From a virus: a DNA stretch of 64,000 nt. This document shows positions 1-64,000 of the stretch, piece by piece. The notes below the pieces were generated by a model that saw only the letters and a program-made list of their open reading frames with translations, did no database searches and was not told the DNA's origin. The stretch covers positions 1-64,000 of the IMG/VR virus record IMGVR_UViG_3300034279_001754, one strand, 5' to 3'. Within the stretch, counting starts at the first letter, position 1, and each line of letters opens with the position of its first letter. Made by a program: the position numbers and the translations under genes.

Positions 1-193
1 CGGAAAGCTTCGATTGCTCCCGGTGTGGTTCCGGGGGGATAGTTGTAGGCCAATGGTTTAGTCATTGCGGTATGTGAATATGGGTGATGAATCATTTTGT
101 AGTTGGGTGTCGGATGTTTTAGTGAATGGTTGTGGATGTCTGGGGGAGAACAATGGTGGGGGCATTAGTGTTCTATGAGCCTAGGAAGGATGT

Positions 194-517
194 TTATTGA
201 GAGTTTCGGCCCCCATCATTGGCCACTTGTTTGGTACGTCCGCAAACATAACCTTTTAGAAAGGCCACAAAGGATGAACCAATTGGCGTGTCTCCCATGA
301 CCACTGTTGCAATACGCCCCGTCGATACAGAATGTGTCCCCTCGATAGATGCTGTAAGATGAGCGGTATCATCCTCAGTCATTGGCCAAATGGCCAGGAA
401 GTCTCTTAAGGCGCCATTCCAGTATATCTTGTCGGTTGCTGTTAACGGGGGCATTAAGTGGTCTGGTTTGTCTTTTTCCATGGAAGGGTCAATAGTAGCG
501 AATGGGGCGGTGGACAT
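194..517 (-). CDS. hypothetical protein
   Basis: Unrecognised soluble protein of about 107 residues. No signal peptide, membrane segment or motif is visible. The frame is open to 562, but that start would overlap the membrane-protein gene at 489-932 by 74 bases, so I take the internal ATG at 517 (MSTAPF). An ATG at 481 (MEKDKP) would remove the overlap and is also possible. Confidence 0.6.
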   Translation of the reverse strand: MSTAPFATIDPSMEKDKPDHLMPPLTATDKIYWNGALRDFLAIWPMTEDDTAHLTASIEGTHSVSTGRIATVVMGDTPIGSSFVAFLKGYVCGRTKQVANDGGRNSQ

Positions 518-932
518 ATAAGGTGTTAGCAAGGCCAAGGATACCAAGTATGATGGCAACAACTGATGGAAAACCTGCAGATTTTCTAACTCCGATGGAA
601 ATTGCGAGCCAACTTACCAGACACTGCAAGGCGAAGATTACCGCCAGGATAGCCACATGGGTTTGTTTCCTATAATTACGAATTACCAAATTGTATGTTC
701 TAAAAGCTTTGGCCAGATGGCTAATGGGACAGTGAATGTAGCAGGTAACGGCAAGGAGTGTGATAGCGTAGGATACCAGAACGGAATTCACAGGAGTAGC
801 CATGACCCCCAGAAACAAAGTGACAAAAGCAATTAAACAGTGGAAAGCAAAAATAATTGTTAGTTCCAGAGTGGAATTTCTTTGCCTATAGCGGCGAATG
901 TGCCAATTTGCGTAACGGATTAGGGGGAGCAT
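489..932 (-). CDS. four-helix membrane protein with internal duplication
   Basis: A 147-residue protein with about four hydrophobic segments. The two halves are repeats of each other: each opens with a basic stretch (IRYANWHIRRYRQ; FRTYNLVIRNYRK), then a helix containing IIFAFHCL or VIFALQCL, and ends in YIHCPI or YVHRPI. This points to an ancient tandem duplication of a two-helix hairpin. The function is unknown; an inner-membrane location is inferred from hydrophobicity. Confidence 0.75.
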   Translation of the reverse strand: MLPLIRYANWHIRRYRQRNSTLELTIIFAFHCLIAFVTLFLGVMATPVNSVLVSYAITLLAVTCYIHCPISHLAKAFRTYNLVIRNYRKQTHVAILAVIFALQCLVSWLAISIGVRKSAGFPSVVAIILGILGLANTLYVHRPIRYY

Positions 933-988
933 TTTATTTCAGGGGTAAACTTTTGGGCATCAGCCACCGGGTCCTTTGGGCACTGGCA

Positions 989-2086
989 TCAGCCACTCTT
1001 CTTCCCCTTGGATAAGAGCCATTCATTACTAATGGCCTTGAAGGAAAACTCAGAATCATTGGACTTAAATACTAGGCCTTCGCGTTTAACTTTGGGGTTC
1101 ATGGACGGGCCATCGGCGTACGCCAGTAGCTCATCAAGGTTGGCAAAACTATCAGTTACACACATTGCGGGGTGTAGGACGGGGGCATGAGTCAAATCGG
1201 CACCCAATGGAACTAAGTGCTCATTTAAAATGTTCATTCTGGCCCCTGGCTTCATGTAGGTCTGGTTGTCGATATCGAAAATATCAAACAGGAAAAGCCG
1301 TTGTCCCTTGATTCCTTCCTGATTGCCCTGGATGCCTTCTCCAAGGGTTTCCGACTGCAAGGCAATACTGTGACCAGTCTTCCCATTGTATGCAAGCATA
1401 GCATCGATGATACCCTGGGTCCTAGCAGCCTTCCAGAAACTATTGCCTTCGGTTTCCTTGAGATCAAGGTTACGGCTGCACACCCCAATGTCACCGTCTT
1501 TGACGTAGATAGTACATGAGGACCCGTCCAGCTTCACGGTAACTTCGTAAGTTTCCCCCTTGTGGCGCTCAAAGATTTCGTCCACAATATTTTGGGCCCT
1601 AGACTGATCAGTCCTAGGAATCCAGCTAGGGAAGTTGCCTCTTACAGTGCCAGCCAAACAAGCCGGTACAGGAGCCTCCCATTTCTGAATGCCGAGAATT
1701 TCGGTTACGTCATCACCCTCCTTTATAAAACGTAAGCAACCTTCATCATCCCTAACTTGGAAGAATCCCCCATTCAGTGTCTCCGCAAATGGCAACAGTA
1801 GACCTTGTGACAGGGTTCCCTTCAGCCGGATAGTCCGCAGCTTCTCCCCTTTAACTCCATTATACTCACGGGGTTCTTTCCCATTAGAAAGGAAGGGCGC
1901 CAACTCGTGAGGAATAAATGAGTCGGGTTCTGCGTAAATTACTAAATCCCCAACCTCATATTTCCCCACAGAGTCAACTACCCACCAGCCATTCACACGG
2001 TAGGCACAGATTCTATCGGCTTTAGGGATGGGGCGAATTTCCGCGATGCGTTGGACAGATGCAAGTTTGCGTTCGATGTTTGCCAT
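989..2086 (-). CDS. RNA ligase, DRB0094 (Rnl5-like) family
   Basis: ATP-dependent RNA ligase of the covalent nucleotidyltransferase superfamily. Motif I is VKLDGSS near residue 185, where Lys takes AMP. Motif III-like LQSETLGEG lies near 245, motif IV EGLVFKSN near 340 and motif V FSFKAIS near 350. The N-terminal 120 residues look like the OB-type domain typical of the DRB0094 family, and 365 residues is normal for it. Members seal nicked or broken RNA. Together with the second ligase at 9719 and the odd tRNA set, tRNA repair is a reasonable role. The start at 2086 is followed by a typical MANIERKLASV terminus. Confidence 0.9.
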   Translation of the reverse strand: MANIERKLASVQRIAEIRPIPKADRICAYRVNGWWVVDSVGKYEVGDLVIYAEPDSFIPHELAPFLSNGKEPREYNGVKGEKLRTIRLKGTLSQGLLLPFAETLNGGFFQVRDDEGCLRFIKEGDDVTEILGIQKWEAPVPACLAGTVRGNFPSWIPRTDQSRAQNIVDEIFERHKGETYEVTVKLDGSSCTIYVKDGDIGVCSRNLDLKETEGNSFWKAARTQGIIDAMLAYNGKTGHSIALQSETLGEGIQGNQEGIKGQRLFLFDIFDIDNQTYMKPGARMNILNEHLVPLGADLTHAPVLHPAMCVTDSFANLDELLAYADGPSMNPKVKREGLVFKSNDSEFSFKAISNEWLLSKGKKSG

Positions 2087-2181
2087 GTTGACTTCGGGGG
2101 TTTGACTCTGGGGGGGGTTTGTAGCCCGGTATTTGACTTCGGTGTTAATCTAGTAGGTACTTACGAATTGGAAGGGAAAAT

Positions 2182-2658
2182 TCAAGTTAAGGGTTTCTCA
2201 GACTTTGCGGCATTGATTCTCTCCACTTGGGCCTTGGCGTAATGACATACGGCTTTTCGGATAAGGTCAGATCTAGCGATTCCCTCTTCCTCCGCAAGAA
2301 TTTTCACTGCCTCATAAAAGGTTTTAGATACGCGAAGATCAATATTTATAAGTTTTTGGGGTTCATCTTCGGTGGTTCCAATACCTGTATCAAAACATTC
2401 GCTTTGTTTCACTTCCGTAGAAGCTCCCTCAAGCTCATTCCATTGTGTCACGGCCTTCGGTTTCTGAATCCAATCAGCTGGATTGCCGACGGTAGAAGCC
2501 GCAAAGTCAATGTCCAAAGTCATGTTATCTTTGTTGACGCGGGGGACCCCATAACGGACCACAGAGCCCCGGGGAACAGCGTAATGCTCATTGCCAACCC
2601 AGTTCCAAAACTCAACGAGATCAATTTCGATTGTTCCTTCAGATGTGAATGTGGCCAT
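2182..2658 (-). CDS. hypothetical protein with C-terminal ribbon-helix-helix-like domain
   Basis: A 158-residue protein. The last 55 residues read like a ribbon-helix-helix DNA-binding fold: a short strand (INIDLRVS) and two helices ending in ARSDLIRKAVCHYAKAQ. The N-terminal 100 residues are unrecognised. A phage or plasmid-type transcription regulator is possible. The leader is A/C-rich (CAACAACC...), with no obvious Shine-Dalgarno. Confidence 0.75.
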   Translation of the reverse strand: MATFTSEGTIEIDLVEFWNWVGNEHYAVPRGSVVRYGVPRVNKDNMTLDIDFAASTVGNPADWIQKPKAVTQWNELEGASTEVKQSECFDTGIGTTEDEPQKLINIDLRVSKTFYEAVKILAEEEGIARSDLIRKAVCHYAKAQVERINAAKSEKPLT

Positions 2659-2788
2659 TTGTGGTTTGGTGGTTGTTGAGAGGTAAAGGGATGCTAACGA
2701 GATCAGTGTAGCACGCTTTTGGATCGGTGACTGGAATCAGGATGTTGCAATCATCATAGCGCGTTATGGATGTTGCTGCTAAACGGCA

Positions 2789-3088
2789 TTAGGCTTGGGC
2801 GGGCCCTAGCCCACCGTAAATGGGGTCAATAAATGCACCCAAGTTGCCATCCGGCTGGACTACATCCGCTACCATCATAAGTGCCCTATGACAGTCCCGT
2901 CTTTGACGAATTCCGCCTAGTTTGTATGCAGATAGAGCGTAAGATTGGGCTAATTCTAGGAACGAATCGCGGATGCCTGGCGGTAACTTTTCGATTTTGT
3001 TTCGGGTTTCCTCGGGAATACCCAACCAAAGTGCTTCTAGGTCGGCTTCCGTTTTATAGTCGGGGATGGAAATCAGGATGTTGGTCAT
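2789..3088 (-). CDS. hypothetical protein
   Basis: A 99-residue unrecognised protein, mostly helical by composition (EADLEALWLGIPEETRNKIEKL), with no membrane segment. It stands alone between 80- and 60-base gaps whose upstream sides contain CATCATAGC, a weak TATGATG-like -10. Confidence 0.65.
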   Translation of the reverse strand: MTNILISIPDYKTEADLEALWLGIPEETRNKIEKLPPGIRDSFLELAQSYALSAYKLGGIRQRRDCHRALMMVADVVQPDGNLGAFIDPIYGGLGPAQA

Positions 3089-3144
3089 TGGGCGATGGTG
3101 ATGTGGTGGGATGATGCAGTCATCATAGCACGTTTTCTCAGGGT

Positions 3145-3510
3145 TTATGCCTGGCTAGCCTTAGCAGCTTCCACAACCTGACGCAACCGGAACACTGTTG
3201 CACGGTCTGGCAAGCGCCTACTGTGCCAATCGTAATTGAGGTCGAAATTAATATCCTCCCAAGTGTAACCATAGGCGAACGGAAAAGTACCAACCCAAAG
3301 CCTTAAGTCCCCTAACAGGATTGTGTAGACCACTCTACCATTATAACCCCGCTCCAAAATAAGGCCCGTATCAGGATCATCCAGAAGTTGATTTATTTTT
3401 TGAGAGTGAGTTTTAGAAGTCCTATAGTTGCGTATGTATGTTCCAAAATGTGTCCAATAGAGAATTTTATCCCTAATACTAGATTCGATAGCAATGTCAG
3501 AGATTTTCAT
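3145..3510 (-). CDS. hypothetical protein
   Basis: A 121-residue soluble protein, rich in aromatic residues in the middle (LRLWVGTFPFAYGYTWEDINF). I do not recognise the family. The start at 3510 follows an A/C-rich leader (AACACTGAAGGACAAACA), which includes an AAGGA Shine-Dalgarno-like stretch. Confidence 0.7.
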   Translation of the reverse strand: MKISDIAIESSIRDKILYWTHFGTYIRNYRTSKTHSQKINQLLDDPDTGLILERGYNGRVVYTILLGDLRLWVGTFPFAYGYTWEDINFDLNYDWHSRRLPDRATVFRLRQVVEAAKASQA

Positions 3511-3618
3511 TGTTTGTCCTTCAGTGTTTGTTTTGGTGGGGTTTACGCGGTAAACCTAGCATTTTCGCCATGTAAAAACAAGGGTGCGAACCGAACCGGC
3601 TAGGCCGGTTAACCGCTC

Positions 3619-4512
3619 TCACGCCAATAGTTCCTGGCGGACTTCTTCCCTTAACGCTGCGATTTTGCCAAGAGCAGAAGTGTAAGCAGAACGAGAAGTT
3701 TTCACAGGTGAAATACCCGACACCGCCCTATAAATATCATCCAGGTCACTAAGCACTTCTCCAGCATTTTTCAGATTTGGCTTAGTCCGGTGCTTTGCGA
3801 TAAACAGTTTTACTTCGGTTTCAACTCGCTTTTGAATCCGTTCTTTTTCTTGCTTGCACTGCTCTAACGTACCGATGAAAGCATAGGCACGAGAATAATC
3901 CATGTCATTAAACCCCAGGTAAATACCATCGATTTGTGCAAATCGAATTCCTGATGAGGTAGCTCCACCCAGTGTGTAGGTTAACCCGTGGGTTTCACAA
4001 TAAGCCTTAAATTCTCGAACCGAAATTGCAAGGCGATCTAGAGAGTATAGGTGTGCCTTAGAGACCATTCCGGGTGCGTTCCATAGGGACCGGATGTCGG
4101 GGTCACCAGAGTTCGTTCTAACTTCGGTCAGTTCAAGTGTTACAGATTCTCTATCGAATTTGTCCTCAGTATAAACTGGAGTCCAGGTTTTGAGGAAACG
4201 TCTATAGGAGAACTCCTGGTCAAGATCCGAGAAAGAATAACAATCGCTGTATTCGCTGTCTTCTGTAGCTCCGACTAAAAGCGAACTCTTTTCCGACGTA
4301 TAGGATTCAACAGATTTGATCTCCCCCTGTTCATCCACGTAATGTGAGATTACGCCAGGGATTTTTCGGACGCTTTTGATGCTTAATGGGTCTGAAACAA
4401 CGAAAGTATTTGCACTTACTGGGACCCCGTCTACTTCCAGGCTGTGATAGTCCCTAGTAACAAGGTAGCTCCCCTCATTAACAAGGTGAATGGCTTTTAG
4501 ATTTACGGTCAT
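3619..4512 (-). CDS. hypothetical protein, about 297 residues
   Basis: Unrecognised. The frame is open to 4662, but a good promoter lies inside that extension (4582-4610), so I start at 4512 (MTVNLKAIHLV), just after a CAACACCAACCCAAACCA leader. The C-terminal third is helical and basic, around the motif EQCKQEKERIQKRVE, and may form a coiled coil. Confidence 0.7.
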   Translation of the reverse strand: MTVNLKAIHLVNEGSYLVTRDYHSLEVDGVPVSANTFVVSDPLSIKSVRKIPGVISHYVDEQGEIKSVESYTSEKSSLLVGATEDSEYSDCYSFSDLDQEFSYRRFLKTWTPVYTEDKFDRESVTLELTEVRTNSGDPDIRSLWNAPGMVSKAHLYSLDRLAISVREFKAYCETHGLTYTLGGATSSGIRFAQIDGIYLGFNDMDYSRAYAFIGTLEQCKQEKERIQKRVETEVKLFIAKHRTKPNLKNAGEVLSDLDDIYRAVSGISPVKTSRSAYTSALGKIAALREEVRQELLA

Positions 4513-4581
4513 TGGTTTGGGTTGGTGTTGTCGGGAGCCCTTGTCCACGATAATCGGGGCTTTTTCTTCGGAGTCCCCCCA

Positions 4582-4610
4582 AGTATAGGGCTTTTTCTTT
4601 GCTAAGAAAA
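4582..4610 (-). promoter_or_regulatory. sigma70-type promoter
   Basis: -35 TTTTCT, 17-base spacer, -10 TATACT. It is preceded by the palindrome GGGCGGTTAACCGCCC. It drives the gene starting at 4512, with a leader of about 65 bases, and shows that the longer frame to 4662 is not the translated start. Confidence 0.6.
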
Positions 4611-4654
4611 GGGCGGTTAACCGCCCCACATCGCAACGAGAAGAGTTGGGGTAT

Positions 4655-4750
4655 TTATTCAACGTCTAATTTGTATATATCGTCTAAAATAACGCTAACA
4701 TCAATTTCGTCTTCTGGCTCATCTTCCCCCTTCAACCCGAAAGTAATCAT
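4655..4750 (-). CDS. small acidic protein, 31 residues
   Basis: Short frame starting MITFGLKGEDEPEDE and ending YKLDVE. It is strongly acidic and in good codon context. It overlaps the end of the fragment at 4719-4928. The family is unknown and it could be spurious. Confidence 0.35.
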   Translation of the reverse strand: MITFGLKGEDEPEDEIDVSVILDDIYKLDVE

Positions 4751-4928
4751 AGTAATTCTCTAGATATGTGGCCAAGTCTTCCAGTGCCTCTTCCATCGTA
4801 TGGAATCCAAACCATTTCGACTCATGGTGTTTTCTCGCAAGGTTCGAAGAAGGATTCAACTGCCAAGTCCACCGATCCCACCATTCACCCTCATCTCTTT
4901 TCGGAGCGTGGGAAATTGTTTGCCTTTA
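4719..4928 (-). pseudogene. reading-frame fragment without a good start
   Basis: After two in-frame TAA codons that end the gene at 4935-5249, the same frame stays open and looks coding (EWWDRWTWQLNPSS, then MEEALEDLATYLENYY). The only ATG is at 4796, giving 25 residues. It may be the tail of a once longer protein, or a small gene with a rare start codon. Confidence 0.35.
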
Positions 4929-4934
4929 GTTACC

Positions 4935-5249
4935 TTACGAGTCAATTACAGGATACAGCAGTTTCAAGGTATTTTCCGCGCCCCAACTTTGTATTAGGGG
5001 TCCACTCTTATGGCTTGACAGTTTCTGTTTGTCCCTCCTGTAGACTTTAAAGCATTGCACCATAGCGTAACCTGGTGCGTCGGGATGAGGGAAGTACTCC
5101 TTAACAATTTCAAAAAGTTCAAATTCTAGGCCGTCACTTTTAGTAAAGTAGCATATATGTTTCGTCTTTAGTGGAGGGTCATCGGTGTTTACAAAGTAAA
5201 CATGTGTTTGCTCTTCGTTATTTTCTGTAACTTGTTTACGGTCAGTCAT
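4935..5249 (-). CDS. hypothetical protein
   Basis: A 104-residue unrecognised protein. Its first seven residues, MTDRKQV, are the same as those of the gene at 11848-12132, although the rest differs. This suggests a copied 5' end. A promoter lies 36 bases upstream (5285-5313). Confidence 0.7.
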   Translation of the reverse strand: MTDRKQVTENNEEQTHVYFVNTDDPPLKTKHICYFTKSDGLEFELFEIVKEYFPHPDAPGYAMVQCFKVYRRDKQKLSSHKSGPLIQSWGAENTLKLLYPVIDS

Positions 5250-5284
5250 TGTTAGCGATCAGAAAAGTCGGGAGTATCCAAATA

Positions 5285-5313
5285 AGTATAGCGGTATTGT
5301 AGACCTATGGCAA
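5285..5313 (-). promoter_or_regulatory. sigma70-type promoter
   Basis: -35 TTGCCA, 17-base spacer ending GC, -10 TATACT, with GGTTAACC just upstream. It drives the gene at 4935-5249. Confidence 0.6.
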
Positions 5314-5329
5314 GGTCGGTTAACCGCCC

Positions 5330-5585
5330 TGCCCCCTCTTTTACTTTCTGGGGCCGACCGCAGACCCAAACTTATTGCAAGTCTTGACATCGACCCAAGG
5401 TCTTCACGACCTCTTTTAGTTCTAAAAATTTCCAGTGAATCTACCCGTGTGCCACCCCATTCATCAATGTAAACTTTGTGGTGATCCCGTCATTGTAACA
5501 ACGGATCGTGGACCCCCCCTGTCTTTAGCCAATGGGCAGTGTCTTCGAGCCACTCGCTGAATTTTTGTTTTAATTTTTCAAACAT
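5330..5585 (-). pseudogene. broken small gene with in-frame TGA
   Basis: ATG at 5585 opens MFEKLKQKFSEWLEDTAHWL and reaches TGA at 5490-5492 after 31 codons. The same frame then continues with protein-like sequence (DHHKVYIDEWGGTRVDSLEIF). A run of seven G just before the stop gives a second possibility: a homopolymer indel that moved the frame. Either way the gene looks damaged or recoded. Confidence 0.45.
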
Positions 5586-5593
5586 GTTGGTAA

Positions 5594-5830
5594 CTAGAAA
5601 GAGTCCAAGTCTATGCGATCCCCTAAAATCAGTTCCTCAGGCAACAACCCTTTGGCCACAACTTCCTGATGGTCTGTGCAACGATCAAAAGCCAAGGGCC
5701 TTGCTTTGTAACAATTCCATAACAACAGATTCCGAAACCATCCACCCGGTCGCATGTCTAGTTTGGATGCGATTTCAGGCGTTATCTTTTGTATTGGTAT
5801 CACAATGACTGGTTCAAGTTTCGGCAACAT
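5594..5830 (-). CDS. hypothetical protein
   Basis: Unrecognised, about 78 residues, starting MLPKLEPVIVIPIQ; an ATG two codons earlier (5836) is equally possible. The frame is open to 5932, but that part lies under the upstream gene (5814-6113). The 17-base overlap suggests translational coupling. Confidence 0.6.
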   Translation of the reverse strand: MLPKLEPVIVIPIQKITPEIASKLDMRPGGWFRNLLLWNCYKARPLAFDRCTDHQEVVAKGLLPEELILGDRIDLDSF

Positions 5831-6113
5831 CACCATTGGTAACATTCCCGATGTCATTAACTTTAAGGCAATCGCCTTGGCATGGGCACCCGTAGATTTC
5901 ATTTTCCAGGGGTCGCCCAGCTTTGAGGTCACCTATGTAACAACAAGCTTCTTCCATTATGGTTGCCATATCTGGCATTACTTCCGAATAGTAATCCCCT
6001 AAGCAACCTTGAGCGGCTTTACAGGAAGGTAGCCACGTCCAAAGATCGTAGGCTTTGTCTTGTCTTTCCTCCAATTGTTTGGAGAACCTAATTAAATCTC
6101 CTTCGAGTGACAT
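5814..6113 (-). CDS. hypothetical protein
   Basis: A 99-residue helical protein with two Cys pairs (EEACCYIG; YGCPCQGDC), so it may bind metal. The family is not recognised. It sits upstream of, and overlaps, the gene at 5594. Confidence 0.65.
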   Translation of the reverse strand: MSLEGDLIRFSKQLEERQDKAYDLWTWLPSCKAAQGCLGDYYSEVMPDMATIMEEACCYIGDLKAGRPLENEIYGCPCQGDCLKVNDIGNVTNGDVAET

Positions 6114-6235
6114 TTTGATTGAGTGTAGGGTAGCTGAGGGGGTATGGACTCACACCTAGTATAGGAGACCCTAAGGCAAATGACTAGTGGTGAAAACCGA
6201 ACATGCCACCCTGGCCAAACTCCCCCTAGCCACTT

Positions 6236-6490
6236 CTATTTGGGATGAACAAGGTTCGTCAAATCCGCAGGCTGTAGTTCTACCATGTAGATTGAATTCC
6301 GGAGGATAAACGGATTCAGCACAATTGCATTACCTTTTTCATCCTGTAAGGTATAGGAATTATCTTCCTTATGGCATCCATCCCCTAGCTCTTCCAGCTC
6401 TGTGGTTAAGACTTCGTACCTCTCCCTGGAATAAGGCTCGTGTCTTGTTGCGATGATTCCGAAATCTTTTGTAATAATTTTTACTCTCAT
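6236..6490 (-). CDS. hypothetical protein
   Basis: An 84-residue protein, mostly beta by pattern (MRVKIITKDFGIIATRH). Unrecognised. It ends in a TAG, showing that TAG is used as a normal terminator here. Confidence 0.65.
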   Translation of the reverse strand: MRVKIITKDFGIIATRHEPYSRERYEVLTTELEELGDGCHKEDNSYTLQDEKGNAIVLNPFILRNSIYMVELQPADLTNLVHPK

Positions 6491-6521
6491 TTTGCTTTCG
6501 GGTATGTGAATTCAGTAGTTG

Positions 6522-7370
6522 TCAATCTTCGTCATTATCGTCGTCATCGTCGTCATCGTTGCCATCGGTATCATCCTCGATGTCATCATCATCGTCATCA
6601 TCATCATCATCATCATCACCACCGGTACCGAACCAGCCATCGTCCCCATCGGTATCTTCCTCGATATCGTCATCATCACTACCGGCATCATCATCATCAT
6701 CATCATCCCTAAGTCTCAAAACTCTGGCTGACCTATAATTAAAGGTCTTGTTGGGGTCCCCGCCTAATTTTTTCATCCTGTTATATTGAGCTTCAATCTC
6801 GCCAAACTCTACCATTTTAGCCAACAAGTATAGCCTCTCACAAGAGGAAATAAAAGTAGTAGCCGACCCGCAGAGATAAGTCAAACGGGCTTCTTCCATA
6901 ATTTTTTCTTTATCGTCAGGGTTATCATCGAGCCAAACAAGCATCTTTTTATATGCGTCTTTGCTATTCTTGTGCCAGATCTTGCTAGATGTTTTTTCTT
7001 TTCCTTTCCAAGACGGTGATGGAACTTCTAGCCAATCTGGATATTCCCCTATGAAGCGACTTCGGACGATTCTGGTGATACTTTGAGTGTGCCTGGCCCC
7101 GGAAATTACCCTAATCTCTTCAATCAGGTCCTTGGCATCTTGAAATTCTTTGAATAGCTTTTTAAGACTCCTCATTGCATTAGGGTAGTTATCACTCCCC
7201 ATTGCTTCGGTGAAGGCATCAAGCTTCTCTTTGTACTGGGCAAGGAGTTTAAATCTGGATTGTATTACCCTAATAGCATTAATTAGAAGCTTAGTGTCGG
7301 TTAGCTTCATTAGTTCGTCTTGAACTTCAAGGAGATAAGTCCTTGAGTATTTCATATTTTGTATCGTCAT
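6522..7370 (-). CDS. protein with long poly-Asp C-terminal tail
   Basis: A 282-residue protein. Residues 1-215 are helical and basic or mixed, with no recognised domain. Residues 220-282 are almost all Asp and Glu, in blocks separated by Gly, Asn and Thr, including a TDGDDGW segment. The tail is encoded by GAT/GAC triplet repeats. Acidic tails of this kind can mimic DNA or act as flexible electrostatic arms, but nothing here proves either role. Tail length may vary by triplet slippage. Confidence 0.8.
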   Translation of the reverse strand: MTIQNMKYSRTYLLEVQDELMKLTDTKLLINAIRVIQSRFKLLAQYKEKLDAFTEAMGSDNYPNAMRSLKKLFKEFQDAKDLIEEIRVISGARHTQSITRIVRSRFIGEYPDWLEVPSPSWKGKEKTSSKIWHKNSKDAYKKMLVWLDDNPDDKEKIMEEARLTYLCGSATTFISSCERLYLLAKMVEFGEIEAQYNRMKKLGGDPNKTFNYRSARVLRLRDDDDDDDAGSDDDDIEEDTDGDDGWFGTGGDDDDDDDDDDDDIEDDTDGNDDDDDDDNDED

Positions 7371-7510
7371 TTTGTTTCGTAGTAGTTTTGGTTTAAGGGG
7401 ATTTTACTGCTTAGATTTTACCCCTTGCTATTGGGTTAATTGCTGTTGGGACGAATGGGGTATAGGCTAACTCTCGCCTGAGTAAGATGTTCGTCTTGTG
7501 TCCAAATAGT

Positions 7511-7867
7511 TCAATCCCCGTGCCTATCACCCAATCGACCCTTAAGTAGACGCTTTATGGTATCTCCATGACAACGCTTCGGGGCGCAATGGCAGATTAG
7601 CTCTAGTGTTTGAACTTCGGGATTTCTAGCAATTGCAAGCAACTGCTGGAATTGGGCTAATTCTGCCTCTTTCTGTAACAATTTAGGTGGCAACCATTGC
7701 TCATAAGCATCACACACCCGGTCCCTTTCTGCTTGGCTATAGTCGGCCATTACGAAAGGGTTCCCCAAAGATGTGCTGCGATTTATTGCCGCTCTAACGG
7801 TACCTTTAGGTGGTGCTAAGGGTCTTCCGCTAATGCTTTTCTTATTGACTACTTTGATTTCAGCCAT
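7511..7867 (-). CDS. DUF4326 protein
   Basis: A 118-residue protein with the hallmarks of DUF4326: NRSTSLGNPF near residue 28 and CHCAPKRCHGD near residue 92. The family is common in phages and its biochemical role is unknown. It overlaps the upstream gene's stop by a base or so. Confidence 0.85.
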   Translation of the reverse strand: MAEIKVVNKKSISGRPLAPPKGTVRAAINRSTSLGNPFVMADYSQAERDRVCDAYEQWLPPKLLQKEAELAQFQQLLAIARNPEVQTLELICHCAPKRCHGDTIKRLLKGRLGDRHGD

Positions 7868-8341
7868 TTATGCTATGTGTTGAAAAGAACTAGGAGTGGC
7901 TACCAACAATCCCTTAAACTCACGATTGGGTGGGCAATATCGTTTTGTCAAGTCTTTGGGGTCTCCCTCATCGTAGATTACCTCTTTACCATCTTCATCC
8001 ATCAATTTCTCAACGAATACGTGACCATTATGGACACTCTGAATAAGGTAAACAGAGTGGGTTTGAATGAATACCGATTTAAGATTGGGGAAACATACTA
8101 CCATTCGCTCAGGAATAGCCCTCAGTTCTAGCAAGTTTGCCCATCGCTCGGGGTACTCAAGGTCGAATTCTTCTACGGTGAGATCCACTTCGCATTTGTC
8201 AAACATCTGCTTAAGGATGTTCATTCCACGGTATTGAAACATGTATGAAATACTGTCTCGAAGGTTCGGACGAGTAGCCACTTGAACTGTGAAGTCAATT
8301 TCTTGACCCTGGGCGTTAACATAATGTGGAGACTTTGCCAT
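7868..8341 (-). CDS. hypothetical protein
   Basis: Unrecognised, about 157 residues from MAKSPHYVN. The frame is open to 8443, but that part overlaps the gene at 8368-8583. The ATG at 8341 follows an ACCCTCAATAAA leader. The C-terminal half is aromatic and has CPPNREFKG. Confidence 0.65.
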   Translation of the reverse strand: MAKSPHYVNAQGQEIDFTVQVATRPNLRDSISYMFQYRGMNILKQMFDKCEVDLTVEEFDLEYPERWANLLELRAIPERMVVCFPNLKSVFIQTHSVYLIQSVHNGHVFVEKLMDEDGKEVIYDEGDPKDLTKRYCPPNREFKGLLVATPSSFQHIA

Positions 8342-8367
8342 TTTATTGAGGGTTAGAAATCGGGGAG

Positions 8368-8583
8368 TCAATCCAAGGGGAACAACTCGATTGTCACGGT
8401 GATGTTTGCCTCCATCTTGAACTTCGTAAAGCCAATATTCCAATGTGCATCACCGACACGATAGTGTTTTTGATCCAGAGTTAACGTGCTTCCTTTTGCA
8501 GGGATGGCGCCCATCACTACCCGGTAGTCACATTCGATGACTTTATTTCCGAGGTGGGCGTTTGTGAATGTGATTTCGTACAT
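8368..8583 (-). CDS. hypothetical protein
   Basis: A 71-residue beta-rich protein starting MYEITFTNAHLG. The start at 8583 is chosen over 8634 because it follows a CCCCCCAAAAAAA leader and leaves room for the upstream 16-codon remnant. Confidence 0.6.
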   Translation of the reverse strand: MYEITFTNAHLGNKVIECDYRVVMGAIPAKGSTLTLDQKHYRVGDAHWNIGFTKFKMEANITVTIELFPLD

Positions 8584-8611
8584 TTTTTTGGGGGGTAGAG
8601 TAGAGTAATTT

Positions 8612-8662
8612 TCAGACTGATTCAGTGGGGCCATAGCCGTAGACGTATGTTGGCATTGACAT
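8612..8662 (-). pseudogene. 16-codon remnant of the gene at 9341-9629
   Basis: The leader (CAACCCCCTACAAA) and first codons (MSMPTYVYGY) closely match those of the gene starting at 9629 (MSMSTYVKGY), then a TGA follows at codon 17. It looks like a duplicated and truncated 5' end. Confidence 0.5.
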
Positions 8663-8700
8663 TTTGTAGGGGGTTGTTAGTGAGATTAGAAACCGGTGAG

Positions 8701-9306
8701 TCAACCCAAAGGCTTCCTAATCTCAAATCCAGCTACGCTCTGGAAAAGCATTAAACCCTTTGGGCAAGGTTCACCAGAAACTTTCTCTCTAAGGGACATA
8801 AACCTGACGTAATCATTATTTCGTTCATAGAAGTCCATCCAAGAATTAAATTGACCTTCACTGATTGCGAAAATTGCTCCGTCCTTATATGCCTTCATTA
8901 AGGCCCACCCATACCACAATCGGATGACCCCAAAAAGTCTAAGATCAGGGTGTGCGTTCCTTAAGAAGGCTTTTATGGCGGTTTTCAAGTCAATGCTTTT
9001 AACTTCAGGCTTTATATTATATAAGTCAAAGTCCCCATCATTGCTTAAAGTTGAATCATCAAACTGGTCTTTGAGGCTGAGGTATTGCTCTAATTGTGCT
9101 TGGGATAGAAATTTCCCTTGGCTGAGTGCAAAAACGGCCCCCGACTCAAAGGATTCTTTTAGGGCCCATTTCCCCCAAAGATAATAAGGAACCTCCCTGC
9201 TTCTTCTATCACAGCGAGTTTCCATGGCTCCCTTAAACTCCCTTGAAGCCCGGTTAAGCCCCCAGGATTGGATATTGGTGATTTTATCAAAGAGTTGGGG
9301 GTTCAT
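8701..9306 (-). CDS. hypothetical protein with repeated motif
   Basis: About 201 residues, start MNPQLFDKI. Two segments resemble each other: GKWALKESFESGAVFALSQG near residue 50 and YGWALMKAYKDGAIFAISEG near residue 140. This suggests an internal duplication of about 90 residues. The family is unknown. The longer frame to 9438 overlaps the next gene and is rejected. Confidence 0.65.
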   Translation of the reverse strand: MNPQLFDKITNIQSWGLNRASREFKGAMETRCDRRSREVPYYLWGKWALKESFESGAVFALSQGKFLSQAQLEQYLSLKDQFDDSTLSNDGDFDLYNIKPEVKSIDLKTAIKAFLRNAHPDLRLFGVIRLWYGWALMKAYKDGAIFAISEGQFNSWMDFYERNNDYVRFMSLREKVSGEPCPKGLMLFQSVAGFEIRKPLG

Positions 9307-9340
9307 CGGGCTTATGCTGTTCGTAAAAGAAGGAAGGAAT

Positions 9341-9629
9341 TTACCAACTATGTTGAAATCGAATTTTATGAACACCTTGGGGAATCTCCGAAAGGATGAT
9401 CTCATAGCCTTTGGAACCAGGGTAAGGGACAACTTCATGGACCGGGATTTTTACTTCCAGGGTACTATCTGGGTCGATACACTCGGGTCTGATACCGTCG
9501 AAATAATCCGAAGTTTCTTCCGGCAAGGACACCCCCGACTTCGCGGCAAACTTTTAGAACTTTGAGGTGTTTTTGATGCTCTGCATCGTCAGGGGAACGG
9601 TAGCCTTTGACGTAGGTTGACATTGACAT
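9341..9629 (-). pseudogene. conserved phage protein, frame broken at a G5 run
   Basis: The ATG at 9629 opens MSMSTYVKGYRSPDDAEHQK and runs to VCREVGG. The natural continuation (VSLPEETSDYFDG, ending KIRFQHSW) is in another frame. Removing one G from the run at 9532-9536 joins them into an uninterrupted protein of about 95 residues, of a common phage type (VSLPxE near the middle). It could be a real indel, a sequencing error or a programmed shift. Confidence 0.65.
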
Positions 9630-9718
9630 TTTGTTGGGGGGTTGTTTTTGTAGTGGGGTTGGGGAATCTGGGCATCAATCCGGAGTCATCAACCCGAAGT
9701 CACCAATCCAGGGCCATC

Positions 9719-10828
9719 CTACCGGATCCCAAGCAGTTTGTCAAGTTGTTGGGGTCGTAGGTCTGCTAGCCACTGCCGGAAGGTAGGGTACCTGCCGGAG
9801 CGTATCGCGAAACAAGCTGCCGATACTGAGGGGGCATCTTTGAGAATTGCAATGGCGAATTCCTTTTGCGTTAAGGCTCCATACTTAAGAAGCATCAACT
9901 CACATAAAGATTGCATCGCAGGGATAGCAGAGTCTAGATAAATCGAAAACTTGTCTCTATATTCCGGGAAGTGCAATAGGAACTCATCTAGATCGTCATT
10001 AAGAAACAATTCCGAAAAGTCAGGCTCGCCATTGTTCCATGCCCGGTGTAGTTGGCAGTATAACCTAGACTTAATCTTAACCCTTCCAACCCCGTCAAAC
10101 AATACATAACCTTCATGATTTGAATCTCGCTTTTCAACTTTGGTAAGTACAGAGTCAAGGTCACTGAATTCGTAAGATGGGGCCACCACATAGCCATACC
10201 ACCCAAACTCTTCCAGATCACACTCTTCGAAGTCCCGATCTCGGTCTCGTACTGCTAGTAAGGGAAGTTTGGACGCATCGTAGTTAATAACATCTTTATT
10301 ATCTAGGTGGCACAATTCAAAGATGTAGCAAATTGACGGGTCTAGGCATTCCTTTAAGTACCCTACTTTCTCGAATACATCCCAGAATAACTCATCAAAG
10401 GTTTTTTCAGTTTTTCCTACTAGGCCATCCCCTGCTACTGAACCAGAAGTTGAAACGAGCCATTGCCCCCTATACTCAAACAATTTAATTAAGGAGCCGG
10501 AAAATTTCTCATAAACCTTGGTGCGAGACCAATCTAGTTCGTGACAGTGTCCCTCACCAATGTTAAAGAAGCGATCGAACGCATATGCAACCAGGCGATA
10601 GTACGGCGAGTGGTCACCATCGTTATCAACACGCTCGACAACCGCACCACGGCAGGCACATACTAGGGGGTTCGCCTTGTCAGCCATAATCGTGCCGTAC
10701 TTCAGGTTGAAGAGGTTCGGATACCTTTCATCGCGAGTAACACGAATGTCATACTCGGCCAGCTCGTCCAGGGCATTGTAACCCCGCTCGTTAAGCCAGT
10801 CAATCAAGTAGTGGCGCAAGTTTTCCAT
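9719..10828 (-). CDS. T4 Rnl1-like RNA ligase
   Basis: ATP-dependent RNA ligase of the RnlA type, 369 residues from MENLRHYLIDW. Motif I is VYEKFSGSLIKLF (Lys near residue 108, followed by SGS). Downstream are the STSGS segment, FELCHL (motif III region), EGYVLF (motif IV) and VKIKS (motif V). T4 Rnl1 repairs cleaved tRNA anticodon loops together with PseT; no PseT-like gene is obvious in the window. The -10 box at 10835-10840 lies exactly 7 bases before this ATG, predicting a leaderless mRNA and excluding the longer frame to 10906. Confidence 0.88.
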   Translation of the reverse strand: MENLRHYLIDWLNERGYNALDELAEYDIRVTRDERYPNLFNLKYGTIMADKANPLVCACRGAVVERVDNDGDHSPYYRLVAYAFDRFFNIGEGHCHELDWSRTKVYEKFSGSLIKLFEYRGQWLVSTSGSVAGDGLVGKTEKTFDELFWDVFEKVGYLKECLDPSICYIFELCHLDNKDVINYDASKLPLLAVRDRDRDFEECDLEEFGWYGYVVAPSYEFSDLDSVLTKVEKRDSNHEGYVLFDGVGRVKIKSRLYCQLHRAWNNGEPDFSELFLNDDLDEFLLHFPEYRDKFSIYLDSAIPAMQSLCELMLLKYGALTQKEFAIAILKDAPSVSAACFAIRSGRYPTFRQWLADLRPQQLDKLLGIR

Positions 10829-10834
10829 GGTTGT

Positions 10835-10863
10835 AGTATAGGTGGTTTTTACTGGCAGGGTAA
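10835..10863 (-). promoter_or_regulatory. promoter of the Rnl1-like ligase, leaderless
   Basis: -35 TTACCC, 17-base spacer, -10 TATACT. The last -10 base is 7 bases from the start codon at 10828, so the transcript should begin at the ATG. Confidence 0.65.
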
Positions 10864-10949
10864 GGCGGTTTACCGAACTCATTTCCAAGAAATGGTTGTC
10901 GTACAATCATAATCATCAACTTTTACTTCAAAACCTTTATTTCGTACGT

Positions 10950-11345
10950 TCATTGTGCCACCTCATTTTCTTGATTCCATTTCCACTGATAATACTTATC
11001 TAGGGCAATTTTCTCTGCGTGTTCTTTGTCCCGTGCCCAACAGTATACTAAAAAGCAAGAATACACAACATTATCATAATACTTTTCATTTGGTTCAAAA
11101 TAAACACCAAGGGAAATTTGTTGAGCCGTGAAATTAATGGTATTAGTTTTTGCGTTGATGTTCACAAGCCATGCAAAATGACCCGGGGGATGCTCGGGAA
11201 TTTCTAGTGCGTCCAATTCGTATTCCTCGATCTCAGAACAAAGACATAGCCTCTGCGCTTCTTCTGCAAGTTCACGAGTAGAATATGTTGCGATAATGTG
11301 ATAGTCGCTATATTCGCCTTGAGTTAAAATGTAGATGGTTTTCAT
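10950..11345 (-). CDS. DUF7336-like small protein
   Basis: A 131-residue protein starting MKTIYILTQGEYSDYHII. This N-terminus resembles the DUF7336 type of phage protein, in which a beta strand and ExSDY motif precede a helix with TRELAEEA. The C-terminal part has a second helix (RDKEHAEKIALDKYYQW) that echoes the first. The function is unknown. Confidence 0.7.
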   Translation of the reverse strand: MKTIYILTQGEYSDYHIIATYSTRELAEEAQRLCLCSEIEEYELDALEIPEHPPGHFAWLVNINAKTNTINFTAQQISLGVYFEPNEKYYDNVVYSCFLVYCWARDKEHAEKIALDKYYQWKWNQENEVAQ

Positions 11346-11452
11346 TTTGTTATAGGTTGATTGAGTGAGGGGTGAATTGAATAGTCACTATAACACAAAT
11401 TGCCCTACCCACGTAGAACAGTGTGCCAGTTGGCCAAGCGTCCACAGAAAAG

Positions 11453-11551
11453 TCAGTCTTGTGGTTGTTTTGCCATGTTCAGTTGTGCAATATGGAGAAG
11501 TTTTTCCTTCTTTGATTTTTTCTTTAGGTAGATAACAAAAGAAATATTCAT
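11453..11551 (-). CDS. small basic protein, 32 residues
   Basis: Starts MNISFVIYLKKKSKKEK. It has a short hydrophobic start and a Lys-rich centre. Its ATG overlaps the TGA of the upstream gene (ATGA at 11548-11551), which supports translation. No family recognised. Confidence 0.45.
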   Translation of the reverse strand: MNISFVIYLKKKSKKEKLLHIAQLNMAKQPQD

Positions 11552-11664
11552 TTTGCCACCTCCGAATTTATGCAAGGGCGATGAGTTTGGTTATACCAAT
11601 CTGCGTACTCTTGTTTTGCAACATCGGTATCATAAGCGACACCGCGATAGACTGCTTTAGACAT
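11548..11664 (-). CDS. DUF4278-like protein
   Basis: 38 residues from MSKAVYRGVAYDT. The YRGVxY motif is the signature of DUF4278, a short family widespread in cyanobacteria and their phages. The start has an AGAGG Shine-Dalgarno-like sequence 12 bases upstream, separated by a run of A. The frame upstream to 11748 is rejected. Confidence 0.7.
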   Translation of the reverse strand: MSKAVYRGVAYDTDVAKQEYADWYNQTHRPCINSEVAK

Positions 11665-11847
11665 TTTTTTTTTTTCCTCTAGGGTGAAATCATGAGTCCC
11701 GTTCCTTCGGGCGGCGATTGCGTTTCTCGTCGTCCTACTTGCGTCCACTGTGTAAATAGTGGATGAACGATGGTAGTTTAGGTTCTTGCCATCTTATGTG
11801 GCATATAATTACCTATCTATTTTGAATCAGGCTCACTCATTACCCCG

Positions 11848-12132
11848 TTATCCAAACTCCTTCTTAAGTTGCTCATAAGCCATCCTGCGACTCTCTTTCC
11901 ACTCATTTTCTTTGTCGATGCGGGCGTTATATTCGGAGTCAGTTTCTGGGCGGGTTTTAGTTACCCTGACGGTATAATAATCACGATCATGGCCCCTTTC
12001 CTCTTCTAGTTCAATTCTTTCCCACCCTTCTGATTGAAGGTTCCGGAGATCTTCGATAAAAACGGAAATGTCATAGGAGTGATATTCCCCCATAACGGTT
12101 CTAAATTCATTAACTTGTTTACGATCAGTCAT
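11848..12132 (-). CDS. hypothetical protein
   Basis: 94 residues, charged, no domain recognised (YTVRVTKTRPETDSEYNAR). It shares its first seven residues, MTDRKQV, with the gene at 4935-5249. The ETDxEYxxR segment also resembles those in the paralogous genes at 45365 and 45785. Confidence 0.7.
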   Translation of the reverse strand: MTDRKQVNEFRTVMGEYHSYDISVFIEDLRNLQSEGWERIELEEERGHDRDYYTVRVTKTRPETDSEYNARIDKENEWKESRRMAYEQLKKEFG

Positions 12133-12224
12133 TTTATTGGGGGGGGGTCAATTACGGGGCAGATGCTCACGACGAGCTAGTTGATTTCAAGAATATGCCG
12201 AATCTGGAAGTTTGTCTACAACAT

Positions 12225-12497
12225 TTAATCACCCTTAAAAACGAATGGAACCACTGGCATTTCATAATTCCAATTGAACTTTTCTACAAGTTTGGTCATC
12301 AAATACTCAGCATCTAAAGTTTTTTTACTGAAAGTAACACCACAAGAGGTAATTTTATACTCAATTACGTCTTTATCTCTCTCCAAAAGACTGCAAAAAG
12401 ATATTAAATCGTCCATACTTGTGCATACTACTTGGGGTGGTGCATCATAACAAACTACACCAACTCGGTATTCGACTGTAAAAACTTTAAATGTCAT
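12225..12497 (-). CDS. hypothetical protein
   Basis: 90-residue unrecognised protein (MTFKVFTVEYRVGV). It is separated from its neighbours by gaps of about 50 to 90 bases. Confidence 0.65.
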   Translation of the reverse strand: MTFKVFTVEYRVGVVCYDAPPQVVCTSMDDLISFCSLLERDKDVIEYKITSCGVTFSKKTLDAEYLMTKLVEKFNWNYEMPVVPFVFKGD

Positions 12498-12548
12498 TGC
12501 TGCTATGATTGTTTACGATCAGTTATTCGTTTTTATTGAAAGAGAAGG

Positions 12549-12779
12549 TCAATTTCGGATAAGGTGCTCACGCCGAGCCAGTTCCTCCCTCATTGGGGCT
12601 AATCTTTTTTCTACTTCTTGCCTGTGTGCGCGAATATTCACACATTTCGAACAATCACAAGACCAGACCCAATCTTCCACGTAGAAGTGGTTTTGGCTTC
12701 TTTCGGACCTGTATGCCGCAAGTAGGCGAGGAGTAGGTAGGGCAAGGATAGTTTCGAGTGAGTTACGGTTGGGGTCCAT
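12549..12779 (-). CDS. hypothetical protein with CDCSKC motif
   Basis: 76 residues. The motif CDCSKCVNIRAH in the centre may bind zinc, and a charged helix follows (RQEVEKRLAPMREELARRE). A promoter lies 24 bases upstream (12803-12830). The same helix-plus-Cys design is common among small phage proteins. Confidence 0.65.
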   Translation of the reverse strand: MDPNRNSLETILALPTPRLLAAYRSERSQNHFYVEDWVWSCDCSKCVNIRAHRQEVEKRLAPMREELARREHLIRN

Positions 12780-12802
12780 GCTAGATTTGTAGTTGCTTAG
12801 CT

Positions 12803-12830
12803 AGTGTAGCACCTTTCGTGGTGGAGACAA
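12803..12830 (-). promoter_or_regulatory. sigma70-type promoter
   Basis: -35 TTGTCT, 16-base spacer ending TGC, -10 TACACT. It drives the gene starting at 12779. Confidence 0.5.
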
Positions 12831-12885
12831 GGGTAGAAAACCGCCCTGTAAAAGTCATAGGAACTACCGGTAAACTACCGGTAAA

Positions 12886-13149
12886 CTACCAGAAAGGCAA
12901 CCAGAAAGGCAACCGGAAAGGTCTCTCGAAAACTTGACGTATTAAGGGAGAGGGCCCTGTGCGAACCATTCGGGGCGAAAAAGCCTTAAGGGGCATCCAG
13001 GAAAACAGTGTAAGGCACCCTGACGAAAAAGCTTCATCGGAATAAGTCAATTGGGATAGATCGTCCCGGATTAGCGTAACCCAACTTGCCTCATTCTCGT
13101 TTTCTACCCGGATGTTGCGTCCAAGATTCCACTAACTTTGGAGTTTCAT
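12886..13149 (-). pseudogene. paralogue of gene 56240-56512 with in-frame TAG
   Basis: ATG at 13149 reads MKLQS, then TAG at 13132-13134, then WNLGRNIRVENENEASW and on to FERPFRLPFW. It aligns over its whole length with the intact protein at 56240 (MRLKNWWNLGRNSRVENEN...). There the TAG position is Trp (TGG), so the change is one base. The rest of the frame is intact, so this is either a very recent pseudogene or an amber codon that is read through. The 3' end runs into tandem CTACCGGTAAA-type repeats at 12860-12900. Confidence 0.65.
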
Positions 13150-13162
13150 AATTGCTTGATTA

Positions 13163-13501
13163 TCAGGAAAGATGAGAAACTAAAAGGAATCTCAATAGAT
13201 GAGTTTCGTCAGCTTGTCTGCGAGTAGCATTGAGTGCTTCGGTCCAAAGACTGCAGGTTGAACCCGGTGGTTTAATATAGCACTCCCGGTCCCATTTACC
13301 CTGCCGTTTGCTAATCCAGCATTGGGCTTCGACTTCGTCTTCCGTTTCGTAGCAAGCTATTAGGGGGATACCCCTTTTGTTCCAATAAGCAGGGCAATTC
13401 CAGCTACTGTCGTCCCATTCTTTGAATAGTTGATGGTAGAAAAGGGATGGCATGAAGTAGAAGTCTGGACAGTGGGGGACCAACCATGCAAATTCGTTCA
13501 C
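13163..13501 (-). CDS. hypothetical protein
   Basis: 112 residues, rich in Trp and Cys. Unrecognised. Its start overlaps the stop of the upstream gene (ATGA around 13498-13501), so the two are probably coupled. Confidence 0.65.
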   Translation of the reverse strand: MNEFAWLVPHCPDFYFMPSLFYHQLFKEWDDSSWNCPAYWNKRGIPLIACYETEDEVEAQCWISKRQGKWDRECYIKPPGSTCSLWTEALNATRRQADETHLLRFLLVSHLS

Positions 13502-13863
13502 GACCCGGGAAACCCCCTAGTGTCATTCACCCATTCAAGGATTGCGGCTTGCTCTTCCATGGAGAGTTTGGCCATAGCGGCATCTCTGAGGCGAGTCTTT
13601 CTCTCTTCCTGCTCACGCCGCGCTGCCGTCTGTTTGAGCCATTCACCGCAACTATGATCCGCCCACTCCTTAGTTTTGGCAACCATGGGGTTCCATAAGT
13701 AACCCTGCTGCTTGGGGGGCATCTCAGTGATTTCGGTAACAGTTTCGTCGAACTCCAACCTGAGTAGTGGTACAACAGACTCAGCTTCGTCAACGCTCTC
13801 AGCTAGTACAAAATCAAATGTGTAACGCTCTACTTTGTAGAGCCGGGGTAGGTTCTGAGTCAT
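13498..13863 (-). CDS. hypothetical protein
   Basis: 121 residues from MTQNLPRLYKVERY. The promoter at 13886-13914 rules out the longer frame to 13914. The C-terminal part is helical (RREQEERKTRLRDAAMAKL, then MEEQAAILEWV). Function unknown. Confidence 0.7.
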   Translation of the reverse strand: MTQNLPRLYKVERYTFDFVLAESVDEAESVVPLLRLEFDETVTEITEMPPKQQGYLWNPMVAKTKEWADHSCGEWLKQTAARREQEERKTRLRDAAMAKLSMEEQAAILEWVNDTRGFPGS

Positions 13864-13885
13864 TGGGGGGTCTTTCCATGAACTA

Positions 13886-13914
13886 AGTATAGCATTTCTG
13901 CGAGGCAGAAACAA
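13886..13914 (-). promoter_or_regulatory. promoter with palindromic spacer
   Basis: -35 TTGTTT, 17-base spacer, -10 TATACT. The spacer carries a perfect inverted repeat, TTTCTGC-CTC-GCAGAAA (13895-13911), that overlaps the -35. This is a likely operator or DNA hairpin shared with other promoters at 52756 and 56746. Confidence 0.65.
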
Positions 13915-13951
13915 GGGTCTAAACCGGGGGTTTAGGTTCGGTTAACCGCCT

Positions 13952-14409
13952 TTCAGACTAGGTTTCTAATTACATCTTCTAAATTGCCATGGGTCATCCT
14001 AATAAACTCATAACCATGCTGTGGTTTTTCCACTTCCTTCATCCAATTATCCCAATTGTCAGAAACAAGTTGAATAAATCTATCAGGGTTCCCCCCTATT
14101 ACGGTAACGCTCTAGGAATTCTTCTTTTCTTGTTGAGTCTGGGTACACCAAGTAAAAGAAAATTTTATTATCCAACAGTGCTTCGCGTACTTCTGCATGT
14201 GAAGACACCAAAATTACATCATATCTACCCATATTCTCTTTAATGTGACTAATGTAATTCTGGGGGAAGTCCGGGTGCCTGACACGATTGGTGCCTTCAT
14301 GAGTCCAACTCCAATTAGATGAATCACTATCTAATGTTTTTTGTGGGTTCTTCTGAAAATAAACACTTTTTCCAGTTCCTGGAAAAGCTGAAATGATTTT
14401 TGTATTCAT
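13952..14409 (-). pseudogene. P-loop kinase-like protein, frame broken at a G6 run
   Basis: The ATG at 14409 opens MNTKIISAFPGTGKS, a Walker A at residues 8-15. It is followed by SDSSNWSW, GRYDVILVSSH and FYLVYP, the layout of a phage nucleoside/nucleotide-kinase-like family. Translation stops at TGA (14083) right after a run of six G at 14091-14096. One base fewer restores the frame to NPDRFIQLVSDNWDNWMKE and a stop at 13952, giving about 152 residues. The continuation matches the family's usual length, so the break is a homopolymer indel. Confidence 0.7.
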
Positions 14410-14489
14410 TGGTGGGGGTCGAAGGTCAAGATACTGGAATTTACTTCTATCAGAGGTAGGGGTGATCTAAACCGAAGGTTTAGGTTCGG

Positions 14490-15152
14490 TTAACCGCCCT
14501 CACCACAAATAGCTTCTTGAACTTCTGTAGGAAACATGGCGATTCTTTGTTGGTTAATTTCATCAAAGTCATATCCAGCAACTTTCGTGTCCCCGTAGTG
14601 GAGCAACCAAAGGAAAGGTTGTCTGATCCATTTTTTCATGAAAATCCCCGTATCCCTGTAGTTGTCAAGACGGTGTTTAAAACCCTCCCTAGCATCAAAG
14701 TCTCCGCACCAGACGTTTTTACCGTTCGGCCCTTCAACTGCAGTACCACTAAAGCCACCCCTATATGAATTGTCACTAGCTGGCAAATAGTTAAAGAATG
14801 CTTTGGCACCATTTAGAGATCCTCTAAAAGAATCATAAACCACCAAAATACCGTCCTTCCAGTCAATAAACCATTCGTCTTCACTATTTGGAATGAATCC
14901 ACTGGCAACCGATTTGAACCCCATACTATCCATTAAAACAACAAATTCAGCAAACTCCATCCCATAATAAGAGTCTTCGTTAGCCTTCAGTAGTTCTTTT
15001 TTCTTTTGATTGTTGTCAACTGCCAAAAGAAGTCCAATACTGGAAGTTGCTATATCATGTTTGTAGCTGCGGCCTGTCATGATTTCAGCTTCTTGGAGGG
15101 GGTCAAATCCCAGAAGCTCGTCTAGGTTGTCGTTGGGGAACTGTTGGGTCAT
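14490..15152 (-). CDS. hypothetical protein
   Basis: 220 residues from MTQQFPNDNLDELLG. No domain is recognised. It has an alternating pattern of aspartate- and aromatic-rich segments (WFIDWKDGILVVYDSF; NVWCGDFDAREGF). The stop codon is inside a GGCGGTTAACCG palindrome. The frame to 15209 begins in poly-Lys/Phe low complexity and is rejected. Confidence 0.7.
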   Translation of the reverse strand: MTQQFPNDNLDELLGFDPLQEAEIMTGRSYKHDIATSSIGLLLAVDNNQKKKELLKANEDSYYGMEFAEFVVLMDSMGFKSVASGFIPNSEDEWFIDWKDGILVVYDSFRGSLNGAKAFFNYLPASDNSYRGGFSGTAVEGPNGKNVWCGDFDAREGFKHRLDNYRDTGIFMKKWIRQPFLWLLHYGDTKVAGYDFDEINQQRIAMFPTEVQEAICGEGG

Positions 15153-15267
15153 TGACTTTTGGGGTACTGGTTTGTAAAAAAAAAAGGGGGGGGTCAAATC
15201 CAAGGTCATCCTACACTGACTGTCTCCTGGAGTCTATGGCGGTCAACCGCCCGTTTAGTTTTGGTAA

Positions 15268-15570
15268 TCAGCTAAAATAGAAACCATTGCTTTTAAACTT
15301 TACTTTGCCACCTTTCAAGGTCACAATCCACTCTTTCTTTGTATAAGCTAGGTATTTACCATCGAATTTAAAAGACTTGATGGCAGTCAGGATGATGGTA
15401 TGGTTAGGGTTCTTGAGGAGGAGGCTCTTGGCATAAGAATGGGCTCGTTTCGAAGTGTCGAAAGTTTTGCCTATACTGAAATTTAATTCTTCAACTAGTT
15501 CTTCATTGAGATGTAAATCACCTACACTCCACCGCCCGCGTGATAGTATGTCCTTGTGTTTAATACGCAT
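15268..15570 (-). CDS. hypothetical protein
   Basis: 100 residues, basic and beta-rich at the C-terminus (KGGKVKFKSNGFYFS). Unrecognised. It is 6 bases downstream of the gene at 15577, in the same operon. Confidence 0.65.
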   Translation of the reverse strand: MRIKHKDILSRGRWSVGDLHLNEELVEELNFSIGKTFDTSKRAHSYAKSLLLKNPNHTIILTAIKSFKFDGKYLAYTKKEWIVTLKGGKVKFKSNGFYFS

Positions 15571-15576
15571 GTTAAG

Positions 15577-16047
15577 TCAGGAGTAATTTTCTGCCAAGTA
15601 TTCCGGGTCAAAGTCCCCTAGAGCATCATCAAAGGGTTCTTTGCACCCTGTATAGGCGTAGAGTTTGTCATTCATCACATACCAACTCACATTCAACATG
15701 TACCAAAAAGTCGCTTTGTGGCCATCATACCAGAAAAGACCCTCAGTATCACAATCGAGAGCCCAACGGGTGGTTTCATGCGGGACCGAATACCAGGTCA
15801 ACCAATGGTCGAAAATCATTCGAGTTAGTTGAATGGGGTTTGGCATGGTTCGGTCATTGTTGGTCATTTTACTTTCACCCATAGTCATTCTATAAGTAAG
15901 TGGATAGTTGCAGTTTATGTGACAGAAAAAGTCCCAGGAGGGTTGTTCGTCTTCATCGTAATAGCCAATAATTACAGCGTCATGCCACTCTTTTAAGCAA
16001 ACATGGAACCAGTATAACCCGTAGGAGAGTTTATCAAAGAAGTTCAT
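15577..16047 (-). CDS. hypothetical protein, Trp/Tyr-rich
   Basis: 156 residues with an unusually high aromatic content (FWYMLNVSWYVMNDKLYAY). No domain is recognised. The start overlaps the TGA of the 37-residue gene upstream (ATGA at 16044-16047). Confidence 0.7.
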   Translation of the reverse strand: MNFFDKLSYGLYWFHVCLKEWHDAVIIGYYDEDEQPSWDFFCHINCNYPLTYRMTMGESKMTNNDRTMPNPIQLTRMIFDHWLTWYSVPHETTRWALDCDTEGLFWYDGHKATFWYMLNVSWYVMNDKLYAYTGCKEPFDDALGDFDPEYLAENYS

Positions 16048-16157
16048 AGTTCCTCGTCAAATATCTTATCAGAAAAGTTTAGTGAACGCCAAAACCAATA
16101 TCCATCCCATGGCTCAGAAATAGTAGCTGGTAGTTTTTCATAGAGATGTGGAAACAT
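16044..16157 (-). CDS. small protein, 37 residues
   Basis: MFPHLYEKLPATISEPWDGY and on to FDEEL. Its TGA overlaps the next ATG, a sign of coupled translation. The upstream frame also stays open, with aromatic-rich codons but no ATG. Unrecognised. Confidence 0.55.
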   Translation of the reverse strand: MFPHLYEKLPATISEPWDGYWFWRSLNFSDKIFDEEL

Positions 16158-16192
16158 TAAACATTCCCAATAAAAGTAAGAATATGACCAAG

Positions 16193-16468
16193 TCAGTCTA
16201 GATTTCCAAAGTATTTTAAGTCCGGTAACAGTTTTTCAAGTTCCCTAATAAGGTCCAAAATCTCGTCAACATAAACTACACTTTCTATAGAACCATACAC
16301 CATGGCGTAAAACTCGTCCATGTTAGAATCAGGGGGAAGTGAAGAAGAGTATTGGTCGATAAGTTTATTGAGTATATGAATTAAGACTTTCGGTTGTTGC
16401 AAATCCTTCTCCACATCCATATAGGAATAGAGAAATTGTTGTGCTTGTTTGGTTTTGGTGTTATGCAT
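16193..16468 (-). CDS. hypothetical protein
   Basis: 91 residues from MHNTKTKQAQQF, helical. The start at 16468 overlaps the end of the upstream gene by 8 bases. The frame to 16504 is the rejected alternative. Confidence 0.6.
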   Translation of the reverse strand: MHNTKTKQAQQFLYSYMDVEKDLQQPKVLIHILNKLIDQYSSSLPPDSNMDEFYAMVYGSIESVVYVDEILDLIRELEKLLPDLKYFGNLD

Positions 16469-16694
16469 TTTCTTGTAAATTAATTTTATGGAAGGTTGAC
16501 TCAAAGATTATGTCCTCAGACATCTCCTTCGGTGAAGCGTACTCCAGAAAAACTAAGTAGCTATCTGTGGTGAAATCCTCGGATGGTATAATCTGATTAT
16601 AAGAGCAAACCTTTTTACGGGCTCGCATAAGTAGGATTTCATGCTTAGTTTCTTCATGCAACCAGAAATCATCCATATTGACATCAAGAGTCAT
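16461..16694 (-). CDS. hypothetical protein
   Basis: 77 residues, start MTLDVNMDDFW. It overlaps its upstream neighbour by 11 bases. Unrecognised. Confidence 0.6.
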   Translation of the reverse strand: MTLDVNMDDFWLHEETKHEILLMRARKKVCSYNQIIPSEDFTTDSYLVFLEYASPKEMSEDIIFESTFHKINLQENA

Positions 16695-16914
16695 ATAAAT
16701 CCCAGAGATTTTCCCGAAGGGTGCGTTCGAAATCAGGGTCCAGTTTCTTTTGGTTTTCGAGCAAGTTTAGTACCAGTGCCTCAACCACTTCACTACCTAA
16801 TCCTGAGGTGGTTCCATGTTCTATGACCCTTTCTTGGGCCATCAATTCGCAATCTTCCAGCAGACCGTCATCACTAAGGAAATCATCAAAGTTTCCACCC
16901 ATATGGCAAGTCAT
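16684..16914 (-). CDS. hypothetical protein
   Basis: 76 residues from MTCHMGGNFDDF, acidic and helical. The start overlaps the stop of the preceding gene (ATGA at 16911-16914), so the earlier frame to 16965 is rejected. Confidence 0.65.
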   Translation of the reverse strand: MTCHMGGNFDDFLSDDGLLEDCELMAQERVIEHGTTSGLGSEVVEALVLNLLENQKKLDPDFERTLRENLWDLYDS

Positions 16915-18011
16915 GGCTGCACCCTCCGAAACCCAATAACCCACACCCAAGGATTCGCGTCCCATGACCCTTCACCATTTATGGATTCCCAGAGCCTGGC
17001 ATACACACTAGCCAAGCAATCGCCGGACAACATGCTACCGGATGAGCAACCCTCAGCTAAGGCATCCGCATCGCTAATTGCATTCAGTCGCTCCACCCGA
17101 ATATCAGTAACCTCCAACAAGATGCGGCTGGCCCAGCGGGGCATAAAGATAGATTGGCGGCAACGAAAGACACCTACACCGAAAGGACTTTTGAGATCGG
17201 CGCGATACAGCACTGGGGGCGCTTGCGACGGCCGGCCCCGGTGGTAGGTCCATTCGTCGCAGTGTCCGTCAGCCTGGCCCCATGTTTCTCGCACCCATAG
17301 TCGCTGCCTTACTCGGAATGGGCAATTGAGTACACGGACGACTGAGAGAGACCGAGAATCCGCGCTGCCGACCGTTGACTGCACAGCCCTTTCAACAGCG
17401 CCCATTTGAGATGCGCACGTTCCTCGTCCGTCAGCTTGGCGCTGTGATGCTTCTCGCCGAGCGCCACGCGACCATGGTCCCGCCTGTCCTGCCAGTTCTC
17501 CTCTTGGGTCCCCCAAGCAAGATTTGTTGGCACGTTGTTCTGTGGGTTCCCGTCGAGGTGGCGCACCTGATGGGTCTTGCTTGGCGCCTCCCCGTGGAAT
17601 GCCGAGCAGATCAGACGGTGGACACTCCGAGTCACCTTGACGTTGTTGTGACTCATTGAAATTGAGCGATATCCCTTTATTGTCACATGCCCAGACAACG
17701 GATACCAATCCACGCGTTCCTTTCTGCCAAAGCCTGCGTACTTTGTGCAGGAGTAGATCATCCCATCCGAACCTGCTCGGTAATCCTCGTTCGGCGATTC
17801 GGGGATCAATCGCAACTCTATGCCACTGGCCAGCATGATTAATTTCATAGATAGTCCTGCTATGGTCATCCTCTAGTTTATCGTCTCGGATGCGGCAGGG
17901 CAAACCCTTCACCACCCTCCGCGTCTGCGTTTTCCGGCCCTCAAGAATGGCGCGAACCATTTCGCCCTTGAATAGGATGGGCCTTTCTTTTGTTTTAATT
18001 TGGGTTGTCAT
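16911..18011 (-). CDS. phage 'morphogenetic' family protein split by a nested HNH gene
   Basis: N-terminus MTTQIKTKERPILFKGEMV followed by GRKTQTRRVV, and C-terminus with RLWVRETWG and DVRVERL-type segments. These match a widespread phage family often annotated 'morphogenetic protein', in which the GRKTQTRR and WVRETW motifs lie close together. Here they are separated by about 190 codons holding an HNH gene in another frame (17309-17869). The host frame happens to stay open through the insert, but translates there to Arg/Gly/Pro-rich nonsense. So the gene is interrupted, either by an intron that is spliced out or by a free-standing insertion. Confidence 0.7.
   Translation of the reverse strand: MTTQIKTKERPILFKGEMVRAILEGRKTQTRRVVKGLPCRIRDDKLEDDHSRTIYEINHAGQWHRVAIDPRIAERGLPSRFGWDDLLLHKVRRLWQKGTRGLVSVVWACDNKGISLNFNESQQRQGDSECPPSDLLGIPRGGAKQDPSGAPPRREPTEQRANKSCLGDPRGELAGQAGPWSRGARREASQRQADGRGTCASQMGAVERAVQSTVGSADSRSLSVVRVLNCPFRVRQRLWVRETWGQADGHCDEWTYHRGRPSQAPPVLYRADLKSPFGVGVFRCRQSIFMPRWASRILLEVTDIRVERLNAISDADALAEGCSSGSMLSGDCLASVYARLWESINGEGSWDANPWVWVIGFRRVQP
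17309..17869 (-). mobile_element. HNH homing-type endonuclease gene nested in the 16911-18011 gene
   Basis: 186 residues. A NUMOD4-like start (DYRAGSDGMIYS) is followed by an HNH region: VHRLICSAFHG, VRHLDGNPQNN and TNLAWGTQEEN. The last part (RSAARILGLSQSSVYSI) looks like a helix-turn-helix DNA-recognition module. The reading frame overlaps the host coding sequence at both ends: its stop codon lies within host codons for NCPFRV. A nearer start (MLASGIELRLI) is likely the true one. This arrangement is typical of selfish endonuclease genes. Base composition here is visibly GC-richer than the flanks. Confidence 0.85.
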
Positions 18012-18069
18012 AGCGGGTTGGTTGGTTGGTCGTATTTGGTACCATAGGGTCAATTATTGCAGATGGAAT

Positions 18070-18342
18070 CTACCCGCCCCCAAACAACAAAGCTTCACAT
18101 ACTGGCATGGTTCGGTACCCAGTTATGAATCCTTTTGTCGTGTACTTTTTGACGTATTCAAGCATCCAACTCATGGCTTCTTCCTGAGAGTTGAAGGGCC
18201 CAAAATTCCTATAAAAGCGTTTAGGTGACCCAACATAAGATGTAATTATGTACCGGTGAGAGTGCTTCGGGTAGCTATCATTTTCTGAGACCCATTGAAG
18301 GTAGTCATTTTTTCCTGTACGATGGTCAATGTGCGTCATCAT
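18070..18342 (-). CDS. hypothetical protein
   Basis: 90 residues from MMTHIDHRTGKNDY. It has a basic segment, SPKRFYRNFGPF, and a helix with EEAMSWMLEYV, a pattern common in small phage proteins. It overlaps the end of the next gene upstream by 17 bases. Confidence 0.6.
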   Translation of the reverse strand: MMTHIDHRTGKNDYLQWVSENDSYPKHSHRYIITSYVGSPKRFYRNFGPFNSQEEAMSWMLEYVKKYTTKGFITGYRTMPVCEALLFGGG

Positions 18343-18505
18343 TTTTGTTGTTTGTACTCGCAGCATCCAGCAATGACTCCACCCGAATCAATCGATTAGA
18401 AATGTTAAGCAGAATGTCCGTCAAACCTTCAATCTCCTCATGAATGTCTTGGTGGTGGAATCGTAATGGCTTTTGAATTAGCTTGTTGAATTTGGATTTT
18501 TTCAT
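18326..18505 (-). CDS. small coiled-coil protein
   Basis: 59 residues from MKKSKFNKLIQKPLRF. The second half has a hydrophobic heptad pattern (IEGLTDILLNISNRLIRVES), likely a coiled coil. The function is unknown. Confidence 0.6.
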   Translation of the reverse strand: MKKSKFNKLIQKPLRFHHQDIHEEIEGLTDILLNISNRLIRVESLLDAASTNNKNDDAH

Positions 18506-18533
18506 CGTGGCGTAGTAATAAGGATTGTGACAA

Positions 18534-19127
18534 TCATGCGTAGATATACTCACGCCATTCCTCAACTTCAGCCATGCTGATAGTCACTGTGATTTTATTG
18601 AAGGGGGCTTTAGGGTTCCCTGCCAAGGTGGTCCCACGGCTATTTACTCTGGCATCCATCATACCGACTTGAAAACTATCCCAAGTGAATGGCAATGGCG
18701 CAACATTCGTGGTTTCCTTAGCAAATACCTTCTTCAAGGCCATAGCCCATTCTTCTGGGGTACGATTATCCTTGCAATTGTTGCATTCCAGGCAGCTAGT
18801 AACGAGATTTTGCCAAGTATCTTGGCCACCTCGGGACTTTGGAATTACGTGGTCGATTGTAAGGTTTGGACCGGAATACCCACAATATTGGCAAACATGC
18901 CTATCTCTCTTCAGGATCAAGGAACGGGAGGGTTTCCCGGCAAAGAGTTTAGATTGGGGGACTTTGACATAGTGCTTTAGGCGGATAGTACGCTTGGACA
19001 CAACGTGCGCTTTATTTTTCAGCACCAAAATAGTCGCCCTCTTCCAACTCAACATCGTTAAAGGTTGGTAAGTAGCATTGAGTAATAAAATAGTCGAACC
19101 AACTTTGACAGGGATTTCTTTAGGCAT
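18534..19127 (-). CDS. HNH endonuclease
   Basis: 197 residues. LLLNATYQPLTMLSWKRAT near residue 15, then a CQYCGYSGP zinc-binding pair, LTIDHVIPKSRGG (HNH core) and CLECNNCKDN (second Cys pair). This is the single-HNH family common in cyanobacteria and their phages, normally about 165 to 200 residues. It may be free-standing selfish DNA or act in packaging or restriction. The neighbours do not settle which. Confidence 0.9.
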   Translation of the reverse strand: MPKEIPVKVGSTILLLNATYQPLTMLSWKRATILVLKNKAHVVSKRTIRLKHYVKVPQSKLFAGKPSRSLILKRDRHVCQYCGYSGPNLTIDHVIPKSRGGQDTWQNLVTSCLECNNCKDNRTPEEWAMALKKVFAKETTNVAPLPFTWDSFQVGMMDARVNSRGTTLAGNPKAPFNKITVTISMAEVEEWREYIYA

Positions 19128-19194
19128 TCTTCGAGGTCTTTTTCAAATAGTGAGCATATGGTTCTATTGCGCCATTAGTCCCATGTTCTTAAGG

Positions 19195-19449
19195 CTATAC
19201 AACAGGGCCCTTAGCTTCCCCAATGTCAAGGTCTACCAGTCGCGTAAAATCATTGGCTTCCATTTGGGTAAATGGATTGAACCGAATTTCCCTACGGTTA
19301 CCAACCTCATCAATGCTGAAATGCCTGTAGTATTCAACAGAGTCCTCATACTCAACATCGAACTGATACCCATACATTGAGCCATTGCGCCCAGTAATTA
19401 CGAATTTGCAATTTGCGTAACGAAAGTTGGATACGTCTGGGATTTCCAT
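19195..19449 (-). CDS. hypothetical protein
   Basis: 84 residues, beta-rich, with the C-terminus ending EAKGPVV. Unrecognised. The leader is a clear example of the CAAC type (AACAACCAACCAACAACCAA), with no Shine-Dalgarno. Confidence 0.65.
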   Translation of the reverse strand: MEIPDVSNFRYANCKFVITGRNGSMYGYQFDVEYEDSVEYYRHFSIDEVGNRREIRFNPFTQMEANDFTRLVDLDIGEAKGPVV

Positions 19450-19528
19450 TTGGTTGTTGGTTGGTTGTTATTGGTAGTCGGTTGTTGGTAGGTGTCTAAT
19501 AGCAATGAGTCAAAAAACCGGTAGCAAT

Positions 19529-19705
19529 CTATTGGCGGCCACTCCCAAGGTTCCTGAGGTTCTTCAAAGCCATGGCGGCCAATGGCAAGACCATAACCCC
19601 CACAAGCAGGAAATTGACGACCGGGTCTGGCAAGTTGATAGGGTCGTTGATTGTTGTAGGTTGGATTTGGGTGGGTTGGATTTGGGCGGTTTGTTTGGTG
19701 GCCAT
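19529..19705 (-). CDS. small single-helix membrane protein
   Basis: 58 residues: MATKQTAQIQPTQIQPTTIN, then a hydrophobic helix (VVNFLLVGVMVLPLAAMAL) and a short basic tail (KNLRNLGSGRQ). The N-terminus contains a repeated QIQPT. The leader is A/C-rich. A holin-like or other inner-membrane role cannot be told from the sequence. Confidence 0.55.
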   Translation of the reverse strand: MATKQTAQIQPTQIQPTTINDPINLPDPVVNFLLVGVMVLPLAAMALKNLRNLGSGRQ

Positions 19706-19853
19706 AAGGGGTGGCTTGGGGGTTGTTTGGTGATTGCTGGAGGGGGAAGTTGCCCAGTTATGGACCCACTCTAGCCTGATGCCTTGGCAATGTCAACCCC
19801 CCCCCCGAATCGCGCCTGAATTTGCGCCAAAATGGCGGGACAGGCCACCCCAA

Positions 19854-22301
19854 TCAAGAAAGCAACCGACTGCGAATGTTCGGTAAACTGTTGGTATCTT
19901 CGCCGTAAATCACACTATTTAGAAATACGGTTTGGAGCGCACCTTGCTGTTCTTGCTCACGAGTCTGCTGTTGATAGAGGACAAAGTCATCTCCTTCTTT
20001 TTCAACACGGAGTAAACCCTTGGCCGACTTTTTGGTGCCACGGTCGGTAACCGGATCCTTCATGGTTTCAATAGGGACGCCATTAATTTGACCCCAAGTT
20101 GTTTTGTAGGCGATTCCAAAGGTGTCGCGAGTGTGATACTGGTATGTGTACGAACCGATCCCAAACACAATATTTTCGGATGCCCAACCTTGTTGTCTCA
20201 TGTGCTCCAAAATAGCTCTGGCACGGGGTAGAGTGATCGAGTCGCCGTAGATGAGACCGACACGGGGATTCAAAACCTTGAACCCTCTTTCATTTACAGT
20301 CCCACCGAAGACTTCCCACAGGAGTTGAAGGGAGCCCTTGAACTCACGGCTACCTGGCTCAGTGTCGTTGTCACCGCAAATGATTTTCTCAGGGTCGCCA
20401 CTATTCCCCGATACCAACGTGGCCCCATTTCTTCTAACTAAGACTCTACCGCTAGGAACTTGAACACAACCCACATAACCATCATAGTCCACTTCTTTCT
20501 TTTTGATGGATGATCCACCAAGTCTGTTATCTTTAAGGATGTGGAGAGTATGGACATCAGAGAATATTTCTTTCCTGTCATCCACAGTAACCGAGTGTTT
20601 GCATCCGTAACCTGCAAATAAAGATACCCTTTGAATAACTTTTACTACATCCCCATTAGTGGAATCAACCTTAAACCTGGAGTCAGATCTACGGGTGGCA
20701 TCCCAATACGAAACTTCTTCAATAAACTCCCTAGCCCAAGAAGATGAAACAACATCAGAGACCCAATTAAAGTCTTTCTGAAAATGACTTCCATTAGTTT
20801 TAACATTTATTTCCACCCTTTTGCTATGGTCGGGGTGCTTTGGATTGGGAGATAAAGAGTAAATTTTAAACTCTAAATTGCAATCCTCTAAAATTGAGAT
20901 AAGTCTGTCAATTTTTCTTTTTTTAGAGAAAGAGAATCTGATAGAGCTTTTAGACCCCGTCACATAAGAGCCATCTGCTTGAAAAGCAATTGCTAACCTT
21001 TCCATGGGAGTTAAGCTACCGTCACCTTGACCGCCGTATGGGACACTCCGTAAAAAATCTCTCCCCCAGTGGCCTACTTTAGAGTTAGAAGCTTCTTCAA
21101 TTTTTAGTCTTCCATTTTGCTTATAAACCATCCTATGATTAGGAGTGACCAATAGGTCTAATTTTCCCTTAAAGTCATGGAAATGAACCATTTTTCCACT
21201 ATACTTTTCGTAAACTAGCTTGGTAGGCTTTACAAAATTAAAAGTCTCATCGTCAGTTACTTGGGCTACAAGGGAATCTTCATTCAGCTCATTAAAGAAT
21301 TTCCACCCATCTGAAGTAAAAATTTGTGTGTCACTGTCATAGCAGTCCGGTCTGACGGTTACCTTGGCTAGTCCCAATTCATTAGGCTGACGGTTTAGGA
21401 TTTCATCTTTAAGGGCAGGGAGAATTACCGTCAGTGTATCCCAGTAATTCCAAGTGTCACTGACTACGCTAACAATCCCTTTTGGGTACACCTTCGTGAT
21501 GATCCGTCGAATAGTCTCCAATTCATTTTCCCGTCCCCCTAGGCAGGTAACACTATGCTCCGTAGCGGGGACACTACCCCCAATGAACTCGGAACCGCAA
21601 TCATAATAATCGTCAAGGTAATCAATCGAAAGGATAGTGTCAGTACCCTTAAAACTATACAAGTGCCCAATCTGGTGAGCTGCCGCATCATGAATGCCCC
21701 CTACTCCGCGAGCAGAGAAGTCGTGCCCCTGGATGTCAACGAACTGGGGACTACTACCTGTGAGTTCAGCATAGTGGTCAAACAAACGACGAAACTCATA
21801 GGCAATGGTAGCTACGTTAACCGCTTTCCAAATTTCCGAAGATTTAGCAGTTTCAATATAGTTAGTGGCCCATGGCGCCATCCACTTGAAATCTTTATGG
21901 GTGTTTTGTGCGGTCAGGAAGGGGACCCCGATGTTCACACGGCTACCTTCCGGGAGAGCTTTAATGTGAAGGGGTAGGTACCCAAGGTCGTGTAATTCCG
22001 CAAAGTGGTCAGTTCCCACTACACCTTCCCCTAGCGAAGAATCCATCCGCCGCTTATACTTATCTAGGACCTTAGCCTTAGGTTGGTGAAAGAAGGAGTC
22101 ATTCCAAAGATCCCTCAACATCCATTTCATGGTACCCTGGATATTAGCCACAACAACCTTATGGTCGAAGCTCTCAGGCATATTTGCTAGACGATCGGAC
22201 CTTGCCGTCATGTTGGCATAGATAATCTCGGTGCCTTCCGGGTTTTGAAAGGGGTGTCCGGTCTTGTAGAAGTCGGTTGCGTGGGGAGCGAAAAGTTTCA
22301 T
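19854..22301 (-). CDS. nicotinamide phosphoribosyltransferase with intein
   Basis: 815 codons. Exteins 1-319 and 634-815 join to a NAMPT (NadV-type) enzyme of 501 residues, the usual size. It makes NMN from nicotinamide and PRPP. Signatures include IQGHDFSARG near residue 190, GGSVPATEHS near 241, SVVSDTWNYWDTL near 278 and the RPDSGDP motif, which the intein splits between D319 and S634. Next to it is a PRPP-synthetase homologue (22371), so the two form an NMN-making pair or a NARP1-like pair that builds NAD+ from ADP-ribose-PP. The leader upstream of 22301 is a model CAAC-repeat leader with no Shine-Dalgarno. Confidence 0.92.
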   Translation of the reverse strand: MKLFAPHATDFYKTGHPFQNPEGTEIIYANMTARSDRLANMPESFDHKVVVANIQGTMKWMLRDLWNDSFFHQPKAKVLDKYKRRMDSSLGEGVVGTDHFAELHDLGYLPLHIKALPEGSRVNIGVPFLTAQNTHKDFKWMAPWATNYIETAKSSEIWKAVNVATIAYEFRRLFDHYAELTGSSPQFVDIQGHDFSARGVGGIHDAAAHQIGHLYSFKGTDTILSIDYLDDYYDCGSEFIGGSVPATEHSVTCLGGRENELETIRRIITKVYPKGIVSVVSDTWNYWDTLTVILPALKDEILNRQPNELGLAKVTVRPDCYDSDTQIFTSDGWKFFNELNEDSLVAQVTDDETFNFVKPTKLVYEKYSGKMVHFHDFKGKLDLLVTPNHRMVYKQNGRLKIEEASNSKVGHWGRDFLRSVPYGGQGDGSLTPMERLAIAFQADGSYVTGSKSSIRFSFSKKRKIDRLISILEDCNLEFKIYSLSPNPKHPDHSKRVEINVKTNGSHFQKDFNWVSDVVSSSWAREFIEEVSYWDATRRSDSRFKVDSTNGDVVKVIQRVSLFAGYGCKHSVTVDDRKEIFSDVHTLHILKDNRLGGSSIKKKEVDYDGYVGCVQVPSGRVLVRRNGATLVSGNSGDPEKIICGDNDTEPGSREFKGSLQLLWEVFGGTVNERGFKVLNPRVGLIYGDSITLPRARAILEHMRQQGWASENIVFGIGSYTYQYHTRDTFGIAYKTTWGQINGVPIETMKDPVTDRGTKKSAKGLLRVEKEGDDFVLYQQQTREQEQQGALQTVFLNSVIYGEDTNSLPNIRSRLLS
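20403..21344 (-). mobile_element. LAGLIDADG-type intein in the NAMPT gene
   Basis: 314 residues from Cys320 (CYDSDTQIFTSDGWKFF, splicing block A) to Asn633, with Ser as +1. Block B is LLVTPNHRMV; the C-terminal block reads YVGCVQVPSGRV and ends SGN/S, with Gly in place of the usual penultimate His. The middle holds LAIAFQADGSYV, a DOD endonuclease-like motif, then helices (KKRKIDRLISILEDC). It sits in the catalytic RPDSGDP motif, so splicing is needed for activity. Confidence 0.9.
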
Positions 22302-22370
22302 TGTTTGTTGGGATTTGGTTTGGTTGCGTTTGGTTGCGTTTGGCGGTAGTTGCGTCCGGGTTAATAAGGC

Positions 22371-23288
22371 CTAGTTCACCCTGAGACAAGTCAAGTTGGC
22401 GGGTAGTTCCCGATAAAAGTCTCGATTCGGCAACATGTTCGCCACATAGAAGTGATCGATAAGGCCATCAAAAACCTCAAAACCCTTCGAGAAGATTCCA
22501 TGAGTGACATACAAGTCGATGCGGGATGGCTCGTATTTTTTCAGAACCTTGGCAAGTTCAATAAAGGTCCGACCACCATCGCAAATATCGTCAACAATAA
22601 GAAGGTTCTTTCCTTTGTAATCACCGTCCTGGATTTCCGTTCGCAGGATTTCCCCATTTTCAGGGTTACGGACCTTAGTGGCATACTTGACTTCAGTAGA
22701 CCCTATAAACCTAGCAGCTACTTCTGCCCGTGGCACTGCGCCTTTATCAGGGGCAATGATTACGGTCGTGGGGTCCCACTCCATGCCTGAAGGTATCGAT
22801 TCAAACATACTCAAAAGGGAATCAACCCGCTCGCTATCAAAGTTGGTAAATTCCCCAAAGATGCTCTCAGCTACGGGGCTATGAACATCCCATGTTACCA
22901 AGCAGTCGCCCTTGCCCAAATACGGCCTGAGGGAATTAGCAAACACAGACAAGGAAAAAGCTTCGCCTTCAGCACAAACTCTATCCTGGCGGCTATAGGG
23001 CAAGTAGGGGATAAAAAGTTCCAACCCCCAGGGCTTATTGAGGCCACTTCTTGCCCTTTTAATCGCATCCAAAATAAGCAAAAGTTTCACCCATTCTTCG
23101 CCTTTGCCGTCGATGTCAGCAGTGACGAAGATTTCGGAGTATTCAGGACTATCAAGGTTAACTCCGTCTAAGATTCTAACTTGATGCTCTCCAGCCGAGA
23201 AAGTGAAGGTTGAGTAATTGATCTCTGCAGGAGGTTTCCCCTCGATTAGATCCCTCGTTAGATTGGTTGCAGTTATGTTGATTGTCAT
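22371..23288 (-). CDS. ribose-phosphate pyrophosphokinase homologue
   Basis: 305 residues. FIPYLPYSRQDR near residue 91, TWDVHSPV near 133, the IIAPDKGAVPRA segment and the PRPP loop VDDICDGGRTF near 223 are all Prs hallmarks. Normally it makes PRPP from ribose-5-phosphate and ATP, which feeds the neighbouring NAMPT. In the phage NARP1 system a Prs relative instead pyrophosphorylates ADP-ribose; which activity this has cannot be read from sequence. The promoter is at 23340-23368. It terminates with TAG. Confidence 0.9.
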   Translation of the reverse strand: MTINITATNLTRDLIEGKPPAEINYSTFTFSAGEHQVRILDGVNLDSPEYSEIFVTADIDGKGEEWVKLLLILDAIKRARSGLNKPWGLELFIPYLPYSRQDRVCAEGEAFSLSVFANSLRPYLGKGDCLVTWDVHSPVAESIFGEFTNFDSERVDSLLSMFESIPSGMEWDPTTVIIAPDKGAVPRAEVAARFIGSTEVKYATKVRNPENGEILRTEIQDGDYKGKNLLIVDDICDGGRTFIELAKVLKKYEPSRIDLYVTHGIFSKGFEVFDGLIDHFYVANMLPNRDFYRELPANLTCLRVN

Positions 23289-23339
23289 TTTGTTAGTGAT
23301 TTTAGTTGGTTTAGTTGCAATGATGTCTCAACTGGAGCA

Positions 23340-23368
23340 ACTATAGCGTTTTTGCCCTACAGAAACAA
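23340..23368 (-). promoter_or_regulatory. promoter of the NAD module
   Basis: -35 TTGTTT, 17-base spacer ending GC, -10 TATAGT. The spacer has a decayed form of the TTTCTGC/GCAGAAA palindrome. It drives the Prs and NAMPT genes, with a leader of about 45 bases. Confidence 0.6.
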
Positions 23369-23474
23369 GGGTGGAAGCCGAAGGATTAGGTTCGGTTCCC
23401 CCCATACCTCTAGTTCCTATTGGTTTGAATGATATATGAAAAGAAAGAGGGGGGTGAGGCACCCCCGGCCGCAA

Positions 23475-24329
23475 TCAGAACTTAAAGCCGAGGCCGACAG
23501 TACCAACTGGGGCGTAAGCCGTTCCAGCAACACCGTTTTCCTGGGTGGGGAACTTCAGATCGGCGAAACCAACTAGGGACGATGTAAAGGAACGCTCCAC
23601 ACCGGCAACGAATACAAACTGGGAACCTTGACCAATGCTGGTCTGGTAGTTGGCTTCCCCATCGTTCGTCAAAGCCCATTGGCCACCGGCACCGAGATAA
23701 AGGTTTGTGCTGCTAACGTAGGTGCCGCCGATGGTACGACCAGCCAGGGAAACGTCTACGGTCCCCAGAACACCGAGAGCAGAACCAATTTGGCTATCAG
23801 GGCCCGCAGCGAAGTTCACATAGGGGCGAGCTGAGATGGTAGTACCGTAGACTTCAGCCACTGGGAAACGTCCCTGAAGGGTACCACCAGCGATAGTACG
23901 ATTGTTGCTATAGGTATCGCTGCTAACGCCTTGACGATTCAGGTTGATACCTGCACCAACATAACTGCTGACTCCAACTGCTTTACGGGTTGCCGTATCC
24001 TCAAGGGCAGAAACACGGGCGTTGGTAACTGCGATAGCCGCACGAGCCTCGTCTGCAATGCGACGATCGGCTTGGCTCAAGGTGTCATAAACCCTGTCAA
24101 TGCAAGCACTCATAAGAGCTACGCTTTCGTAGCGGGCGGTGGGATTGCTACCACGGAAAGTGCCATCGGGATACCCCACGGCACAACCATACTTTTCAGA
24201 GAGATTCTGAAGTGCGCCGTAGGCCCAATTTGTCGGAGAAGAGTCCGTAAACCGTGGTGCGGCGAGCGCAGGAGTGGTAAAGGAAGCGATGGCTACTGAG
24301 GCAGCGATAATTCGATTTTTCATTTTCAT
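23475..24329 (-). CDS. SLH-domain outer-membrane porin-like protein
   Basis: 284 residues from MKMKNRIIAASVAIASF, with a Sec signal peptide ending TPALA/AP. Next comes an SLH domain (FTDSSPTNWAYGALQNL, then VGYPDGTFRG and ARYE). A coiled-coil linker follows (RRIADEARAAIAVTNARVSAL), and then a Gly/Thr/Tyr-rich beta-barrel ending in GLGFKF, an aromatic terminal residue as in outer-membrane proteins. This layout is that of cyanobacterial SLH porins (SomA/iron-uptake type), though it is shorter than the usual 500 or so residues. A host envelope gene on a phage is very unusual. It may remodel the surface or block superinfection. Confidence 0.85.
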   Translation of the reverse strand: MKMKNRIIAASVAIASFTTPALAAPRFTDSSPTNWAYGALQNLSEKYGCAVGYPDGTFRGSNPTARYESVALMSACIDRVYDTLSQADRRIADEARAAIAVTNARVSALEDTATRKAVGVSSYVGAGINLNRQGVSSDTYSNNRTIAGGTLQGRFPVAEVYGTTISARPYVNFAAGPDSQIGSALGVLGTVDVSLAGRTIGGTYVSSTNLYLGAGGQWALTNDGEANYQTSIGQGSQFVFVAGVERSFTSSLVGFADLKFPTQENGVAGTAYAPVGTVGLGFKF

Positions 24330-24584
24330 TTTGTTTGTGTTTTGTCTGTACAGATCCGGGTTACAAATCCCGGAATGTGATTGTGGGGTTATGAACCCCG
24401 GTGCAAATAGCACTTTGCCCTCTCAGGGTTACAATCACCTTGCTATTGGGACGATTATTTTCTAGGCTCATTGCCAATTTGAAAAATTTCTAACCATGTC
24501 ATACTGTCAGAAAGATAACAACACAGTCGAAAATAAACAGCTTTTCATCGGGAGTGAAATTCATTCTAGTTTATATTGTTGAAC

Positions 24585-24803
24585 TTATTTACCGGAGTCA
24601 TAGGTGCAAAGTGCGGTGTGATTCCCGAGTTCATAACCCTTAGTCCAACTTCCCCCGGACCGAACACAGTCACTCATTCTGTACGGACTTTTACCAGAGA
24701 GCACCCCTGCAACAATTGATGTAAGGATCCCAAAAATAGCCCCACAAATTAAAAGTTCAATCAGGGTGAAGCCGTTAGGGGTTTGAAATTTTAATCGTGT
24801 CAT
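24585..24803 (-). CDS. prepilin-like protein
   Basis: 72 residues. The start MTRLKFQTPNGFTLIELLI carries the class III prepilin leader (G/F cleavage, Glu at +5), followed by a hydrophobic helix (CGAIFGILTSIVAGVL). The short C-terminal part has two Cys (SDCVRSGGSW; ALCTYDSG) that could form a disulfide loop. A phage-encoded minor pilin could enter the host pilus system or exclude pilus-dependent phages; this is inference. Confidence 0.8.
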   Translation of the reverse strand: MTRLKFQTPNGFTLIELLICGAIFGILTSIVAGVLSGKSPYRMSDCVRSGGSWTKGYELGNHTALCTYDSGK

Positions 24804-24858
24804 TTTTAAATAGTTTAGGAGAGAAGGGTGGATACCAACAGGCTACCACCCATAGCAA

Positions 24859-25224
24859 TCAGAGGCGAGAAATGCAAACGTTGGCCACACCGCTAACCCC
24901 AAGGCTCCTTGCAGCACCGTGGCCGAGATCGATAATTCGACCACCATAGTAAGGGCCACGGTCATTAATGCGAACATAAGCAACGAGTCCATTATCGCGG
25001 TTGATGACACGAACCTGACTGCCGAAGGGTAGATAAGGATGTGCAGCAGTCATTGTCCCAGGGCGATAGGTTTCGCCATTTGCTGTAGTTCTTCCGTAAA
25101 AGCCCGGACCATACCAACTGGCTTGGCCACACTGCTTGGCTTGAGCAGGTACTCCAGAAAGAAGTCCGGCAGCGAGAAGGAAAGAGGCTAATTTGAAACG
25201 CATGGAAACATTAGGGTTCGACAT
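24859..25224 (-). CDS. RlpA-like double-psi beta-barrel protein
   Basis: 121 residues from MSNPNVSMRFKLASF, with signal peptide LASFLLAAGLLSGVPAQA. The mature part is a single RlpA domain (ASWYGPGFYGRTTANGE, then TAAHPYLPFGSQVRV, VRINDRGPY and IIDLGHGAA). RlpA proteins bind peptidoglycan and some cleave denuded glycans. It lies next to the endolysin. A start at 25203 (MRFKLAS) is also possible. Confidence 0.85.
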   Translation of the reverse strand: MSNPNVSMRFKLASFLLAAGLLSGVPAQAKQCGQASWYGPGFYGRTTANGETYRPGTMTAAHPYLPFGSQVRVINRDNGLVAYVRINDRGPYYGGRIIDLGHGAARSLGVSGVANVCISRL

Positions 25225-25328
25225 TCGTGTTTGTTGCTTTTGGCAACCATGGTCCAGTGCCTGATTACTCGGGCTAGATACCATTGTGGTTTGTTGCAGC
25301 TGGCAAGTAAAGTTCGGGAAACCGCCCA

Positions 25329-26006
25329 TCAGCTTGCCTCCTGGCGGAGTAGCGCCAAGTTACTCTCGTAGAAGCGGCGAAGGTCCTCATACCTTTTGAC
25401 AGGCTGACCGTAATAACTGTTGCCGCTATAGGTTGGTAACGATGCCCATTCCGGAGCAAGCTTTGCAATTAGCGTAGGAGTAATCTTTCCGGAATCAGCG
25501 AGACGCAAAGCATTACGCCTTTCGACAAGGTACAAGGCTGCTTGGTCTTGGTTTCCAGGGCCAAAGTCCGAAAGGTTAAGTTTCTTGGAGGCTTCATCCC
25601 AGGTTCCTGGCAAGAACTGATAAGCCCCAGCAGCTGCACTTGTATAGCGAGGCGAGTATTGGATTTGATTTGGATGTTTTTCTAATGGGGATACCATGCG
25701 CCCCCCAAACAGAATCCGGTAGCCATCTCGGCTATTTTCAGTCCAGGTTCCTTCGGCGAAGCGAATGGTATTTAAAAGGGCTCTGCGTTCTGGCGTAAGC
25801 TCATAGGCAGGGGCCGGTAAAAACTTTGTAGGATCGCAGCCTGTGCAAATGGGGTCGAGTCCTAGTGGTAGACCTGGGGAGAGACCCCTGATTGCGACTT
25901 TCTGAGGTACAGGGTATTCCAGTCTGTTAAACTCAGTAAGTCCGTTCAGCGGGGTTGCAACAGTTCCAACCAGGGAAACAGCCACAAGTGTAGTGAGGTT
26001 AAGCAT
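25329..26006 (-). CDS. endolysin-like muramidase, GH104 type
   Basis: 225 residues. An N-terminal hydrophobic stretch (LTTLVAVSLVGTVATPL) may be a signal or signal-anchor. The catalytic domain runs from about residue 75: TIRFAEGTW, DGYRILFGG, AAAGAYQFLPGTWDEA, DQAALYLVERR and LAPEWASLP. These are the conserved blocks of the lambda R-like lytic transglycosylase family; Glu in FAEGT is the probable catalytic residue. It is the best candidate for the lysis enzyme. A long structured leader and promoter lie upstream. Confidence 0.88.
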   Translation of the reverse strand: MLNLTTLVAVSLVGTVATPLNGLTEFNRLEYPVPQKVAIRGLSPGLPLGLDPICTGCDPTKFLPAPAYELTPERRALLNTIRFAEGTWTENSRDGYRILFGGRMVSPLEKHPNQIQYSPRYTSAAAGAYQFLPGTWDEASKKLNLSDFGPGNQDQAALYLVERRNALRLADSGKITPTLIAKLAPEWASLPTYSGNSYYGQPVKRYEDLRRFYESNLALLRQEAS

Positions 26007-26175
26007 TTAATTAGTTAGATACAACATCCGATTAGGATAAGGAGAAGTTCCCCGTCTCAGGGGCGAATCCCTCGGCACATTTTGTTTAAGACGCTCTATC
26101 GGCATCCGATACCCACTTTGCGATTTGCAAAGAACCCCCTCATAAAGGGCGACGTTTTAGGTTCCGTCATGGGTC
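26007..26175 (-). promoter_or_regulatory. structured 5' leader of the endolysin gene
   Basis: About 170 bases between the promoter and the ATG, with several hairpins: CTTTGC-AAAT-CGCAAAG, TATCGG-ATG-CCGATA and one in the GTCTCAGGGGCGAATCCCT region. Most leaders here are under 50 bases, so this length suggests post-transcriptional control. No known riboswitch is recognised. Confidence 0.4.
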
Positions 26176-26181
26176 ATGCCC

Positions 26182-26209
26182 ATTATAGCACCCTAGATCA
26201 GAAAGTCAA
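26182..26209 (-). promoter_or_regulatory. sigma70-type promoter of the endolysin gene
   Basis: -35 TTGACT, 16-base spacer ending GGTGC, -10 TATAAT. It is one of the best matches to consensus in the window. Confidence 0.7.
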
Positions 26210-26243
26210 TGGGTAAGGGCGGATGGACAAGTGGTGACGACCC

Positions 26244-26429
26244 TTACAGGAAGTCGGAGTCCGGTGTATTACCAAAGTCTAAACAATATTCTCTAAACAT
26301 CTTCTTAACTAATTGCCAATTTTCCCCGCTGGCATCTAACCCAAGTTTCTCAGTGGCTTGGGGGACGTTCCATTTTGCCCCATATAATTTTCCCATCGCA
26401 ATTTCATAGTCTCCCTTTGAAAAAGTCAT
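26244..26429 (-). CDS. hypothetical protein
   Basis: 61 residues (MTFSKGDYEIAMGKLYGAKW), no family. The ATG overlaps the stop of the upstream gene (one shared base at 26429). Confidence 0.65.
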   Translation of the reverse strand: MTFSKGDYEIAMGKLYGAKWNVPQATEKLGLDASGENWQLVKKMFREYCLDFGNTPDSDFL

Positions 26430-26866
26430 TACTTGTTGCCAGGATTTTTATTGTTATTTTTCCGTTTATTGTCATTTAACAAATTATTTACCATCTTAGT
26501 GAGAATCTTATTGACAGGCTCTGGGACCCGGTAAACGGGTATTTTTGGTTTTTTGCCAGGGGTTTTAACTGCTGGGGCTTTCGTTTCGGGTTTTGTCACC
26601 GAGGGCTTTGCCACTGGGGTCTTTGCTGCGGGTAACTTACGTTGGGCCAATATCTGATTAGCAACTTTGGTGATCGCTGGATTTAAAGCCCAAGGAATAT
26701 CAACCATGCAAACATGGTAGCCCGGGATGCAAGAAGCCCCGCAAGATTTACCCCTTTTGCATTTCTTTCTTTTTAGTTTGGGTAAATTGAGACCACCTAA
26801 CCTAGATATTTGACCGCGTTTAGCGGCATTAATCTGGCCCTCAGTTCTTTTCTCAATTAAAGGCAT
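26429..26866 (-). CDS. Cys-rich, Lys/Pro-rich protein
   Basis: 145 residues. The N-terminal half has KCKRGKSCGASCIPGYHVC, a Cys cluster seen in some cyanobacterial phage and polyvalent proteins. The middle is a Lys/Pro/Ala repeat (VAKPSVTKPETKAP). The end is Asn/Lys low complexity (NDNKRKNNNKN). It is probably basic and nucleic-acid or wall associated; the function is unknown. Confidence 0.7.
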   Translation of the reverse strand: MPLIEKRTEGQINAAKRGQISRLGGLNLPKLKRKKCKRGKSCGASCIPGYHVCMVDIPWALNPAITKVANQILAQRKLPAAKTPVAKPSVTKPETKAPAVKTPGKKPKIPVYRVPEPVNKILTKMVNNLLNDNKRKNNNKNPGNK

Positions 26867-26886
26867 CTAGGGTGGATCGCTTGGTC

Positions 26887-27315
26887 TTATTTTACCCCGT
26901 TACCCTTTCTTTCCTTACCCTGATAATTACCCCTAAGGGCCCTGTGAATCCCATCAAACCACCCTGCCTTACGGGGATCCCCACACTTCCACAACGGTAA
27001 ATGAGATAACAAATATCGTTTTTCCTCATTAACCAAACAAGCGATTGCGCTAGGGTCATAACCTTCATAGTCGGGGTCATAGAACTTAACTACCGGTATA
27101 GAGTGGTACTCTAATGATAAGAGTAAATCTATCAGGTGCCATCTCCCCTCAACTGTTAGCCAAACGAAAGAGGGATGCTCGCCCTCAGGAACTCCCCGTA
27201 AACGGCAATACTCCAGCTGAGCATGAGCTGACTGGATAGCTTGCTGATGGGTAGGTAGATCACGCCTAGAAATGGCGTAGAAGTGTGGAGTATCCATGTT
27301 GATTTCGGTAGACAT
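26887..27315 (-). CDS. Pth2-like peptidyl-tRNA hydrolase family protein
   Basis: 142 residues from MSTEINMDTPHFY. The pattern HFYAISRRDLPTHQQAIQSAH, with a following helix, SFVWLTVEG, a helix, VKFYDPDYEG and SAIACLV, fits the PTH2 fold in its phage/bacterial divergent form. The standard lysine in the first motif is replaced. If active it would recycle peptidyl-tRNAs, fitting the tmRNA, tRNA and EF-Ts content. The later ATG at 27297 is equally possible. Confidence 0.65.
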   Translation of the reverse strand: MSTEINMDTPHFYAISRRDLPTHQQAIQSAHAQLEYCRLRGVPEGEHPSFVWLTVEGRWHLIDLLLSLEYHSIPVVKFYDPDYEGYDPSAIACLVNEEKRYLLSHLPLWKCGDPRKAGWFDGIHRALRGNYQGKERKGNGVK

Positions 27316-27336
27316 AGCTATTGACAATAATGGCAT

Positions 27337-28038
27337 TTACTTAGGGGGCTTCCCACGGAAAGAAATCTTAGCATCAAACCCCCTCTGTGTCAACCGGTCC
27401 TTGTCTGAAATGTCTACTGGTGGCAAACTGTCGGGGTTATCTCTGAGGGATGTCAAAAACATAGCAATCTCCTGGTACATTTGCTCAGCAGTGAACAAGG
27501 ATGCAAACCCCAGTTCCCCCAAGTTTGGCACCGTTCGATTTAGGGTTATGTGGGATGGTTCGAGACCCCTGTAATTATCCCCTAGAGTGAAAACAGGAAT
27601 TTGTAACTTTTTGGATACTTCCACACAGGCTGAGTTTGGAACTCCAATTAGGTCTTTGATGTCTGGCTCTTTGAACCATACTCCAGGGGATCTGCTGTAG
27701 ACTAGGGCCAAGGATGGGTGAGCCTCGGTAATTAGTTTATATTTGGGGAGATACACTCCAGGTTCATAAGACACCAGTAGGTACAACTTTCCACATACCG
27801 AGCACCATTTGTATGCCCAGGGAAATGGGTCCGGTTTTCTGCCCCAGTATCCGTCGGCTTTTGGTAACGGTTTAGCTGGTATCCCTCCTTTCACCCCAAT
27901 GGAAAAATAACCACAACTGTATTCGTCCTTACTCTCTAAATCTCTACGAACATAAGTGTTAGCCGGATCCCCACCTTCTTGGCTATATAGGTATTCTACA
28001 TAGTCATAGTAGTCTTTGAATTTTGAAAGGATTTTCAT
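27337..28038 (-). CDS. hypothetical protein
   Basis: 233 residues. A CSVC pair (KWCSVCGKLYLLVSY) near residue 79 is the only visible motif. No domain is recognised. It begins MKILSKFKDYYDYVEYLY. Confidence 0.7.
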   Translation of the reverse strand: MKILSKFKDYYDYVEYLYSQEGGDPANTYVRRDLESKDEYSCGYFSIGVKGGIPAKPLPKADGYWGRKPDPFPWAYKWCSVCGKLYLLVSYEPGVYLPKYKLITEAHPSLALVYSRSPGVWFKEPDIKDLIGVPNSACVEVSKKLQIPVFTLGDNYRGLEPSHITLNRTVPNLGELGFASLFTAEQMYQEIAMFLTSLRDNPDSLPPVDISDKDRLTQRGFDAKISFRGKPPK

Positions 28039-28075
28039 TGTTTTAATGGCGGGTTTTTCTGTAAACCAGGGTAAT

Positions 28076-28339
28076 TCAATTATTGATGCACTCTTTGTTT
28101 AAGGGTCCATCTGAATGTGATGCCAAAATAGTGAACTTATCGAGGTTATCATAGGTCTGGCTTCTACCCCATTGGTTCACCGATTCTTCAATCCACCAAT
28201 CTGTGGGCGGGTTAGTACCGTGGTTAAATTCTGTGACCAACCAGCTTTCCCTATCGTATGCCCATGGAACATTTGAAAGCTCTGCTTTCCTGGCAATGTA
28301 AGTTCGACCGTCAGGCCCCTCAAGAAGTAGGTGCGTCAC
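28076..28339 (-). CDS. hypothetical protein
   Basis: 87-residue unrecognised protein with several Trp (WWIEESVNQWG). It lies 6 bases from the upstream gene. Confidence 0.65.
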   Translation of the reverse strand: MTHLLLEGPDGRTYIARKAELSNVPWAYDRESWLVTEFNHGTNPPTDWWIEESVNQWGRSQTYDNLDKFTILASHSDGPLNKECINN

Positions 28340-28345
28340 TTTTAT

Positions 28346-28699
28346 TCAGTCCCAGTCCCCATCCAAACGTCTGCTAACCCTATTAGCAGTTTCGACAGCG
28401 TCTTCAATTTGGTTTTTTAAACTGATTATAATGTTGGCAATGTTCGTGTAGATTATTCCATCGTTATAACTAAGGTCAAAACCGCAATTGTATTCATCAT
28501 TCTCTTCAACTCCTGAACCGTTAAAAATTTCCCTAAGAACCTTGTGGGTATTCCACTTATCCCGGAACTTGTAGTAATCTTCTCCCTTTTGGAAATCACT
28601 CCAAGCTAGACCACTGTAGTCTGGGGGACCGCACTCTGATAGGATTTTCTTAAGTTTTTTCTTACCGGTAGCAGTCAATAATTTAGGGTCGATTTCCAT
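28346..28699 (-). CDS. hypothetical protein
   Basis: 117 residues, unrecognised. Its ATG is just downstream of the tmRNA 3' end and hairpin, so it may be read from the same transcript. Confidence 0.65.
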   Translation of the reverse strand: MEIDPKLLTATGKKKLKKILSECGPPDYSGLAWSDFQKGEDYYKFRDKWNTHKVLREIFNGSGVEENDEYNCGFDLSYNDGIIYTNIANIIISLKNQIEDAVETANRVSRRLDGDWD

Positions 28700-28711
28700 T
28701 TTTCTATTAGT

Positions 28712-28979
28712 GTTTGGGGCAGCAAGGGGACCGAAGCCCCCCGCAATGAGTCAGAATGCTATAGCTCAAACGGCTACGGCAGTCCTCTCGAATTTGACGA
28801 TTTTGTTAGCGTCTATGTTGTGCTTATGCAAGCGGCTTTCGGTAATTGGCTTGCTGTCGGTCGATTCCAGAGCGGACCCTCGAAAGGGAAATGGATCCGG
28901 GGCGATTCGAACGCCCGTGTCGCGCAGTAGTGACAACTACCTACACCCAGTTTTGAGCCGTATGGTAGGGCTTTAACAA
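28712..28979 (-). ncRNA. ssrA: circularly permuted (two-piece) tmRNA
   Basis: Read on the minus strand, the T-arm and 3' acceptor strand come first (GGGCG-TTCGAAT-CGCCC, then CGGATCC and A73 at 28892). After 12 intervening bases the mature 5' end begins at 28879 (GGGTCCG, then CTCTGGAATCGAC, the conserved tmRNA start). The acceptor strands pair with G3.U70, the alanine identity element. The tag frame follows the resume context CATAGACGCT and encodes ANKIVKFERTAVAV then TGA (28810-28766). The gene ends near a GGGGGG-cTTCGg-TCCCC hairpin. Two-piece tmRNAs with tags beginning ANKIV are known from marine Synechococcus/Prochlorococcus-type cyanobacteria. The tag ends VAV instead of VAA. Confidence 0.88.
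28726..28742 (-). terminator. UUCG hairpin at the tmRNA 3' end
   Basis: GGGGGG-C(TTCG)G-TCCCC, a six to seven pair stem with the very stable cUUCGg loop. No U tract follows, so it may end the RNA by processing rather than termination. Confidence 0.5.
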
Positions 28980-28982
28980 TTA

Positions 28983-29228
28983 TTACCCGTTACAGTTAAA
29001 AGTCGATGTAATCTCATACTGCCTAAGTAAGTTAAACAACTCAGTTTGAAGGTCTTCGAAGCCGCCCACAAGTTGACCCTGAGTGACCGCATAGCAAGGG
29101 CCCACTTTAGAGCCCGCCCAAGGTATGACTTGTTTGTGCTCTAGAATCTTGTTCCTGTACTTAAGAAGTAGGGAGTTAATCCCGGAGGCGAGCTGAACTT
29201 TATCGGATAGATCTACTTGTTTTAACAT
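28983..29228 (-). CDS. hypothetical protein
   Basis: 81 residues, unrecognised (MLKQVDLSDKVQLASGINS). It is first in the transcript that continues into the tmRNA. The stop is only 4 bases before the likely tmRNA precursor. Confidence 0.65.
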   Translation of the reverse strand: MLKQVDLSDKVQLASGINSLLLKYRNKILEHKQVIPWAGSKVGPCYAVTQGQLVGGFEDLQTELFNLLRQYEITSTFNCNG

Positions 29229-29289
29229 GGTTGGTAAAGGTGTTGGTAACGGTGGATTGATAACAAAAGGTGATGTTACCGGATGGGCT

Positions 29290-29357
29290 GGGTCCGGGCA
29301 TAGCCTGCGGCGCCCGTCCCTGGTCGGGGGCTACGCCCCCTCCCGAAATTTTCGGGC
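29290..29357. repeat. GC-rich hairpin repeat, copy 1
   Basis: About 65 bases that recur in inverted orientation at 58560-58626 with few differences. They contain the hairpin arms GGGGGCTACGCCCCC and CCCGAAATTTTCGGG and the segment GCCTGCGGCGCCCGTCCC. Here the element falls in the leader between promoter 29367 and the gene at 28983-29228. Confidence 0.75.
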
Positions 29358-29366
29358 CATACCCCT

Positions 29367-29394
29367 ATTGTAGCGCGTTTACTAGGGGAGGCAA
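29367..29394 (-). promoter_or_regulatory. promoter of the 28983 gene and tmRNA
   Basis: -35 TTGCCT, 16-base spacer ending GCGC, -10 TACAAT. The leader contains the GC-rich repeat. Confidence 0.55.
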
Positions 29395-29464
29395 GGCGGC
29401 TAACCCCCCACAACCCAGCAAGCTGCCTGGAGTCCACCCATTTAACATATATGGCTAGGCAGGT

Positions 29465-31033
29465 TCACCCTTGCGGGACCATCCGCCGCCTATTTCGAGT
29501 CGATGGAACTTCGATATAAGTCAAATGCTCTTTGGCTCTTGTCACCTGGACATAACATAAGTTGTTTTCTTGAATAATTTCCCAATCTTTTCTCGCCCAC
29601 TTACTTGGGTTATAAGCATTCATACCTAGCGCATAAACGTGATCCCATTCTTTACCTTTAGAGCGATGCACTGTGGATAGGGTCAAAATGGACTGGCCCT
29701 TTGACGAATCACTATCTCCAAACAACCCTTTAATTTTATCGATCAATACACTGATTGGATCATCCAATTTACACTGTTCCATCAAAACCCTTAAGGTTTC
29801 TGCTTGGTCTTCAATATCATCACATTTTGTATAATCTTCGTCATCCCTAGCCTTAGCCATGGCTTTTATGTACCAGTTGGCTACTTTGGACTCTAGTTCG
29901 GACACCTCTTCACAATCCCAACGGTTTATTAACTTAATTAGACCATCTCCAATAGCCCGACCCTCTACCCTGCATGAAATACCCTTCTTGATAAGCTTAA
30001 AAGCCAACTCAACCAAGGGCTTCGTTACTCTGCACAAGATGGTATCGCTCGGGTTAAGGTTGGGATTCTTCAGTAGATCTTCCAACTTTAGGGAATCTAC
30101 AATGCCGTCAGGCGCACCATCAAATGCTTTAATGTGGGGCACCCACCTTTGGGCCTCCTTGACAATGAGCTTTGGACAACGAAAAGTTGTTGTCAGCGGG
30201 AGATTGATGGTGTTGAATTCTTTAGCAATCAAATCCATTGCATTGTGGTCAGCACCAGTATACGCATTGATCGACTGATGGCTATCCCCAACAGCAATTA
30301 GACGCCCATTAGGGGCAAGCATCATCTTAATGAGCTTACGTCTTACGGGGTTAGTATCCTGTGCTTCATCTAGGAGGACCCAGTCGTATTGCTTAGATTT
30401 TAACCCCAAAAGGACCGGCCCATACACCATGTCATCGAAGTCAATTATTTTAGGGATGGCCCTATTACTTTCTTTTAGGACAGCACGAGCTTCTTTGATT
30501 CCGTCACTTAGTGATGCAAACTTAGGGAGAGCCAAATCCAGGGAAAAGTGATCAACCATATGGCCCCAAGCCAGGTTATCATCAATATTTGAAAAAATAC
30601 CGATCCCAATTTGTTTGGCTTTTGATGCAGCATTTATGGCAAATGTGCGCAGATAAGGGTTTTTAACGACAGAGTCTGCAATTTTTTTGAGTTTTTTGTA
30701 CCCGTCTAGCTCTACCCTTGGGTAAGCAGAACGTAAAATTTTATACCCGAAACTATGAACGGTGCCAATATTGAGTCGATCTCCGATTTGCATTGGGCTA
30801 GATCTTACTTCAAGTTCTTTGACAATGGCTTTGTTATAGGCGCAAAAACCTACATCGCCCTTAGTTCGAGGGAGAACCCCAAGTAAAACCTTAGTTTTTC
30901 CTGACCCTGCTACAGCTTCAACAAGTGCAGATCCTTCACCTTTGACGGCCCATTCTGCTACTGCATACTGCTCAGGGGATGGGGTTGGCCCTTTGGTTGA
31001 GGTTGAATCGTCAGTAGGTTGGGGTATTAGCAT
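29465..31033 (-). CDS. UvrD/REP-like superfamily 1 helicase
   Basis: 522 residues, 3'-5' helicase type. Walker A AVAGSGKTK near residue 41, then the TVHSFGYKIL motif (Ia/Ib region), DFDDMV, DEAQD (motif II) near 222, GDSHQSINAYTGA (motif III) and LTTTFRCP (motif IV). STVHRSKGKEWDHVY (motif V) and CYVQVTRAKEHL (motif VI) complete the set. It is shorter than UvrD, as in phage forms. The role would be DNA replication or recombination. The leader is CAAC-type (GCAACCAAACCGCAACCAAG). Confidence 0.92.
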   Translation of the reverse strand: MLIPQPTDDSTSTKGPTPSPEQYAVAEWAVKGEGSALVEAVAGSGKTKVLLGVLPRTKGDVGFCAYNKAIVKELEVRSSPMQIGDRLNIGTVHSFGYKILRSAYPRVELDGYKKLKKIADSVVKNPYLRTFAINAASKAKQIGIGIFSNIDDNLAWGHMVDHFSLDLALPKFASLSDGIKEARAVLKESNRAIPKIIDFDDMVYGPVLLGLKSKQYDWVLLDEAQDTNPVRRKLIKMMLAPNGRLIAVGDSHQSINAYTGADHNAMDLIAKEFNTINLPLTTTFRCPKLIVKEAQRWVPHIKAFDGAPDGIVDSLKLEDLLKNPNLNPSDTILCRVTKPLVELAFKLIKKGISCRVEGRAIGDGLIKLINRWDCEEVSELESKVANWYIKAMAKARDDEDYTKCDDIEDQAETLRVLMEQCKLDDPISVLIDKIKGLFGDSDSSKGQSILTLSTVHRSKGKEWDHVYALGMNAYNPSKWARKDWEIIQENNLCYVQVTRAKEHLTYIEVPSTRNRRRMVPQG

Positions 31034-31104
31034 CTTGGTTGCGGTTTGGTTGCGGTTTAGTAGTTGGTTGATAATTGGTTTATAGCTGGGTGTGTCAAAT
31101 TAAC

Positions 31105-31293
31105 TTATGGCAATATGGCAATGTCCCAGTGGGGATCCCCTGAAAGATCCACCCATGCGCAGTATTTGCCGTTAACTGAAACGAAGAATATTTTATTGCC
31201 TTTCCGCTGTTCGATGTTGATATTGGGGTTTCCACCCATTGAATTTATCAGGCGGTTCCTGGCTTTGTTTGAGATTGGAATTGCTCGGGCCAT
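31105..31293 (-). CDS. hypothetical protein
   Basis: 62 residues from MARAIPISNKARNRLI. Beta-strand-rich end (KIFFVSVNGKYCAWVDL). A promoter 25 bases upstream (31318-31346) excludes the longer frame to 31368. Confidence 0.65.
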   Translation of the reverse strand: MARAIPISNKARNRLINSMGGNPNINIEQRKGNKIFFVSVNGKYCAWVDLSGDPHWDIAILP

Positions 31294-31317
31294 TTTTCGA
31301 CTTTGGAACTTACTTCT

Positions 31318-31346
31318 ATTATAGTACATGCTTGCTGTAAAGTCAA
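31318..31346 (-). promoter_or_regulatory. sigma70-type promoter
   Basis: -35 TTGACT, 17-base spacer, -10 TATAAT, a near-perfect match. It drives the gene at 31105-31293. Confidence 0.7.
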
Positions 31347-31367
31347 TGGCCCCGAGGTTAACCACCA

Positions 31368-31835
31368 TTAGTTAAAACTAGGCTCTAGCAGCAGTGCCAG
31401 CATTTCCTGAATGGTTTTATAGACGGGATCTCCGGGTGAGAAGGAAAACTTTTGAGTTGCTTTATTGTCGATCCATTCGCGGATGCCGGTTCCAAACTCA
31501 GTTGACCTAGCATACCAATCGCAGACCATCTCAGCAACGTAGACTTTCGGCATGTCGTGGATGCTACCCCAGTATTCGGGGTGATGTGGGTTCACGGACT
31601 GATGATGTTTGATGACTTCAGAAAGTAAAGGGTCTGAATGAAAAAGGTGAGCAAACTCTATACCTTTGAATTTAGAATTATCATGGATTTGCCCGTTGGC
31701 AATTAGGTTGCGACCAAGCTCAATTTCGCCACGCTTCATTAGTTTGAGTCCCAGCTTATAGCAGCCCCTTTGAACATTTTGAATGTGGTTAAAAACAAGT
31801 TCGATTTTATCGATGGATTCAGTTTCGATTGTCAT
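31368..31835 (-). CDS. DUF5662 protein
   Basis: 155 residues from MTIETESIDKIELVF. It has HIQNVQRG, HDNSKF near residue 57, KHHQSVNPHHPEYW near 82 and MVCDWYARS. The conserved His/Asp set suggests an HD-like metal site. The family is common in phages and catalysis is unproven. The start at 31835 replaces the longer frame to 31853. Confidence 0.85.
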   Translation of the reverse strand: MTIETESIDKIELVFNHIQNVQRGCYKLGLKLMKRGEIELGRNLIANGQIHDNSKFKGIEFAHLFHSDPLLSEVIKHHQSVNPHHPEYWGSIHDMPKVYVAEMVCDWYARSTEFGTGIREWIDNKATQKFSFSPGDPVYKTIQEMLALLLEPSFN

Positions 31836-31887
31836 TTGGGGAGTGCCTGGCATTCATCCATACGTTATTACCCTGCTTTACCGGGCT

Positions 31888-33012
31888 CTAGCAATGATAG
31901 TGATAGAATTTTTCTATGGTTTCACCACACAAAGAGTTGATTAATTCGTCATCAATTGTGCTTTGTAAAACGCACTCATTTTTCATTACGTGGTCGGCTT
32001 CGTTAAATAACTGGTTCACAGTGGAAGTCAGTTCATCATAGGAAATTCTACCGTACTTAATGTCAAGAAGGAACTCTGCGTCACCGACCAATTTCCTATC
32101 TACGAATAGCTTACCGGTCCGCATCCCTTCAATAACCATTTTCATAAGCCTCACGCAATGACTAGCATTCTTACCATCATACCCACAAGCCCGTTCAATT
32201 TCAGATCGTTTGACATTTCTATTCGTCAACCAATCTTGATAGTTGCTCCATCTTCTCAGGTCTGCCCGGTATTGCTGACTGGAGTGGAGTAATGCCATGT
32301 ACTCATCACTTGCCCTTGTGATTTTCTGTGTCTCGTCAAAGCATTGCGTTGGCAGGACACTCTGTTTCAGAATACCTTTCCAACCAACCTGTCCATTAAG
32401 GATGTCGTAAAGCTCAGTGGAGGCCTGGTAATATTCGATTCTATCTTTAATCAACAGGTACAAATACTCAATAAACGACTCGATCTGCGAGGGTGTTAAG
32501 CTCGGTGAGGGTACCCCGTAGTCTTCCCACTCTGGTTTCCTTGTTGGTGGATTCCGCAGCCATTTGCGGTGGGTTTCCATCTTTTTGATTTGAGACTTTG
32601 CATACTGGACAAATGTGCCAGAGATTCTTTTGGAGATTAGTTTTGTTCGGTTGTCGATCAGGGACTGCCCAAGGTAATCAAGGTAGATATAGCTATCGAG
32701 GGTTTGCCAAAGCATCTCCAGGATGTTGGGGTTTTGCGATCGTAATAGGCTGAGATATCGCCTGATGCCATAAACTACTGAGTCGGAATTGTCTAATTCA
32801 GGAAATCTTGTCCTAAAAGTTGGTTCCCCGGTATGCTCCCACCCCTTGTCCTTTTGTTCAAATGTTTCTAATGTAGTGTAAAATCTCCGTGGTGCAACAC
32901 AGATACCTTTAAAGTCAAGGTCTGACATTTCGGTGTTTAAACCATAGGCGTGACTACCTGATTTACAAAATAGGATCATCCCGTCTTCGATTTCTTTTCG
33001 TGTAATTGTCAT
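31888..33012 (-). CDS. predicted nucleotidyltransferase (COG3541/YcgL type)
   Basis: 374 residues. The motif GSHAYGLNTEMSDLDFKG at residues 19-36 is the Pol-beta-superfamily nucleotidyltransferase signature (GS...DxD). Further blocks are IRRYLSLLRSQNPNILEMLW and ACGYDGKNASHCVRLMKM, which are typical of this subfamily in phages. Substrate unknown. The start follows a CCCCCTCCCAAAAAA leader. Confidence 0.88.
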   Translation of the reverse strand: MTITRKEIEDGMILFCKSGSHAYGLNTEMSDLDFKGICVAPRRFYTTLETFEQKDKGWEHTGEPTFRTRFPELDNSDSVVYGIRRYLSLLRSQNPNILEMLWQTLDSYIYLDYLGQSLIDNRTKLISKRISGTFVQYAKSQIKKMETHRKWLRNPPTRKPEWEDYGVPSPSLTPSQIESFIEYLYLLIKDRIEYYQASTELYDILNGQVGWKGILKQSVLPTQCFDETQKITRASDEYMALLHSSQQYRADLRRWSNYQDWLTNRNVKRSEIERACGYDGKNASHCVRLMKMVIEGMRTGKLFVDRKLVGDAEFLLDIKYGRISYDELTSTVNQLFNEADHVMKNECVLQSTIDDELINSLCGETIEKFYHYHC

Positions 33013-33035
33013 TTTTTTGGGAGGGGGAAGTCTCG

Positions 33036-33347
33036 TTAAGTAGGGTCGTTGGCCTCTAGGAGGTACTCCGATCGGATCAAGTGCTCGTCTACTTCGTAGT
33101 AAGAAGGGATATCAATTTTATCGTGAGGCCCATCAATGCGAAACTCCTCTCGTACTGCAACCATCAAAGCATTTACAAAGGAGTCTAAACAATCTAAATT
33201 ACCGCAAACTCCGGTATTTGTCCTGAGACACTGGATTTCGATGGTAGCCCTATAACGTTTGATTCTCGATGCTTCTACTGAAGCAATGTCAGCTTTTAGT
33301 TTCCGAATTTGAAGGTCGGTCAGTTGAGCTAGGTCAATCAATTCCAT
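33036..33347 (-). CDS. hypothetical protein
   Basis: 103-residue protein. The N-terminal 35 residues form a helix (LAQLTDLQIRKLKADIASVEA), then a beta segment (RATIEIQCLRT). Unrecognised. Confidence 0.65.
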   Translation of the reverse strand: MELIDLAQLTDLQIRKLKADIASVEASRIKRYRATIEIQCLRTNTGVCGNLDCLDSFVNALMVAVREEFRIDGPHDKIDIPSYYEVDEHLIRSEYLLEANDPT

Positions 33348-33371
33348 TGGGTTTTCACTTTTTTATGTAAA

Positions 33372-33581
33372 TCATTGGGTCCATTCTCTCAAGTCAACAA
33401 TTTCATACCAAGCGCATTGCCGGGACCCGTACTCTCCGCCTTTAACCTTGAAATTATACGGAGCTACCGACTCTACTTGCTCTTTAGCTTCTTCGTATGT
33501 TGAGAAACAACCAATCCAGTCTCCAGTATCACATGACGGGTAATAATAGTCTCCAGCAATTAACAAGTATGGCTTATTCAT
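33372..33581 (-). CDS. hypothetical protein
   Basis: 69 residues (MNKPYLLIAGDYYYPSCDTG). The YLLIAGDxYYP...W start is a type seen in many small phage proteins; the function is unknown. The ATG overlaps the upstream gene's stop at 33578. Confidence 0.7.
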   Translation of the reverse strand: MNKPYLLIAGDYYYPSCDTGDWIGCFSTYEEAKEQVESVAPYNFKVKGGEYGSRQCAWYEIVDLREWTQ

Positions 33582-33793
33582 AGTAGCACCAGATCTTCAG
33601 GGCTACAAGATTGGGATGTGGTCCCAGCCCAGCCCAGCCTCGATACTGCTTTGTTAAACTTTACAAATACGTTTTTGCCATTGTTAGATGATACGGTGCC
33701 ATGTTCAACGTCCGGGTGGTTGATTTCCCCGTGGGCGTGCCCCGGAATATAAGCCACTTTGACTCCGGGTGTTGCAAGTTTGATGTCAATCAT
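33578..33793 (-). CDS. small KOW-like beta protein
   Basis: 71 residues. HGTVSSNNGKNVFVKF and PEDLVLL resemble a small beta-barrel module found in many phages. It overlaps neighbours on both sides by a few bases. Function unknown. Confidence 0.65.
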   Translation of the reverse strand: MIDIKLATPGVKVAYIPGHAHGEINHPDVEHGTVSSNNGKNVFVKFNKAVSRLGWAGTTSQSCSPEDLVLL

Positions 33794-34058
33794 TGGTTTT
33801 AGTGTTATTTAATTTGATTTCTAATGATAGGACTCTCAGGGTAATTTCCTCGGTCTTGAGCGCCATTTCCTCAGCTCTGAGAGCCATGCGTTCGGCTTTG
33901 TAAGCCATCTCCTCAGCCTTGAGCGCCATCTCTTCGGCCTTGAAAGCCATTTCCTCAGCCTTGAGAGCCATCTCCTCAGCCTTGATCGCCTGAGTGCGTT
34001 TGTTTATGGGTGGCAATGGTTGTCTCATCCACAATGGCAGAAATGCTGGGCTCCACAT
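33786..34058 (-). CDS. heptad-repeat coiled-coil protein
   Basis: 90 residues. From about residue 25 there are roughly eight tandem copies of a 7-residue unit (KAEEMAL and variants KAEEMAF, KAEEMAY, RAEEMAL, KTEEITL), encoded by 21-base DNA repeats. It must form a long amphipathic helix. Copy number may change by recombination. Partner unknown. Confidence 0.7.
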   Translation of the reverse strand: MWSPAFLPLWMRQPLPPINKRTQAIKAEEMALKAEEMAFKAEEMALKAEEMAYKAERMALRAEEMALKTEEITLRVLSLEIKLNNTKTND

Positions 34059-34078
34059 GGGTTTAAGGTAAATTACAA

Positions 34079-34687
34079 TTAGTTTGAACCTAGGACAAAT
34101 CGAGCGAACCGCTTCATAACGATGTTTTCACCTACCGTGGCGGCAAAGTTTTTGACGTAAGTCTCAATAGTCATTGTGCTATCCTTAATGTAAGGTTGGT
34201 CCATCAGGGATAGCTCCTTGAAGCGCTTGGCCACACGGCCTTCAACGATTTTACCACGGATTGCCTCTGGCTTCTTCGCAAGGTCTTCTTTGCCCATTTC
34301 GATTCGAGTCTCGTCTAGCAGGACTGATTCTGGAATTTCTGAAATGGAGACATAACTTACAGAAGGGCACGCCGCAACTTGCATTGCCAAAGTGCGAACG
34401 AACTCTTGGAATGGCCCAGATTTTGCCACAAAATCAGTTTCGCAATTGACTTCGATGAGCACACCAATGTTGCCACCTGTATGGATATAGCTGGAGATGG
34501 TACCTTCTTTGGCAGCCCTGCCAATTTTACCATCAGCTAAGACGATACCTTTTTGGCGCAGCCAAGTGATTGCTCCGGCTTCGTCGCCTTTGGAGTTAAT
34601 AAGCGCATCCTTACAAAGGATCATGCCTGCTCCGGTCTTTTCTCGTAGAGCTTTAATTTGTGGGATTGTGGGTGGGTTGTTGGTCAT
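34079..34687 (-). CDS. tsf: translation elongation factor Ts
   Basis: 202 residues from MTNNPPTIPQIKALREKTGAGM. The N-terminal UBA-like part (LREKTGAGMILCKDAL), AAKEGTISSYIH, LIEVNCETDFVAKSG with the TDFVAK motif that acts on EF-Tu, and the C-terminal VGENIVMKRFARF are all present. The length fits short cyanobacterial/chloroplast-type EF-Ts. EF-Ts recharges EF-Tu with GTP. A complete copy on a phage is very rare. It may boost translation or serve as a replication cofactor. The start at 34687 replaces the frame to 34732. Confidence 0.93.
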   Translation of the reverse strand: MTNNPPTIPQIKALREKTGAGMILCKDALINSKGDEAGAITWLRQKGIVLADGKIGRAAKEGTISSYIHTGGNIGVLIEVNCETDFVAKSGPFQEFVRTLAMQVAACPSVSYVSISEIPESVLLDETRIEMGKEDLAKKPEAIRGKIVEGRVAKRFKELSLMDQPYIKDSTMTIETYVKNFAATVGENIVMKRFARFVLGSN

Positions 34688-34735
34688 TTTGATTTTAGGT
34701 ATTTGGTTGGGAGGCAATGACTGAGTAGGCAATGG

Positions 34736-35071
34736 TTAGATGCCTGGGTCATGATAAAAGATGGGGATTTTCCGGTCCCTTGCAAAGGAAATTTCATCTT
34801 GAACTCCAGGAGATTCCATCCACCCTGGAAGTTGCAAGACAATTAGCTGATCTGACTTCTCAAGAATTGTCAGGCAGTAGTTTCTCCAAAACCTATAATC
34901 AGAAGGCAGTTCAACACCACGGTCAAAGCAAAAGTGCATGAGCAACGGTGAGAAGGCCACCAGTCCTTTCGAGGCAAGGTCGGCAAGTTCATAGGTGACA
35001 GCATCCATGCGGGTTTGTGTGACTGCAGGATTGCTATCACCGTATGGTGCGGCCAGATAGATTAATGGCAT
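34736..35071 (-). CDS. nucleoside 2-deoxyribosyltransferase-like (DUF1937-type) protein
   Basis: 111 residues. IYLAAPYGDSNPAV at the start, PLLMHFCFDRGVELPSDYRFW in the middle and DQLIVLQLPGWMESPGVQDEI near the end. This matches the DUF1937 branch of the nucleoside-deoxyribosyltransferase-like fold. It could be a nucleotide-salvage or ADPR-processing enzyme; the substrate is unknown. Confidence 0.8.
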   Translation of the reverse strand: MPLIYLAAPYGDSNPAVTQTRMDAVTYELADLASKGLVAFSPLLMHFCFDRGVELPSDYRFWRNYCLTILEKSDQLIVLQLPGWMESPGVQDEISFARDRKIPIFYHDPGI

Positions 35072-35086
35072 TTTGCTTCTCAGCTT

Positions 35087-35329
35087 CTAATCTTCAGGTC
35101 GGTCATAATTAACTCCCAGGAGACGACAAAGCGCACGGGCAAAGTCAATCTCACCTACCCGAGCACCATCGTTAAAGGCATCATCATAGCTACCTGCATC
35201 TATCGGGCAGTATTCACCCTCGTCGGGCGATCGGTCTAAAGCGTGTCGCTGAGATGCTGTGAATTTGATTTTAGCGACTAGGGTGTCAATTTTATCATTG
35301 GAGGCTAGAAGTTCAAGTGATGTGTTCAT
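35087..35329 (-). CDS. hypothetical protein
   Basis: 80 residues. The C-terminal part (DAFNDGARVGEIDFARAL) is of a type seen in other small phage proteins. The ATG overlaps the TGA of the amber-containing gene upstream (ATGA at 35326-35329). Confidence 0.65.
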   Translation of the reverse strand: MNTSLELLASNDKIDTLVAKIKFTASQRHALDRSPDEGEYCPIDAGSYDDAFNDGARVGEIDFARALCRLLGVNYDRPED

Positions 35330-35655
35330 TGGGGAGATTGTGCTTTGAGAATGATGCCAATGCCATGTTCGGTAGCTACAGGTTCGTAACTCCGGAGATC
35401 CACAGGTTCTACGATGTCTTTCTTGAGTGTTACCTTCACGTCCTTTAGAAATCTGGTGGCAGCGATGGCGGGGAGAGCAGTTCTAGCCCTACTAATAGTC
35501 GCATTGGCTCGTCTAACTGCCTTTCTAGCCCCATAATGGTAAAGAACCCGTTCACACTCCTACAGGCTAAATAGCATGTCAATAAACAAAGAATGGATTT
35601 CCTCTGGGGTGGCAGGTTGTTTGGCCCATTCAGGCACGGAATTGGTTTCTGGCAT
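35326..35655 (-). pseudogene. reading frame with a single internal TAG
   Basis: Starts MPETNSVPEWAKQPATPEEI, then TAG after codon 31 (CTG TAG GAG), then 77 more codons in the same frame (ECERVLYHYGARKAVRRANA and on to KAQSPQ) and TGA overlapping the next ATG. There is a good promoter 7 bases before the ATG and no other damage. It could be a nonsense mutation or amber readthrough. Confidence 0.65.
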
Positions 35656-35661
35656 AGCTGT

Positions 35662-35690
35662 AGTATAGCATGTTAGTCCCGGAAAGTCAA
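35662..35690 (-). promoter_or_regulatory. consensus promoter, leaderless
   Basis: -35 TTGACT, 17-base spacer ending ATGC, -10 TATACT. The -10 ends 7 bases before the ATG at 35655. It is nearly identical to the promoter at 36143. Confidence 0.7.
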
Positions 35691-35716
35691 CGGGGTTTTG
35701 GCCCGCACTAACCTTG

Positions 35717-36136
35717 TCATAAATGATCAAAAAAGTCCCAAAGCACCGTATAAATTAAATACAAGATGACACCAAGTGATGCAGCGGCTAAGGTTATTGG
35801 GAATACCGGAAAGCCTTTAATTGCTAGAGTCACTATGCCCGCCAAGGAAAGGAAGGTAAATAAGAGGTTTCTTACGCCCTTTCTTACGTCTTTCGGAATT
35901 TTCGGGAGTTCAATACGCTTCCACCATTTATCGTGGTTCCGACACCATTGACCTTTAAGGACTAGTTTTTCGTTTTGCCAGCCCCATAGCGAAGTGGTTG
36001 CAATTTGGCGACAATAACGGTGGTTGCAGTTCTCTGGGGGCATACCGTCGCTTGCAATTTCATAGAATGGGGTAGTCATTCCTGCAGCTTGCCCTGGTTT
36101 GAACATGGCTTGAGGTTGTGAGTTGGTTTCAGTCAT
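35717..36136 (-). CDS. two-helix membrane protein with Cys/His N-terminus
   Basis: 139 residues from MTETNSQPQAMFKPG. The N-terminal half has CNHRYCRQ and WCRNHDKWW (a possible zinc site). Two membrane helices follow (LLFTFLSLAGIVTLAIKG; ITLAAASLGVILYLIYTVLW). The promoter 7 bases upstream fixes this start and rejects the frame to 36283. Confidence 0.75.
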   Translation of the reverse strand: MTETNSQPQAMFKPGQAAGMTTPFYEIASDGMPPENCNHRYCRQIATTSLWGWQNEKLVLKGQWCRNHDKWWKRIELPKIPKDVRKGVRNLLFTFLSLAGIVTLAIKGFPVFPITLAAASLGVILYLIYTVLWDFFDHL

Positions 36137-36142
36137 GGGTGT

Positions 36143-36171
36143 AGTATAGCATGTCAGGCTCGGAAAGTCAA
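36143..36171 (-). promoter_or_regulatory. consensus promoter, leaderless
   Basis: -35 TTGACT, 17-base spacer ending ATGC, -10 TATACT. The -10 ends 7 bases before the ATG at 36136. Confidence 0.7.
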
Positions 36172-36229
36172 CGGGGATAATGCGTGGGGTGTCATGACTA
36201 TGATAGCTTGTTTGCCTTTGGGTGTGGGT

Positions 36230-36299
36230 GCGAATTCCCGTACAAAAAGGTTCGGTAATTACACCATCGGGAGCCGAAGTCAATCAGAAGCGAAGGGTC
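36230..36299 (-). repeat. promoter-like DGVITEPF repeat, copy 1
   Basis: A segment of about 65 bases that recurs at 44850-44903 and 45305-45367. On the minus strand it starts TTGACTTCGGCTCCCGATGG, then GTGTAATTACCGAACCTTTT. A TTGACT -35 and a TAATTA -10 with 16-base spacing make it promoter-like. When translated it reads DGVITEPF. Confidence 0.6.
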
Positions 36300-36302
36300 T
36301 CT

Positions 36303-36413
36303 TCACCGGGTTGCATCGTTTGCGGTGGGGCGGGTATCGTTTGGTCCGTGCGAACTAGCTGCATTGGCTGCACCCATCACCGCCTGCGCGTCGGGGGAAA
36401 GTGGTTTGCTCAT
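36303..36413 (-). CDS. short cyanophage-type protein fragment
   Basis: 36 residues from MSKPLSPDAQAVMGAANAA. The start resembles a longer, common cyanophage protein type beginning with LSPxAQAV, so this looks like a truncated member. The ATG overlaps the upstream TGA at 36410. GC-rich. Confidence 0.5.
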   Translation of the reverse strand: MSKPLSPDAQAVMGAANAASSHGPNDTRPTANDATR

Positions 36414-36604
36414 GGCCTAGCTCCAAAAACAAACCGAATGCGTTCCCACAACGGCAAAAAGCGACAAGAGCCATCATCGGCAATTCTGAGGATACCGTCT
36501 TGCTTGTGGTGATAGCGAACGTCAGAATGTTTAATTGTCTTTGATGGTGCAGAGGTGGGGTTAAGGTTGGTCATCGGGTGAGGGGTTGAATGTTGGTCAG
36601 TCAT
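36410..36604 (-). CDS. hypothetical protein
   Basis: 64 residues from MTDQHSTPHPMTN. The second half reads HHKQDGILRIADDGSCRFLP, which looks structured. It overlaps both neighbours by a few bases. Confidence 0.6.
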   Translation of the reverse strand: MTDQHSTPHPMTNLNPTSAPSKTIKHSDVRYHHKQDGILRIADDGSCRFLPLWERIRFVFGARP

Positions 36605-36821
36605 TTGGTTGGTTTTCATTGCTTATAGGAACGTTTGCTATCCATCCAAACTTTATTGAGAAGAAACCAAAGATCAACGAGATGGCTTGAACATCTTCAT
36701 CAATCGGACTTTGCAGCTTGCGCAATCTGAACCGTACTGGCTTATTGTCATCCATCCAACAGTCTGAAAGGTCAACGCGAAATAGAGTCCGTCTCGTCTC
36801 GTGATTTATAAGATTTATCAT
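36597..36821 (-). CDS. hypothetical protein
   Basis: 74 residues from MINLINHETRRTLF. The ATG overlaps the upstream stop (36818-36821). Hydrophobic segment AISLIFGFFSIKFGWIANV near the end. Unrecognised. Confidence 0.6.
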   Translation of the reverse strand: MINLINHETRRTLFRVDLSDCWMDDNKPVRFRLRKLQSPIDEDVQAISLIFGFFSIKFGWIANVPISNENQPND

Positions 36822-37606
36822 CGCGCCACCTCGCTGGAGCCAGGAGATGTGACGGAATTGGGGAGCCTTAATGCCCAGTGCCCGTCCTGTCGCTGCGACC
36901 ATTCTCCAACTCTGACGCTGCGTCCGTCATCAGTTTCAACGTCAATGAACACGCAATCATTACCCGGACCAGGGGGACCAGTGAAAATTATGTTTAGTGG
37001 TTGCTTCTCCATGAGACGGTTCAGCTCTGCACCCGCCAGGCCCAGTAGGTGTTGATGCTGCTGGAGTAGGGCGGCGATGCGATCCGCTTGCTCGCTTGTG
37101 ATGGTTCTGTACTCGGGGAACGGGTCGCCGGGTTCCTTCAATGCAGCCACCAACTCCCTTACCTCCGCAGCGAGCACATCTGGCGCTGGCGGGACAGTGG
37201 GGCGCCCCCAGCGAGCGAGAACGGCGCGGGCAAAGGCGACCAGATCAACTGCTCCATAGCCTTCGGTATCCAATTCGTCTCGGAGCGCCATAATCTCCCT
37301 GTAGGTCGGACCCCCCTCCGGCTCGGACAAAGCAGCGGGCGGCACCAGCCACTCTAGGTTGCACTGCTCACACCCGGCAATAAATGCGTCCAGCGATTCG
37401 GCCCAAACGTGACCAATCCCGCGTGATTCAACCTGCACAAGCTCGGGCGACCATTCGGGTGAATGAACGGTTCTGGCTATGTCTCGGCAAGTGTCGGGCT
37501 TGCCATGGTCCATGTCAACAATGCAGACGATTGCTGCGGTATGGGCCAGTTCCCAGAGCTGGCGATAATCGCGTGAGGTTGGGTAGTTGGCAGTTGGGAC
37601 GATCAT
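36818..37606 (-). CDS. hypothetical modular protein in GC-rich block
   Basis: 262 residues. The N-terminal part (ANYPTSRDYRQLWELAHT; CIVDMDHGKPDTCRDIA) and the central DVLAAEVRELVAALK followed by ITSEQADRIAALLQQ look like modules reused across cyanophages. The C-terminus ends in a strand-rich piece (DCVFIDVETDDGRSVRVGE). It has higher GC than the regions at either side, suggesting recent transfer. Unknown function. Confidence 0.7.
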   Translation of the reverse strand: MIVPTANYPTSRDYRQLWELAHTAAIVCIVDMDHGKPDTCRDIARTVHSPEWSPELVQVESRGIGHVWAESLDAFIAGCEQCNLEWLVPPAALSEPEGGPTYREIMALRDELDTEGYGAVDLVAFARAVLARWGRPTVPPAPDVLAAEVRELVAALKEPGDPFPEYRTITSEQADRIAALLQQHQHLLGLAGAELNRLMEKQPLNIIFTGPPGPGNDCVFIDVETDDGRSVRVGEWSQRQDGHWALRLPNSVTSPGSSEVAR

Positions 37607-37830
37607 GGTGCCTCCGTGGTGGTGGTACTAGTGTCTTCAATCGTGCCGCCAATAAAAAGTTCATGGCAAGCATGCAAATAAGTGGCGCCTAGATCCAACC
37701 ATACGCCTCTCCCTATCGGCCTCTGGTAGTACCCAAAGAGTTTGTCATAGTGGGTGAGGCGCCGTAAGCCGCCGTCAGTACATCTGACTTTTTGATTTAG
37801 CGCTTCGTCCAGGGATTGGATCGTGATCAT
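37603..37830 (-). CDS. hypothetical protein with TTTTEAP tail
   Basis: 75 residues, ending DTSTTTTEAP. The same C-terminal tail (TTTTEAP) ends the next gene upstream. Both come from a 26-base DNA repeat at the gene junctions (GGTGCCTCCGTGGTGGTGGT on the plus strand). The body (RRLTHYDKLFGYYQRP) is unrecognised. It overlaps both neighbours. Confidence 0.6.
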   Translation of the reverse strand: MITIQSLDEALNQKVRCTDGGLRRLTHYDKLFGYYQRPIGRGVWLDLGATYLHACHELFIGGTIEDTSTTTTEAP

Positions 37831-38264
37831 GGTGCCTCCGTGGTGGTGGTTTGCTGTTGCTCTAATCCTGAGGCAATAAATGCCCCCCTCAACTTATCAA
37901 CTACATCTGTTTTGAACGTCTCAACCTGCGAACGCAACTCTTCCAAAGAGTCGCATTCAAACGGTTTCTCTTGCATTTCTTCGCCCAGGATCAATACAGT
38001 CACGGTGCCATCCCATTTTGGTCCGTAGTGGGTCTTTGGGGGATAGAAGCGACTGCTAAAGCTAACTACTGGGCCATCGTAGTCCAATTTGAAGCCACAA
38101 TCCCACTTCCAGGTCGGCTCATGTCGCTTGTAGCTATCGGTGTTGGCCTGTGATTCCCATTGGTAGGCCAGGTCCCAACTGGTTGGGCAATCTCCCAAAG
38201 GCTCACCGCCATCGAAAATAATTTGGTTGTTTGTGGTGGGCATGTCAATGTGGCCGGTGCTCAT
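37827..38264 (-). CDS. hypothetical protein with TTTTEAP tail
   Basis: 145 residues from MSTGHIDMPTTNN. PTWKWDCGFKLDYDGP and FSSRFYPPKTHYGP are typical of a recurrent small phage protein. It ends QQQTTTTEAP like its downstream neighbour. Confidence 0.65.
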   Translation of the reverse strand: MSTGHIDMPTTNNQIIFDGGEPLGDCPTSWDLAYQWESQANTDSYKRHEPTWKWDCGFKLDYDGPVVSFSSRFYPPKTHYGPKWDGTVTVLILGEEMQEKPFECDSLEELRSQVETFKTDVVDKLRGAFIASGLEQQQTTTTEAP

Positions 38265-38506
38265 GTTGCCTCCTTAATTGGAATACACAGCCAGTAGCGA
38301 TGCTGTTCATTGATGCGTTGATACTCTGGGCCGATTTCCCAGGTAGTACGAGCCTCCATCAATGGGAAGTCGGCACCTTTAAACCCAAAACTGGTAAACA
38401 TGTCGCCTTCAAATGATGCTGTGCCAAATGGCACAAGCTCAGGGTGCCGAGCGCGAATCACGGCCCAGACTTCGGGGCTGGTTTCGACTGTTCTGTAGTC
38501 TTTCAT
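38261..38506 (-). CDS. hypothetical protein
   Basis: 81 residues from MKDYRTVETSPEVWAVIRAR. The frame to 38701 overlaps the next gene and is rejected. Unrecognised. Confidence 0.65.
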   Translation of the reverse strand: MKDYRTVETSPEVWAVIRARHPELVPFGTASFEGDMFTSFGFKGADFPLMEARTTWEIGPEYQRINEQHRYWLCIPIKEAT

Positions 38507-38540
38507 TTGGCTTCTGTGGTGGTTTGCAGTGATCGGGTGT

Positions 38541-39485
38541 TCATCGGCCTGCCTCCTGGCGGAGATCATTCGCGGCACGGTTGTATCCTTCAAGATCAAG
38601 CCACGCGGCCACCTCGCGAATTGCAACCTGGCATTCGTCATCCAACAGGTATACTCCTGGTAGCTGCCGAACAGATGTGCGCAGTCGCTCCACCAACCCA
38701 CAGGCAGGCAAGACCGGTGAAGCAGGCTGGGTGGCTGAGGGCTCCTGCTCCCACCGATTGATTTCGGCCCACTCTTGGTCGGTGTATTCGCTCTCGTTAT
38801 TCACATGGGGCGCGGCCGTCGGGGAGGACTGGGCAGGCTGAGCGGCCGGGGGCCATTTCGCTTGAATTAGAGCATCGCTGAGCGCGGACTGGGTAAGGGC
38901 ACCCCGCTCTTCCCCCGGATACGGATCGCAAACCTCCAACCGTGCGCATGTCACTGCAGTCTGCTCCAGAACATTACCCCAAGGAATACCGGCGTTTTCC
39001 GTAATGCTCATCAGGACAAGCAGCACATCGGCAGCCTCGCTGAGCGGATCGCCATGCTTGCCCCGGAGGGCTTCGATCAACTCAGAGGCTTCCAGGTGAA
39101 GGTACACGCCTCGGCTAGACCAACTAAGGTCCCACCCGCGCTTTTTGCACATGGTTAGAATACGGGCTGGCAGTGCGTTTGGGGGCTGGGCGGCGACGGT
39201 TGATCGGCCATAGTCGTAGGCGGCTCGAAGAGTAGGCGCGAAGCCATCCTCTGGGCCGTTGTCGTAGGCGTCGTCGTAGACCTTGCGAATCTCCGCATCC
39301 GTAGCCACCGGGGCACCATTCACTTCGGACTGAGACAGAGCGTCAGCAACCTCAGACAAAGTCTTCTGTACGTCGAGCAACTGAGCGTGCTTGGCTTCTG
39401 CTGTGAAGTAGCAAAGGCCTCCAGACACCTGATTCAATGCCCTTTTGACCTTCTCGGAGCATAATGCCATAAGGTTGCTATTCAT
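38541..39485 (-). CDS. MazG-like NTP-pyrophosphohydrolase fusion
   Basis: 314 residues. Residues about 103-160 carry a MazG-like pattern: ILTMCKKRGWDLSWSSRGVY, LEASELIEALRGKHGD and SEAADVLLVLMSI with the E-x-x-E...E-x-x-D metal ligands. Flanking parts are a helix-rich start (VQKTLSEVADALSQ) and a C-terminal domain (ECQVAIREVAAWLDLEGYNR) found in other cyanophage proteins, joined by a Pro/Ala linker. Phage MazG proteins cleave nucleoside triphosphates or related signals. Confidence 0.75.
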   Translation of the reverse strand: MNSNLMALCSEKVKRALNQVSGGLCYFTAEAKHAQLLDVQKTLSEVADALSQSEVNGAPVATDAEIRKVYDDAYDNGPEDGFAPTLRAAYDYGRSTVAAQPPNALPARILTMCKKRGWDLSWSSRGVYLHLEASELIEALRGKHGDPLSEAADVLLVLMSITENAGIPWGNVLEQTAVTCARLEVCDPYPGEERGALTQSALSDALIQAKWPPAAQPAQSSPTAAPHVNNESEYTDQEWAEINRWEQEPSATQPASPVLPACGLVERLRTSVRQLPGVYLLDDECQVAIREVAAWLDLEGYNRAANDLRQEAGR

Positions 39486-40138
39486 GGTTTTCCCGGTTGA
39501 TGATTGGTGATTGATTGTTGTTGGTTTAATAAAGCTTTTAACTCAGCTATTTCAGCGGCCTGTCGTTGTTCAAGGGTGAGAGGTTTGGGTATCGCACGGT
39601 ACGCGGCTAGGGCGTCTTTTTTCGTGGACCAGCTGAATTTCTCCAGGAATTCTGGGTATGAAAGAGAGTTAGGCAACTCCCATTTGCTTTCCCTATTTAA
39701 GTAGTGGTCCCGGTCTCTTACTACCCACTTTGTGTTCTCACGGTCGCAGGCTTCAATACAAATTTCGCTGTGATGGTGTGTATAATGGAACCTAAAAGGT
39801 ACTGGTTCCGGTATGGGCCCTAAAAAAGAAGGCTCTTTGATCCAGCGGACTAGGCCCAAAAGGGTATCCGTAGCATCCTTTACCTCCCAATCGTCATCTC
39901 CGTCGTACCTATTGAGTCGTTCAGTGATAACCCAACGTAGTGTACCGTCCTCATTTTCCTCTAAATCACCATCAATAAGCTCATGGTTGTCCAAAAAGAA
40001 CAAGACCTCGTCGTCAGTCCTAGTATGTTTGGTACCACCAGCAAGCTCCCTTAGCAAGGCGGTTCGATACTGCCCCATTGATTGAAAACTCATAGCGAAA
40101 CCATCGTCAGCGATTAGGCTTCGAATGTCGTTTGTCAT
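39482..40138 (-). CDS. hypothetical protein
   Basis: 218 residues from MTNDIRSLIADDGFAM. Acidic, with an internal LDNHELIDGDLEENEDG segment and a helical end with EIAELKALLNQQQS. Unrecognised. The ATG at 40138 is preferred to 40201. Confidence 0.65.
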   Translation of the reverse strand: MTNDIRSLIADDGFAMSFQSMGQYRTALLRELAGGTKHTRTDDEVLFFLDNHELIDGDLEENEDGTLRWVITERLNRYDGDDDWEVKDATDTLLGLVRWIKEPSFLGPIPEPVPFRFHYTHHHSEICIEACDRENTKWVVRDRDHYLNRESKWELPNSLSYPEFLEKFSWSTKKDALAAYRAIPKPLTLEQRQAAEIAELKALLNQQQSITNHQPGKP

Positions 40139-40284
40139 GTTTGATTCCGGTAGTACACGGTTTGTCAGAAAAGGTTTAATGCCATTGCTTGGGCCCAACA
40201 CAGGATCAGGGTCTGGAGAGCAATTATGACGTTGAGTTTATTACCAGTGGGGCCTGAAAGTAAATTTCAAAATCCGGGGAGTGT

Positions 40285-40497
40285 TTAGTTGCCATTTCCC
40301 CAAAGCTCTTCATAAGTTTGCTTGATGGTGTCCGTCTTGTTAAGTGGGTGGTCGTCGTTCCATTCGCCAATTTCTTTTGATTGAATAGACATTACCGTGG
40401 GGTAGAGGTGCTTTATGTTCTCAATGAAATACACAATATCATCTTCAGACATGTCCTCAAAACCCAATACTAAAACTTCAACTTTGTATGCTTTCAT
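40285..40497 (-). CDS. hypothetical protein
   Basis: 70 residues from MKAYKVEVLVLGFEDMS. The MKxYKVEVLVLxFE...FIEN pattern is known from many small phage proteins of unknown role. The ATG overlaps the upstream TGA. Confidence 0.7.
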   Translation of the reverse strand: MKAYKVEVLVLGFEDMSEDDIVYFIENIKHLYPTVMSIQSKEIGEWNDDHPLNKTDTIKQTYEELWGNGN

Positions 40498-40706
40498 TGT
40501 CCCCCGGTTGCTTCGAAACACCCCTGATCGTAACCTTCGTCGTACATTTCTTGGGCAAATTTTAGAAGTCCATGGAGGAGCTTAGATTTTACGACGAATG
40601 ACGATGGTTCAATTCTTACTAGGTCACCCATGCCATCTATAGCTGACCCCTTTCTGATAAAGTTGAAGTGTTGACTAGCAATCTCAAAAATTTGTTCGTC
40701 AGTCAT
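40494..40706 (-). CDS. hypothetical protein
   Basis: 70 residues starting MTDEQIFEIASQHF, with LLKFAQEMYDEGYDQGC. This is a compact helical type common in phages. A promoter is 45 bases upstream (40751). Confidence 0.7.
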   Translation of the reverse strand: MTDEQIFEIASQHFNFIRKGSAIDGMGDLVRIEPSSFVVKSKLLHGLLKFAQEMYDEGYDQGCFEATGGQ

Positions 40707-40750
40707 TATCGAAATAGTGTAGGTTGGTTTGGGGGGTTCCTCATGTAGCT

Positions 40751-40779
40751 ATGGTACTCTAATCGATGGGCCAGGTAAA
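40751..40779 (-). promoter_or_regulatory. sigma70-type promoter
   Basis: -35 TTTACC, 17-base spacer, -10 TACCAT, with the perfect palindrome GGGCGGTTAACCGCCC just upstream. Confidence 0.55.
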
Positions 40780-40797
40780 GGGCGGTTAACCGCCCTA
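40780..40797. terminator. GGGCGGTTAACCGCCC palindrome
   Basis: Perfect 16-base palindrome at the end of gene 40795 and directly before the promoter at 40751. In RNA it would form a strong hairpin in either direction. Related copies lie before many promoters in the window. Confidence 0.5.
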
Positions 40798-41049
40798 CCC
40801 GTCAAAGTCCCGGAGTTCTTTCTTAGCGGCTTCCTTCCCAAGCAACCTTTTCTCTTTGCTATGCAAGACCTTTCCATGGGAACAAAGTTTGCATCGCGGG
40901 TTTCCGCAATCGATTGGGTCAGAATTGTAGGTGCGCCCAAAGGTTATACCATTAGGGTTGATGCCGTTATTCAAACTACCAAGCAACCTTAACCATTTAT
41001 TTCTCAAACGTTCCGCATGGTGGCGTCTTCGGGCTGACTTTGCCATTTT
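40795..41049 (-). CDS. small basic zinc-knuckle-like protein
   Basis: 84 residues from MAKSARRRHHAERLRNKW. CGNPRCKLCSHGK is a Cys3 motif of the kind found in small phage DNA- or RNA-binding proteins. The N-terminus is strongly basic. Confidence 0.7.
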   Translation of the reverse strand, partial: KMAKSARRRHHAERLRNKWLRLLGSLNNGINPNGITFGRTYNSDPIDCGNPRCKLCSHGKVLHSKEKRLLGKEAAKKELRDFDG

Positions 41050-41155
41050 GGTTTCGGGGTTCTGGACAATTGATTGAGCTATCGGAGTTATGGAAGAATA
41101 AGCCAATGACGGTTAAAATGGTTCCGACAGTGAGTAGAATGTAAGGGTTGGGCAT
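40997..41155 (-). CDS. small membrane protein (uncertain)
   Basis: 52 residues from MPNPYILLTVGTILTVIGLF, one membrane helix. The last 17 codons overlap the start of the gene at 40795-41049 in another frame, so it may be spurious. Confidence 0.35.
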   Translation of the reverse strand: MPNPYILLTVGTILTVIGLFFHNSDSSINCPEPRNQNGKVSPKTPPCGTFEK

Positions 41156-41259
41156 TGGGATTTGTTGAGATGGGGGGTGATCCGGTGCCATTATAGGGCA
41201 AGTTTCCCCTGAGGAAACGGTCGGTTTCCGAACCCGTGGTTAAAACTCCGAAGCCAAAA

Positions 41260-41341
41260 TACCGAATGTCGGACTCGAACCGACACGCCTTGCGGCAATC
41301 GCTTTTGAGGCGACCATGACTACCAATTCCATCAATTCGGC
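41260..41341 (-). tRNA. tRNA-Leu(CAA)
   Basis: Class II cloverleaf: acceptor GCCGAAT/ATTCGGT with G1.T72, anticodon loop CTCAAAA, long variable arm, T loop TTCGAGT, A73. No encoded CCA. Confidence 0.88.
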
Positions 41342-41408
41342 ATTTGCCCTGAGTAGCCAGCTCAAGGACTTTTTGGATGTTTGAACCGTCGCTCATTTCA
41401 CCCTCCAT

Positions 41409-41599
41409 TTTGATATGGGAGATGGGATCCTTTAAGGAGTTAACTCCCGAGCAAGTTACTGATTGCTCACCGATAGAATTTTGCTAACCTAAGCTAACAA
41501 TGCACAGGTATTAATACCTGAGGGGCTATCTCCCAAAGTCTCAAGAAATCTTGAGACGCTTTTTACCCAGATATTCCGGGCACACCGTCTCTTTTTGGC
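41409..41599. other. intergenic region with perfect hairpin
   Basis: No gene seen. It holds a perfect 9-pair hairpin, GTCTCAAGA-TT-TCTTGAGAC, near 41540-41560 and two further short inverted repeats (GAGTTAACTC; AGGTATTAATACCT). It probably separates the two leucine tRNAs. Confidence 0.5.
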
Positions 41600-41620
41600 T
41601 GGCCCAGAGAAGACGGGCCA
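41600..41620 (-). terminator. tRNA-trailing hairpin
   Basis: TGGCCC-GTCTTCTC-TGGGCCA, starting at the base after A73 of tRNA-Leu(TAA). Confidence 0.6.
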
Positions 41621-41701
41621 TAGGAGCAGGGGGACTCGAACCCCCACAGCCGAAGCCAGAAGTTTTTAAGACTTCAGTGTCTACCATTCCACCATGCTCC
41701 C
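41621..41701 (-). tRNA. tRNA-Leu(TAA), copy 1
   Basis: Acceptor GGGAGCA/TGCTCCT with G1.T72, anticodon arm GAAGT-CTTAAAA-ACTTC, long variable arm, T loop TTCGAGT, A73. The promoter is 27 bases upstream. Confidence 0.9.
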
Positions 41702-41727
41702 TTTGTGTGCATAGGGCTTATGACCCT

Positions 41728-41755
41728 AGTATAGCACCCCTTGAGTAAAAGTCAG
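41728..41755 (-). promoter_or_regulatory. promoter of tRNA-Leu(TAA)
   Basis: -35 CTGACT, 16-base spacer ending GGTGC, -10 TATACT. Confidence 0.6.
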
Positions 41756-41847
41756 GGCCTTTGGGATTAGTTCGGGGGGAGTTCAATTCAGGGGTCAACC
41801 CCAAAGCAACCCCCCCAAAGCAAAACCCATCGGCTATCAACCAATCG

Positions 41848-42072
41848 TTAAATACTCAAATAAGACCTAGCCTCTACAATTTCCAAGCCATCCCCACCGA
41901 AAGTAAAAGCAGTCTGGATGCCCCTGTGATTTGAAAACGGGCTAGAGATCGTCACCGTTAGGGAATTAGGGTTATCTAACTCCCCATAGGAAACTCTGCC
42001 CAGGGTCAACCAGTTAGATTGGAATCTATTGATGATAGACTCTTTTGAAAGTCGTGGGTATTGGGATTGCAT
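41848..42072 (-). CDS. hypothetical protein
   Basis: 74 residues (MQSQYPRLSKESIINRF), strand-rich C-terminus. Unrecognised. Confidence 0.6.
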   Translation of the reverse strand: MQSQYPRLSKESIINRFQSNWLTLGRVSYGELDNPNSLTVTISSPFSNHRGIQTAFTFGGDGLEIVEARSYLSI

Positions 42073-42096
42073 TTGTTTGCTAAGGCTGCCCCTAAA

Positions 42097-42540
42097 TCAG
42101 GCAGTGAGTACACATGGAGTAGATTTACCCAACTTGCTGAAATTGGTCGTCGTCACTAGTTTCACGGGTTGACTGGCGGACATCTTGGCATCCGATTGGG
42201 CACCAGCCAGCAATTTCATTTGCTTTAGGGTAGCCAGCATTTCGGTAGCTTCCTTGGCGCCATCACGGTTGGCGATAGCAAGTTTGGAATGGTTTTTGCG
42301 GGCAATGCCATAATCATTACCGTACTGCGCCCACCAAGCATCTTGTTGCTCGATGTCCCAATCATAGGAAAACACAGGCACATCAGAGATGGCGTGTTGA
42401 TTGGTGCGGATTTGATCTTTGCGATTGCGTTGGCCTTGACTGAGTTGGCTGTAGGCTTGCTTCCAGTCGGCAATGGCTTGAAGGTAGGTTTCCTTAGTAG
42501 TGAAAGCGGTGAAGGTGGTGAATGCGGCTAGAGTTGTCAT
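42097..42540 (-). CDS. hypothetical protein
   Basis: 147 residues. The N-terminus ETYLQAIADWKQAYSQLSQ and the later ATEMLATLKQMKLLAGAQ are of a type found in several phage proteins. It ends PCVLTA. The leader is ACACACAACAAAAACA, a CAAC-type example. Confidence 0.7.
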   Translation of the reverse strand: MTTLAAFTTFTAFTTKETYLQAIADWKQAYSQLSQGQRNRKDQIRTNQHAISDVPVFSYDWDIEQQDAWWAQYGNDYGIARKNHSKLAIANRDGAKEATEMLATLKQMKLLAGAQSDAKMSASQPVKLVTTTNFSKLGKSTPCVLTA

Positions 42541-42576
42541 TGTTTTTGTTGTGTGTGTTTTGGTGTGGGCTATCGA

Positions 42577-42888
42577 CTAGGCTAGTGTCAATTTGGGTTG
42601 AGATGCGGGCACGGGGACACCATGCTTATTGATGTACTCAAGGACGGCTTCGGAAAATTTCTTACTGGAATAAGTGATGAAAGGATTGAAATCATCATCA
42701 TCATCTTCCCATACCCAGACCCCATTTTCATAGTAAATATCCATCACCTGGTGGGTGTCTTCCTGGCCATTGAACCTTGTTTCACTCACAGTGGCACGGT
42801 CGGTCTCGATATTGTAAATTTTTACGGTTTCCCCTAATACCTCAAAGAGATATGAGATGTGGGGAGTGTAGGGTTGAGGCAGGGTCAT
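42577..42888 (-). CDS. hypothetical protein
   Basis: 103 residues, with an acidic VWEDDDDDFNPF stretch in the middle. Unrecognised. Leader AACAGCAACCACAAACA. Confidence 0.65.
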   Translation of the reverse strand: MTLPQPYTPHISYLFEVLGETVKIYNIETDRATVSETRFNGQEDTHQVMDIYYENGVWVWEDDDDDFNPFITYSSKKFSEAVLEYINKHGVPVPASQPKLTLA

Positions 42889-43067
42889 TGTTTGTGGTTG
42901 CTGTTGGCGGTTGCTGTTGAAGCGATTGAAGCGATTAAAGCTGTGGTTGTTACGTTCCCATTGTAGCTTAAAGGGGGAGCTGAGTCAAGGGGGAGGCCAA
43001 ACCCCGACCCTCATTCAATCCAATGGGGGACTACTCGGCTTGTGTGTGTTTCATTGTTGGGGGGTTT

Positions 43068-43080
43068 GGGGGGGGGGGGG
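43068..43080 (+). repeat. G13 homopolymer
   Basis: Thirteen consecutive G on the plus strand, in the intergenic region upstream of the gene at 42577 and next to further G runs. Confidence 0.9.
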
Positions 43081-43106
43081 TAAGCGGCCTTTAGGCTCTA
43101 ACCCTA

Positions 43107-43361
43107 TCAGAGTTCTGCAAACTCAGTTTCATACTGGGAAAGCTGTTCTGCAAGTTCGGCTTCAATAACGGAAAGCAACTCCTTGTTCCCCCTTTTCCTA
43201 TTAAGTCTAGCTTTTATACCAGACCCATCACTATACTCGGAGATTGACAAATTGCCGGGAATGGTCATTGAGGCGAGTTCGGATATTTGCTCAAGAGCAC
43301 TACGGGTTGTGGAAATTAACTCCAAAAGCTCTTTGCCTTTGATAATTTGTTCTTCAGTCAT
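43107..43361 (-). CDS. hypothetical protein
   Basis: 84 residues, helical (MTEEQIIKGKELLELIST), ending SQYETEFAEL. Probably a small coiled coil. Unrecognised. Confidence 0.65.
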   Translation of the reverse strand: MTEEQIIKGKELLELISTTRSALEQISELASMTIPGNLSISEYSDGSGIKARLNRKRGNKELLSVIEAELAEQLSQYETEFAEL

Positions 43362-43463
43362 TGTTGTTTGTTAGGGAGTGTAATGCAATGGTACCATACG
43401 TTGGTATCATACGTTGGTATAATACAAAATTGAAACAAGATCAAGGCAATACCAATTTCAACG

Positions 43464-43809
43464 TCATGTACCACCATGGAGAAACTCAGCTTGGATTTGC
43501 TTGTAGGTGCAGCGTTTATTGTCCGCAGGACTAACCCTTAGCAACCCTTCAGGAAGCTCCGTATACTCGGAAAGAAGTTTGACTTCAATGTCTTTGGTCT
43601 TAATGTCAGGAATCATCTTGGTTTTAATGTCAGGAATTGCTTTTTGGACAAGCTTTTTTTAAAGCCATGATGGCGGAAAGGGTGTTTCGAACTTCAGTCG
43701 GGGTTCTGCACCACCCTAAAGCATTGGAAACTTGTTTGCGGCTGGAGCATAACTCTTCGGCCCAAAATCTAAACAGTTCGGCATCTTTGTCATCGTTGGG
43801 GGCATCCAT
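43464..43809 (-). pseudogene. hypothetical protein, frame broken at an A7 run
   Basis: ATG at 43809 opens MDAPNDDKDAELFRFWAEEL and reaches ALKK at a run of seven A (43654-43660). There the frame ends soon after (CPKSNS stop). One A fewer restores LVQKAIPDIKTKMIPDIKTK and on to FLHGGT with a stop at 43464. The continuation holds a tandem IPDIKTK repeat. It is probably one intact gene of about 114 codons with a homopolymer indel. Confidence 0.6.
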
Positions 43810-43811
43810 AT

Positions 43812-44132
43812 TTAGTCTTTGTGTCCTGAATCTGCATTCCGCTCAAAACCCGAAGCAATAGATCTGATATAACTTTGAGTCTCCTCCGTCACACCGAAAT
43901 TACAGATGTTTGGAGGGGTACCTGCCGCCCAGCGTGCAATCAATTCGGCTTCCAATTCCGGGGTGTGGCGTGAGCGGGTACGCAGATACCAAACATCATG
44001 AGCACAATTCACGGAAACACCAAGTTCGGTTGCTAGGTCTCTCATGTATTGCTCCAACTCCTCGTAGTATTCGTTGAGAACGTCCTCGTGAGATGCGGTG
44101 GGAGCTTCGTTGGAGTTTTGCTCAGGTGTCAT
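43812..44132 (-). CDS. hypothetical protein
   Basis: 106 residues from MTPEQNSNEAPTASHE. The segment LATELGVSVNCAHDVWYLRT followed by RHTPELEAELI is seen in other phage proteins. No catalytic motif. It lies 2 bases from the next gene. Confidence 0.65.
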   Translation of the reverse strand: MTPEQNSNEAPTASHEDVLNEYYEELEQYMRDLATELGVSVNCAHDVWYLRTRSRHTPELEAELIARWAAGTPPNICNFGVTEETQSYIRSIASGFERNADSGHKD

Positions 44133-44213
44133 TTTGCGGTTGGGTGATGATTGGTTAGCTGAAGGTATTGTATTGGTTTTAAACCAGAGAGTCAAGGTTC
44201 GGGAACCCCGCTC

Positions 44214-44465
44214 TCAACATTGTTTGGCGTATTTCCCTTCGGTATAAATTTTGGTTTTGATCCCCGAATAAACAGGCATATAGATTTGTCCACCGATGAA
44301 AACCAATCTGAAATAGTCCCTAACTAGGAAATTTTCAAAGTTTGTTTCTGTTAAGGACGCTACTTGACGCATTGTTTCCAAGGTGCTGCATTGGGTTTGA
44401 AGCCGTGTGTTTTGGCACCGGAGTTCCTGGTTAAGGTTCCAGAGATCGGATTTCGTGTGTTTCAT
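44214..44465 (-). CDS. small coiled-coil protein
   Basis: 83 residues. NLNQELRCQNTRLQTQCSTL is a Gln/Leu heptad pattern. It overlaps the upstream stop (ATGA at 44462). Confidence 0.6.
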   Translation of the reverse strand: MKHTKSDLWNLNQELRCQNTRLQTQCSTLETMRQVASLTETNFENFLVRDYFRLVFIGGQIYMPVYSGIKTKIYTEGKYAKQC

Positions 44466-44728
44466 GGCTGATTGTTACGAGAGCCTATGGCAAGGATTGC
44501 CTTACCGATTTGTTGCCAAATGGTTAGAGGTTTCGGTGGCAAGGGTACCCATTGGTTATGGGCTTTGCAGCTCCAGTCAAAATCTTGATAAAGGGGGTGG
44601 TTAACTCTATTGCAATAGTCCCCGCAAAGGTTGCAAAACCTCCACCTATCTTGCAATTCTTGGGAGATAAAATCACCAGGGGTGCTGTGGCCGCATGTAG
44701 AGCAGTTTTTGATTGGGAGTTCAGTCAT
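44462..44728 (-). CDS. zinc-ribbon protein
   Basis: 88 residues. CSTCG near the start and CNLCGDYCN in the middle form a likely zinc site; the end is Trp/Pro-rich. Function unknown. Confidence 0.65.
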   Translation of the reverse strand: MTELPIKNCSTCGHSTPGDFISQELQDRWRFCNLCGDYCNRVNHPLYQDFDWSCKAHNQWVPLPPKPLTIWQQIGKAILAIGSRNNQP

Positions 44729-44813
44729 TGTTCTTAGTGTGGGGAATCGAATGCAGGACTTTGATTGGCCCTGAAGGTTAGTGACGGGGTAAATGCTTAG
44801 TGCCTTAACTTAG

Positions 44814-45251
44814 CTACTGTAGGTTGTTTTCTCTGGGGTTACCAGGGCGGTTATCTGTACTAAAAGGTTCGGTAATTACGCCATCGTAAGCCGGAGTCAA
44901 AGACCCTGGTTGACCACATTCCTTAAGCCAACCCTCATACCAAATCTGAGCCGAACCACGGATCACTTCGTCAATCATGTCCGTCAGGATCCACTCTTGG
45001 CTATCTGGAAATGCCGTGCCCTTTAGTTGCACATACCGGTGACCTGCCCAGTAGTCTAGAAACGTTCGGTCTTCGTTCGGGAAGAGGTCAAAGAGTAGCT
45101 GACTTATGAGCGGGCGCTTCTCAATGCCTCGACTTATTTTGTCAAGCGTAACTTTGATGGCTTCTAGTTGGTCTTTGGTAAGGGTGTTTTTCGGGGTTGG
45201 GCTAGGGTTGACTTTTCCGGTGGAGGTTGTTGTCAGTGCGAGTTCAGGCAT
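44814..45251 (-). CDS. hypothetical protein ending in a DGVITEPF repeat
   Basis: 145 residues from MPELALTTTSTGKVNP. The middle is helical (LTKDQLEAIKVTLDKI). The C-terminus contains YDGVITEPFSTDN, the translated form of the promoter-like repeat found at 36230 and 45305. The longer frame to 45368 begins inside another copy of it and is rejected. Confidence 0.65.
   Translation of the reverse strand: MPELALTTTSTGKVNPSPTPKNTLTKDQLEAIKVTLDKISRGIEKRPLISQLLFDLFPNEDRTFLDYWAGHRYVQLKGTAFPDSQEWILTDMIDEVIRGSAQIWYEGWLKECGQPGSLTPAYDGVITEPFSTDNRPGNPRENNLQ
44850..44903 (-). repeat. DGVITEPF repeat, copy 2
   Basis: Same element as at 36230 and 45305, here fused in frame to the end of the 44814 gene. Confidence 0.55.
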
Positions 45252-45304
45252 TGACTTGGGGGCTATGGTTGAGGTGTTAGGGCTATTGTAGGTTGTTTGC
45301 TTTC

Positions 45305-45367
45305 GGGTGTGGGTGCGGATTCCCGTACTAAAAGGTTCGGTTATTACACCATCGGAAGCCGGAGTCA
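45305..45367 (-). repeat. DGVITEPF repeat, copy 3
   Basis: Same element, here starting inside the stop codon of the 45365 gene. It carries TTGACT-N16-TAATAA and so may act as the promoter of the 44814 gene. Confidence 0.55.
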
Positions 45368-45733
45368 ACGAATCCCGAGTGCGTCCCTTTGCTCAAGAGT
45401 CAATGCTTCCATTGCTACCCTCCTTGCTTCCGCCTTAACTTTTTCCGCTTCCTTTCGCTTTCGGTGGTTTTCACACCGTTTTTCATATTCTCCGTCAGTC
45501 TCCTCTCTAACTTTGTAATATTTAGTTTCACACATTGCGTACTCATGGCCGTAGTCGTTATCGATCCACTTTTCGCTATCCATGTGGGTGAAACCCTCGT
45601 TTAAGATATCTTGAAGATACGCAATAACTGCTGAAATTTCCCTACTGAAGACATCAGTGGCATTATCCGTGTATTGCTCTTTTTTAGACTGCATTTTGTA
45701 GTCAGTTACAGTTAGCCTTTTGAGTTTTGCCAT
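45365..45733 (-). CDS. hypothetical protein, paralogue of 45785 gene
   Basis: 122 residues. Helical and charged (YYKVREETDGEYEKRCENH), ending LTLEQRDALGIR. It is paralogous to the amber-containing gene just upstream, which ends LSQEQREALGISQ. Shared motif LQDILNEGFT / IESLIDEGFT. Confidence 0.7.
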   Translation of the reverse strand: MAKLKRLTVTDYKMQSKKEQYTDNATDVFSREISAVIAYLQDILNEGFTHMDSEKWIDNDYGHEYAMCETKYYKVREETDGEYEKRCENHRKRKEAEKVKAEARRVAMEALTLEQRDALGIR

Positions 45734-45784
45734 TTTGCCTTTGTTTTTGTTTTCAAAAGAATTCTAAAGGGATGCCCTAACAGA

Positions 45785-46144
45785 TTATTGACTAATACCC
45801 AAAGCCTCTCTTTGCTCCTGGGATAGTCCCGCAATAGTCACCCTCCGTCTCTCCGCTTTTTCTTCCCTTTCTAATTCAACTTTCAGTCGTGCCTGATACT
45901 CTGCCTCAGTTTCCTCTCTTTCTTTGAAAAAGGAAAGATAAGCTGTACCGGACCCCTACCATCCAGAGATGTTTACGTCTAAGGTTGTAAAACCTTCGTC
46001 TATGAGAGACTCTATATAGTCCGCAAGTTCCCTAAGGTTTGTGGGGAGGTACTCCATGTCATCTTCAAGTTTTTCTTGTCTGTTGATGTTGTGGGTGAAT
46101 AACCCTAACTTGTATTCTTTAATTAGTTTCTTTGTTTTTTCCAT
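45785..46144 (-). pseudogene. paralogue of 45365 with in-frame TAG
   Basis: MEKTKKLIKEYKLGLFTHNI and on to LDVNISGW, TAG at 45956-45958, then GSGTAYLSFFKEREETEAEY and on to REALGISQ and TAA. Both halves align with the intact neighbour at 45365-45733, so this is one gene with one amber codon (TGG TAG GGG). Confidence 0.7.
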
Positions 46145-46394
46145 TTTGGTTTAGTGATTTGTTGTGTAGGGAGCCTATCCCTTTGTGTCCCAACCAGTGT
46201 AAAGCACCCTGTACATTACTCGATGGGAACCTAGTGACATGCAACTTTAAGCAACCAAATGGAATGCACAATGCCACACCAATTAGTCCACTGACCCACC
46301 CGACCCTGCGCTCATGGTCGCGAATTTTGGTGTCCACAATCTCGTTGGCAATACGGGTGATTGCCTCCAGGGTTTCAGGGTCTAGGTGTGTCAT
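46119..46394 (-). CDS. hypothetical membrane-associated protein
   Basis: 91 residues from MTHLDPETLEAITRIANE. One hydrophobic segment (GWVSGLIGVALCIPFGCL). It overlaps the next gene by 26 bases. Unrecognised. Confidence 0.6.
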   Translation of the reverse strand: MTHLDPETLEAITRIANEIVDTKIRDHERRVGWVSGLIGVALCIPFGCLKLHVTRFPSSNVQGALHWLGHKGIGSLHNKSLNQNGKNKETN

Positions 46395-46424
46395 TGGTTG
46401 CTGGTTTAGCGGTCGGGTTGGCAA

Positions 46425-46679
46425 TTAGCATCTCATGATGAGGTCATTTCCTGGGGGTCTTTGGGCCGGGTTTGTTGGTGGGACGGGCACTGAAGACCCT
46501 GAGTGAATCTCATTCAAGGCACCTTGAACTTCAGGACCCCCAAAGCTCGGGTCAATCTCATGGTAAAAAACCATGTTGAGGTGGTTGCGAATAGTTTGAA
46601 TTTGCTCCGGAGTGAGGGATTCGGGATCCCCAAGCTCAAAGAGCCCTTGTAGCCAATAGCAAAAGTCGCGTGATGTCAT
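46425..46679 (-). CDS. FxxWLQG-family protein 1
   Basis: 84 residues from MTSRDFCYWLQGLFEL. FCYWLQGLFE and LTPEQIQTIRNHLNMVF are the hallmarks of a widespread small phage family of unknown function. Two more members lie at 46716 and 48181. Confidence 0.8.
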   Translation of the reverse strand: MTSRDFCYWLQGLFELGDPESLTPEQIQTIRNHLNMVFYHEIDPSFGGPEVQGALNEIHSGSSVPVPPTNPAQRPPGNDLIMRC

Positions 46680-46715
46680 TTTGGTTTCGGTGGTTGATGG
46701 TTGGGGGTGTAGCAA

Positions 46716-47117
46716 TTAATTAGTGGCTATTACTGACAAAGGTGACTGTGATACCCCTGGGGGGCCAACATGCCCTTCCTTACCTATGGGCCCCAGCGGG
46801 TTGCCTACTCTAACGATCCGCCATGTGGTTGTACCATCGGGTTGTCGCTGCTCGATCTGAATGGCTTGATCTGGGTCAAACCCGTACTTGGCTATGAATG
46901 CCTGAAGAACCTCTTCGCGCTGAGACAGGATTGGGTTTACCATGTTTTGTGAACTGTTGTGAAACACTTGTAGTCCCTTATTGTCTGGGCTCTGCCTCGG
47001 TACCTCATACGACCCGGCCACGGCGGCGATGACTTCAGTTTGGTCCGAATTGAGTTCGGTCCCAGTAACACCTAGAATGTAGCCTTGCAGCCATGTTACA
47101 AAGTCAGTTTTGTTCAT
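46716..47117 (-). CDS. FxxWLQG-family protein 2
   Basis: 133 residues from MNKTDFVTWLQGYILG. The family start is followed by LNSDQTEVIAAVAG, then a different C-terminus with a Gly/Pro-rich collagen-like GPIGKEGHVGPPG. Paralogue of 46425 and 48181. Confidence 0.75.
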   Translation of the reverse strand: MNKTDFVTWLQGYILGVTGTELNSDQTEVIAAVAGSYEVPRQSPDNKGLQVFHNSSQNMVNPILSQREEVLQAFIAKYGFDPDQAIQIEQRQPDGTTTWRIVRVGNPLGPIGKEGHVGPPGVSQSPLSVIATN

Positions 47118-47137
47118 TTTGTGAGTGGGGAGTGAAA

Positions 47138-48115
47138 TTAAGAGAGGTAGTGGGGCCAATTATCGTTACTGAGGGAATTTTCTTCGTAGTCGATGACACC
47201 TTGAACAACAGAGAGGAGAATCTTGTGCCCATCAACATCAGTATTCTGACTACCTTCGTGACCTCCGGGGGTCCACAGTTTTCGGGTCCTATCCATGAAT
47301 ACGCCAATAAAGATTCCCTTTAGGCAATCGGCAAGAAGCCCCTTGAGTTGTTCCTTCTGAGAGTGGACAACAAGGTTGGTTACAACTTGGTTGGTTACAA
47401 CTTGGTTCAAGTTGATAAAAGATGCTGTCCTGTCCCTCAACGACCCCATCAACCTCGGAGTGAAGTTTTCTGAGGACCGACAAAGGAAAAGTAGGTCTCT
47501 AAATATATACTTTGAAAAAGCCGCATTAGCATCGTTTTTACGTTCACCCTCTAAGTGGTTGAGCGACCCCTTTATGGCAGCAACCTGCCCAATTAGTGTG
47601 GAGGCTAAAAGACTTTGCCACTCTTCAATGACTATGTCAAGTTCTTCGAGACAGTCGGCATAAGTTAAATCTCTTTTCGTCATATAGTCGTGTAAAGTAA
47701 ACTTCTGAAGAACCCCATCTACGACATCCTTACGCATCATTGTAAATTTAACCGGGATCTTGCGTGGAGAACCTACAAAGAGTCTATCCTCATGACAAGC
47801 CTCAAAGAATTTGTCAATGTTAAAGTCGTCTCGCTTAACGGCAATGTCGTGGTATCTATTGTCACCGAATTCTAACTCCACTAAGTTTTCACGGAGAGCG
47901 TCCAAAATGAACGGCAAACCAACTCCGGAGGAGTTCTCTCCGCCGCCATAATCGTCGTACTCGCTACTAAAGGGGAGAAGACAAGGTTTGAAAAGGCATG
48001 TTGAGTAGCAGTAGTCGCTTTTATTGACATTTTCCTCTAGCACAAACACATAGACCGGTTGCCCAGCATAGATGTGAAGGTTGGAAATTCCACAAGTTTT
48101 GTTCCAGCAGCCCAT
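47138..48115 (-). CDS. MGCWNKTCG-family phage protein
   Basis: 325 residues. The start MGCWNKTCGISNLHIYAGQP and the VYVFVLEEN and SSEYDDYGGGEN segments define a family found in many phages; the function is unknown. A tandem repeat (NQVVTNQVVTNLVV) near residue 237 is encoded by short DNA repeats. Confidence 0.8.
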   Translation of the reverse strand: MGCWNKTCGISNLHIYAGQPVYVFVLEENVNKSDYCYSTCLFKPCLLPFSSEYDDYGGGENSSGVGLPFILDALRENLVELEFGDNRYHDIAVKRDDFNIDKFFEACHEDRLFVGSPRKIPVKFTMMRKDVVDGVLQKFTLHDYMTKRDLTYADCLEELDIVIEEWQSLLASTLIGQVAAIKGSLNHLEGERKNDANAAFSKYIFRDLLFLCRSSENFTPRLMGSLRDRTASFINLNQVVTNQVVTNLVVHSQKEQLKGLLADCLKGIFIGVFMDRTRKLWTPGGHEGSQNTDVDGHKILLSVVQGVIDYEENSLSNDNWPHYLS

Positions 48116-48180
48116 TTTGAAGTTGTTTTGGTTTTAGTATTGGTTTTAGTTGAAGGTAATAGATGATGGTCGCAGGGCAA

Positions 48181-48516
48181 TTAGCAATTTATTGCCGGGG
48201 GCCACAACCTACCGGGTCCCTCTGGCTGATAGTGAGGGTAGCGACCAGGAATGGGGGGACCTTCGTAGGTCCATTTTTGGTGTTCCCACAACTTTTTCAA
48301 AATCTCATCAGGGAGTTGCCGACCGATATCGGTGGTTGGGTCAACCTCAGGCCGCTCTGTCAGTATAGCATGATCGGGGCCAGGCTCAGGGTGGGTGAAA
48401 ACCGTATCGAGCTTTGCCTTCAGGGTAGTTAGTTGCCCCGGGTTTAGGCTGGTACCGCAACCTTCGAGGAAGCCTTGTAGCCAAATGCAGAATGTTGCTG
48501 GTGTTTGTGTGGTCAT
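48181..48516 (-). CDS. FxxWLQG-family protein 3
   Basis: 111 residues. FCIWLQGFLEGCG then LNPGQLTTLKAKLDTVF. The C-terminal half is Pro/Trp-rich. Paralogue of 46425 and 46716. It overlaps the upstream stop (48513-48516). Confidence 0.8.
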   Translation of the reverse strand: MTTQTPATFCIWLQGFLEGCGTSLNPGQLTTLKAKLDTVFTHPEPGPDHAILTERPEVDPTTDIGRQLPDEILKKLWEHQKWTYEGPPIPGRYPHYQPEGPGRLWPPAINC

Positions 48517-49022
48517 TGTGTTGTGAGGTCTGGGAATTTAAAGACGTTTTTAGAATCCATACGGATGGATTTCAGAAATTTACAATGCTTTACATATTCA
48601 ATATCGAAGCCTGTTGCATAGGTATCAATATCATTTTGATCGGCCACAAGGAGCCAACCTTCCGGGTCTATAATCCCTTTTCGTAGAGCAGCCAACCTCC
48701 ACCATAGTGATGGGTATTTCGCCATGAACATCGCCCAATGGTATTTAATGAAGTATTTACCTTCTTCGAGACTAATTCTTTCAACTCTACCGAAACCGCC
48801 AACTGTTTCGCTACGGTCACCGGCCGTAACAGAAAATGTATTTTGTGGTTCTCCGTGGGGGATGTTGTTAGGGGTCAAAAAGCCAACTCCGAAGCAAGGG
48901 TTTTTAAAGTCCATAGGGCAACCTTCTGTAGTTGAAGCTAAAACATAGTCATCAATTTCTGGTATGGTTGTGCCTACGGGGTGTTCGTGATACCAACTTT
49001 CTGGGTTCAAAGGACCATTCAT
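48513..49022 (-). CDS. hypothetical protein
   Basis: 169 residues (MNGPLNPESWYHEHPVG). A Lys/Tyr/Trp-rich central segment (YFIKYHWAMFMAKYPSLWWR). Unrecognised. The ATG overlaps the upstream TGA at 49019. Confidence 0.65.
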   Translation of the reverse strand: MNGPLNPESWYHEHPVGTTIPEIDDYVLASTTEGCPMDFKNPCFGVGFLTPNNIPHGEPQNTFSVTAGDRSETVGGFGRVERISLEEGKYFIKYHWAMFMAKYPSLWWRLAALRKGIIDPEGWLLVADQNDIDTYATGFDIEYVKHCKFLKSIRMDSKNVFKFPDLTTQ

Positions 49023-49252
49023 TTCTCAGTGGCAACTTTGATCGTAGGGTGACCATGCTCACCTTGGTAGTTCTCCCTAGTTCCCTCAAGGATGTAACGA
49101 GCTTCCTCAAGGTAGACATCCCAGGGGGCTTCCCCTTCAAGCGTATCAGGCGGGCCGTTAATGCGGTCAACGAGCATATTCTGATACGCCGCGATTGGGA
49201 TCGCTTGCTCAAGGGGCAGGAAGAGTTCGGGTGTATACTCAGGTGGTTTCAT
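49019..49252 (-). CDS. hypothetical protein
   Basis: 77 residues (MKPPEYTPELFLPLEQAIPI), no known family. Short intergenic distances place it in one transcription unit with 49274 and 48513. Confidence 0.6.
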   Translation of the reverse strand: MKPPEYTPELFLPLEQAIPIAAYQNMLVDRINGPPDTLEGEAPWDVYLEEARYILEGTRENYQGEHGHPTIKVATEK

Positions 49253-49273
49253 AGTGTTTGAGGGGTGGAAAGG

Positions 49274-49996
49274 TTACAATGACCCTGTCACGACTGCTAG
49301 AATGTCTTCTTCACTTCCAAATGGGCACTTACCGTCAGCGTAAACGGAAATACGATTGTAACCTTTGTAATCATTTCTATAAGAAATTTGCCACAAGTCA
49401 CCATCCCAGCTTACCTCGTGAACGGTGGCAATCCTATTGTCTCGAAGAATTAGGCGGTCTCCTTGCTTGACGACATGGCCGTTAATGGTTACGGGAGTGT
49501 CTGAGGTAGTCTTTTTATGCGTGTTTGCCGATGTCTTTGTCGGGATTTCGGTTGGAATCAATGCTACAACACGACGAAGCAAAGCAACTTGCTCAGAACT
49601 GAGTCCTGCATCTCCGTCATCTAAGACGGTTGGCAGGATTTGGTTAAGTAATGCCGCTCCTTCTCGCTTCAAGGCCAGCTGAGGATTGGGAACCCAGTCT
49701 GGTGTATGCAACCATGGGGAGCCGCGCTCAGCGACGAGTTCCCAACCCTGCAAATACCACCATACTGAGCCGTCGCCGCTTGAGTTCAAACACTGAACAT
49801 AACCACCTTTGTTCGCATCTTCTGCGGTCGGCGGCCTATGACTGATGCCATTGGTCGGCATTTGGTGCCGCATCGCCTCGAAGGCTTGGGTAGCGCCCCA
49901 TCGGGCAAAGAATTTGTAGTTGTTTTCGTCAGTAAAGTAGCTGCGCTCTTCTATCAAATCTTTCGGCGGTACGACGCTGTTGGGATCAAATGCCAT
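49274..49996 (-). CDS. hypothetical protein
   Basis: 240 residues. The C-terminal 70 residues are beta-rich with a small SH3/KOW-like pattern (HVVKQGDRLILRDNRIATVH) and end in GKCPFGSEEDI. The centre is Trp-rich. A promoter is 39 bases upstream (50035-50063). Confidence 0.65.
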   Translation of the reverse strand: MAFDPNSVVPPKDLIEERSYFTDENNYKFFARWGATQAFEAMRHQMPTNGISHRPPTAEDANKGGYVQCLNSSGDGSVWWYLQGWELVAERGSPWLHTPDWVPNPQLALKREGAALLNQILPTVLDDGDAGLSSEQVALLRRVVALIPTEIPTKTSANTHKKTTSDTPVTINGHVVKQGDRLILRDNRIATVHEVSWDGDLWQISYRNDYKGYNRISVYADGKCPFGSEEDILAVVTGSL

Positions 49997-50034
49997 AATA
50001 GGTTCTTAGATGGGAGAGGGTTGGTAACAAAGCA

Positions 50035-50063
50035 ACTATACTGCGTCTGCCACGCAGAAACAA
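50035..50063 (-). promoter_or_regulatory. promoter with imperfect palindromic spacer
   Basis: -35 TTGTTT, 17-base spacer, -10 TATAGT. The spacer carries TTTCTGC-GTG-GCAGACG, a decayed form of the shared palindrome. Confidence 0.6.
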
Positions 50064-50168
50064 GGCTGAGAACCGAACCGGATAGGGCGGTTATCTGACT
50101 TTGCCGTGTTGGTAAAAAAGTTTTTTACCATTGCGTTCATACTTTTTGAAATTTTTCGAGTGTTAAAA

Positions 50169-50239
50169 ATCCCCTAGACAGAATTGAACTGTCGTCTCTC
50201 GCTTACAAGGCGAGTGCATCACCACAATGCTTTAGGGGC
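50169..50239 (-). tRNA. tRNA-Thr(TGT)
   Basis: Anticodon arm CTCGC-CTTGTAA-GCGAG, D stem GCAT/ATGC, T loop TTCAATT. The acceptor GCCCCTA/TAGGGGA has a G-A mismatch at 1-72. The promoter -10 is 11 bases upstream. Confidence 0.85.
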
Positions 50240-50249
50240 AAGCATCCCC

Positions 50250-50277
50250 ATTATAGCATGGCTTGGCAAAAAGTCAA
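50250..50277 (-). promoter_or_regulatory. promoter of tRNA-Thr(TGT)
   Basis: -35 TTGACT, 16-base spacer ending ATGC, -10 TATAAT. Confidence 0.7.
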
Positions 50278-50364
50278 TGCCCCCAGAGTCAGGGTGCCGG
50301 TTTTGACACCCCGCGCCTCTAGATTACGGACTGTAAGGGCCAATAAACGGGATGCCCCCCTCTC

Positions 50365-50796
50365 CTACACCACAACCAAGTTATCACGAACCCAATCAGA
50401 TGAGTAAGAATACACTTCATCATCAATGCCAATAGCAACATAGTCAGGGTGTGAGACCGTTGCATCACCCTCCCTCATCTTAATGGTTACGGTATACCCA
50501 GCAGGGACAGGGACAAATTTGCACAGGGCACTGCGGCGATACAGGCCAGAATTGGGCTCAGTTTCTTCCCAGGAGCCAGGAAAAATATCAACCTTACACG
50601 GGTACGGCTGTGACCCATCGACCGGCATCAGTACATAGTCAATGCCTTCGACGGCAGTTAAATCACCCCTTTCTCGGGGGAAGACTTCGGTACCGACCGT
50701 CGGGCGAATGCGGACCAGGGTTTTTCGCTTTGCAGTCAAAGGTTGCCCGAAAGCTGCGATGACTTCGGTTCCGGTTGTGAATGTGAGGGTTGTCAT
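50365..50796 (-). CDS. hypothetical beta-rich protein
   Basis: 143 residues. Starts MTTLTFTTGTEVIAAFG; strand-rich throughout, ending SDWVRDNLVVV. Unrecognised. Confidence 0.65.
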   Translation of the reverse strand: MTTLTFTTGTEVIAAFGQPLTAKRKTLVRIRPTVGTEVFPRERGDLTAVEGIDYVLMPVDGSQPYPCKVDIFPGSWEETEPNSGLYRRSALCKFVPVPAGYTVTIKMREGDATVSHPDYVAIGIDDEVYSYSSDWVRDNLVVV

Positions 50797-50857
50797 TTTT
50801 GATGTTGGTTTGGGTGGTGGGTTTAGGTTTGGAGCTAGACGGTTAGACCCCCGTAGT

Positions 50858-50986
50858 TTAGCAGACCACTAAGGCAAAGTCTTTCGCTTCGCCTTTTATG
50901 CTAACGGGGGCCCGCATCAACGCATGGCCGATTGTTTCGCCGGGTTGCACGTTGACAATCAAAGGTGGTTTTGGCGGTTGAGCCAT
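50858..50986 (-). CDS. small protein, 42 residues
   Basis: MAQPPKPPLIVNVQPGETIG and on to FALVVC. A good compact frame with a strand-like composition, upstream of 50365 in the same orientation. Unrecognised. Confidence 0.5.
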   Translation of the reverse strand: MAQPPKPPLIVNVQPGETIGHALMRAPVSIKGEAKDFALVVC

Positions 50987-51020
50987 ATGCTTGTAGTTAG
51001 GCGAATTAAGCCGAGTGCAA

Positions 51021-51437
51021 TCAACCCCGGTTGGTTGGAGCAGTCAGGATAGGCAACCCACCTTGGTTAGGGGCTACGAAATAGGTTTTGTTTCCCTTTT
51101 CTGCCCCTTCCTCAATGTGTTGAATTTGCAGGAACGTCAAATACTCGGGGTTATCCTTAAGGCTAGCACCAATGATTTTATTGGATTCTGCGATACCTTC
51201 AGCTTCTTTGATGCGAACTTCTTTCAGCTTTTCGGCACTATCTAGTTTAGCTTGGGCTTCCAGAACTGCGACTTGGCGTGTATATTCGGCCTTTTGCAAC
51301 TCGGCCTTCCCTTCTAGTGACTGCTGCCAGACTCCGTATTGGGGAAGTACAAACATTGCAGTTGCAATGATGGCCGCCAAAAGGAATGCCAGGATGCCAA
51401 AAATGATGCCGCCAGAATAGCTATCGTAGCTTTTCAT
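51021..51437 (-). CDS. single-TM coiled-coil protein, SPFH/band-7-like
   Basis: 138 residues. N-terminal membrane helix (IIFGILAFLLAAIIATAMFV), then a charged helix (LEAQAKLDSAEKLKEVRIKE, then AEGIAESNKIIGASL) that resembles the end of band-7/prohibitin proteins. No full band-7 domain is present. An inner-membrane scaffold role is possible. Confidence 0.7.
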   Translation of the reverse strand: MKSYDSYSGGIIFGILAFLLAAIIATAMFVLPQYGVWQQSLEGKAELQKAEYTRQVAVLEAQAKLDSAEKLKEVRIKEAEGIAESNKIIGASLKDNPEYLTFLQIQHIEEGAEKGNKTYFVAPNQGGLPILTAPTNRG

Positions 51438-51487
51438 CTTTTAGTTGTTTGGTAGTTTGAATCCATTGGGATAATAACCCTTTGGAA

Positions 51488-51560
51488 AGTTCCAGGCCGG
51501 ATTCGAACCGGCGTTTCAGGCTTTGCAGGCCCGCGCCTTAGACCACTTGGCGACTGGAAC
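51488..51560 (-). tRNA. tRNA-Cys(GCA)
   Basis: Acceptor GTTCCAG/CTGGAAC, anticodon arm CGGGC-CTGCAAA-GCCTG, T loop TTCGAAT, T73. Its 5' part overlaps the end of the coding gene at 51538. Confidence 0.92.
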
Positions 51561-51822
51561 GGATGGGCCTGGGGTTGCCAGGGTTTTGCCATTTCTTTTC
51601 AAGAAAATCGGTGTCTTGCTGGGTTATCTTGTGAAGCCTTTCGTAAAATTGTTCTAACTTTTGATCGACCTCTTCTCTGTTTACTGTCATTGGCATGTTC
51701 AAGCGGGCGTCTTCTAATGATGACAAGGCATCACGAACTAAAGTTTTGAGGGACCCTACTTGTTTTCCAAGATGGTGCATCTCGTCTCGCTGCTGTTCTA
51801 GGGGGGGGTCAATGTTTGCCAT
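51538..51822 (-). CDS. helical protein overlapping tRNA-Cys
   Basis: 94 residues (MANIDPPLEQQRDEMHHLG), mostly helical and charged. The last 7 codons lie inside the tRNA-Cys gene, an unusual overlap. A promoter is 27 bases upstream (51849). Confidence 0.65.
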   Translation of the reverse strand: MANIDPPLEQQRDEMHHLGKQVGSLKTLVRDALSSLEDARLNMPMTVNREEVDQKLEQFYERLHKITQQDTDFLEKKWQNPGNPRPIRSSRQVV

Positions 51823-51848
51823 TGTGTTGGGAATTTGAAGCCGTGGAT

Positions 51849-51877
51849 ACTATAGCACCTTACACAGAGTAAGGCAA
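51849..51877 (-). promoter_or_regulatory. sigma70-type promoter
   Basis: -35 TTGCCT, 17-base spacer ending GGTGC, -10 TATAGT. It drives gene 51538 and probably tRNA-Cys. Confidence 0.6.
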
Positions 51878-52045
51878 GCCCCTCACTCGTTTGTAAACCT
51901 CCCCCCTCACTACTACTTGTTCCTCTTCACTGAGGGCAAACCAAATCTTGTCTAGTTCTTCCAGGATTTGATCTTCGACATCTTCATTCCCTTCGGCAAG
52001 GGCTTTCAAAGATTCTTCTAGCTTTGATAGGTAAATCTCTACCAT
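51860..52045 (-). CDS. hypothetical acidic protein
   Basis: 61 residues from MVEIYLSKLEESLKALAEGN. Helical and acidic. The frame to 52093 begins with a poly-Phe stretch from an A-run and is rejected. Confidence 0.6.
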   Translation of the reverse strand: MVEIYLSKLEESLKALAEGNEDVEDQILEELDKIWFALSEEEQVVVRGEVYKRVRGLPYSV

Positions 52046-52141
52046 GGCATTAAAATTGAGAGAAAAAAAAAAATCAGCGTTTTGATAATCCATGGGAACT
52101 TGTAAGGCAAGTTTACAACTTGGGTGCGTATCTTAGTGTGA

Positions 52142-52166
52142 TGGGGGATATCGGGCTTGAACCGAT
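52142..52166 (-). pseudogene. tRNA 3'-end remnant (T arm and acceptor strand)
   Basis: ATCGG-TTCAAGC-CCGAT followed by ATCCCCC and A is a perfect T arm with 3' acceptor strand. There is no matching 5' half: the sequence upstream is the coding gene at 52168. This is either a decayed tRNA or the kind of tRNA 3' fragment left by site-specific integration. Confidence 0.6.
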
Positions 52167-52167
52167 C

Positions 52168-52368
52168 TCAATCCAAGACAATAAAGACGGAATTTTGTAT
52201 CACATTGGGGCCAAAATATAAAGAACCTTCCTCAGTTACACAATAGTAGTACTTAAGATCTTCCAAGTTAGTAGTCAACATTTGTTCGAGTGCTTTCCTT
52301 TCGGACTCCGTTAAGGGTTGCTCCACAGAGACGAAAGTTCCAAGAGGGGTGATTGCTTTGATTTTCAT
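52168..52368 (-). CDS. hypothetical protein
   Basis: 66 residues (MKIKAITPLGTFVSVEQPLT). LTESERKALEQMLTTNLEDL suggests a helix in the middle. This is a recurring small phage protein type. It stops one base before the tRNA remnant. Confidence 0.65.
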   Translation of the reverse strand: MKIKAITPLGTFVSVEQPLTESERKALEQMLTTNLEDLKYYYCVTEEGSLYFGPNVIQNSVFIVLD

Positions 52369-52377
52369 GGTTGGGGG

Positions 52378-52749
52378 TTAGGGGGAGATGGGCGGGCTGG
52401 GGAGGGGGTGCCAGTGAGTGTCTCGGGGGCGGTAGCACACTTGAGGCAGTTCAACCCGCATTTCATACCCATCCCACACAAGAATCTCAGTCGGAACTTC
52501 AATGCTTCCCTTGCCACCCCGTGGCGCTGTTTCAATCGGCTGCCAGGGGTTGCGCTGGTTCCATGCAGCGATAGCTTTATCAATGCTGCCAGTTTCATCA
52601 TAACTGAAAGCCGGTCCAGCTGCTTCACAGTTGCCGCATACAACAAAGTTGTAAATGCCATCGTCGTGAAAGCTGACATCAACGCTGCCACAAAACGGGC
52701 AGGGTAGGAGGTTAGGGGTGGTGGCGTCAGGCATGGGTTTGCCTTTCAT
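52378..52749 (-). CDS. Lar-like zinc-ribbon plus DUF551-like protein
   Basis: 123 residues. The N-terminal half (LLPCPFCGSVDVSFHDDG, then CGNCEAAGPAF and AIAAWNQR) matches the Lar restriction-alleviation family zinc ribbon. The C-terminal half (WQPIETAPRGGK, then ILVWDG and HWHPLPSPP) matches DUF551, which is often linked to it. Lar proteins modulate type I restriction enzymes. The -10 is 7 bases before the ATG, predicting a leaderless mRNA. Confidence 0.8.
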   Translation of the reverse strand: MKGKPMPDATTPNLLPCPFCGSVDVSFHDDGIYNFVVCGNCEAAGPAFSYDETGSIDKAIAAWNQRNPWQPIETAPRGGKGSIEVPTEILVWDGYEMRVELPQVCYRPRDTHWHPLPSPPISP

Positions 52750-52755
52750 GGGTCA

Positions 52756-52784
52756 ATCATAGCGTTTCTGCGCGGCAGAAACAA
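52756..52784 (-). promoter_or_regulatory. palindrome promoter, leaderless
   Basis: -35 TTGTTT, 17-base spacer with perfect TTTCTGC-CGC-GCAGAAA, -10 TATGAT ending 7 bases before the ATG at 52749. Confidence 0.65.
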
Positions 52785-52842
52785 GGGAGAGAACCGAACC
52801 GGATAGCACGGTAGACCGACCCTCACTAGAGCAGTGACCGCC

Positions 52843-53442
52843 TTAGATAGCAACCGGTGTAAATACCCCATAGTATGCCCTGCCATAACAGCCGGATTCA
52901 GCCAACGTAGTAACACAACCGGGTTGCCCTATCCACTCATTAAGAGCATTTTCGGTAAGTTCATGGGGGTGGCCATCATGAGCAGGAATGTTGACCCACT
53001 CGAAAATTCTAAAAATCGGTGCAGCTTTCAGGGCGTTATGAATGATTTTAGCAGGGTCTACCGTATGTTGTAAACAGTTATACATCCATACTTCATCCCA
53101 CCCTGTGTCTTCAATTTCTTCACCCATCGAAACTGAAACTGAGACGTTATTACTTGCGTACCGATCAACGGTCCATTGAGGGTAGGATATCGGGTCTACG
53201 ACTTTTCCTTCGGTTAAGTTGATGGCTTTAAGCAAAAGGCTGCTGGGACCGCCACCGATATCAAGGATTCTTTTGCCCCCCACATCAAAACTATAATGGG
53301 TCCGATGCAACCCCATCAATTTTCCGTAGACGAATTGCTTCTGTTCCTCGTCAAAGGTATTGCAGCAGTTACCCCAGTATGACTTTTCAAAGTCGTAGTC
53401 GTTGCTGTGATCGTTATGGTTGTCGTGGTCGTTATGGCTCAT
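52843..53442 (-). CDS. SAM-dependent methyltransferase-like protein
   Basis: 199 residues. RILDIGGGPSSLLLKAIN is motif I of class I methyltransferases; VVDPISYP is the acidic loop region, and DEVWMYNCLQHTVDPAKII follows as motif IV. The N-terminus is His/Asp/Asn low complexity (HNDHDNHNDHSNDYD). The substrate is unknown. Confidence 0.8.
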   Translation of the reverse strand: MSHNDHDNHNDHSNDYDFEKSYWGNCCNTFDEEQKQFVYGKLMGLHRTHYSFDVGGKRILDIGGGPSSLLLKAINLTEGKVVDPISYPQWTVDRYASNNVSVSVSMGEEIEDTGWDEVWMYNCLQHTVDPAKIIHNALKAAPIFRIFEWVNIPAHDGHPHELTENALNEWIGQPGCVTTLAESGCYGRAYYGVFTPVAI

Positions 53443-53482
53443 TTCAGTGGGTTAAATATGTGATATTTGCGCTAGCAAAACA

Positions 53483-53556
53483 TGGCGGACCGGAGAATTG
53501 AACTCCTATTCCTCTGGGTTATGGGCCCAGCGTGACTACCGTGACACTCGTCCGCA
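53483..53556 (-). tRNA. tRNA-fMet-like (CAT), with C33
   Basis: Anticodon arm CTGGG-CCCATAA-CCCAG has three G-C pairs under the loop and a 1-72 mismatch (T-C), both initiator features. Position 33 is C instead of the near-universal T. T loop TTCAATT, A73. Confidence 0.8.
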
Positions 53557-53622
53557 TTAAGGTCGGGGCATTTCACCCCCGCTAGGGTTAATACAAACCG
53601 TTTTTGTTTGCCAAAAGGGCAA

Positions 53623-53705
53623 TGGGTGTGGCAAGGATTTGAACCTGCGTGTGCTTAACAAACCGGTTTACAGCCGGTCCCCTTCGACCACTCGGGCACA
53701 CACCC
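53623..53705 (-). tRNA. tRNA-Tyr(GTA), copy 1
   Basis: Acceptor GGGTGTG/CACACCC, anticodon arm ACCGG-CTGTAAA-CCGGT, long variable arm, T loop TTCAAAT, A73. Confidence 0.92.
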
Positions 53706-53744
53706 TTTGAGATGGGGTTTTAACCGTGGGGTTATAGCCGTGAA

Positions 53745-53803
53745 GTTGTCAAGATGGTTGTTTTTCTTTAGCAAAGAAATTTGTAAATTGCTGAACCATC
53801 TTA
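53745..53803 (-). ncRNA. covarying hairpin element, copy 1
   Basis: Stem AAGATGGTT/AACCATCTT enclosing a loop of about 35 bases that begins CAGCAATTT and ends AAAAAC. Related copies are at 54491 and 55880, with base-pair-preserving changes. Confidence 0.55.
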
Positions 53804-53821
53804 GTTTTGCGCCAGCAAAAC
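53804..53821 (-). terminator. tRNA-trailing hairpin
   Basis: GTTTTGC-TGGC-GCAAAAC, beginning two bases after A73 of the tRNA at 53823. Confidence 0.65.
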
Positions 53822-53822
53822 A

Positions 53823-53894
53823 TGGCGGAAGCTGGATTTGCACCAGCGATCTTCAGGGTATGAGCCTGACGAGATTCTACTTCTCTACTCCGCG
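53823..53894 (-). tRNA. tRNA-fMet (CAT), degenerate loops
   Basis: The start CGCGGAGTAGAG matches bacterial initiator tRNAs, with a 1-72 C-C mismatch and loop CTCATAC. The D loop lacks GG and the T loop is TGCAAAT instead of TTCAAAT, so it is diverged. Confidence 0.8.
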
Positions 53895-53922
53895 TTATTG
53901 TACCGTGTGTTAATTACGGTAA

Positions 53923-53993
53923 TCGGGATGGAAGGTACTGCCCCTTCTATTCTGCTTCCCAAAAGCAGTGTGATACTTTTCTACTACACCCCG
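53923..53993 (-). tRNA. tRNA-Pro(TGG) with abnormal T loop
   Basis: Acceptor CGGGGTG/CATCCCG, anticodon arm CTGCT-TTTGGGA-AGCAG. The T stem GAAGG/CCTTC is intact, but the loop is GGCAGTA with no TTC. The D loop has no GG. Confidence 0.75.
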
Positions 53994-54024
53994 TTTTCTG
54001 AATAATCAAACCGTCAGGTTTGAA

Positions 54025-54097
54025 TGGAATCATGGAGACTCGAACTCCAAACTCTCTGCTTGCAAAACAGATGCTCTTCCAATTGAGCTATGACCCC
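54025..54097 (-). tRNA. tRNA-Ala(TGC)
   Basis: Acceptor GGGGTCA/TGATTCC with the G3.T70 alanine identity pair, anticodon arm TCTGT-TTTGCAA-GCAGA, T loop TTCGAGT, A73. Confidence 0.93.
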
Positions 54098-54101
54098 GTG
54101 T

Positions 54102-54242
54102 TCACCTAATGCTTTCTAACATGTAGGTTTTACCCTTGAGTGTGACAGTGAGCGAAGGGTTAGCTATGGCAGCAGCCAGTTGCTTCCTTGCTTCAGGGTC
54201 GTTTAGAATTTCCTTAATTAGCTTGGTTGGTTTTACTTTCAC
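54102..54242 (-). CDS. small protein, GTG start
   Basis: 46 residues: start (GTG) KVKPTKLIKEILNDPEARKQ and on to YMLESIR. It overlaps the gene at 54214 in another frame and ends 5 bases before tRNA-Ala. Good amphipathic composition; unrecognised. Confidence 0.5.
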   Translation of the reverse strand: MKVKPTKLIKEILNDPEARKQLAAAIANPSLTVTLKGKTYMLESIR

Positions 54243-54462
54243 TCCAAGACCTCATAAGAGCCTGATACTTAACTTCATCTTCTTGAGCTTGCTTTTGAAT
54301 TATATCGTAAGCTTGCTCCACTCCCGCCGCTAAAGACTTGTATATGTATTCATTCTCAGGTTTACCCTGGATGAAGGTCTCTGGGCACTTCCCCAGGGAA
54401 ATTAAAAGATTGTACATACTCTCATGCACGTACTCTTCTTTAGTTTGTTCGATCTTTTGCAT
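54214..54462 (-). CDS. hypothetical helical protein
   Basis: 82 residues, helical (EEYVHESMYNLLISLGKCPE). It lies between tRNA-Ala and tRNA-Phe. Unrecognised. Confidence 0.65.
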   Translation of the reverse strand: MQKIEQTKEEYVHESMYNLLISLGKCPETFIQGKPENEYIYKSLAAGVEQAYDIIQKQAQEDEVKYQALMRSWSESKTNQAN

Positions 54463-54490
54463 GGGTTTACCTAAAAAAAAAATTCACTAG

Positions 54491-54548
54491 GGCAAGATGG
54501 TTGTTTTTTCTACCAAAAAGAAAGTTTTTAGATTGCTGAACCATCTTA
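54491..54548 (-). ncRNA. covarying hairpin element, copy 2
   Basis: Stem AAGATGGTT/AACCATCTT, loop beginning CAGCAATCT and ending AAAAAAC. Same element as at 53745. Confidence 0.55.
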
Positions 54549-54566
54549 GTTTTGCTATCGCAAAAC
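54549..54566 (-). terminator. tRNA-trailing hairpin
   Basis: GTTTTGC-GATA-GCAAAAC, three bases after position 73 of tRNA-Phe. Confidence 0.65.
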
Positions 54567-54568
54567 AA

Positions 54569-54645
54569 CCGGAAATCGCAGAATCGAACTGCGGACCTCT
54601 CGTTTTTCAGACGAGCGCTCTCCACCAAGACTGAGCTAATTCCCG
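54569..54645 (-). tRNA. tRNA-Phe(GAA)
   Basis: Acceptor CGGGAAT/ATTTCCG, anticodon arm CTCGT-CTGAAAA-ACGAG, T loop TTCGATT, G73. Confidence 0.9.
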
Positions 54646-54706
54646 TTTTTTACCAGGGTTTGATCTCCCGGTAGTTATTACCCCTAGACTTTCACCTGAG
54701 GGCAAA

Positions 54707-54778
54707 TTGAACGCACGGGACTCGAACCCGCATCCTCCACCAACCCGGTGGCGCTCTACCACTTGGAGCTAACGTCCA
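54707..54778 (-). tRNA. tRNA with abnormal anticodon loop (possibly Thr-GGT)
   Basis: Acceptor TGGACGT/GCGTTCA, normal D arm and T arm. The anticodon stem CCACC/GGTGG leaves only a 5-base loop GGGTT. Opening one pair gives CGGGTTG, with GGT in the anticodon place but G at position 33. Isotype uncertain. Confidence 0.55.
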
Positions 54779-54784
54779 AATCTT

Positions 54785-54940
54785 TCTATTATAGTGTCTG
54801 CAAACACCATTTTAAGAAGGGACTTAGGCGATTGCAGTCGCTTTGGCCTCTAGGGGCTTTCACCCTTTACGTTGAATTCGCCAAGCAAACGCAGTGGCGC
54901 CAATTTCAACTATTGCTACCCCTTAAGTATCCTTAAGAAG
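54785..54940 (-). other. structured spacer between tRNA-Asp and its downstream neighbour
   Basis: No gene. Near 54862-54915 there is a long imperfect hairpin with arms beginning TTGAA and ending TTCAA around GGCGCCA/TTGGCG, then GCGA-CTGCAA-TCGC. A TATAAT box at 54788-54793 may be a promoter for the downstream tRNA. Confidence 0.4.
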
Positions 54941-54943
54941 TAA

Positions 54944-55017
54944 CGACTTCGAGGAGATTCGGACTCCCGGTCTCTGCCGTGACAGGGCAGCGCTTTAGGC
55001 CGCTAAGCTACGAAGTC
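54944..55017 (-). tRNA. tRNA-Asp(GTC)
   Basis: Acceptor GACTTCG/CGAAGTC, anticodon arm CTGCC-CTGTCAC-GGCAG, G73. The T loop is TCCGAAT (C at position 55). Confidence 0.9.
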
Positions 55018-55084
55018 ATTTGCCCCTGCCCTGACTCACTTGCTTGTTCCGAAGAACCGCACTAGCAAACCTGCTTGGAGCAAG

Positions 55085-55157
55085 CGCCCAATGAGGGAGT
55101 CGAACCCCCGTATTCTAGTCCGTAGCCAGACGCTCTAATCCACTGAGCTAATTGGGC
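55085..55157 (-). tRNA. tRNA-Arg(ACG)
   Basis: Acceptor GCCCAAT/ATTGGGC, anticodon arm TCTGG-CTACGGA-CTAGA, T loop TTCGACT, G73. Confidence 0.92.
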
Positions 55158-55182
55158 AGTTTTCTGACGAAGTTTTCGTAAG

Positions 55183-55198
55183 TTTTTCGTAAGAAAAA
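55183..55198 (-). terminator. tRNA-trailing hairpin
   Basis: TTTTTC-TTAC-GAAAAA two bases after tRNA-Leu(TAA) copy 2. Confidence 0.6.
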
Positions 55199-55199
55199 G

Positions 55200-55280
55200 T
55201 GGCCCCCAAGGGACTTGAACCCTTACAGCTTTCGCCGGGAGTTTTTAAGACTCCTGTGTCTACCCTTCCACCAGAAGGCC
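55200..55280 (-). tRNA. tRNA-Leu(TAA), copy 2
   Basis: Acceptor GGCCTTC/GGGGGCC (two G.T pairs), anticodon arm GGAGT-CTTAAAA-ACTCC, long variable arm, T loop TTCAAGT, A73. Confidence 0.9.
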
Positions 55281-55341
55281 ATTTGGTGTCAAATTGTCAA
55301 GTTGCTGTTGGGTTGAAGGGCTTTGTGTCCCTTACCTTTGT

Positions 55342-55370
55342 ATTATAGGTTGTCAGCCCTGGCAAGTAAA
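55342..55370 (-). promoter_or_regulatory. promoter of tRNA-Leu(TAA) copy 2
   Basis: -35 TTTACT, 17-base spacer, -10 TATAAT, with GGCGGTTAACCG upstream. Part of a promoter module repeated at 58084 and 58505. Confidence 0.65.
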
Positions 55371-55386
55371 GGGCGGTTAACCGAAC

Positions 55387-55401
55387 GTTTGCCGAGCAAA
55401 C
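55387..55401 (-). terminator. tRNA-trailing hairpin
   Basis: GTTTGC-TCG-GCAAAC, two bases after the tRNA at 55404. Confidence 0.6.
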
Positions 55402-55403
55402 GA

Positions 55404-55474
55404 CACCGGAGAGAGGGATCGAACCCCCATCTACTGGTTTGGAAGCAGTGGTCTTACCATTAGACGACTCCGGC
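55404..55474 (-). tRNA. tRNA-Trp(CCA)-like, possibly shifted Gly
   Basis: Acceptor GCCGGAG/CTCCGGT with G1.T72, D arm GTCT/AGAC, G73. Standard numbering puts CCA in the anticodon place (loop TTCCAAA) with a C-C mismatch at 31-39. The arm differs by one base shift from the neighbouring tRNA-Gly(TCC). Confidence 0.65.
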
Positions 55475-55487
55475 ATTTTATCTTAAA

Positions 55488-55505
55488 TTTTCTCGTGAGA
55501 GAAAA
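55488..55505 (-). terminator. tRNA-trailing hairpin
   Basis: TTTTCTC-TCAC-GAGAAAA, directly after T73 of tRNA-Gly. Confidence 0.65.
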
Positions 55506-55577
55506 AGCGGGTAGGGGTAGTCGAAACCCCGTCTACTGTTTGGAAGACAGTCATATTGGCCGTTATACGATACCCGC
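55506..55577 (-). tRNA. tRNA-Gly(TCC)
   Basis: Acceptor GCGGGTA/TACCCGC, anticodon arm ACTGT-CTTCCAA-ACAGT, T73 as expected for glycine. T loop TTCGACT. Confidence 0.92.
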
Positions 55578-55616
55578 ATTTTGTATGTTGCTTCGGCAAT
55601 GTTTACGTCAGCAAAA

Positions 55617-55672
55617 GGGTAATGAGACTTTAAGGTGATGGTCTCCCATTTCCACCCTAAGTCATATTACCC
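55617..55672 (-). ncRNA. 56-base hairpin, acceptor-like ends
   Basis: GGGTAAT at one end pairs with ATTACCC at the other, enclosing TGACTT/AAAGTC and GGTGG/CCATC pairs. It looks like a shrunken tRNA with no T arm, or a long terminator followed by TTTT. Confidence 0.45.
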
Positions 55673-55685
55673 ACACTCAACCTCA

Positions 55686-55852
55686 AGCAATGCCCCAACC
55701 AGGGAATCGAACCTGGAGGCAACAGAATCTATTTTCAATAAGAAGGTGGGTTTTCAAGTCACACCTTATCAACGTAGGTTCAATACGTCTATCAGCATTT
55801 ACTTGTAGATTTGAACCCTAATGCCTGTTCCAACTACTTTGGGACTTTTTGT
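55686..55852 (-). ncRNA. tRNA-like gene with a large internal insertion
   Basis: The 3' end is a perfect T arm (CCAGG-TTCGATT-CCTGG) and acceptor TTGGGGC plus A73. The only matching 5' strand, GTCCCAA, lies 160 bases upstream. Between them are hairpins ACGTA-TTGAACC-TACGT and AAGGTG/CACCTT but no normal D arm. It is either a spliced tRNA, a decayed tRNA or another RNA. Confidence 0.4.
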
Positions 55853-55879
55853 GTTTTGAACATTCCTAACAAAATTAGG

Positions 55880-55930
55880 CTAGATGATTGTTTTTCCAAT
55901 TTTGAAGGAGTTGATCGCTGAATCATCTAC
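55880..55930 (-). ncRNA. covarying hairpin element, copy 3
   Basis: Stem TAGATGATT/AATCATCTA; relative to copies 1 and 2 two pairs changed on both strands (A-T to T-A; G-C to A-T). Loop CAGCGATC...AAAAAC. Confidence 0.55.
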
Positions 55931-55949
55931 TTTTCTGCAGAGCAGAAAA
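55931..55949 (-). terminator. tRNA-trailing hairpin with promoter-type palindrome
   Basis: TTTTCTGC-TCT-GCAGAAAA, directly after A73. It contains the same TTTCTGC-N3-GCAGAAA as the palindromic promoters. Confidence 0.65.
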
Positions 55950-56018
55950 TGGCGGATCGAGGAATCGAACCTCTATTCCTCCAGCTTATGAGGCTGGCGT
56001 TACATCCCTATTATAGGG
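55950..56018 (-). pseudogene. tRNA-Met-like (CAT) lacking a 5' acceptor strand
   Basis: Anticodon arm CCAGC-CTCATAA-GCTGG, T arm GAGG-TTCGATT-CCTC, 3' strand ATCCGCC plus A. The 3' two thirds match the fMet-like tRNA at 53483. The 5' part is replaced by ATCCC-TATAATA-GGGAT, and no strand pairs with ATCCGCC. A candidate for 5'-end repair or a dead copy. Confidence 0.6.
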
Positions 56019-56039
56019 ATCTCTTAAGAAAGTAAACTC

Positions 56040-56054
56040 TTTCCCGAAGGGAAA
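56040..56054 (-). terminator. tRNA-trailing hairpin
   Basis: TTTCCC-TTC-GGGAAA directly after A73 of the tRNA at 56055. Confidence 0.65.
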
Positions 56055-56129
56055 TACCCGCGATGAGACTCGAACTCACACATAACAACCTTCTCAGGGT
56101 TGCCCCTCTTCCAATTGGGGTACGCGGGT
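56055..56129 (-). tRNA. class I tRNA with GAG anticodon
   Basis: Acceptor ACCCGCG/CGCGGGT, anticodon arm CAACC-CTGAGAA-GGTTG, T loop TTCGAGT, A73. GAG reads the Leu codon CTC, but the variable loop is short (TTATGT), unlike leucine tRNAs. Isotype uncertain. Confidence 0.75.
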
Positions 56130-56151
56130 GTAAAATTCCCCTAAAGGAAAG

Positions 56152-56222
56152 TTCCTAAGATAGGATTCGAACCTATATAAACTCCTTCAAAGGGAGGTGT
56201 CCTACCGTTAGACGACTCAGGA
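56152..56222 (-). tRNA. tRNA-Gln(TTG)
   Basis: Acceptor TCCTGAG/CTTAGGA, loop CTTTGAA, T arm ATAGG-TTCGAAT-CCTAT, A73. Hairpin trails it at 56136-56150. Confidence 0.88.
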
Positions 56223-56239
56223 TTATAGAGGGGGGCTTC

Positions 56240-56512
56240 TCAGAGAAAGAAGCGAAGAGGTCTCTCGAAAACTTGACGAATCAAGGGAGAGGGTCCTGTG
56301 CTAATCATCCTGGGGGAAAAGGCCGAGAGGGGCCTCCAAGACAACAGCGAGGTGTGTCCTGACAAAAAGGCTTCGTCAGAGTGAGTTAGTTGAGACATAT
56401 CATCTTGAATAAGAGCAATCCAGCTGGCTTGGTTTTCGTTCTCTACTCGGGAGTTGCGACCGAGATTCCACCAGTTTTTCAGTCTCATGCGATCGGTGAT
56501 GTTGCTTTCCAT
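56240..56512 (-). CDS. hypothetical protein, intact paralogue of 12886-13149
   Basis: 90 residues: MESNITDRMRLKNWWNLGRN and on to QVFERPLRFFL. It aligns end to end with the amber-containing copy at 13 kb. Conserved blocks are WNLGRN, VENENxASW, SDEAFxSG and SPLIRQVFERP. Function unknown. It lies inside the tRNA cluster, just upstream of tRNA-Gln. Confidence 0.7.
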   Translation of the reverse strand: MESNITDRMRLKNWWNLGRNSRVENENQASWIALIQDDMSQLTHSDEAFLSGHTSLLSWRPLSAFSPRMISTGPSPLIRQVFERPLRFFL

Positions 56513-56520
56513 GTGTCTAC

Positions 56521-56739
56521 TCAGACTACTTCGTTGGTTTCCTGGAGAGGAAGCTTGTTACTCTCTTTCAGAACGTGAAGCGCGAAAATCTCGGCTTGGG
56601 TAAATTGATCGATGCCTGCCTTCACGAGGAAGGCTTTATTCATCAACTCCTTAACAACTTTCTCGATAAAGGGAGTGTTGTAATAATGGCCGTCGATACA
56701 AACCGCTTCGTATGAGTGCCAGGCGGGAGTGCTTTCCAT
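56521..56739 (-). CDS. hypothetical protein
   Basis: 72 residues from MESTPAWHSYEAVC. YYNTPFIEKVVKELMNKA is helical. The start is fixed by the promoter 7 bases upstream, which rejects the frame to 56823. Leaderless. Confidence 0.65.
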   Translation of the reverse strand: MESTPAWHSYEAVCIDGHYYNTPFIEKVVKELMNKAFLVKAGIDQFTQAEIFALHVLKESNKLPLQETNEVV

Positions 56740-56745
56740 AAATCT

Positions 56746-56774
56746 AGGATAGCGTTTCTGCACTGCAGAAACAA
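56746..56774 (-). promoter_or_regulatory. palindrome promoter, leaderless
   Basis: -35 TTGTTT, 17-base spacer with perfect TTTCTGC-AGT-GCAGAAA, -10 TATCCT ending 7 bases before the ATG at 56739. Confidence 0.6.
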
Positions 56775-56914
56775 GCCGGAGAACCGGCCTTGGCGGTTCG
56801 GGTAACCGTCCTTTGCGTAGCAAAGACCGAACCTTTTGCTGAAGCGAAAGACCGAACTTTCTCGTGAAGGGAAGCCGCTAAACGATTCCACATTGGTCCC
56901 TGATTAACAGGGGA

Positions 56915-57004
56915 CGGAGAATGAGGGATTTGAACCCACGGGTGCCCGATGAGGACACCACCTGCTTTCCAAGCAGGCACCATAAGCCACTCGGTCAATT
57001 CTCC
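56915..57004 (-). tRNA. tRNA-Ser(GGA)
   Basis: Acceptor GGAGAAT/ATTCTCC, anticodon arm CCTGC-TTGGAAA-GCAGG, long variable arm, G73. It is trailed by GTCCCTG...CAGGGGAC. Confidence 0.93.
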
Positions 57005-57008
57005 AATT

Positions 57009-57096
57009 TGAGAGTAGGTGGATTCGAACCACCATTGCCAGATGAAAGAATCGAACTTTCGATGCCGTCGCACCCGTCCTGCCCAGACGCACTCTC
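57009..57096 (-). tRNA. composite tRNA with two T-arm-like hairpins
   Basis: Acceptor GAGAGTG/TACTCTC and a true T arm (GGTGG-TTCGAAT-CCACC). The body has a second GAAAG-TTCGATT-CTTTC hairpin; if this is the anticodon arm it reads CGA (Ser). An extra hairpin GGTGC-GACG-GCATC precedes it. It looks like a fusion of two tRNA halves; isotype uncertain. Confidence 0.55.
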
Positions 57097-57098
57097 AA

Positions 57099-57187
57099 CA
57101 GAAGAAGGGGGATTCGAACCCCCGGAGCCGCTTTCGCGACTCAACGGTTTAGCAAACCATCGCCTTAAGCCTCTCGGCCACTCTTCT
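57099..57187 (-). tRNA. tRNA-Ser(GCT)
   Basis: Acceptor AGAAGAG/TTCTTCT, anticodon arm ATGGT-TTGCTAA-ACCGT, long variable arm, G73. Confidence 0.92.
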
Positions 57188-57189
57188 AT

Positions 57190-57207
57190 GTTTTCCGTAA
57201 GGAAAAC
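57190..57207 (-). terminator. tRNA-trailing hairpin
   Basis: GTTTTCC-TTAC-GGAAAAC, beginning at position 73 of tRNA-Arg(TCG). Confidence 0.65.
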
Positions 57208-57279
57208 GCCCTCTGCAGGATTCAAACCTGCGACTCCCGAGTTCGAAGCCCGGTACTCTGTTTACTGAGTTAAGAAGGC
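57207..57279 (-). tRNA. tRNA-Arg(TCG)
   Basis: Acceptor GCCTTCT/AGAGGGC, anticodon arm CCGGG-CTTCGAA-CTCGG, T loop TTTGAAT, G73. Confidence 0.9.
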
Positions 57280-57340
57280 TCTTTTCAGAAGTGAACTTAT
57301 CATAGTTGTGCCCACAATAAGTAAACTTTTGTCTCGTCAA

Positions 57341-57457
57341 ACAACAAGGTTGGACTTGAACCAACGGCTTGCTTTACCCTCCAGCGTTACGGTCCTTTAC
57401 CGGGACTTTTTTCAAAGTCCGAGGAGGTTGCTGCTCTACCAACTGAGCTACTTGTTG
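57341..57457 (-). tRNA. tRNA with about 44-base internal insertion
   Basis: Perfect acceptor (CAACAAG/CTTGTTG), canonical D arm (GCTC/GAGC with TTGG loop) and T arm (GTTGG-TTCAAGT-CCAAC). The anticodon region is 44 bases too long and holds GGACTT-TGAAAA-AAGTCC and CGG-TAAAGGA-CCG hairpins between CCTCC and GGAGG. It is probably an intron-containing or rebuilt tRNA; anticodon unknown. Confidence 0.6.
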
Positions 57458-57486
57458 CTTTGGTTTGTTTCTGAAAGGGTCAGACA

Positions 57487-57561
57487 TGGGCTACCCCGGA
57501 TTCGAACCGGGAAGCATTTCATTCTAAGTGAAATAGGTATGCCAGTTCCCGTCAGCAGCCC
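57487..57561 (-). tRNA. tRNA-Leu(TAG) with short variable loop
   Basis: Acceptor GGGCTGC/GTAGCCC, anticodon arm TTTCA-CTTAGAA-TGAAA, Leu-like D arm (GGGAACTGGCATA), T loop TTCGAAT, A73. The variable loop is only TGCTT. Confidence 0.8.
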
Positions 57562-57667
57562 GAAACAACCCACCTATTGTCAGTAGATTGCCTATAATAT
57601 AGCAACTTTTGGTTGCCTTTAACCGACATATGTAAAATCGGCTGGAGCTTAATTAGTATGGCCCCAA

Positions 57668-57825
57668 TTGAAGTGGAGAGGCTTGAACTCTCAATGTTAA
57701 GATTGCGTCTGGCTGCTACTTAACAGGTGGTTTCAACCATGAGCCAGGAAGTTGCTATTAGCATTTACAACCCCATCCGTATCGGCTGATTCCACACCCC
57801 CGTATACCAGTTCCGGCACACTCCG
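57668..57825 (-). ncRNA. tRNA-Leu-like gene with large insertion
   Basis: The 5' part (CGGAGTG, then TGCCGGAACTGGTATACGG) copies the Leu acceptor and D-arm pattern. The 3' part has T arm GAGAG-TTCAAGC-CTCTC and acceptor CACTTCA (six of seven pairs). About 85 bases too long; the inside has GTTAAG/CTTAAC and GGTTGAAACC hairpins. No group I core was recognised. Confidence 0.45.
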
Positions 57826-57943
57826 TACCGGTTATTACTGACCCTTAGCTGCAAACCGGAAACCTGTGCTAAGCGCTCCCAAGTTTAGAAAGGACTGTGC
57901 CAGGTACTTGGGGAAACCTTTTCCTTCCCCGGCCGGGAAAGAA

Positions 57944-58017
57944 TGGGAACGGTCGGGATCGAACCGACGACCTATCGGGTAAGAACCGAGTGCTCTAGAC
58001 CGCTGAGCTACGCTCCC
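57944..58017 (-). tRNA. tRNA-Lys(CTT)
   Basis: Acceptor GGGAGCG/CGTTCCC, loop TTCTTAC in stem TCGG/CCGA, T loop TTCGATC, A73. Confidence 0.9.
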
Positions 58018-58083
58018 TTGGTGTTAAATTGTCTAGTTTCTGTCAATGGCGTAACCAGTGGCGTTACTACCAGCGACACCCTA

Positions 58084-58112
58084 ATTATAGGGTCTTGCCC
58101 CGGTAAAGTAAA
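58084..58112 (-). promoter_or_regulatory. promoter of tRNA-Lys(CTT)
   Basis: -35 TTTACT, 17-base spacer, -10 TATAAT. Repeated promoter module. Confidence 0.65.
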
Positions 58113-58151
58113 GGACGGTTTGCCGCCCCCACCTTACGGACTTTTTCGCGT

Positions 58152-58169
58152 TTTTCGCGTTAGCGAAAA
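58152..58169 (-). terminator. tRNA-trailing hairpin
   Basis: TTTTCGC-TAAC-GCGAAAA, directly after A73 of tRNA-Tyr copy 2. Confidence 0.7.
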
Positions 58170-58258
58170 TGGGTGAGGAGGGAATTGAACCCCCGAGGTT
58201 AAAAAACCACTTCAGCTTTACAGGCTGACACTACGTTGCCAACAGTAGACACTCACCC
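58170..58258 (-). tRNA. tRNA-Tyr(GTA), copy 2
   Basis: Acceptor GGGTGAG/CTCACCC, anticodon arm TCAGC-CTGTAAA-GCTGA, variable arm with a T6 run, T loop TTCAATT, A73. Confidence 0.9.
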
Positions 58259-58261
58259 TTG

Positions 58262-58346
58262 GTATCACGTCTCAGATTACGGTTCTGAGTTTTCCCGGTG
58301 CATGTTTCCGGTCGAGTTAATAACCCTTGCGAGGTTCTCTTGATAC
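58262..58346 (-). ncRNA. cryptic cloverleaf without tRNA consensus bases
   Basis: Ends GTATCA/TGATAC enclose three stems: AACC-TCGCAA-GGGTT, ACCGG-AAACATGCA-CCGG and CTCAG-AACCGTAAT-CTGAG. The layout resembles a tRNA, but there is no TTC T loop or GG D loop. Confidence 0.4.
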
Positions 58347-58362
58347 TCCAATCGTGATTGTT

Positions 58363-58379
58363 TTTCTGCAGAGCAGAAA
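58363..58379 (-). terminator. tRNA-trailing hairpin with promoter-type palindrome
   Basis: TTTCTGC-TCT-GCAGAAA directly after A73 of tRNA-Lys(TTT). Confidence 0.65.
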
Positions 58380-58452
58380 TGGGTCACCGGGGACTCGAAC
58401 CCCGAACCGTCTCCTTAAAAGGGAGCTACGCTACCAATTGCGTTAGTGACCC
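58380..58452 (-). tRNA. tRNA-Lys(TTT)
   Basis: Acceptor GGGTCAC/GTGACCC, loop CTTTTAA in stem CTCC/GGAG, T loop TTCGAGT, A73. Confidence 0.93.
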
Positions 58453-58504
58453 AAATTGCAAATTGTCAAGTTGCGTTGCTTGCGGTTGTGCCCCTTACCT
58501 TTGT

Positions 58505-58533
58505 AGTATAGGGTGCTGGCCCTGGCAAGTAAA
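58505..58533 (-). promoter_or_regulatory. promoter of tRNA-Lys(TTT)
   Basis: -35 TTTACT, 17-base spacer, -10 TATACT, preceded by GGGCGGTTAACCG. First promoter of the tRNA cluster. Confidence 0.65.
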
Positions 58534-58559
58534 GGGCGGTTAACCGAACCTTGCGCCTG

Positions 58560-58626
58560 GAAAAATTTCGGGAGGGGGCGTTAGCCCCCGACCAGGGACG
58601 GGCGCCGCAGGCGATTGCCCGGACCC
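58560..58626. repeat. GC-rich hairpin repeat, copy 2
   Basis: Inverted copy of 29290-29357. On the minus strand it reads GGGGGCTAACGCCCCC then TCCCGAAATTTTTCC, a GC hairpin followed by T, so it probably terminates the Thg1 transcript before the tRNA promoter. Confidence 0.7.
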
Positions 58627-58718
58627 GGCACCACCCTGCACCATGGCGCCAAGGGTAATACCCGCGGATACCGTGATCTCTCAGGTATTATACCCCCCCT
58701 ATAATCAGCATTATAATA

Positions 58719-59492
58719 CTAAGCAACAAAATCCCCTAGCTGAATCCTGCCCTCCGGCACCCATTCTTTGACAATAGCCCTAATTATGGGCTTAGTTGGC
58801 CTATACTGGAAGGGAATATCCGACATGTCCAAACTCTCGGGTCCAACTAAAACCCGTTGACGCTTAATGTAGGTCCCATGGGTGAATGCCCTAGGGAGTT
58901 CTTCCCAAGGTTTCCCTATTTGCTTCAACAAGGTCTTCATTTCCTCGCAAGTTACCCCTTGGAGCGACTTATGGGAAAATAGACTCTGAGCGTACATTGA
59001 CACTGAGTTTTTTGTAGCATCGTTAAGTCTCCATAGGAAGTTCTTGTAAACATATTCTAAATTAGGAACGTTCCATACCCTGCAGTCAAATACGGGGTAC
59101 TGGCCGGACTTCTCAGGGAGGTACTTGGGTAAATTTCCTGTAAAAAATGAGCTTGCCATAGATGCCAGTATTGAAGTCAGCTTTTGATATTTCCCCCTAA
59201 ATAGGAAGTCTCGATTGGAGTAATTTCGCTTGTCAAGGTGCCAATACAAAGTTATCTCATCTGATTGGCAATACCCGAGCAAAGCTTCACTTTCGGTAAC
59301 AAGGTGCCTGGTGGTAGCAACCATTAGGTTAACGAATCGCTCATCAAACGGCTTTTGGAGGCCATGGGTAAACGAGCTAAAGGCCCTTCCATCGATGCGG
59401 CACATTAAAGGGCGGAAAGGATTTGCGGTCCTGCCTGCCTCTTTTTGCTCTTGTTCTTTTAGGATGTCGCCTAGGGTGTCAGTGTGTGGCAT
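58719..59492 (-). CDS. Thg1-like 3'-5' RNA polymerase (tRNA-His guanylyltransferase family)
   Basis: 257 residues from MPHTDTLGDILKEQEQ. MCRIDGRAFSSFT near residue 30 holds the first metal-binding Asp (RxDGRxF). GYCQSDEITLYW near residue 75 holds the SDE motif. SSFFTGNLP and PVFDCRVWNVPN are also family blocks. Thg1 adds G-1 to tRNA-His; Thg1-like proteins repair 5'-truncated tRNAs with template pairing. It lies directly upstream of the tRNA cluster, where some tRNAs have mismatched or missing 5' strands. No tRNA-His was found in the window. Confidence 0.9.
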   Translation of the reverse strand: MPHTDTLGDILKEQEQKEAGRTANPFRPLMCRIDGRAFSSFTHGLQKPFDERFVNLMVATTRHLVTESEALLGYCQSDEITLYWHLDKRNYSNRDFLFRGKYQKLTSILASMASSFFTGNLPKYLPEKSGQYPVFDCRVWNVPNLEYVYKNFLWRLNDATKNSVSMYAQSLFSHKSLQGVTCEEMKTLLKQIGKPWEELPRAFTHGTYIKRQRVLVGPESLDMSDIPFQYRPTKPIIRAIVKEWVPEGRIQLGDFVA

Positions 59493-59524
59493 CTTGATGT
59501 GGTTGTTTGGGGTTTTACCTGTAG

Positions 59525-59815
59525 TTAGTCCCATTTTATTTCAATGGATTGAATACAGTCGGTATCATGAATCTTAATCTTCTCGGAAGATACAGAGTAA
59601 CCGTTTTGAGTCAGTTCTTCCATCAAGGGTTGAAAAATATGAACTGTCTGCCAAGCAGGGGGCAGGTTACAATCTGAAATGTATCTCAGACTAGTCCGCC
59701 CTTCCTTGCTAGCATCATTAATTGCCCTGTAAATGTCTTTTTTAGCGTATACGGCAATTACTTCTCGGCGAGACTCCGATTGTTCCCGGGCTTGCCCTGC
59801 GGTGATTTTTTCCAT
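59525..59815 (-). CDS. hypothetical protein
   Basis: 96 residues (MEKITAGQAREQSESRREVI). TAGQAREQSE at the start and IHDTDCIQSIEIKWD at the end are typical of a phage family of unknown role. It ends 33 bases before the Thg1 ATG. Confidence 0.7.
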   Translation of the reverse strand: MEKITAGQAREQSESRREVIAVYAKKDIYRAINDASKEGRTSLRYISDCNLPPAWQTVHIFQPLMEELTQNGYSVSSEKIKIHDTDCIQSIEIKWD

Positions 59816-59831
59816 GGTTTTATCTTTGATT

Positions 59832-60086
59832 TTATGTTGGTGCCTTGTTTGCTTCCCTGATGGTAACCTTTAAGAGGTTGTAGACAGCCTGGTCGAATTT
59901 TTGCCCTAGGCCATCATTCGGGGTCCAATTGTAGTACCTCCAGTTCAAGGCACGAAGGTCGTCTTCTTGAGAGTTGTCATACCGTGGGTATGAACCAGTT
60001 GTAGTCATATGGACATCAAGGGCACATTCTAGAAGGGTGCGTTGACCGAATGTATCCAAAACCCATTGTGGTGAATCGCAGTACAT
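59832..60086 (-). CDS. hypothetical protein
   Basis: 84 residues, unrecognised (MYCDSPQWVLDTFGQRTLLE). 16 bases upstream of gene 59525 in the same operon. Confidence 0.65.
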   Translation of the reverse strand: MYCDSPQWVLDTFGQRTLLECALDVHMTTTGSYPRYDNSQEDDLRALNWRYYNWTPNDGLGQKFDQAVYNLLKVTIREANKAPT

Positions 60087-60107
60087 GGTTTAATTTAAGT
60101 TAGATTG

Positions 60108-60479
60108 CTAGGGGAGGCTCGAAGTCGAAAAAATAACGTTGTCTTGACAAGGTTTGAGTTTCATGTGTACCCTGGTGAGAAACTCCTGGGGTTCAGTGGG
60201 GTTGTTCCAGTATATTGGTTTGTACTTGTTATAGCTCAAGGCGTCCCGTGAGTCGAAACTAACGTCCCTCTCAAGGCGCTCAAGATAATACCTACTAGAT
60301 AGGATTTCCTCCCCATCTTGTTCTTTGACTTTCAGTTTGCGGTCTCTTCGAATGTAGTACACCAAATAATCACTCTTTCGGGTGAAAAGCCTGCGAAGAA
60401 ACCCGGAATCTCTAAACTCAAATGCCACTTCATAATTGTAACGGTTGAAGTCAAAATTGCTGAGGCTTACGTTTATCAT
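60108..60479 (-). CDS. hypothetical protein
   Basis: 123 residues, basic and strand-rich (MINVSLSNFDFNRYNYEVAF). Unrecognised. Confidence 0.65.
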   Translation of the reverse strand: MINVSLSNFDFNRYNYEVAFEFRDSGFLRRLFTRKSDYLVYYIRRDRKLKVKEQDGEEILSSRYYLERLERDVSFDSRDALSYNKYKPIYWNNPTEPQEFLTRVHMKLKPCQDNVIFSTSSLP

Positions 60480-60487
60480 TTTATTCC

Positions 60488-60793
60488 CTACGGATAATAT
60501 TTAAGATAGCCCACATCATCGTAAGCCTTAAACCAATCCCTCACCCAGAGTTCAGAGTTTTCCTGGTTTTCTGGCACCATTACGTTGAGTAAGCCACCCC
60601 TCAATACTGCCCTACCATACCTCCCCCCGACATAAGCCCAAGCGTGCCTTGGATCCCCCTTAAGCATAGCATGGAGCTTATTCACGGCTTTCTCTAGGTT
60701 GACGCAACCACGTCTGTAGCAAGGTTTCATTTCTTCTTGAATAACGTATTTTAGAAATAAATCTGAAGCATTGACAAAGGTTTCAGGGTCCAT
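60488..60793 (-). CDS. hypothetical protein
   Basis: 101 residues (MDPETFVNASDLFLKYVIQE). No family recognised. First gene of the operon leading into Thg1; the -10 is 7 bases before the ATG, so leaderless. Confidence 0.65.
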   Translation of the reverse strand: MDPETFVNASDLFLKYVIQEEMKPCYRRGCVNLEKAVNKLHAMLKGDPRHAWAYVGGRYGRAVLRGGLLNVMVPENQENSELWVRDWFKAYDDVGYLKYYP

Positions 60794-60799
60794 GTTGCC

Positions 60800-60828
60800 A
60801 TTATAGCGTTCTTACTAGGGGGAGCCAG
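60800..60828 (-). promoter_or_regulatory. promoter, leaderless
   Basis: Weak -35 CTGGCT, 17-base spacer ending AACGC, -10 TATAAT ending 7 bases before the ATG at 60793. Confidence 0.5.
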
Positions 60829-60862
60829 TGGCAAAAACCGAACATACCTGGGCGCTTAACCG

Positions 60863-61153
60863 TCATCGACCCCTGGCTTCAAGTCTGGTCCGTGCCCTGC
60901 CAACATGGTAGCCATCGCAGAATGCACATTTGTACGCACTGTATGTTCCTCCATATTTCCTGCCCATCGAAACAGCCGCTTTTATGGCCTTTTCCTTAGT
61001 TCTATACGGGATTTTGGGTTTTCCTGAGCTTAGGACAATGTGTGAGTTCCTAGAAAATAAACCCCAGGCCAACCCCGTAATTACAAAGTTATGAAAGGCT
61101 CGACCAAGTGGCAGCTGATCTCGGATGGCAAGGATGAGATTTCGAAGAGTCAT
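60863..61153 (-). CDS. small zinc-ribbon phage protein
   Basis: 96 residues from MTLRNLILAIRDQLPLG. The C-terminal half, YRTKEKAIKAAVSMGRKYGG followed by YKCAFCDGYHVGRAR, is a Cys2/His zinc-finger type very common in phages and plasmids. Confidence 0.75.
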   Translation of the reverse strand: MTLRNLILAIRDQLPLGRAFHNFVITGLAWGLFSRNSHIVLSSGKPKIPYRTKEKAIKAAVSMGRKYGGTYSAYKCAFCDGYHVGRARTRLEARGR

Positions 61154-61195
61154 GGTGCTAATGGGTGGATTTTGCAAGGTGTTGGGGCCCCCAAC

Positions 61196-62323
61196 CTAAA
61201 ATCCCCCCTTCTCAGTCTCCCTGAGGGTTACTCCGACCGGGAAAATCGGGACACCACTTGCACTCAGTTCTTGGTACCTGACTGTAAGATACTTTGTTGT
61301 TGACAGTATGTCCTCACGATTTTCGTAAAGAGACCTACGGTATTCCATATCACCTTCTGGCACGACAGTGAAAGTTTCAGTCTCAGTGGCTTTACATACA
61401 AAGATTGAAACACCTTTGAATCGGCCACCCCCTTCAATAATGTCAAGGACTTCAAACTCACCGTCCACGAAATCCTTCACCTTTTGCAACTGGTTGTTCC
61501 GGTGCCCGATATCATACCCGCCAAGGTTGAACCTGACCATCGAACCCTCGTACCCAGATTCAACGAATTGACTGTGGTGGAAAATAACGTCAGATGGGGA
61601 CTCCACCTCGGCAGTAGGGGTTAGTATAACGTGAGATTCTCCTAAGGGGACCAGACTCTTCAAAATTTCAAACCGTTCGGAGAAAGGTCTCGAAGGATCA
61701 ACAATGTCGTAGACCCAGTATACAAGCGTGGGGGACAACTCAGGACGAAACTTCTTGATTGCAGTCATTGTCTTTTGTAGCAGCGGATTACCCGGCAGAA
61801 TGAGTTCTCCGTCGAGAATGGACCCTTCAGGCAACGGTCCCAGTTCGTTCCGAATATGAGCGATACACTCGGGGATAATCGACTTGCCGCCGCGAGACCA
61901 CCCCCCACTATTGTCGAGTAGCATCCGTTGTCCATTCAGTTTAGGTTGAACGAAAGCAGGCCAGATAACCTTGTGTCCTTTTTCCGAGAACTTGTGAGCC
62001 AACATAGGCAGTGGGAGAACCTTTGACTTTTGTCCAGTCTCCGAGTAACCTTTATCTGTTTGTTTTTTAAAGTCACGTTCGATTTCTAGGTAAGCTTGAG
62101 TCTCGGCGGATGTCTCATTAGACCTAACTATGTTCTTGCCGCAAACGCAGTAAGGATCACTAAATTGCACAGCTGAGCTTGAGCCATCATTATTTGTTTG
62201 CCAGTACGACGACTGTGTGAACCACTGCCCTCGGTCATCACAAAGAACGTGACCTTGCCAAAATTTGACCTTGCCGATGCGAGTTGTTGACTGTAGCACG
62301 GGTGTGCTATGTACGATTTTCAT
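61196..62323 (-). CDS. ATP-dependent DNA ligase with N-terminal WGR-like domain
   Basis: 375 residues from MKIVHSTPVLQSTTRIG. Residues 1-100 form a WGR-like module (KFWQGHVLCDDRGQWF, then AYLEIERDFKKQTDKGY). The ligase core follows: QPKLNGQRML (motif I, Lys as AMP acceptor), LDGELI (motif III), YEGSMVRF (motif IV) and LQKVKDF (motif V), then an OB-type domain. It joins nicked DNA in phage replication. A lone copy of the N-terminal module is at 63529. The start overlaps the upstream stop (ATGA at 62320). Confidence 0.9.
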   Translation of the reverse strand: MKIVHSTPVLQSTTRIGKVKFWQGHVLCDDRGQWFTQSSYWQTNNDGSSSAVQFSDPYCVCGKNIVRSNETSAETQAYLEIERDFKKQTDKGYSETGQKSKVLPLPMLAHKFSEKGHKVIWPAFVQPKLNGQRMLLDNSGGWSRGGKSIIPECIAHIRNELGPLPEGSILDGELILPGNPLLQKTMTAIKKFRPELSPTLVYWVYDIVDPSRPFSERFEILKSLVPLGESHVILTPTAEVESPSDVIFHHSQFVESGYEGSMVRFNLGGYDIGHRNNQLQKVKDFVDGEFEVLDIIEGGGRFKGVSIFVCKATETETFTVVPEGDMEYRRSLYENREDILSTTKYLTVRYQELSASGVPIFPVGVTLRETEKGGF

Positions 62324-62784
62324 GAAACTTCTATAGCTTTGTTGTAAAACTTTGAGACGGGGATTTGAGCCATCACACAACAAGTGTTCGAAATCCATGC
62401 GTGGCCTTTGTTGGCGTTGAAGACGAATATATCTCCTTTATCAACGGAAAGTCCACCATGTGAAGTGATCAATTGGGGCGGATTTTTCGCGGGGGTTGCC
62501 CAAACAATCCAAGACAGTAAGGTGCCAAGACCGGGGTCGGTATGCCACCCTGCTGACCCACTAATTGGAACGAACGCACCCTCTCCATCGATCCTGGACA
62601 CCCGTGGCTTGTAACCCCACGAATGAGCTAACTCTTTCAAAGTGGCACCAATACAGTTTGGGAAAGTGTTCAGCTTATGAGTGTTCTGTATGTCGTTCTT
62701 TCTCTCCTGATGGGCCATAGTCCTTAACCATTCTAAACCTTCAGAGTCTTCATAAAGACAACTCCCCAAGATAACGGGCTTCAT
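62320..62784 (-). CDS. 2OG-Fe(II) oxygenase-like protein
   Basis: 154 residues. GSAGWHTDPGLGTLLSWIVW holds the HxD pair, and KGDIFVFNANKGHAWISN the distal His region of a double-stranded beta helix. The spacing is plausible for an Fe(II)/2-oxoglutarate dioxygenase. It could modify DNA, protein or nucleotides. Confidence 0.65.
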   Translation of the reverse strand: MKPVILGSCLYEDSEGLEWLRTMAHQERKNDIQNTHKLNTFPNCIGATLKELAHSWGYKPRVSRIDGEGAFVPISGSAGWHTDPGLGTLLSWIVWATPAKNPPQLITSHGGLSVDKGDIFVFNANKGHAWISNTCCVMAQIPVSKFYNKAIEVS

Positions 62785-62957
62785 TCGCTGTCGTCGAATT
62801 CGAAGTAGTCGTTAAGTTTCATGTACAACTCAAACGAAAGTTTGCCGTCTAGCCGGTCAGCCAACCATACCTCTTCAAGAAGATCCTTGGCCTTTTGAAG
62901 ATCTTGAATCTCTTCAACCAGCTTAAGCAACGAGTCAATGTTCGGGTGATTTTCCAT
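62781..62957 (-). CDS. small acidic protein
   Basis: 58 residues from MENHPNIDSLLKLVEEIQDL. The promoter -10 is exactly 7 bases before the ATG, so the frame to 63113 is rejected. Helical. The ATG of gene 62320 overlaps its stop. Confidence 0.65.
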   Translation of the reverse strand: MENHPNIDSLLKLVEEIQDLQKAKDLLEEVWLADRLDGKLSFELYMKLNDYFEFDDSE

Positions 62958-62963
62958 ACACTT

Positions 62964-62992
62964 ACCATAGCGTTTCTTCAACTCAGAAACAA
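62964..62992 (-). promoter_or_regulatory. promoter, leaderless
   Basis: -35 TTGTTT, 17-base spacer with imperfect palindrome TTTCTGA-GTT-GAAGAAA, -10 TATGGT ending 7 bases before the ATG at 62957. It drives the 2OG-oxygenase-like and ligase operon. Confidence 0.6.
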
Positions 62993-63048
62993 GGGTGGAA
63001 GCCGAAGGATTTCGTTCGGGTAACCGTCCCCTGGCGAGGGGCTTAGGG

Positions 63049-63186
63049 CTAGACAAACTCGTGAAGAAAATAATCAATGGAAATGCCCAGTTTCTCGCAT
63101 TCTTGTGGAACATCGTCGGGCAAGGAACTCACGAGATCCGAATGGGCGAACTTTTCCCACAGCAGGTAGAATTGCTCCTCAGTCAT
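63049..63186 (-). CDS. hypothetical protein
   Basis: 45 residues from MTEEQFYLLWEKFAHSDLVS. It overlaps the end of gene 63179 by 8 bases. Acidic and helical. Unrecognised. Confidence 0.6.
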   Translation of the reverse strand: MTEEQFYLLWEKFAHSDLVSSLPDDVPQECEKLGISIDYFLHEFV

Positions 63187-63448
63187 TGCTTTCAAGCATT
63201 TTAATAGCATTGATGAAAGACTCCTCGCCAAAGTCACCGCTGTACAGGCGATCAATATGCCTCATTACTCGTGCAGTCTCTCGAATGATGAGCAGTTTGC
63301 TACATAGAATCGAAAGAACCTCACGCGATAGGTGCGCTTTCCCTTCGTCATCGTCCTCGTTGAAGTCGATTGCGTTTTCTAGCTCGTCGGCAAATTGCTC
63401 GACTTTGAAGTAAATGTAACCGTTTTCGTTAAAGTGTCCACCTGACAT
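63179..63448 (-). CDS. MSGGHF-family phage protein
   Basis: 89 residues starting MSGGHFNENGYIYFKVEQFA. With DELENAI and HIDRLYSGDFGEESF it belongs to a widespread small phage family of unknown function. Confidence 0.75.
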   Translation of the reverse strand: MSGGHFNENGYIYFKVEQFADELENAIDFNEDDDEGKAHLSREVLSILCSKLLIIRETARVMRHIDRLYSGDFGEESFINAIKMLESND

Positions 63449-63528
63449 GTTGTTTTGATGGTTTTAATTAGCTTTAGAGTTTTCCGACAGATTCGGATTT
63501 CTCTGTAGGGGGTTCTACCCCCTTATCA

Positions 63529-63822
63529 TCAAACTTCCGTAAATCCTTTTTTCTTTTGCTTTTTAACGTCCCGCTCAATTTCCAAATATGCTTGCTGCTC
63601 AGCAGAGATTTCAGTAGATTTGCCTACGTTTTTGGCCTCTACGGGGAAAGCTTCGCTCCATTGTGTGATCGACATAGTGCCGTCAACTTTCTGTCTCCAG
63701 AAAGACACTTGGGTAAACCACCCTCCGGCACCATCGGAAATGATGTGACCTTGCCAAAACTTGGGATCACCTGAACGGGCGATTATTGCTTGGAGGACTG
63801 GTGTGCTGTGTACGATTTTCAT
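63529..63822 (-). CDS. stand-alone WGR-like module
   Basis: 97 residues from MKIVHSTPVLQAIIARSG. It matches the N-terminal 100 residues of the ligase at 61196 nearly block for block (KFWQGHIISDGAGGWFTQ; AYLEIERDVKKQKKKGF). It was probably duplicated from the ligase gene, or is the source of its N-terminus. The frame to 63900 starts in a Pro-rich stretch and is rejected. Confidence 0.75.
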   Translation of the reverse strand: MKIVHSTPVLQAIIARSGDPKFWQGHIISDGAGGWFTQVSFWRQKVDGTMSITQWSEAFPVEAKNVGKSTEISAEQQAYLEIERDVKKQKKKGFTEV

Positions 63823-63918
63823 GGTTGGGGGGTAGGGGGGGGTAATGGGGTAAGGGGAGATAACGGGTAGGTCAGGGATAGTGCAAGGACTAGATGGCAC
63901 AATACCATCTCCATACCC

Positions 63919-63946
63919 AGTGTAGCATACTTTGTGGCCCTGTCAA
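63919..63946 (-). promoter_or_regulatory. sigma70-type promoter
   Basis: -35 TTGACA, 16-base spacer ending ATGC, -10 TACACT. It drives the gene at 63529, with a leader of about 90 bases. Confidence 0.6.
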
Positions 63947-64000
63947 GACAAGGCAAGCATCTTCTCAAGAGGTTGCAAAGCCTTCAATCTCAACCCCTCC

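Follow-up and report, generated by a model that had tools for sequence, protein, structure and literature searches.

Two neighbouring genes on the minus strand of a large viral genome probably form a NARP1-type NAD+ reconstitution module, in which the predicted Namat contains an in-frame intein and its active site would be assembled after splicing. The first enzyme of the pair, Adps, would move pyrophosphate from ATP onto C1 of ADP-ribose (ADPR) to give ADPR-PP, which the second, Namat, would couple with nicotinamide to form NAD+. This two-step route would refill the NAD+ that host NADase defences split into nicotinamide and ADPR. NARP1 enzymes have been reconstituted from SpbetaL1 (PMC12774641) and from mycobacteriophage DyoEdafos (PMC13232231). 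The NARP1 type itself is already known; new here is a member with an intein-interrupted Namat, from what is probably a large cyanophage. The pair lies in a 134-kb virus record (IMGVR_UViG_3300034279_001754), the first 64,000 nucleotides of which form the stretch analysed here (the window).

Organization of the gene pair

The original prediction had placed NAMPT and PRPP-synthetase homologues side by side at this locus, and this was borne out by two open reading frames (ORFs) lying exactly where it had put them. The Nampt-like ORF matches the NAPRTase/nicotinamide phosphoribosyl transferase family in Pfam (7.5e-30) and PHROG 448 (7.6e-172), whilst the Prs-like ORF is recognized as a ribose-phosphate pyrophosphokinase by PHROG 619 (2.5e-65) and, above its cut-off, by TIGR01251 of NCBIfam. 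The genes are ordered adps then namat, with the adps-like ORF directly upstream on the same strand and a gap of 69 bp between them. The main features of the locus are as follows:

22371-23288, minus strand: Adps-like protein of 305 aa, homologous to Prs and encoded by the first gene of the pair
19854-22301, minus strand: Namat-like precursor ORF, 815 aa (N-extein 319, intein 314, C-extein 182), with a predicted spliced product of 501 aa
23450-23466, minus strand: terminator-like hairpin (consensus match only), upstream of adps

Both proteins are under purifying selection, since dN/dS against relatives is 0.05-0.07 for the Namat exteins and 0.13-0.31 for Adps. A strong promoter had also been claimed at position 23340, but the promoter scan gave no site there; around the pair, this sigma-70-like scan returned 5 promoter-like sites against 5.2 expected from shuffled sequence, with none in the intergenic gap. 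By eye only, a TTGTTT-N17-TATAGT element agreeing with 8 of 12 consensus positions can be seen near the claimed promoter. Transcription of adps and namat as a single transcript is plausible, because the hairpin isolates the pair from the neighbouring SLH-porin gene and no promoter-like site separates the two genes.

The adenine selectivity clamp

The Namat structure was solved with NAD+ by Lan et al. 2026, who described an adenine clamp, formed by Arg40 of a loop together with Phe392 and Tyr396 of a helix (within GSxTxQxNTRD), that is required for ADPR-PP-driven NAD+ synthesis and dispensable for PRPP chemistry (PMC12774641). Its definition combines the motif GS-aromatic-[T/S]-x-[Q/N]-aromatic-x-TRD with a residue of the beta1-beta2 loop that stacks (PMC12774641). 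Here, the helix motif was scored as GSx[TS]x[QN]x[NV]TRD, requiring aromatic residues at its third and seventh positions, and Arg, Lys or Tyr was accepted as the loop stacking residue. The relevant elements of the window protein are:

22161-22208, minus strand: clamp loop TARSDRLANMPESFDH, in which the Arg at 22191-22193 aligns with Arg40 of SpbetaL1 Namat
20124-20156, minus strand: clamp helix motif GSYTYQYHTRD, with Tyr/Tyr aligned to the Phe392/Tyr396 positions of SpbetaL1 Namat
21555-21557, minus strand: catalytic His of PATEHSV, invariant in alignments

Equivalents of R40, Y392, Y396, T398, R399 and D400 are all present and the clamp is thus complete, the final variable residue of the helix motif being His instead of Asn or Val. 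The window protein therefore does not have the open, clamp-free Nampt-type pocket by which NMN salvage would be recognized. Among 78 scored IMG/VR relatives, gathered without the clamp in the search pattern, 72 have an aromatic residue (Phe/Tyr/His) at each of the two helix positions, and the protein of Mycobacterium phage Aegeus (L016) also has the clamp. It is absent from all five Nampt-type controls, namely two T4-like Nampts, the Acidovorax ACP17 Nampt, the Xcc Nampt and Haemophilus ducreyi NadV (HdNadV).

Relationship to Namat and Nampt enzymes

The spliced window protein keeps a Nampt-like catalytic core (F189, R192, D215, R306, D308 and the catalytic His, which we take to be the phosphorylated His of the Nampt family). 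In phmmer comparisons it matched SpbetaL1 Namat at 1e-122, as against 1.7e-47 for human Nampt. A structure-based comparison had been proposed in the original prediction as a check. An AF2 model (pLDDT 91) was built of the intein-free relative L003, which shares 97% identity with the window protein after splicing. The model proved closest to solved Namat, which occupied Foldseek ranks 1-7 (TM 0.92/0.95), followed by HdNadV and then human NAMPT.

A maximum-likelihood tree separates the T4-like, Xcc and ACP17 Nampts from the Adps-linked proteins by a 100/100 branch, with the window protein among the latter. HdNadV (9ke8, 9keo), the closest solved non-Namat relative, falls in the same broad clade and is 45% identical to the window Namat, despite an NMN-bound structure and clamp positions that read E/Q/R rather than R/Y/Y. 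Clade membership alone is therefore no proof and it is the clamp that carries the argument. The T4-like and ACP17 Nampts share the fold and catalytic core of the window Namat, but have GGGLLQ or GGALLQ in place of the clamp and no Adps neighbour; the ACP17 gene instead adjoins an NMNAT-NUDIX gene. By comparison, an Adps-like gene lies near 77 of 80 IMG/VR relatives of the window Namat, directly upstream in 76, and the three relatives without one sit at contig edges.

The window pair resembles NARP1 of the SpbetaL1 prophage in its adps-namat order, its catalytic residues, both parts of the clamp (the loop Arg and the helix motif) and its predicted fold, and the two Namats are 46% identical. It differs in that the window Namat is interrupted by an intein, the virus is probably cyanobacterial and the Adps proteins are only distantly comparable.

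The Adps-like protein

Relatives of the window Adps are present in 1459 phage records. Its AF2 model (pLDDT 86) has a PRPP-synthetase fold, and the best PDB matches are PRPP synthetases at 20-26% identity. Alignments locate the equivalent of the ribose-5-phosphate loop:

22563-22592, minus strand: DDICDGGRTF, corresponding to DDMIDTGGT in E. coli and mycobacterial Prs

The loop has G instead of T after DDxxD, and this alteration is a candidate Adps determinant. The DGGRT loop varies among Adps partners, reading SYGGT in Clo6 and AG20. Counts of DDICDGG in IMG/VR Adps loci were excluded as evidence because the motif was itself a search pattern.

NAD+ reconstitution or NMN salvage

Namat can also form NMN from PRPP in vitro, retaining roughly 50% of the activity that human Nampt shows in this reaction (PMC12774641). 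This activity favours a dual-use enzyme that would make NAD+ from ADPR-PP when NADases attack and otherwise NMN from PRPP, both of which would be relevant in cyanobacterial hosts. We consider such dual use possible, if somewhat unlikely; it overlaps with the NARP1 reading and the two are not mutually exclusive.

Ordinary NMN salvage, in which Prs would supply PRPP, Nampt would form NMN from nicotinamide and the host NMNAT would complete NAD+, so that the pair would support phage replication and play no part in defence, is improbable. It accords with the family names in public annotation and with the residual PRPP-dependent activity just described. A further point in its favour is a clamp-bearing Acinetobacter homologue (58% identical) that adjoins both an Adps-like gene and a gene for a bifunctional NMNAT/ADPR pyrophosphatase, a neighbourhood suggesting that, in some cases, pairs with the clamp may function in general NAD salvage. 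Against this stand the full adenine clamp, superfluous for PRPP chemistry (PMC12774641), and the ribose-phosphate loop, in which the window Prs departs from its cellular counterparts. In addition, searches of the 134-kb record for NMNAT and NUDIX genes gave no match, although the record may be a fragment and the host has its own NMNAT. PF02026, the RyR-type cADPR hydrolase partner found in DyoEdafos, had no match in seven records, but the control was also without a match, which makes this negative uninformative.

The NARP1-type reading is better supported than plain NMN salvage, because the clamp is complete, the model is Namat-like and adps lies upstream in 76 of 80 relatives. The proposal of a NARP1-like pair over NMN salvage thus gains computational support from the clamp, the tree, the best-matching solved structure and the gene order.

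An intein in the catalytic motif of Namat

The Nampt-like ORF is some 310 residues overlong owing to a 314-aa intein, a feature missing from the original prediction for positions 19854-23288. The precursor is divided as follows:

21345-22301, minus strand: N-extein, ending in catalytic ...VRPD (aligned to intein-free L003-L008)
20403-21344, minus strand: LAGLIDADG intein, residues 320-633, with Cys1 ... Gly-Asn and a +1 Ser
19854-20402, minus strand: C-extein, beginning SGDPEKIICGD (aligned to intein-free relatives)

Alignment with viral-contig relatives places the insertion exactly between VRPD and SGDP, splitting the catalytic RPD|SGDP motif; the same site is empty in L003-L008. The intein blocks occur in the order CYDSDTQIFTSDGW, TPNH, LAIAFQADGSY (LAGLIDADG-type), VSYWD, CVQVPSGR and SGN|S. 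The hallmarks of an intein are present, including an in-frame insertion, intein-free homologues, C1, TPNH as the TxxH block, N314 and the +1 Ser, whilst the penultimate residue is Gly in place of the usual His (GN|S versus HN|S). PHROG ribonucleotide-reductase and PhoH families match the intein because members of those families carry related inteins; searched alone against Pfam and NCBIfam, it gave no match. Its identification draws on these PHROG matches, on a homologue for which a Hint domain has been described and on the relatives in which the site is empty.

As the intein interrupts the catalytic motif, mature Namat requires protein splicing, a step that we infer from the sequence, and the active site is predicted to be assembled only afterwards. 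Our preferred interpretation is that the intein is a homing parasite that exploits a conserved run of active-site codons and has no part in NAD chemistry. Its GC content is 38.7%, against 48.6% for the exteins. Compared with the nearest empty allele, L003, a single mismatch in the ~350 nt upstream of the site gives way to 8 within 16 nt at the site itself, a pattern that may reflect gene conversion plus an altered homing site.

Related inteins in other phages

Staphylococcus phage vB_Sau_Clo6, whose host belongs to another phylum than the probable host of the window virus, carries an intein homologous to that of the window (49.7% identity) and inserted at exactly the same RPD|SGDP site, as do its kin. 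The Clo6 nicotinamide phosphoribosyl transferase and its Hint insertion were published in 2017, before NARP1 and with no link to anti-defence (PMC5526547). This protein is a Namat, as it bears the clamp and adjoins an Adps-like gene. Namat of Citrobacter phage Tr1, a Gram-negative enterobacterial phage in which the protein is annotated just as a nicotinamide phosphoribosyltransferase, also has an intein at RPD|SGDP (47% identical to that of the window), with adps upstream. In Staphylococcus phage Stab23, a related intein occupies a second site, IPA|TEHS, beside the catalytic His.

These inteins bear on whether the window allele is a parasite-damaged one, with a non-splicing intein and an inactive Namat. 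The insertion between the catalytic Asp and the next Ser-Gly, and the GN|S junction, could point that way. Nevertheless, such damage is very improbable, given that all splicing blocks are kept in an unbroken frame, extein dN/dS is low, a second assembly (L002) has an identical intein and homologues that likewise end in GN|S are maintained in the Staphylococcus and Citrobacter phages. It is likewise highly unlikely that the intein is retained as a switch, whereby Cys1-dependent and possibly slow splicing at the non-canonical GN|S junction would gate activation of the anti-defence enzyme, with the redox or NAD state during the collapse of host NAD as a possible trigger; were this true, inteins at two Namat catalytic motifs (RPD|SGDP and IPA|TEHS) would represent regulated deployment, beyond parasitism alone.

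Host and significance

The host of this large virus is probably a cyanobacterium, on three indirect lines of evidence: the tRNA genes of the record are ~90% identical to those of Synechococcus phages S-CBWM1 and S-CREM1, the SLH-domain porin-like gene upstream of the pair has its sole relative in the genome collection in Leptolyngbya, and psbA occurs on the 277-kb contig of the relative L007. No psbA was found in the 134-kb record itself. Near DNA matches to named phages were absent over 15-40 kb and comprised just the tRNAs over 40-64 kb.

A literature search found no paper naming both NARP1 and cyanophage. The pair described here would extend NARP1 and its specificity clamp to large, probably cyanobacterium-infecting viruses, for which there has been little work on NAD-depleting defence or on the repair of NAD by viruses. 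An anti-defence enzyme also emerges as a recurrent home of active-site inteins in unrelated phages, and splicing as a limit on the speed of phage NAD repair is now directly testable.

Intein sites in the namat and ribonucleotide reductase genes

Alignment of the window namat gene (19854-22301) with its empty, intein-free allele from the viral relative L003 (L003:4001-5500) revealed near-identity around the intein site, together with eight mismatches within 16 nt that lie precisely at the point of insertion. In L003, this mismatched 16-nt stretch makes a near-palindrome, CTCGGGATCCCCCGAG. A related intein sits at a second site, IPA|TEHSV, in the Namat gene of Staphylococcus phage Stab23 (L202:2784-5222), immediately N-terminal of the catalytic histidine.

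The ribonucleotide reductase large-subunit gene of the whole virus record (G000), located beyond the window at record positions 81231-83804 (L027:17231-19804), is also intein-bearing, and the virus therefore possesses at least two inteins. This second element is a mini-intein of roughly 200 aa (SNL|CFTADTLVAV...GVLVHN|CSEIFL), matched by TIGR01445 (intein N-terminal) in a family profile search.

Namat variants and a neighbourhood of bacterial appearance

In two relatives (L082:2501-4372 and L078), Namat carries a C-terminal extension, MazG nucleotide pyrophosphohydrolase-like by eye, within a 623-aa ORF. A further record, L203 (CAKLQF020000015.1, 'Acinetobacter phage MD-2021a'), is filed as a phage and has the appearance of a bacterial chromosome. 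It encodes, in a row, a prs-like gene, a Namat-like gene (58% identical) bearing the adenine selectivity clamp, and a bifunctional NMNAT/ADPR pyrophosphatase, a gene order that possibly represents a chromosomal NARP1/NAD salvage operon.

Other genes and translation starts

Other genes of the virus record:
17309-17869, minus strand, HNH endonuclease, shortly downstream of namat
18534-19127, minus strand, HNH endonuclease, likewise
23475-24413, minus strand, phage-encoded SLH-domain, cyanobacterial porin-like outer-membrane protein, adjoining the NAD pair
58719-59534, minus strand, Thg1-like tRNAHis guanylyltransferase (match 1.7e-28)
G000 105196-106806 (L029:1196-2806), transposase-like protein (PHROG 506, 8.4e-49)

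The N-terminus of the porin-like protein resembles a signal peptide, a cluster of >20 tRNA genes adjoins the Thg1-like gene, and the transposase-like gene is found inside a virus record.

Many genes, about half of the 24 ORFs checked, lack a Shine-Dalgarno sequence and have instead a G-poor, CA-rich leader, e.g. CAAACGCAACCAAACGCAACCAAACCAAATCCCAACAAACA-ATG. Such leaders precede the ATGs at 22301, 23288, 31033, 2658, 7370, 48115 and others and may constitute an unusual translation-initiation signal.
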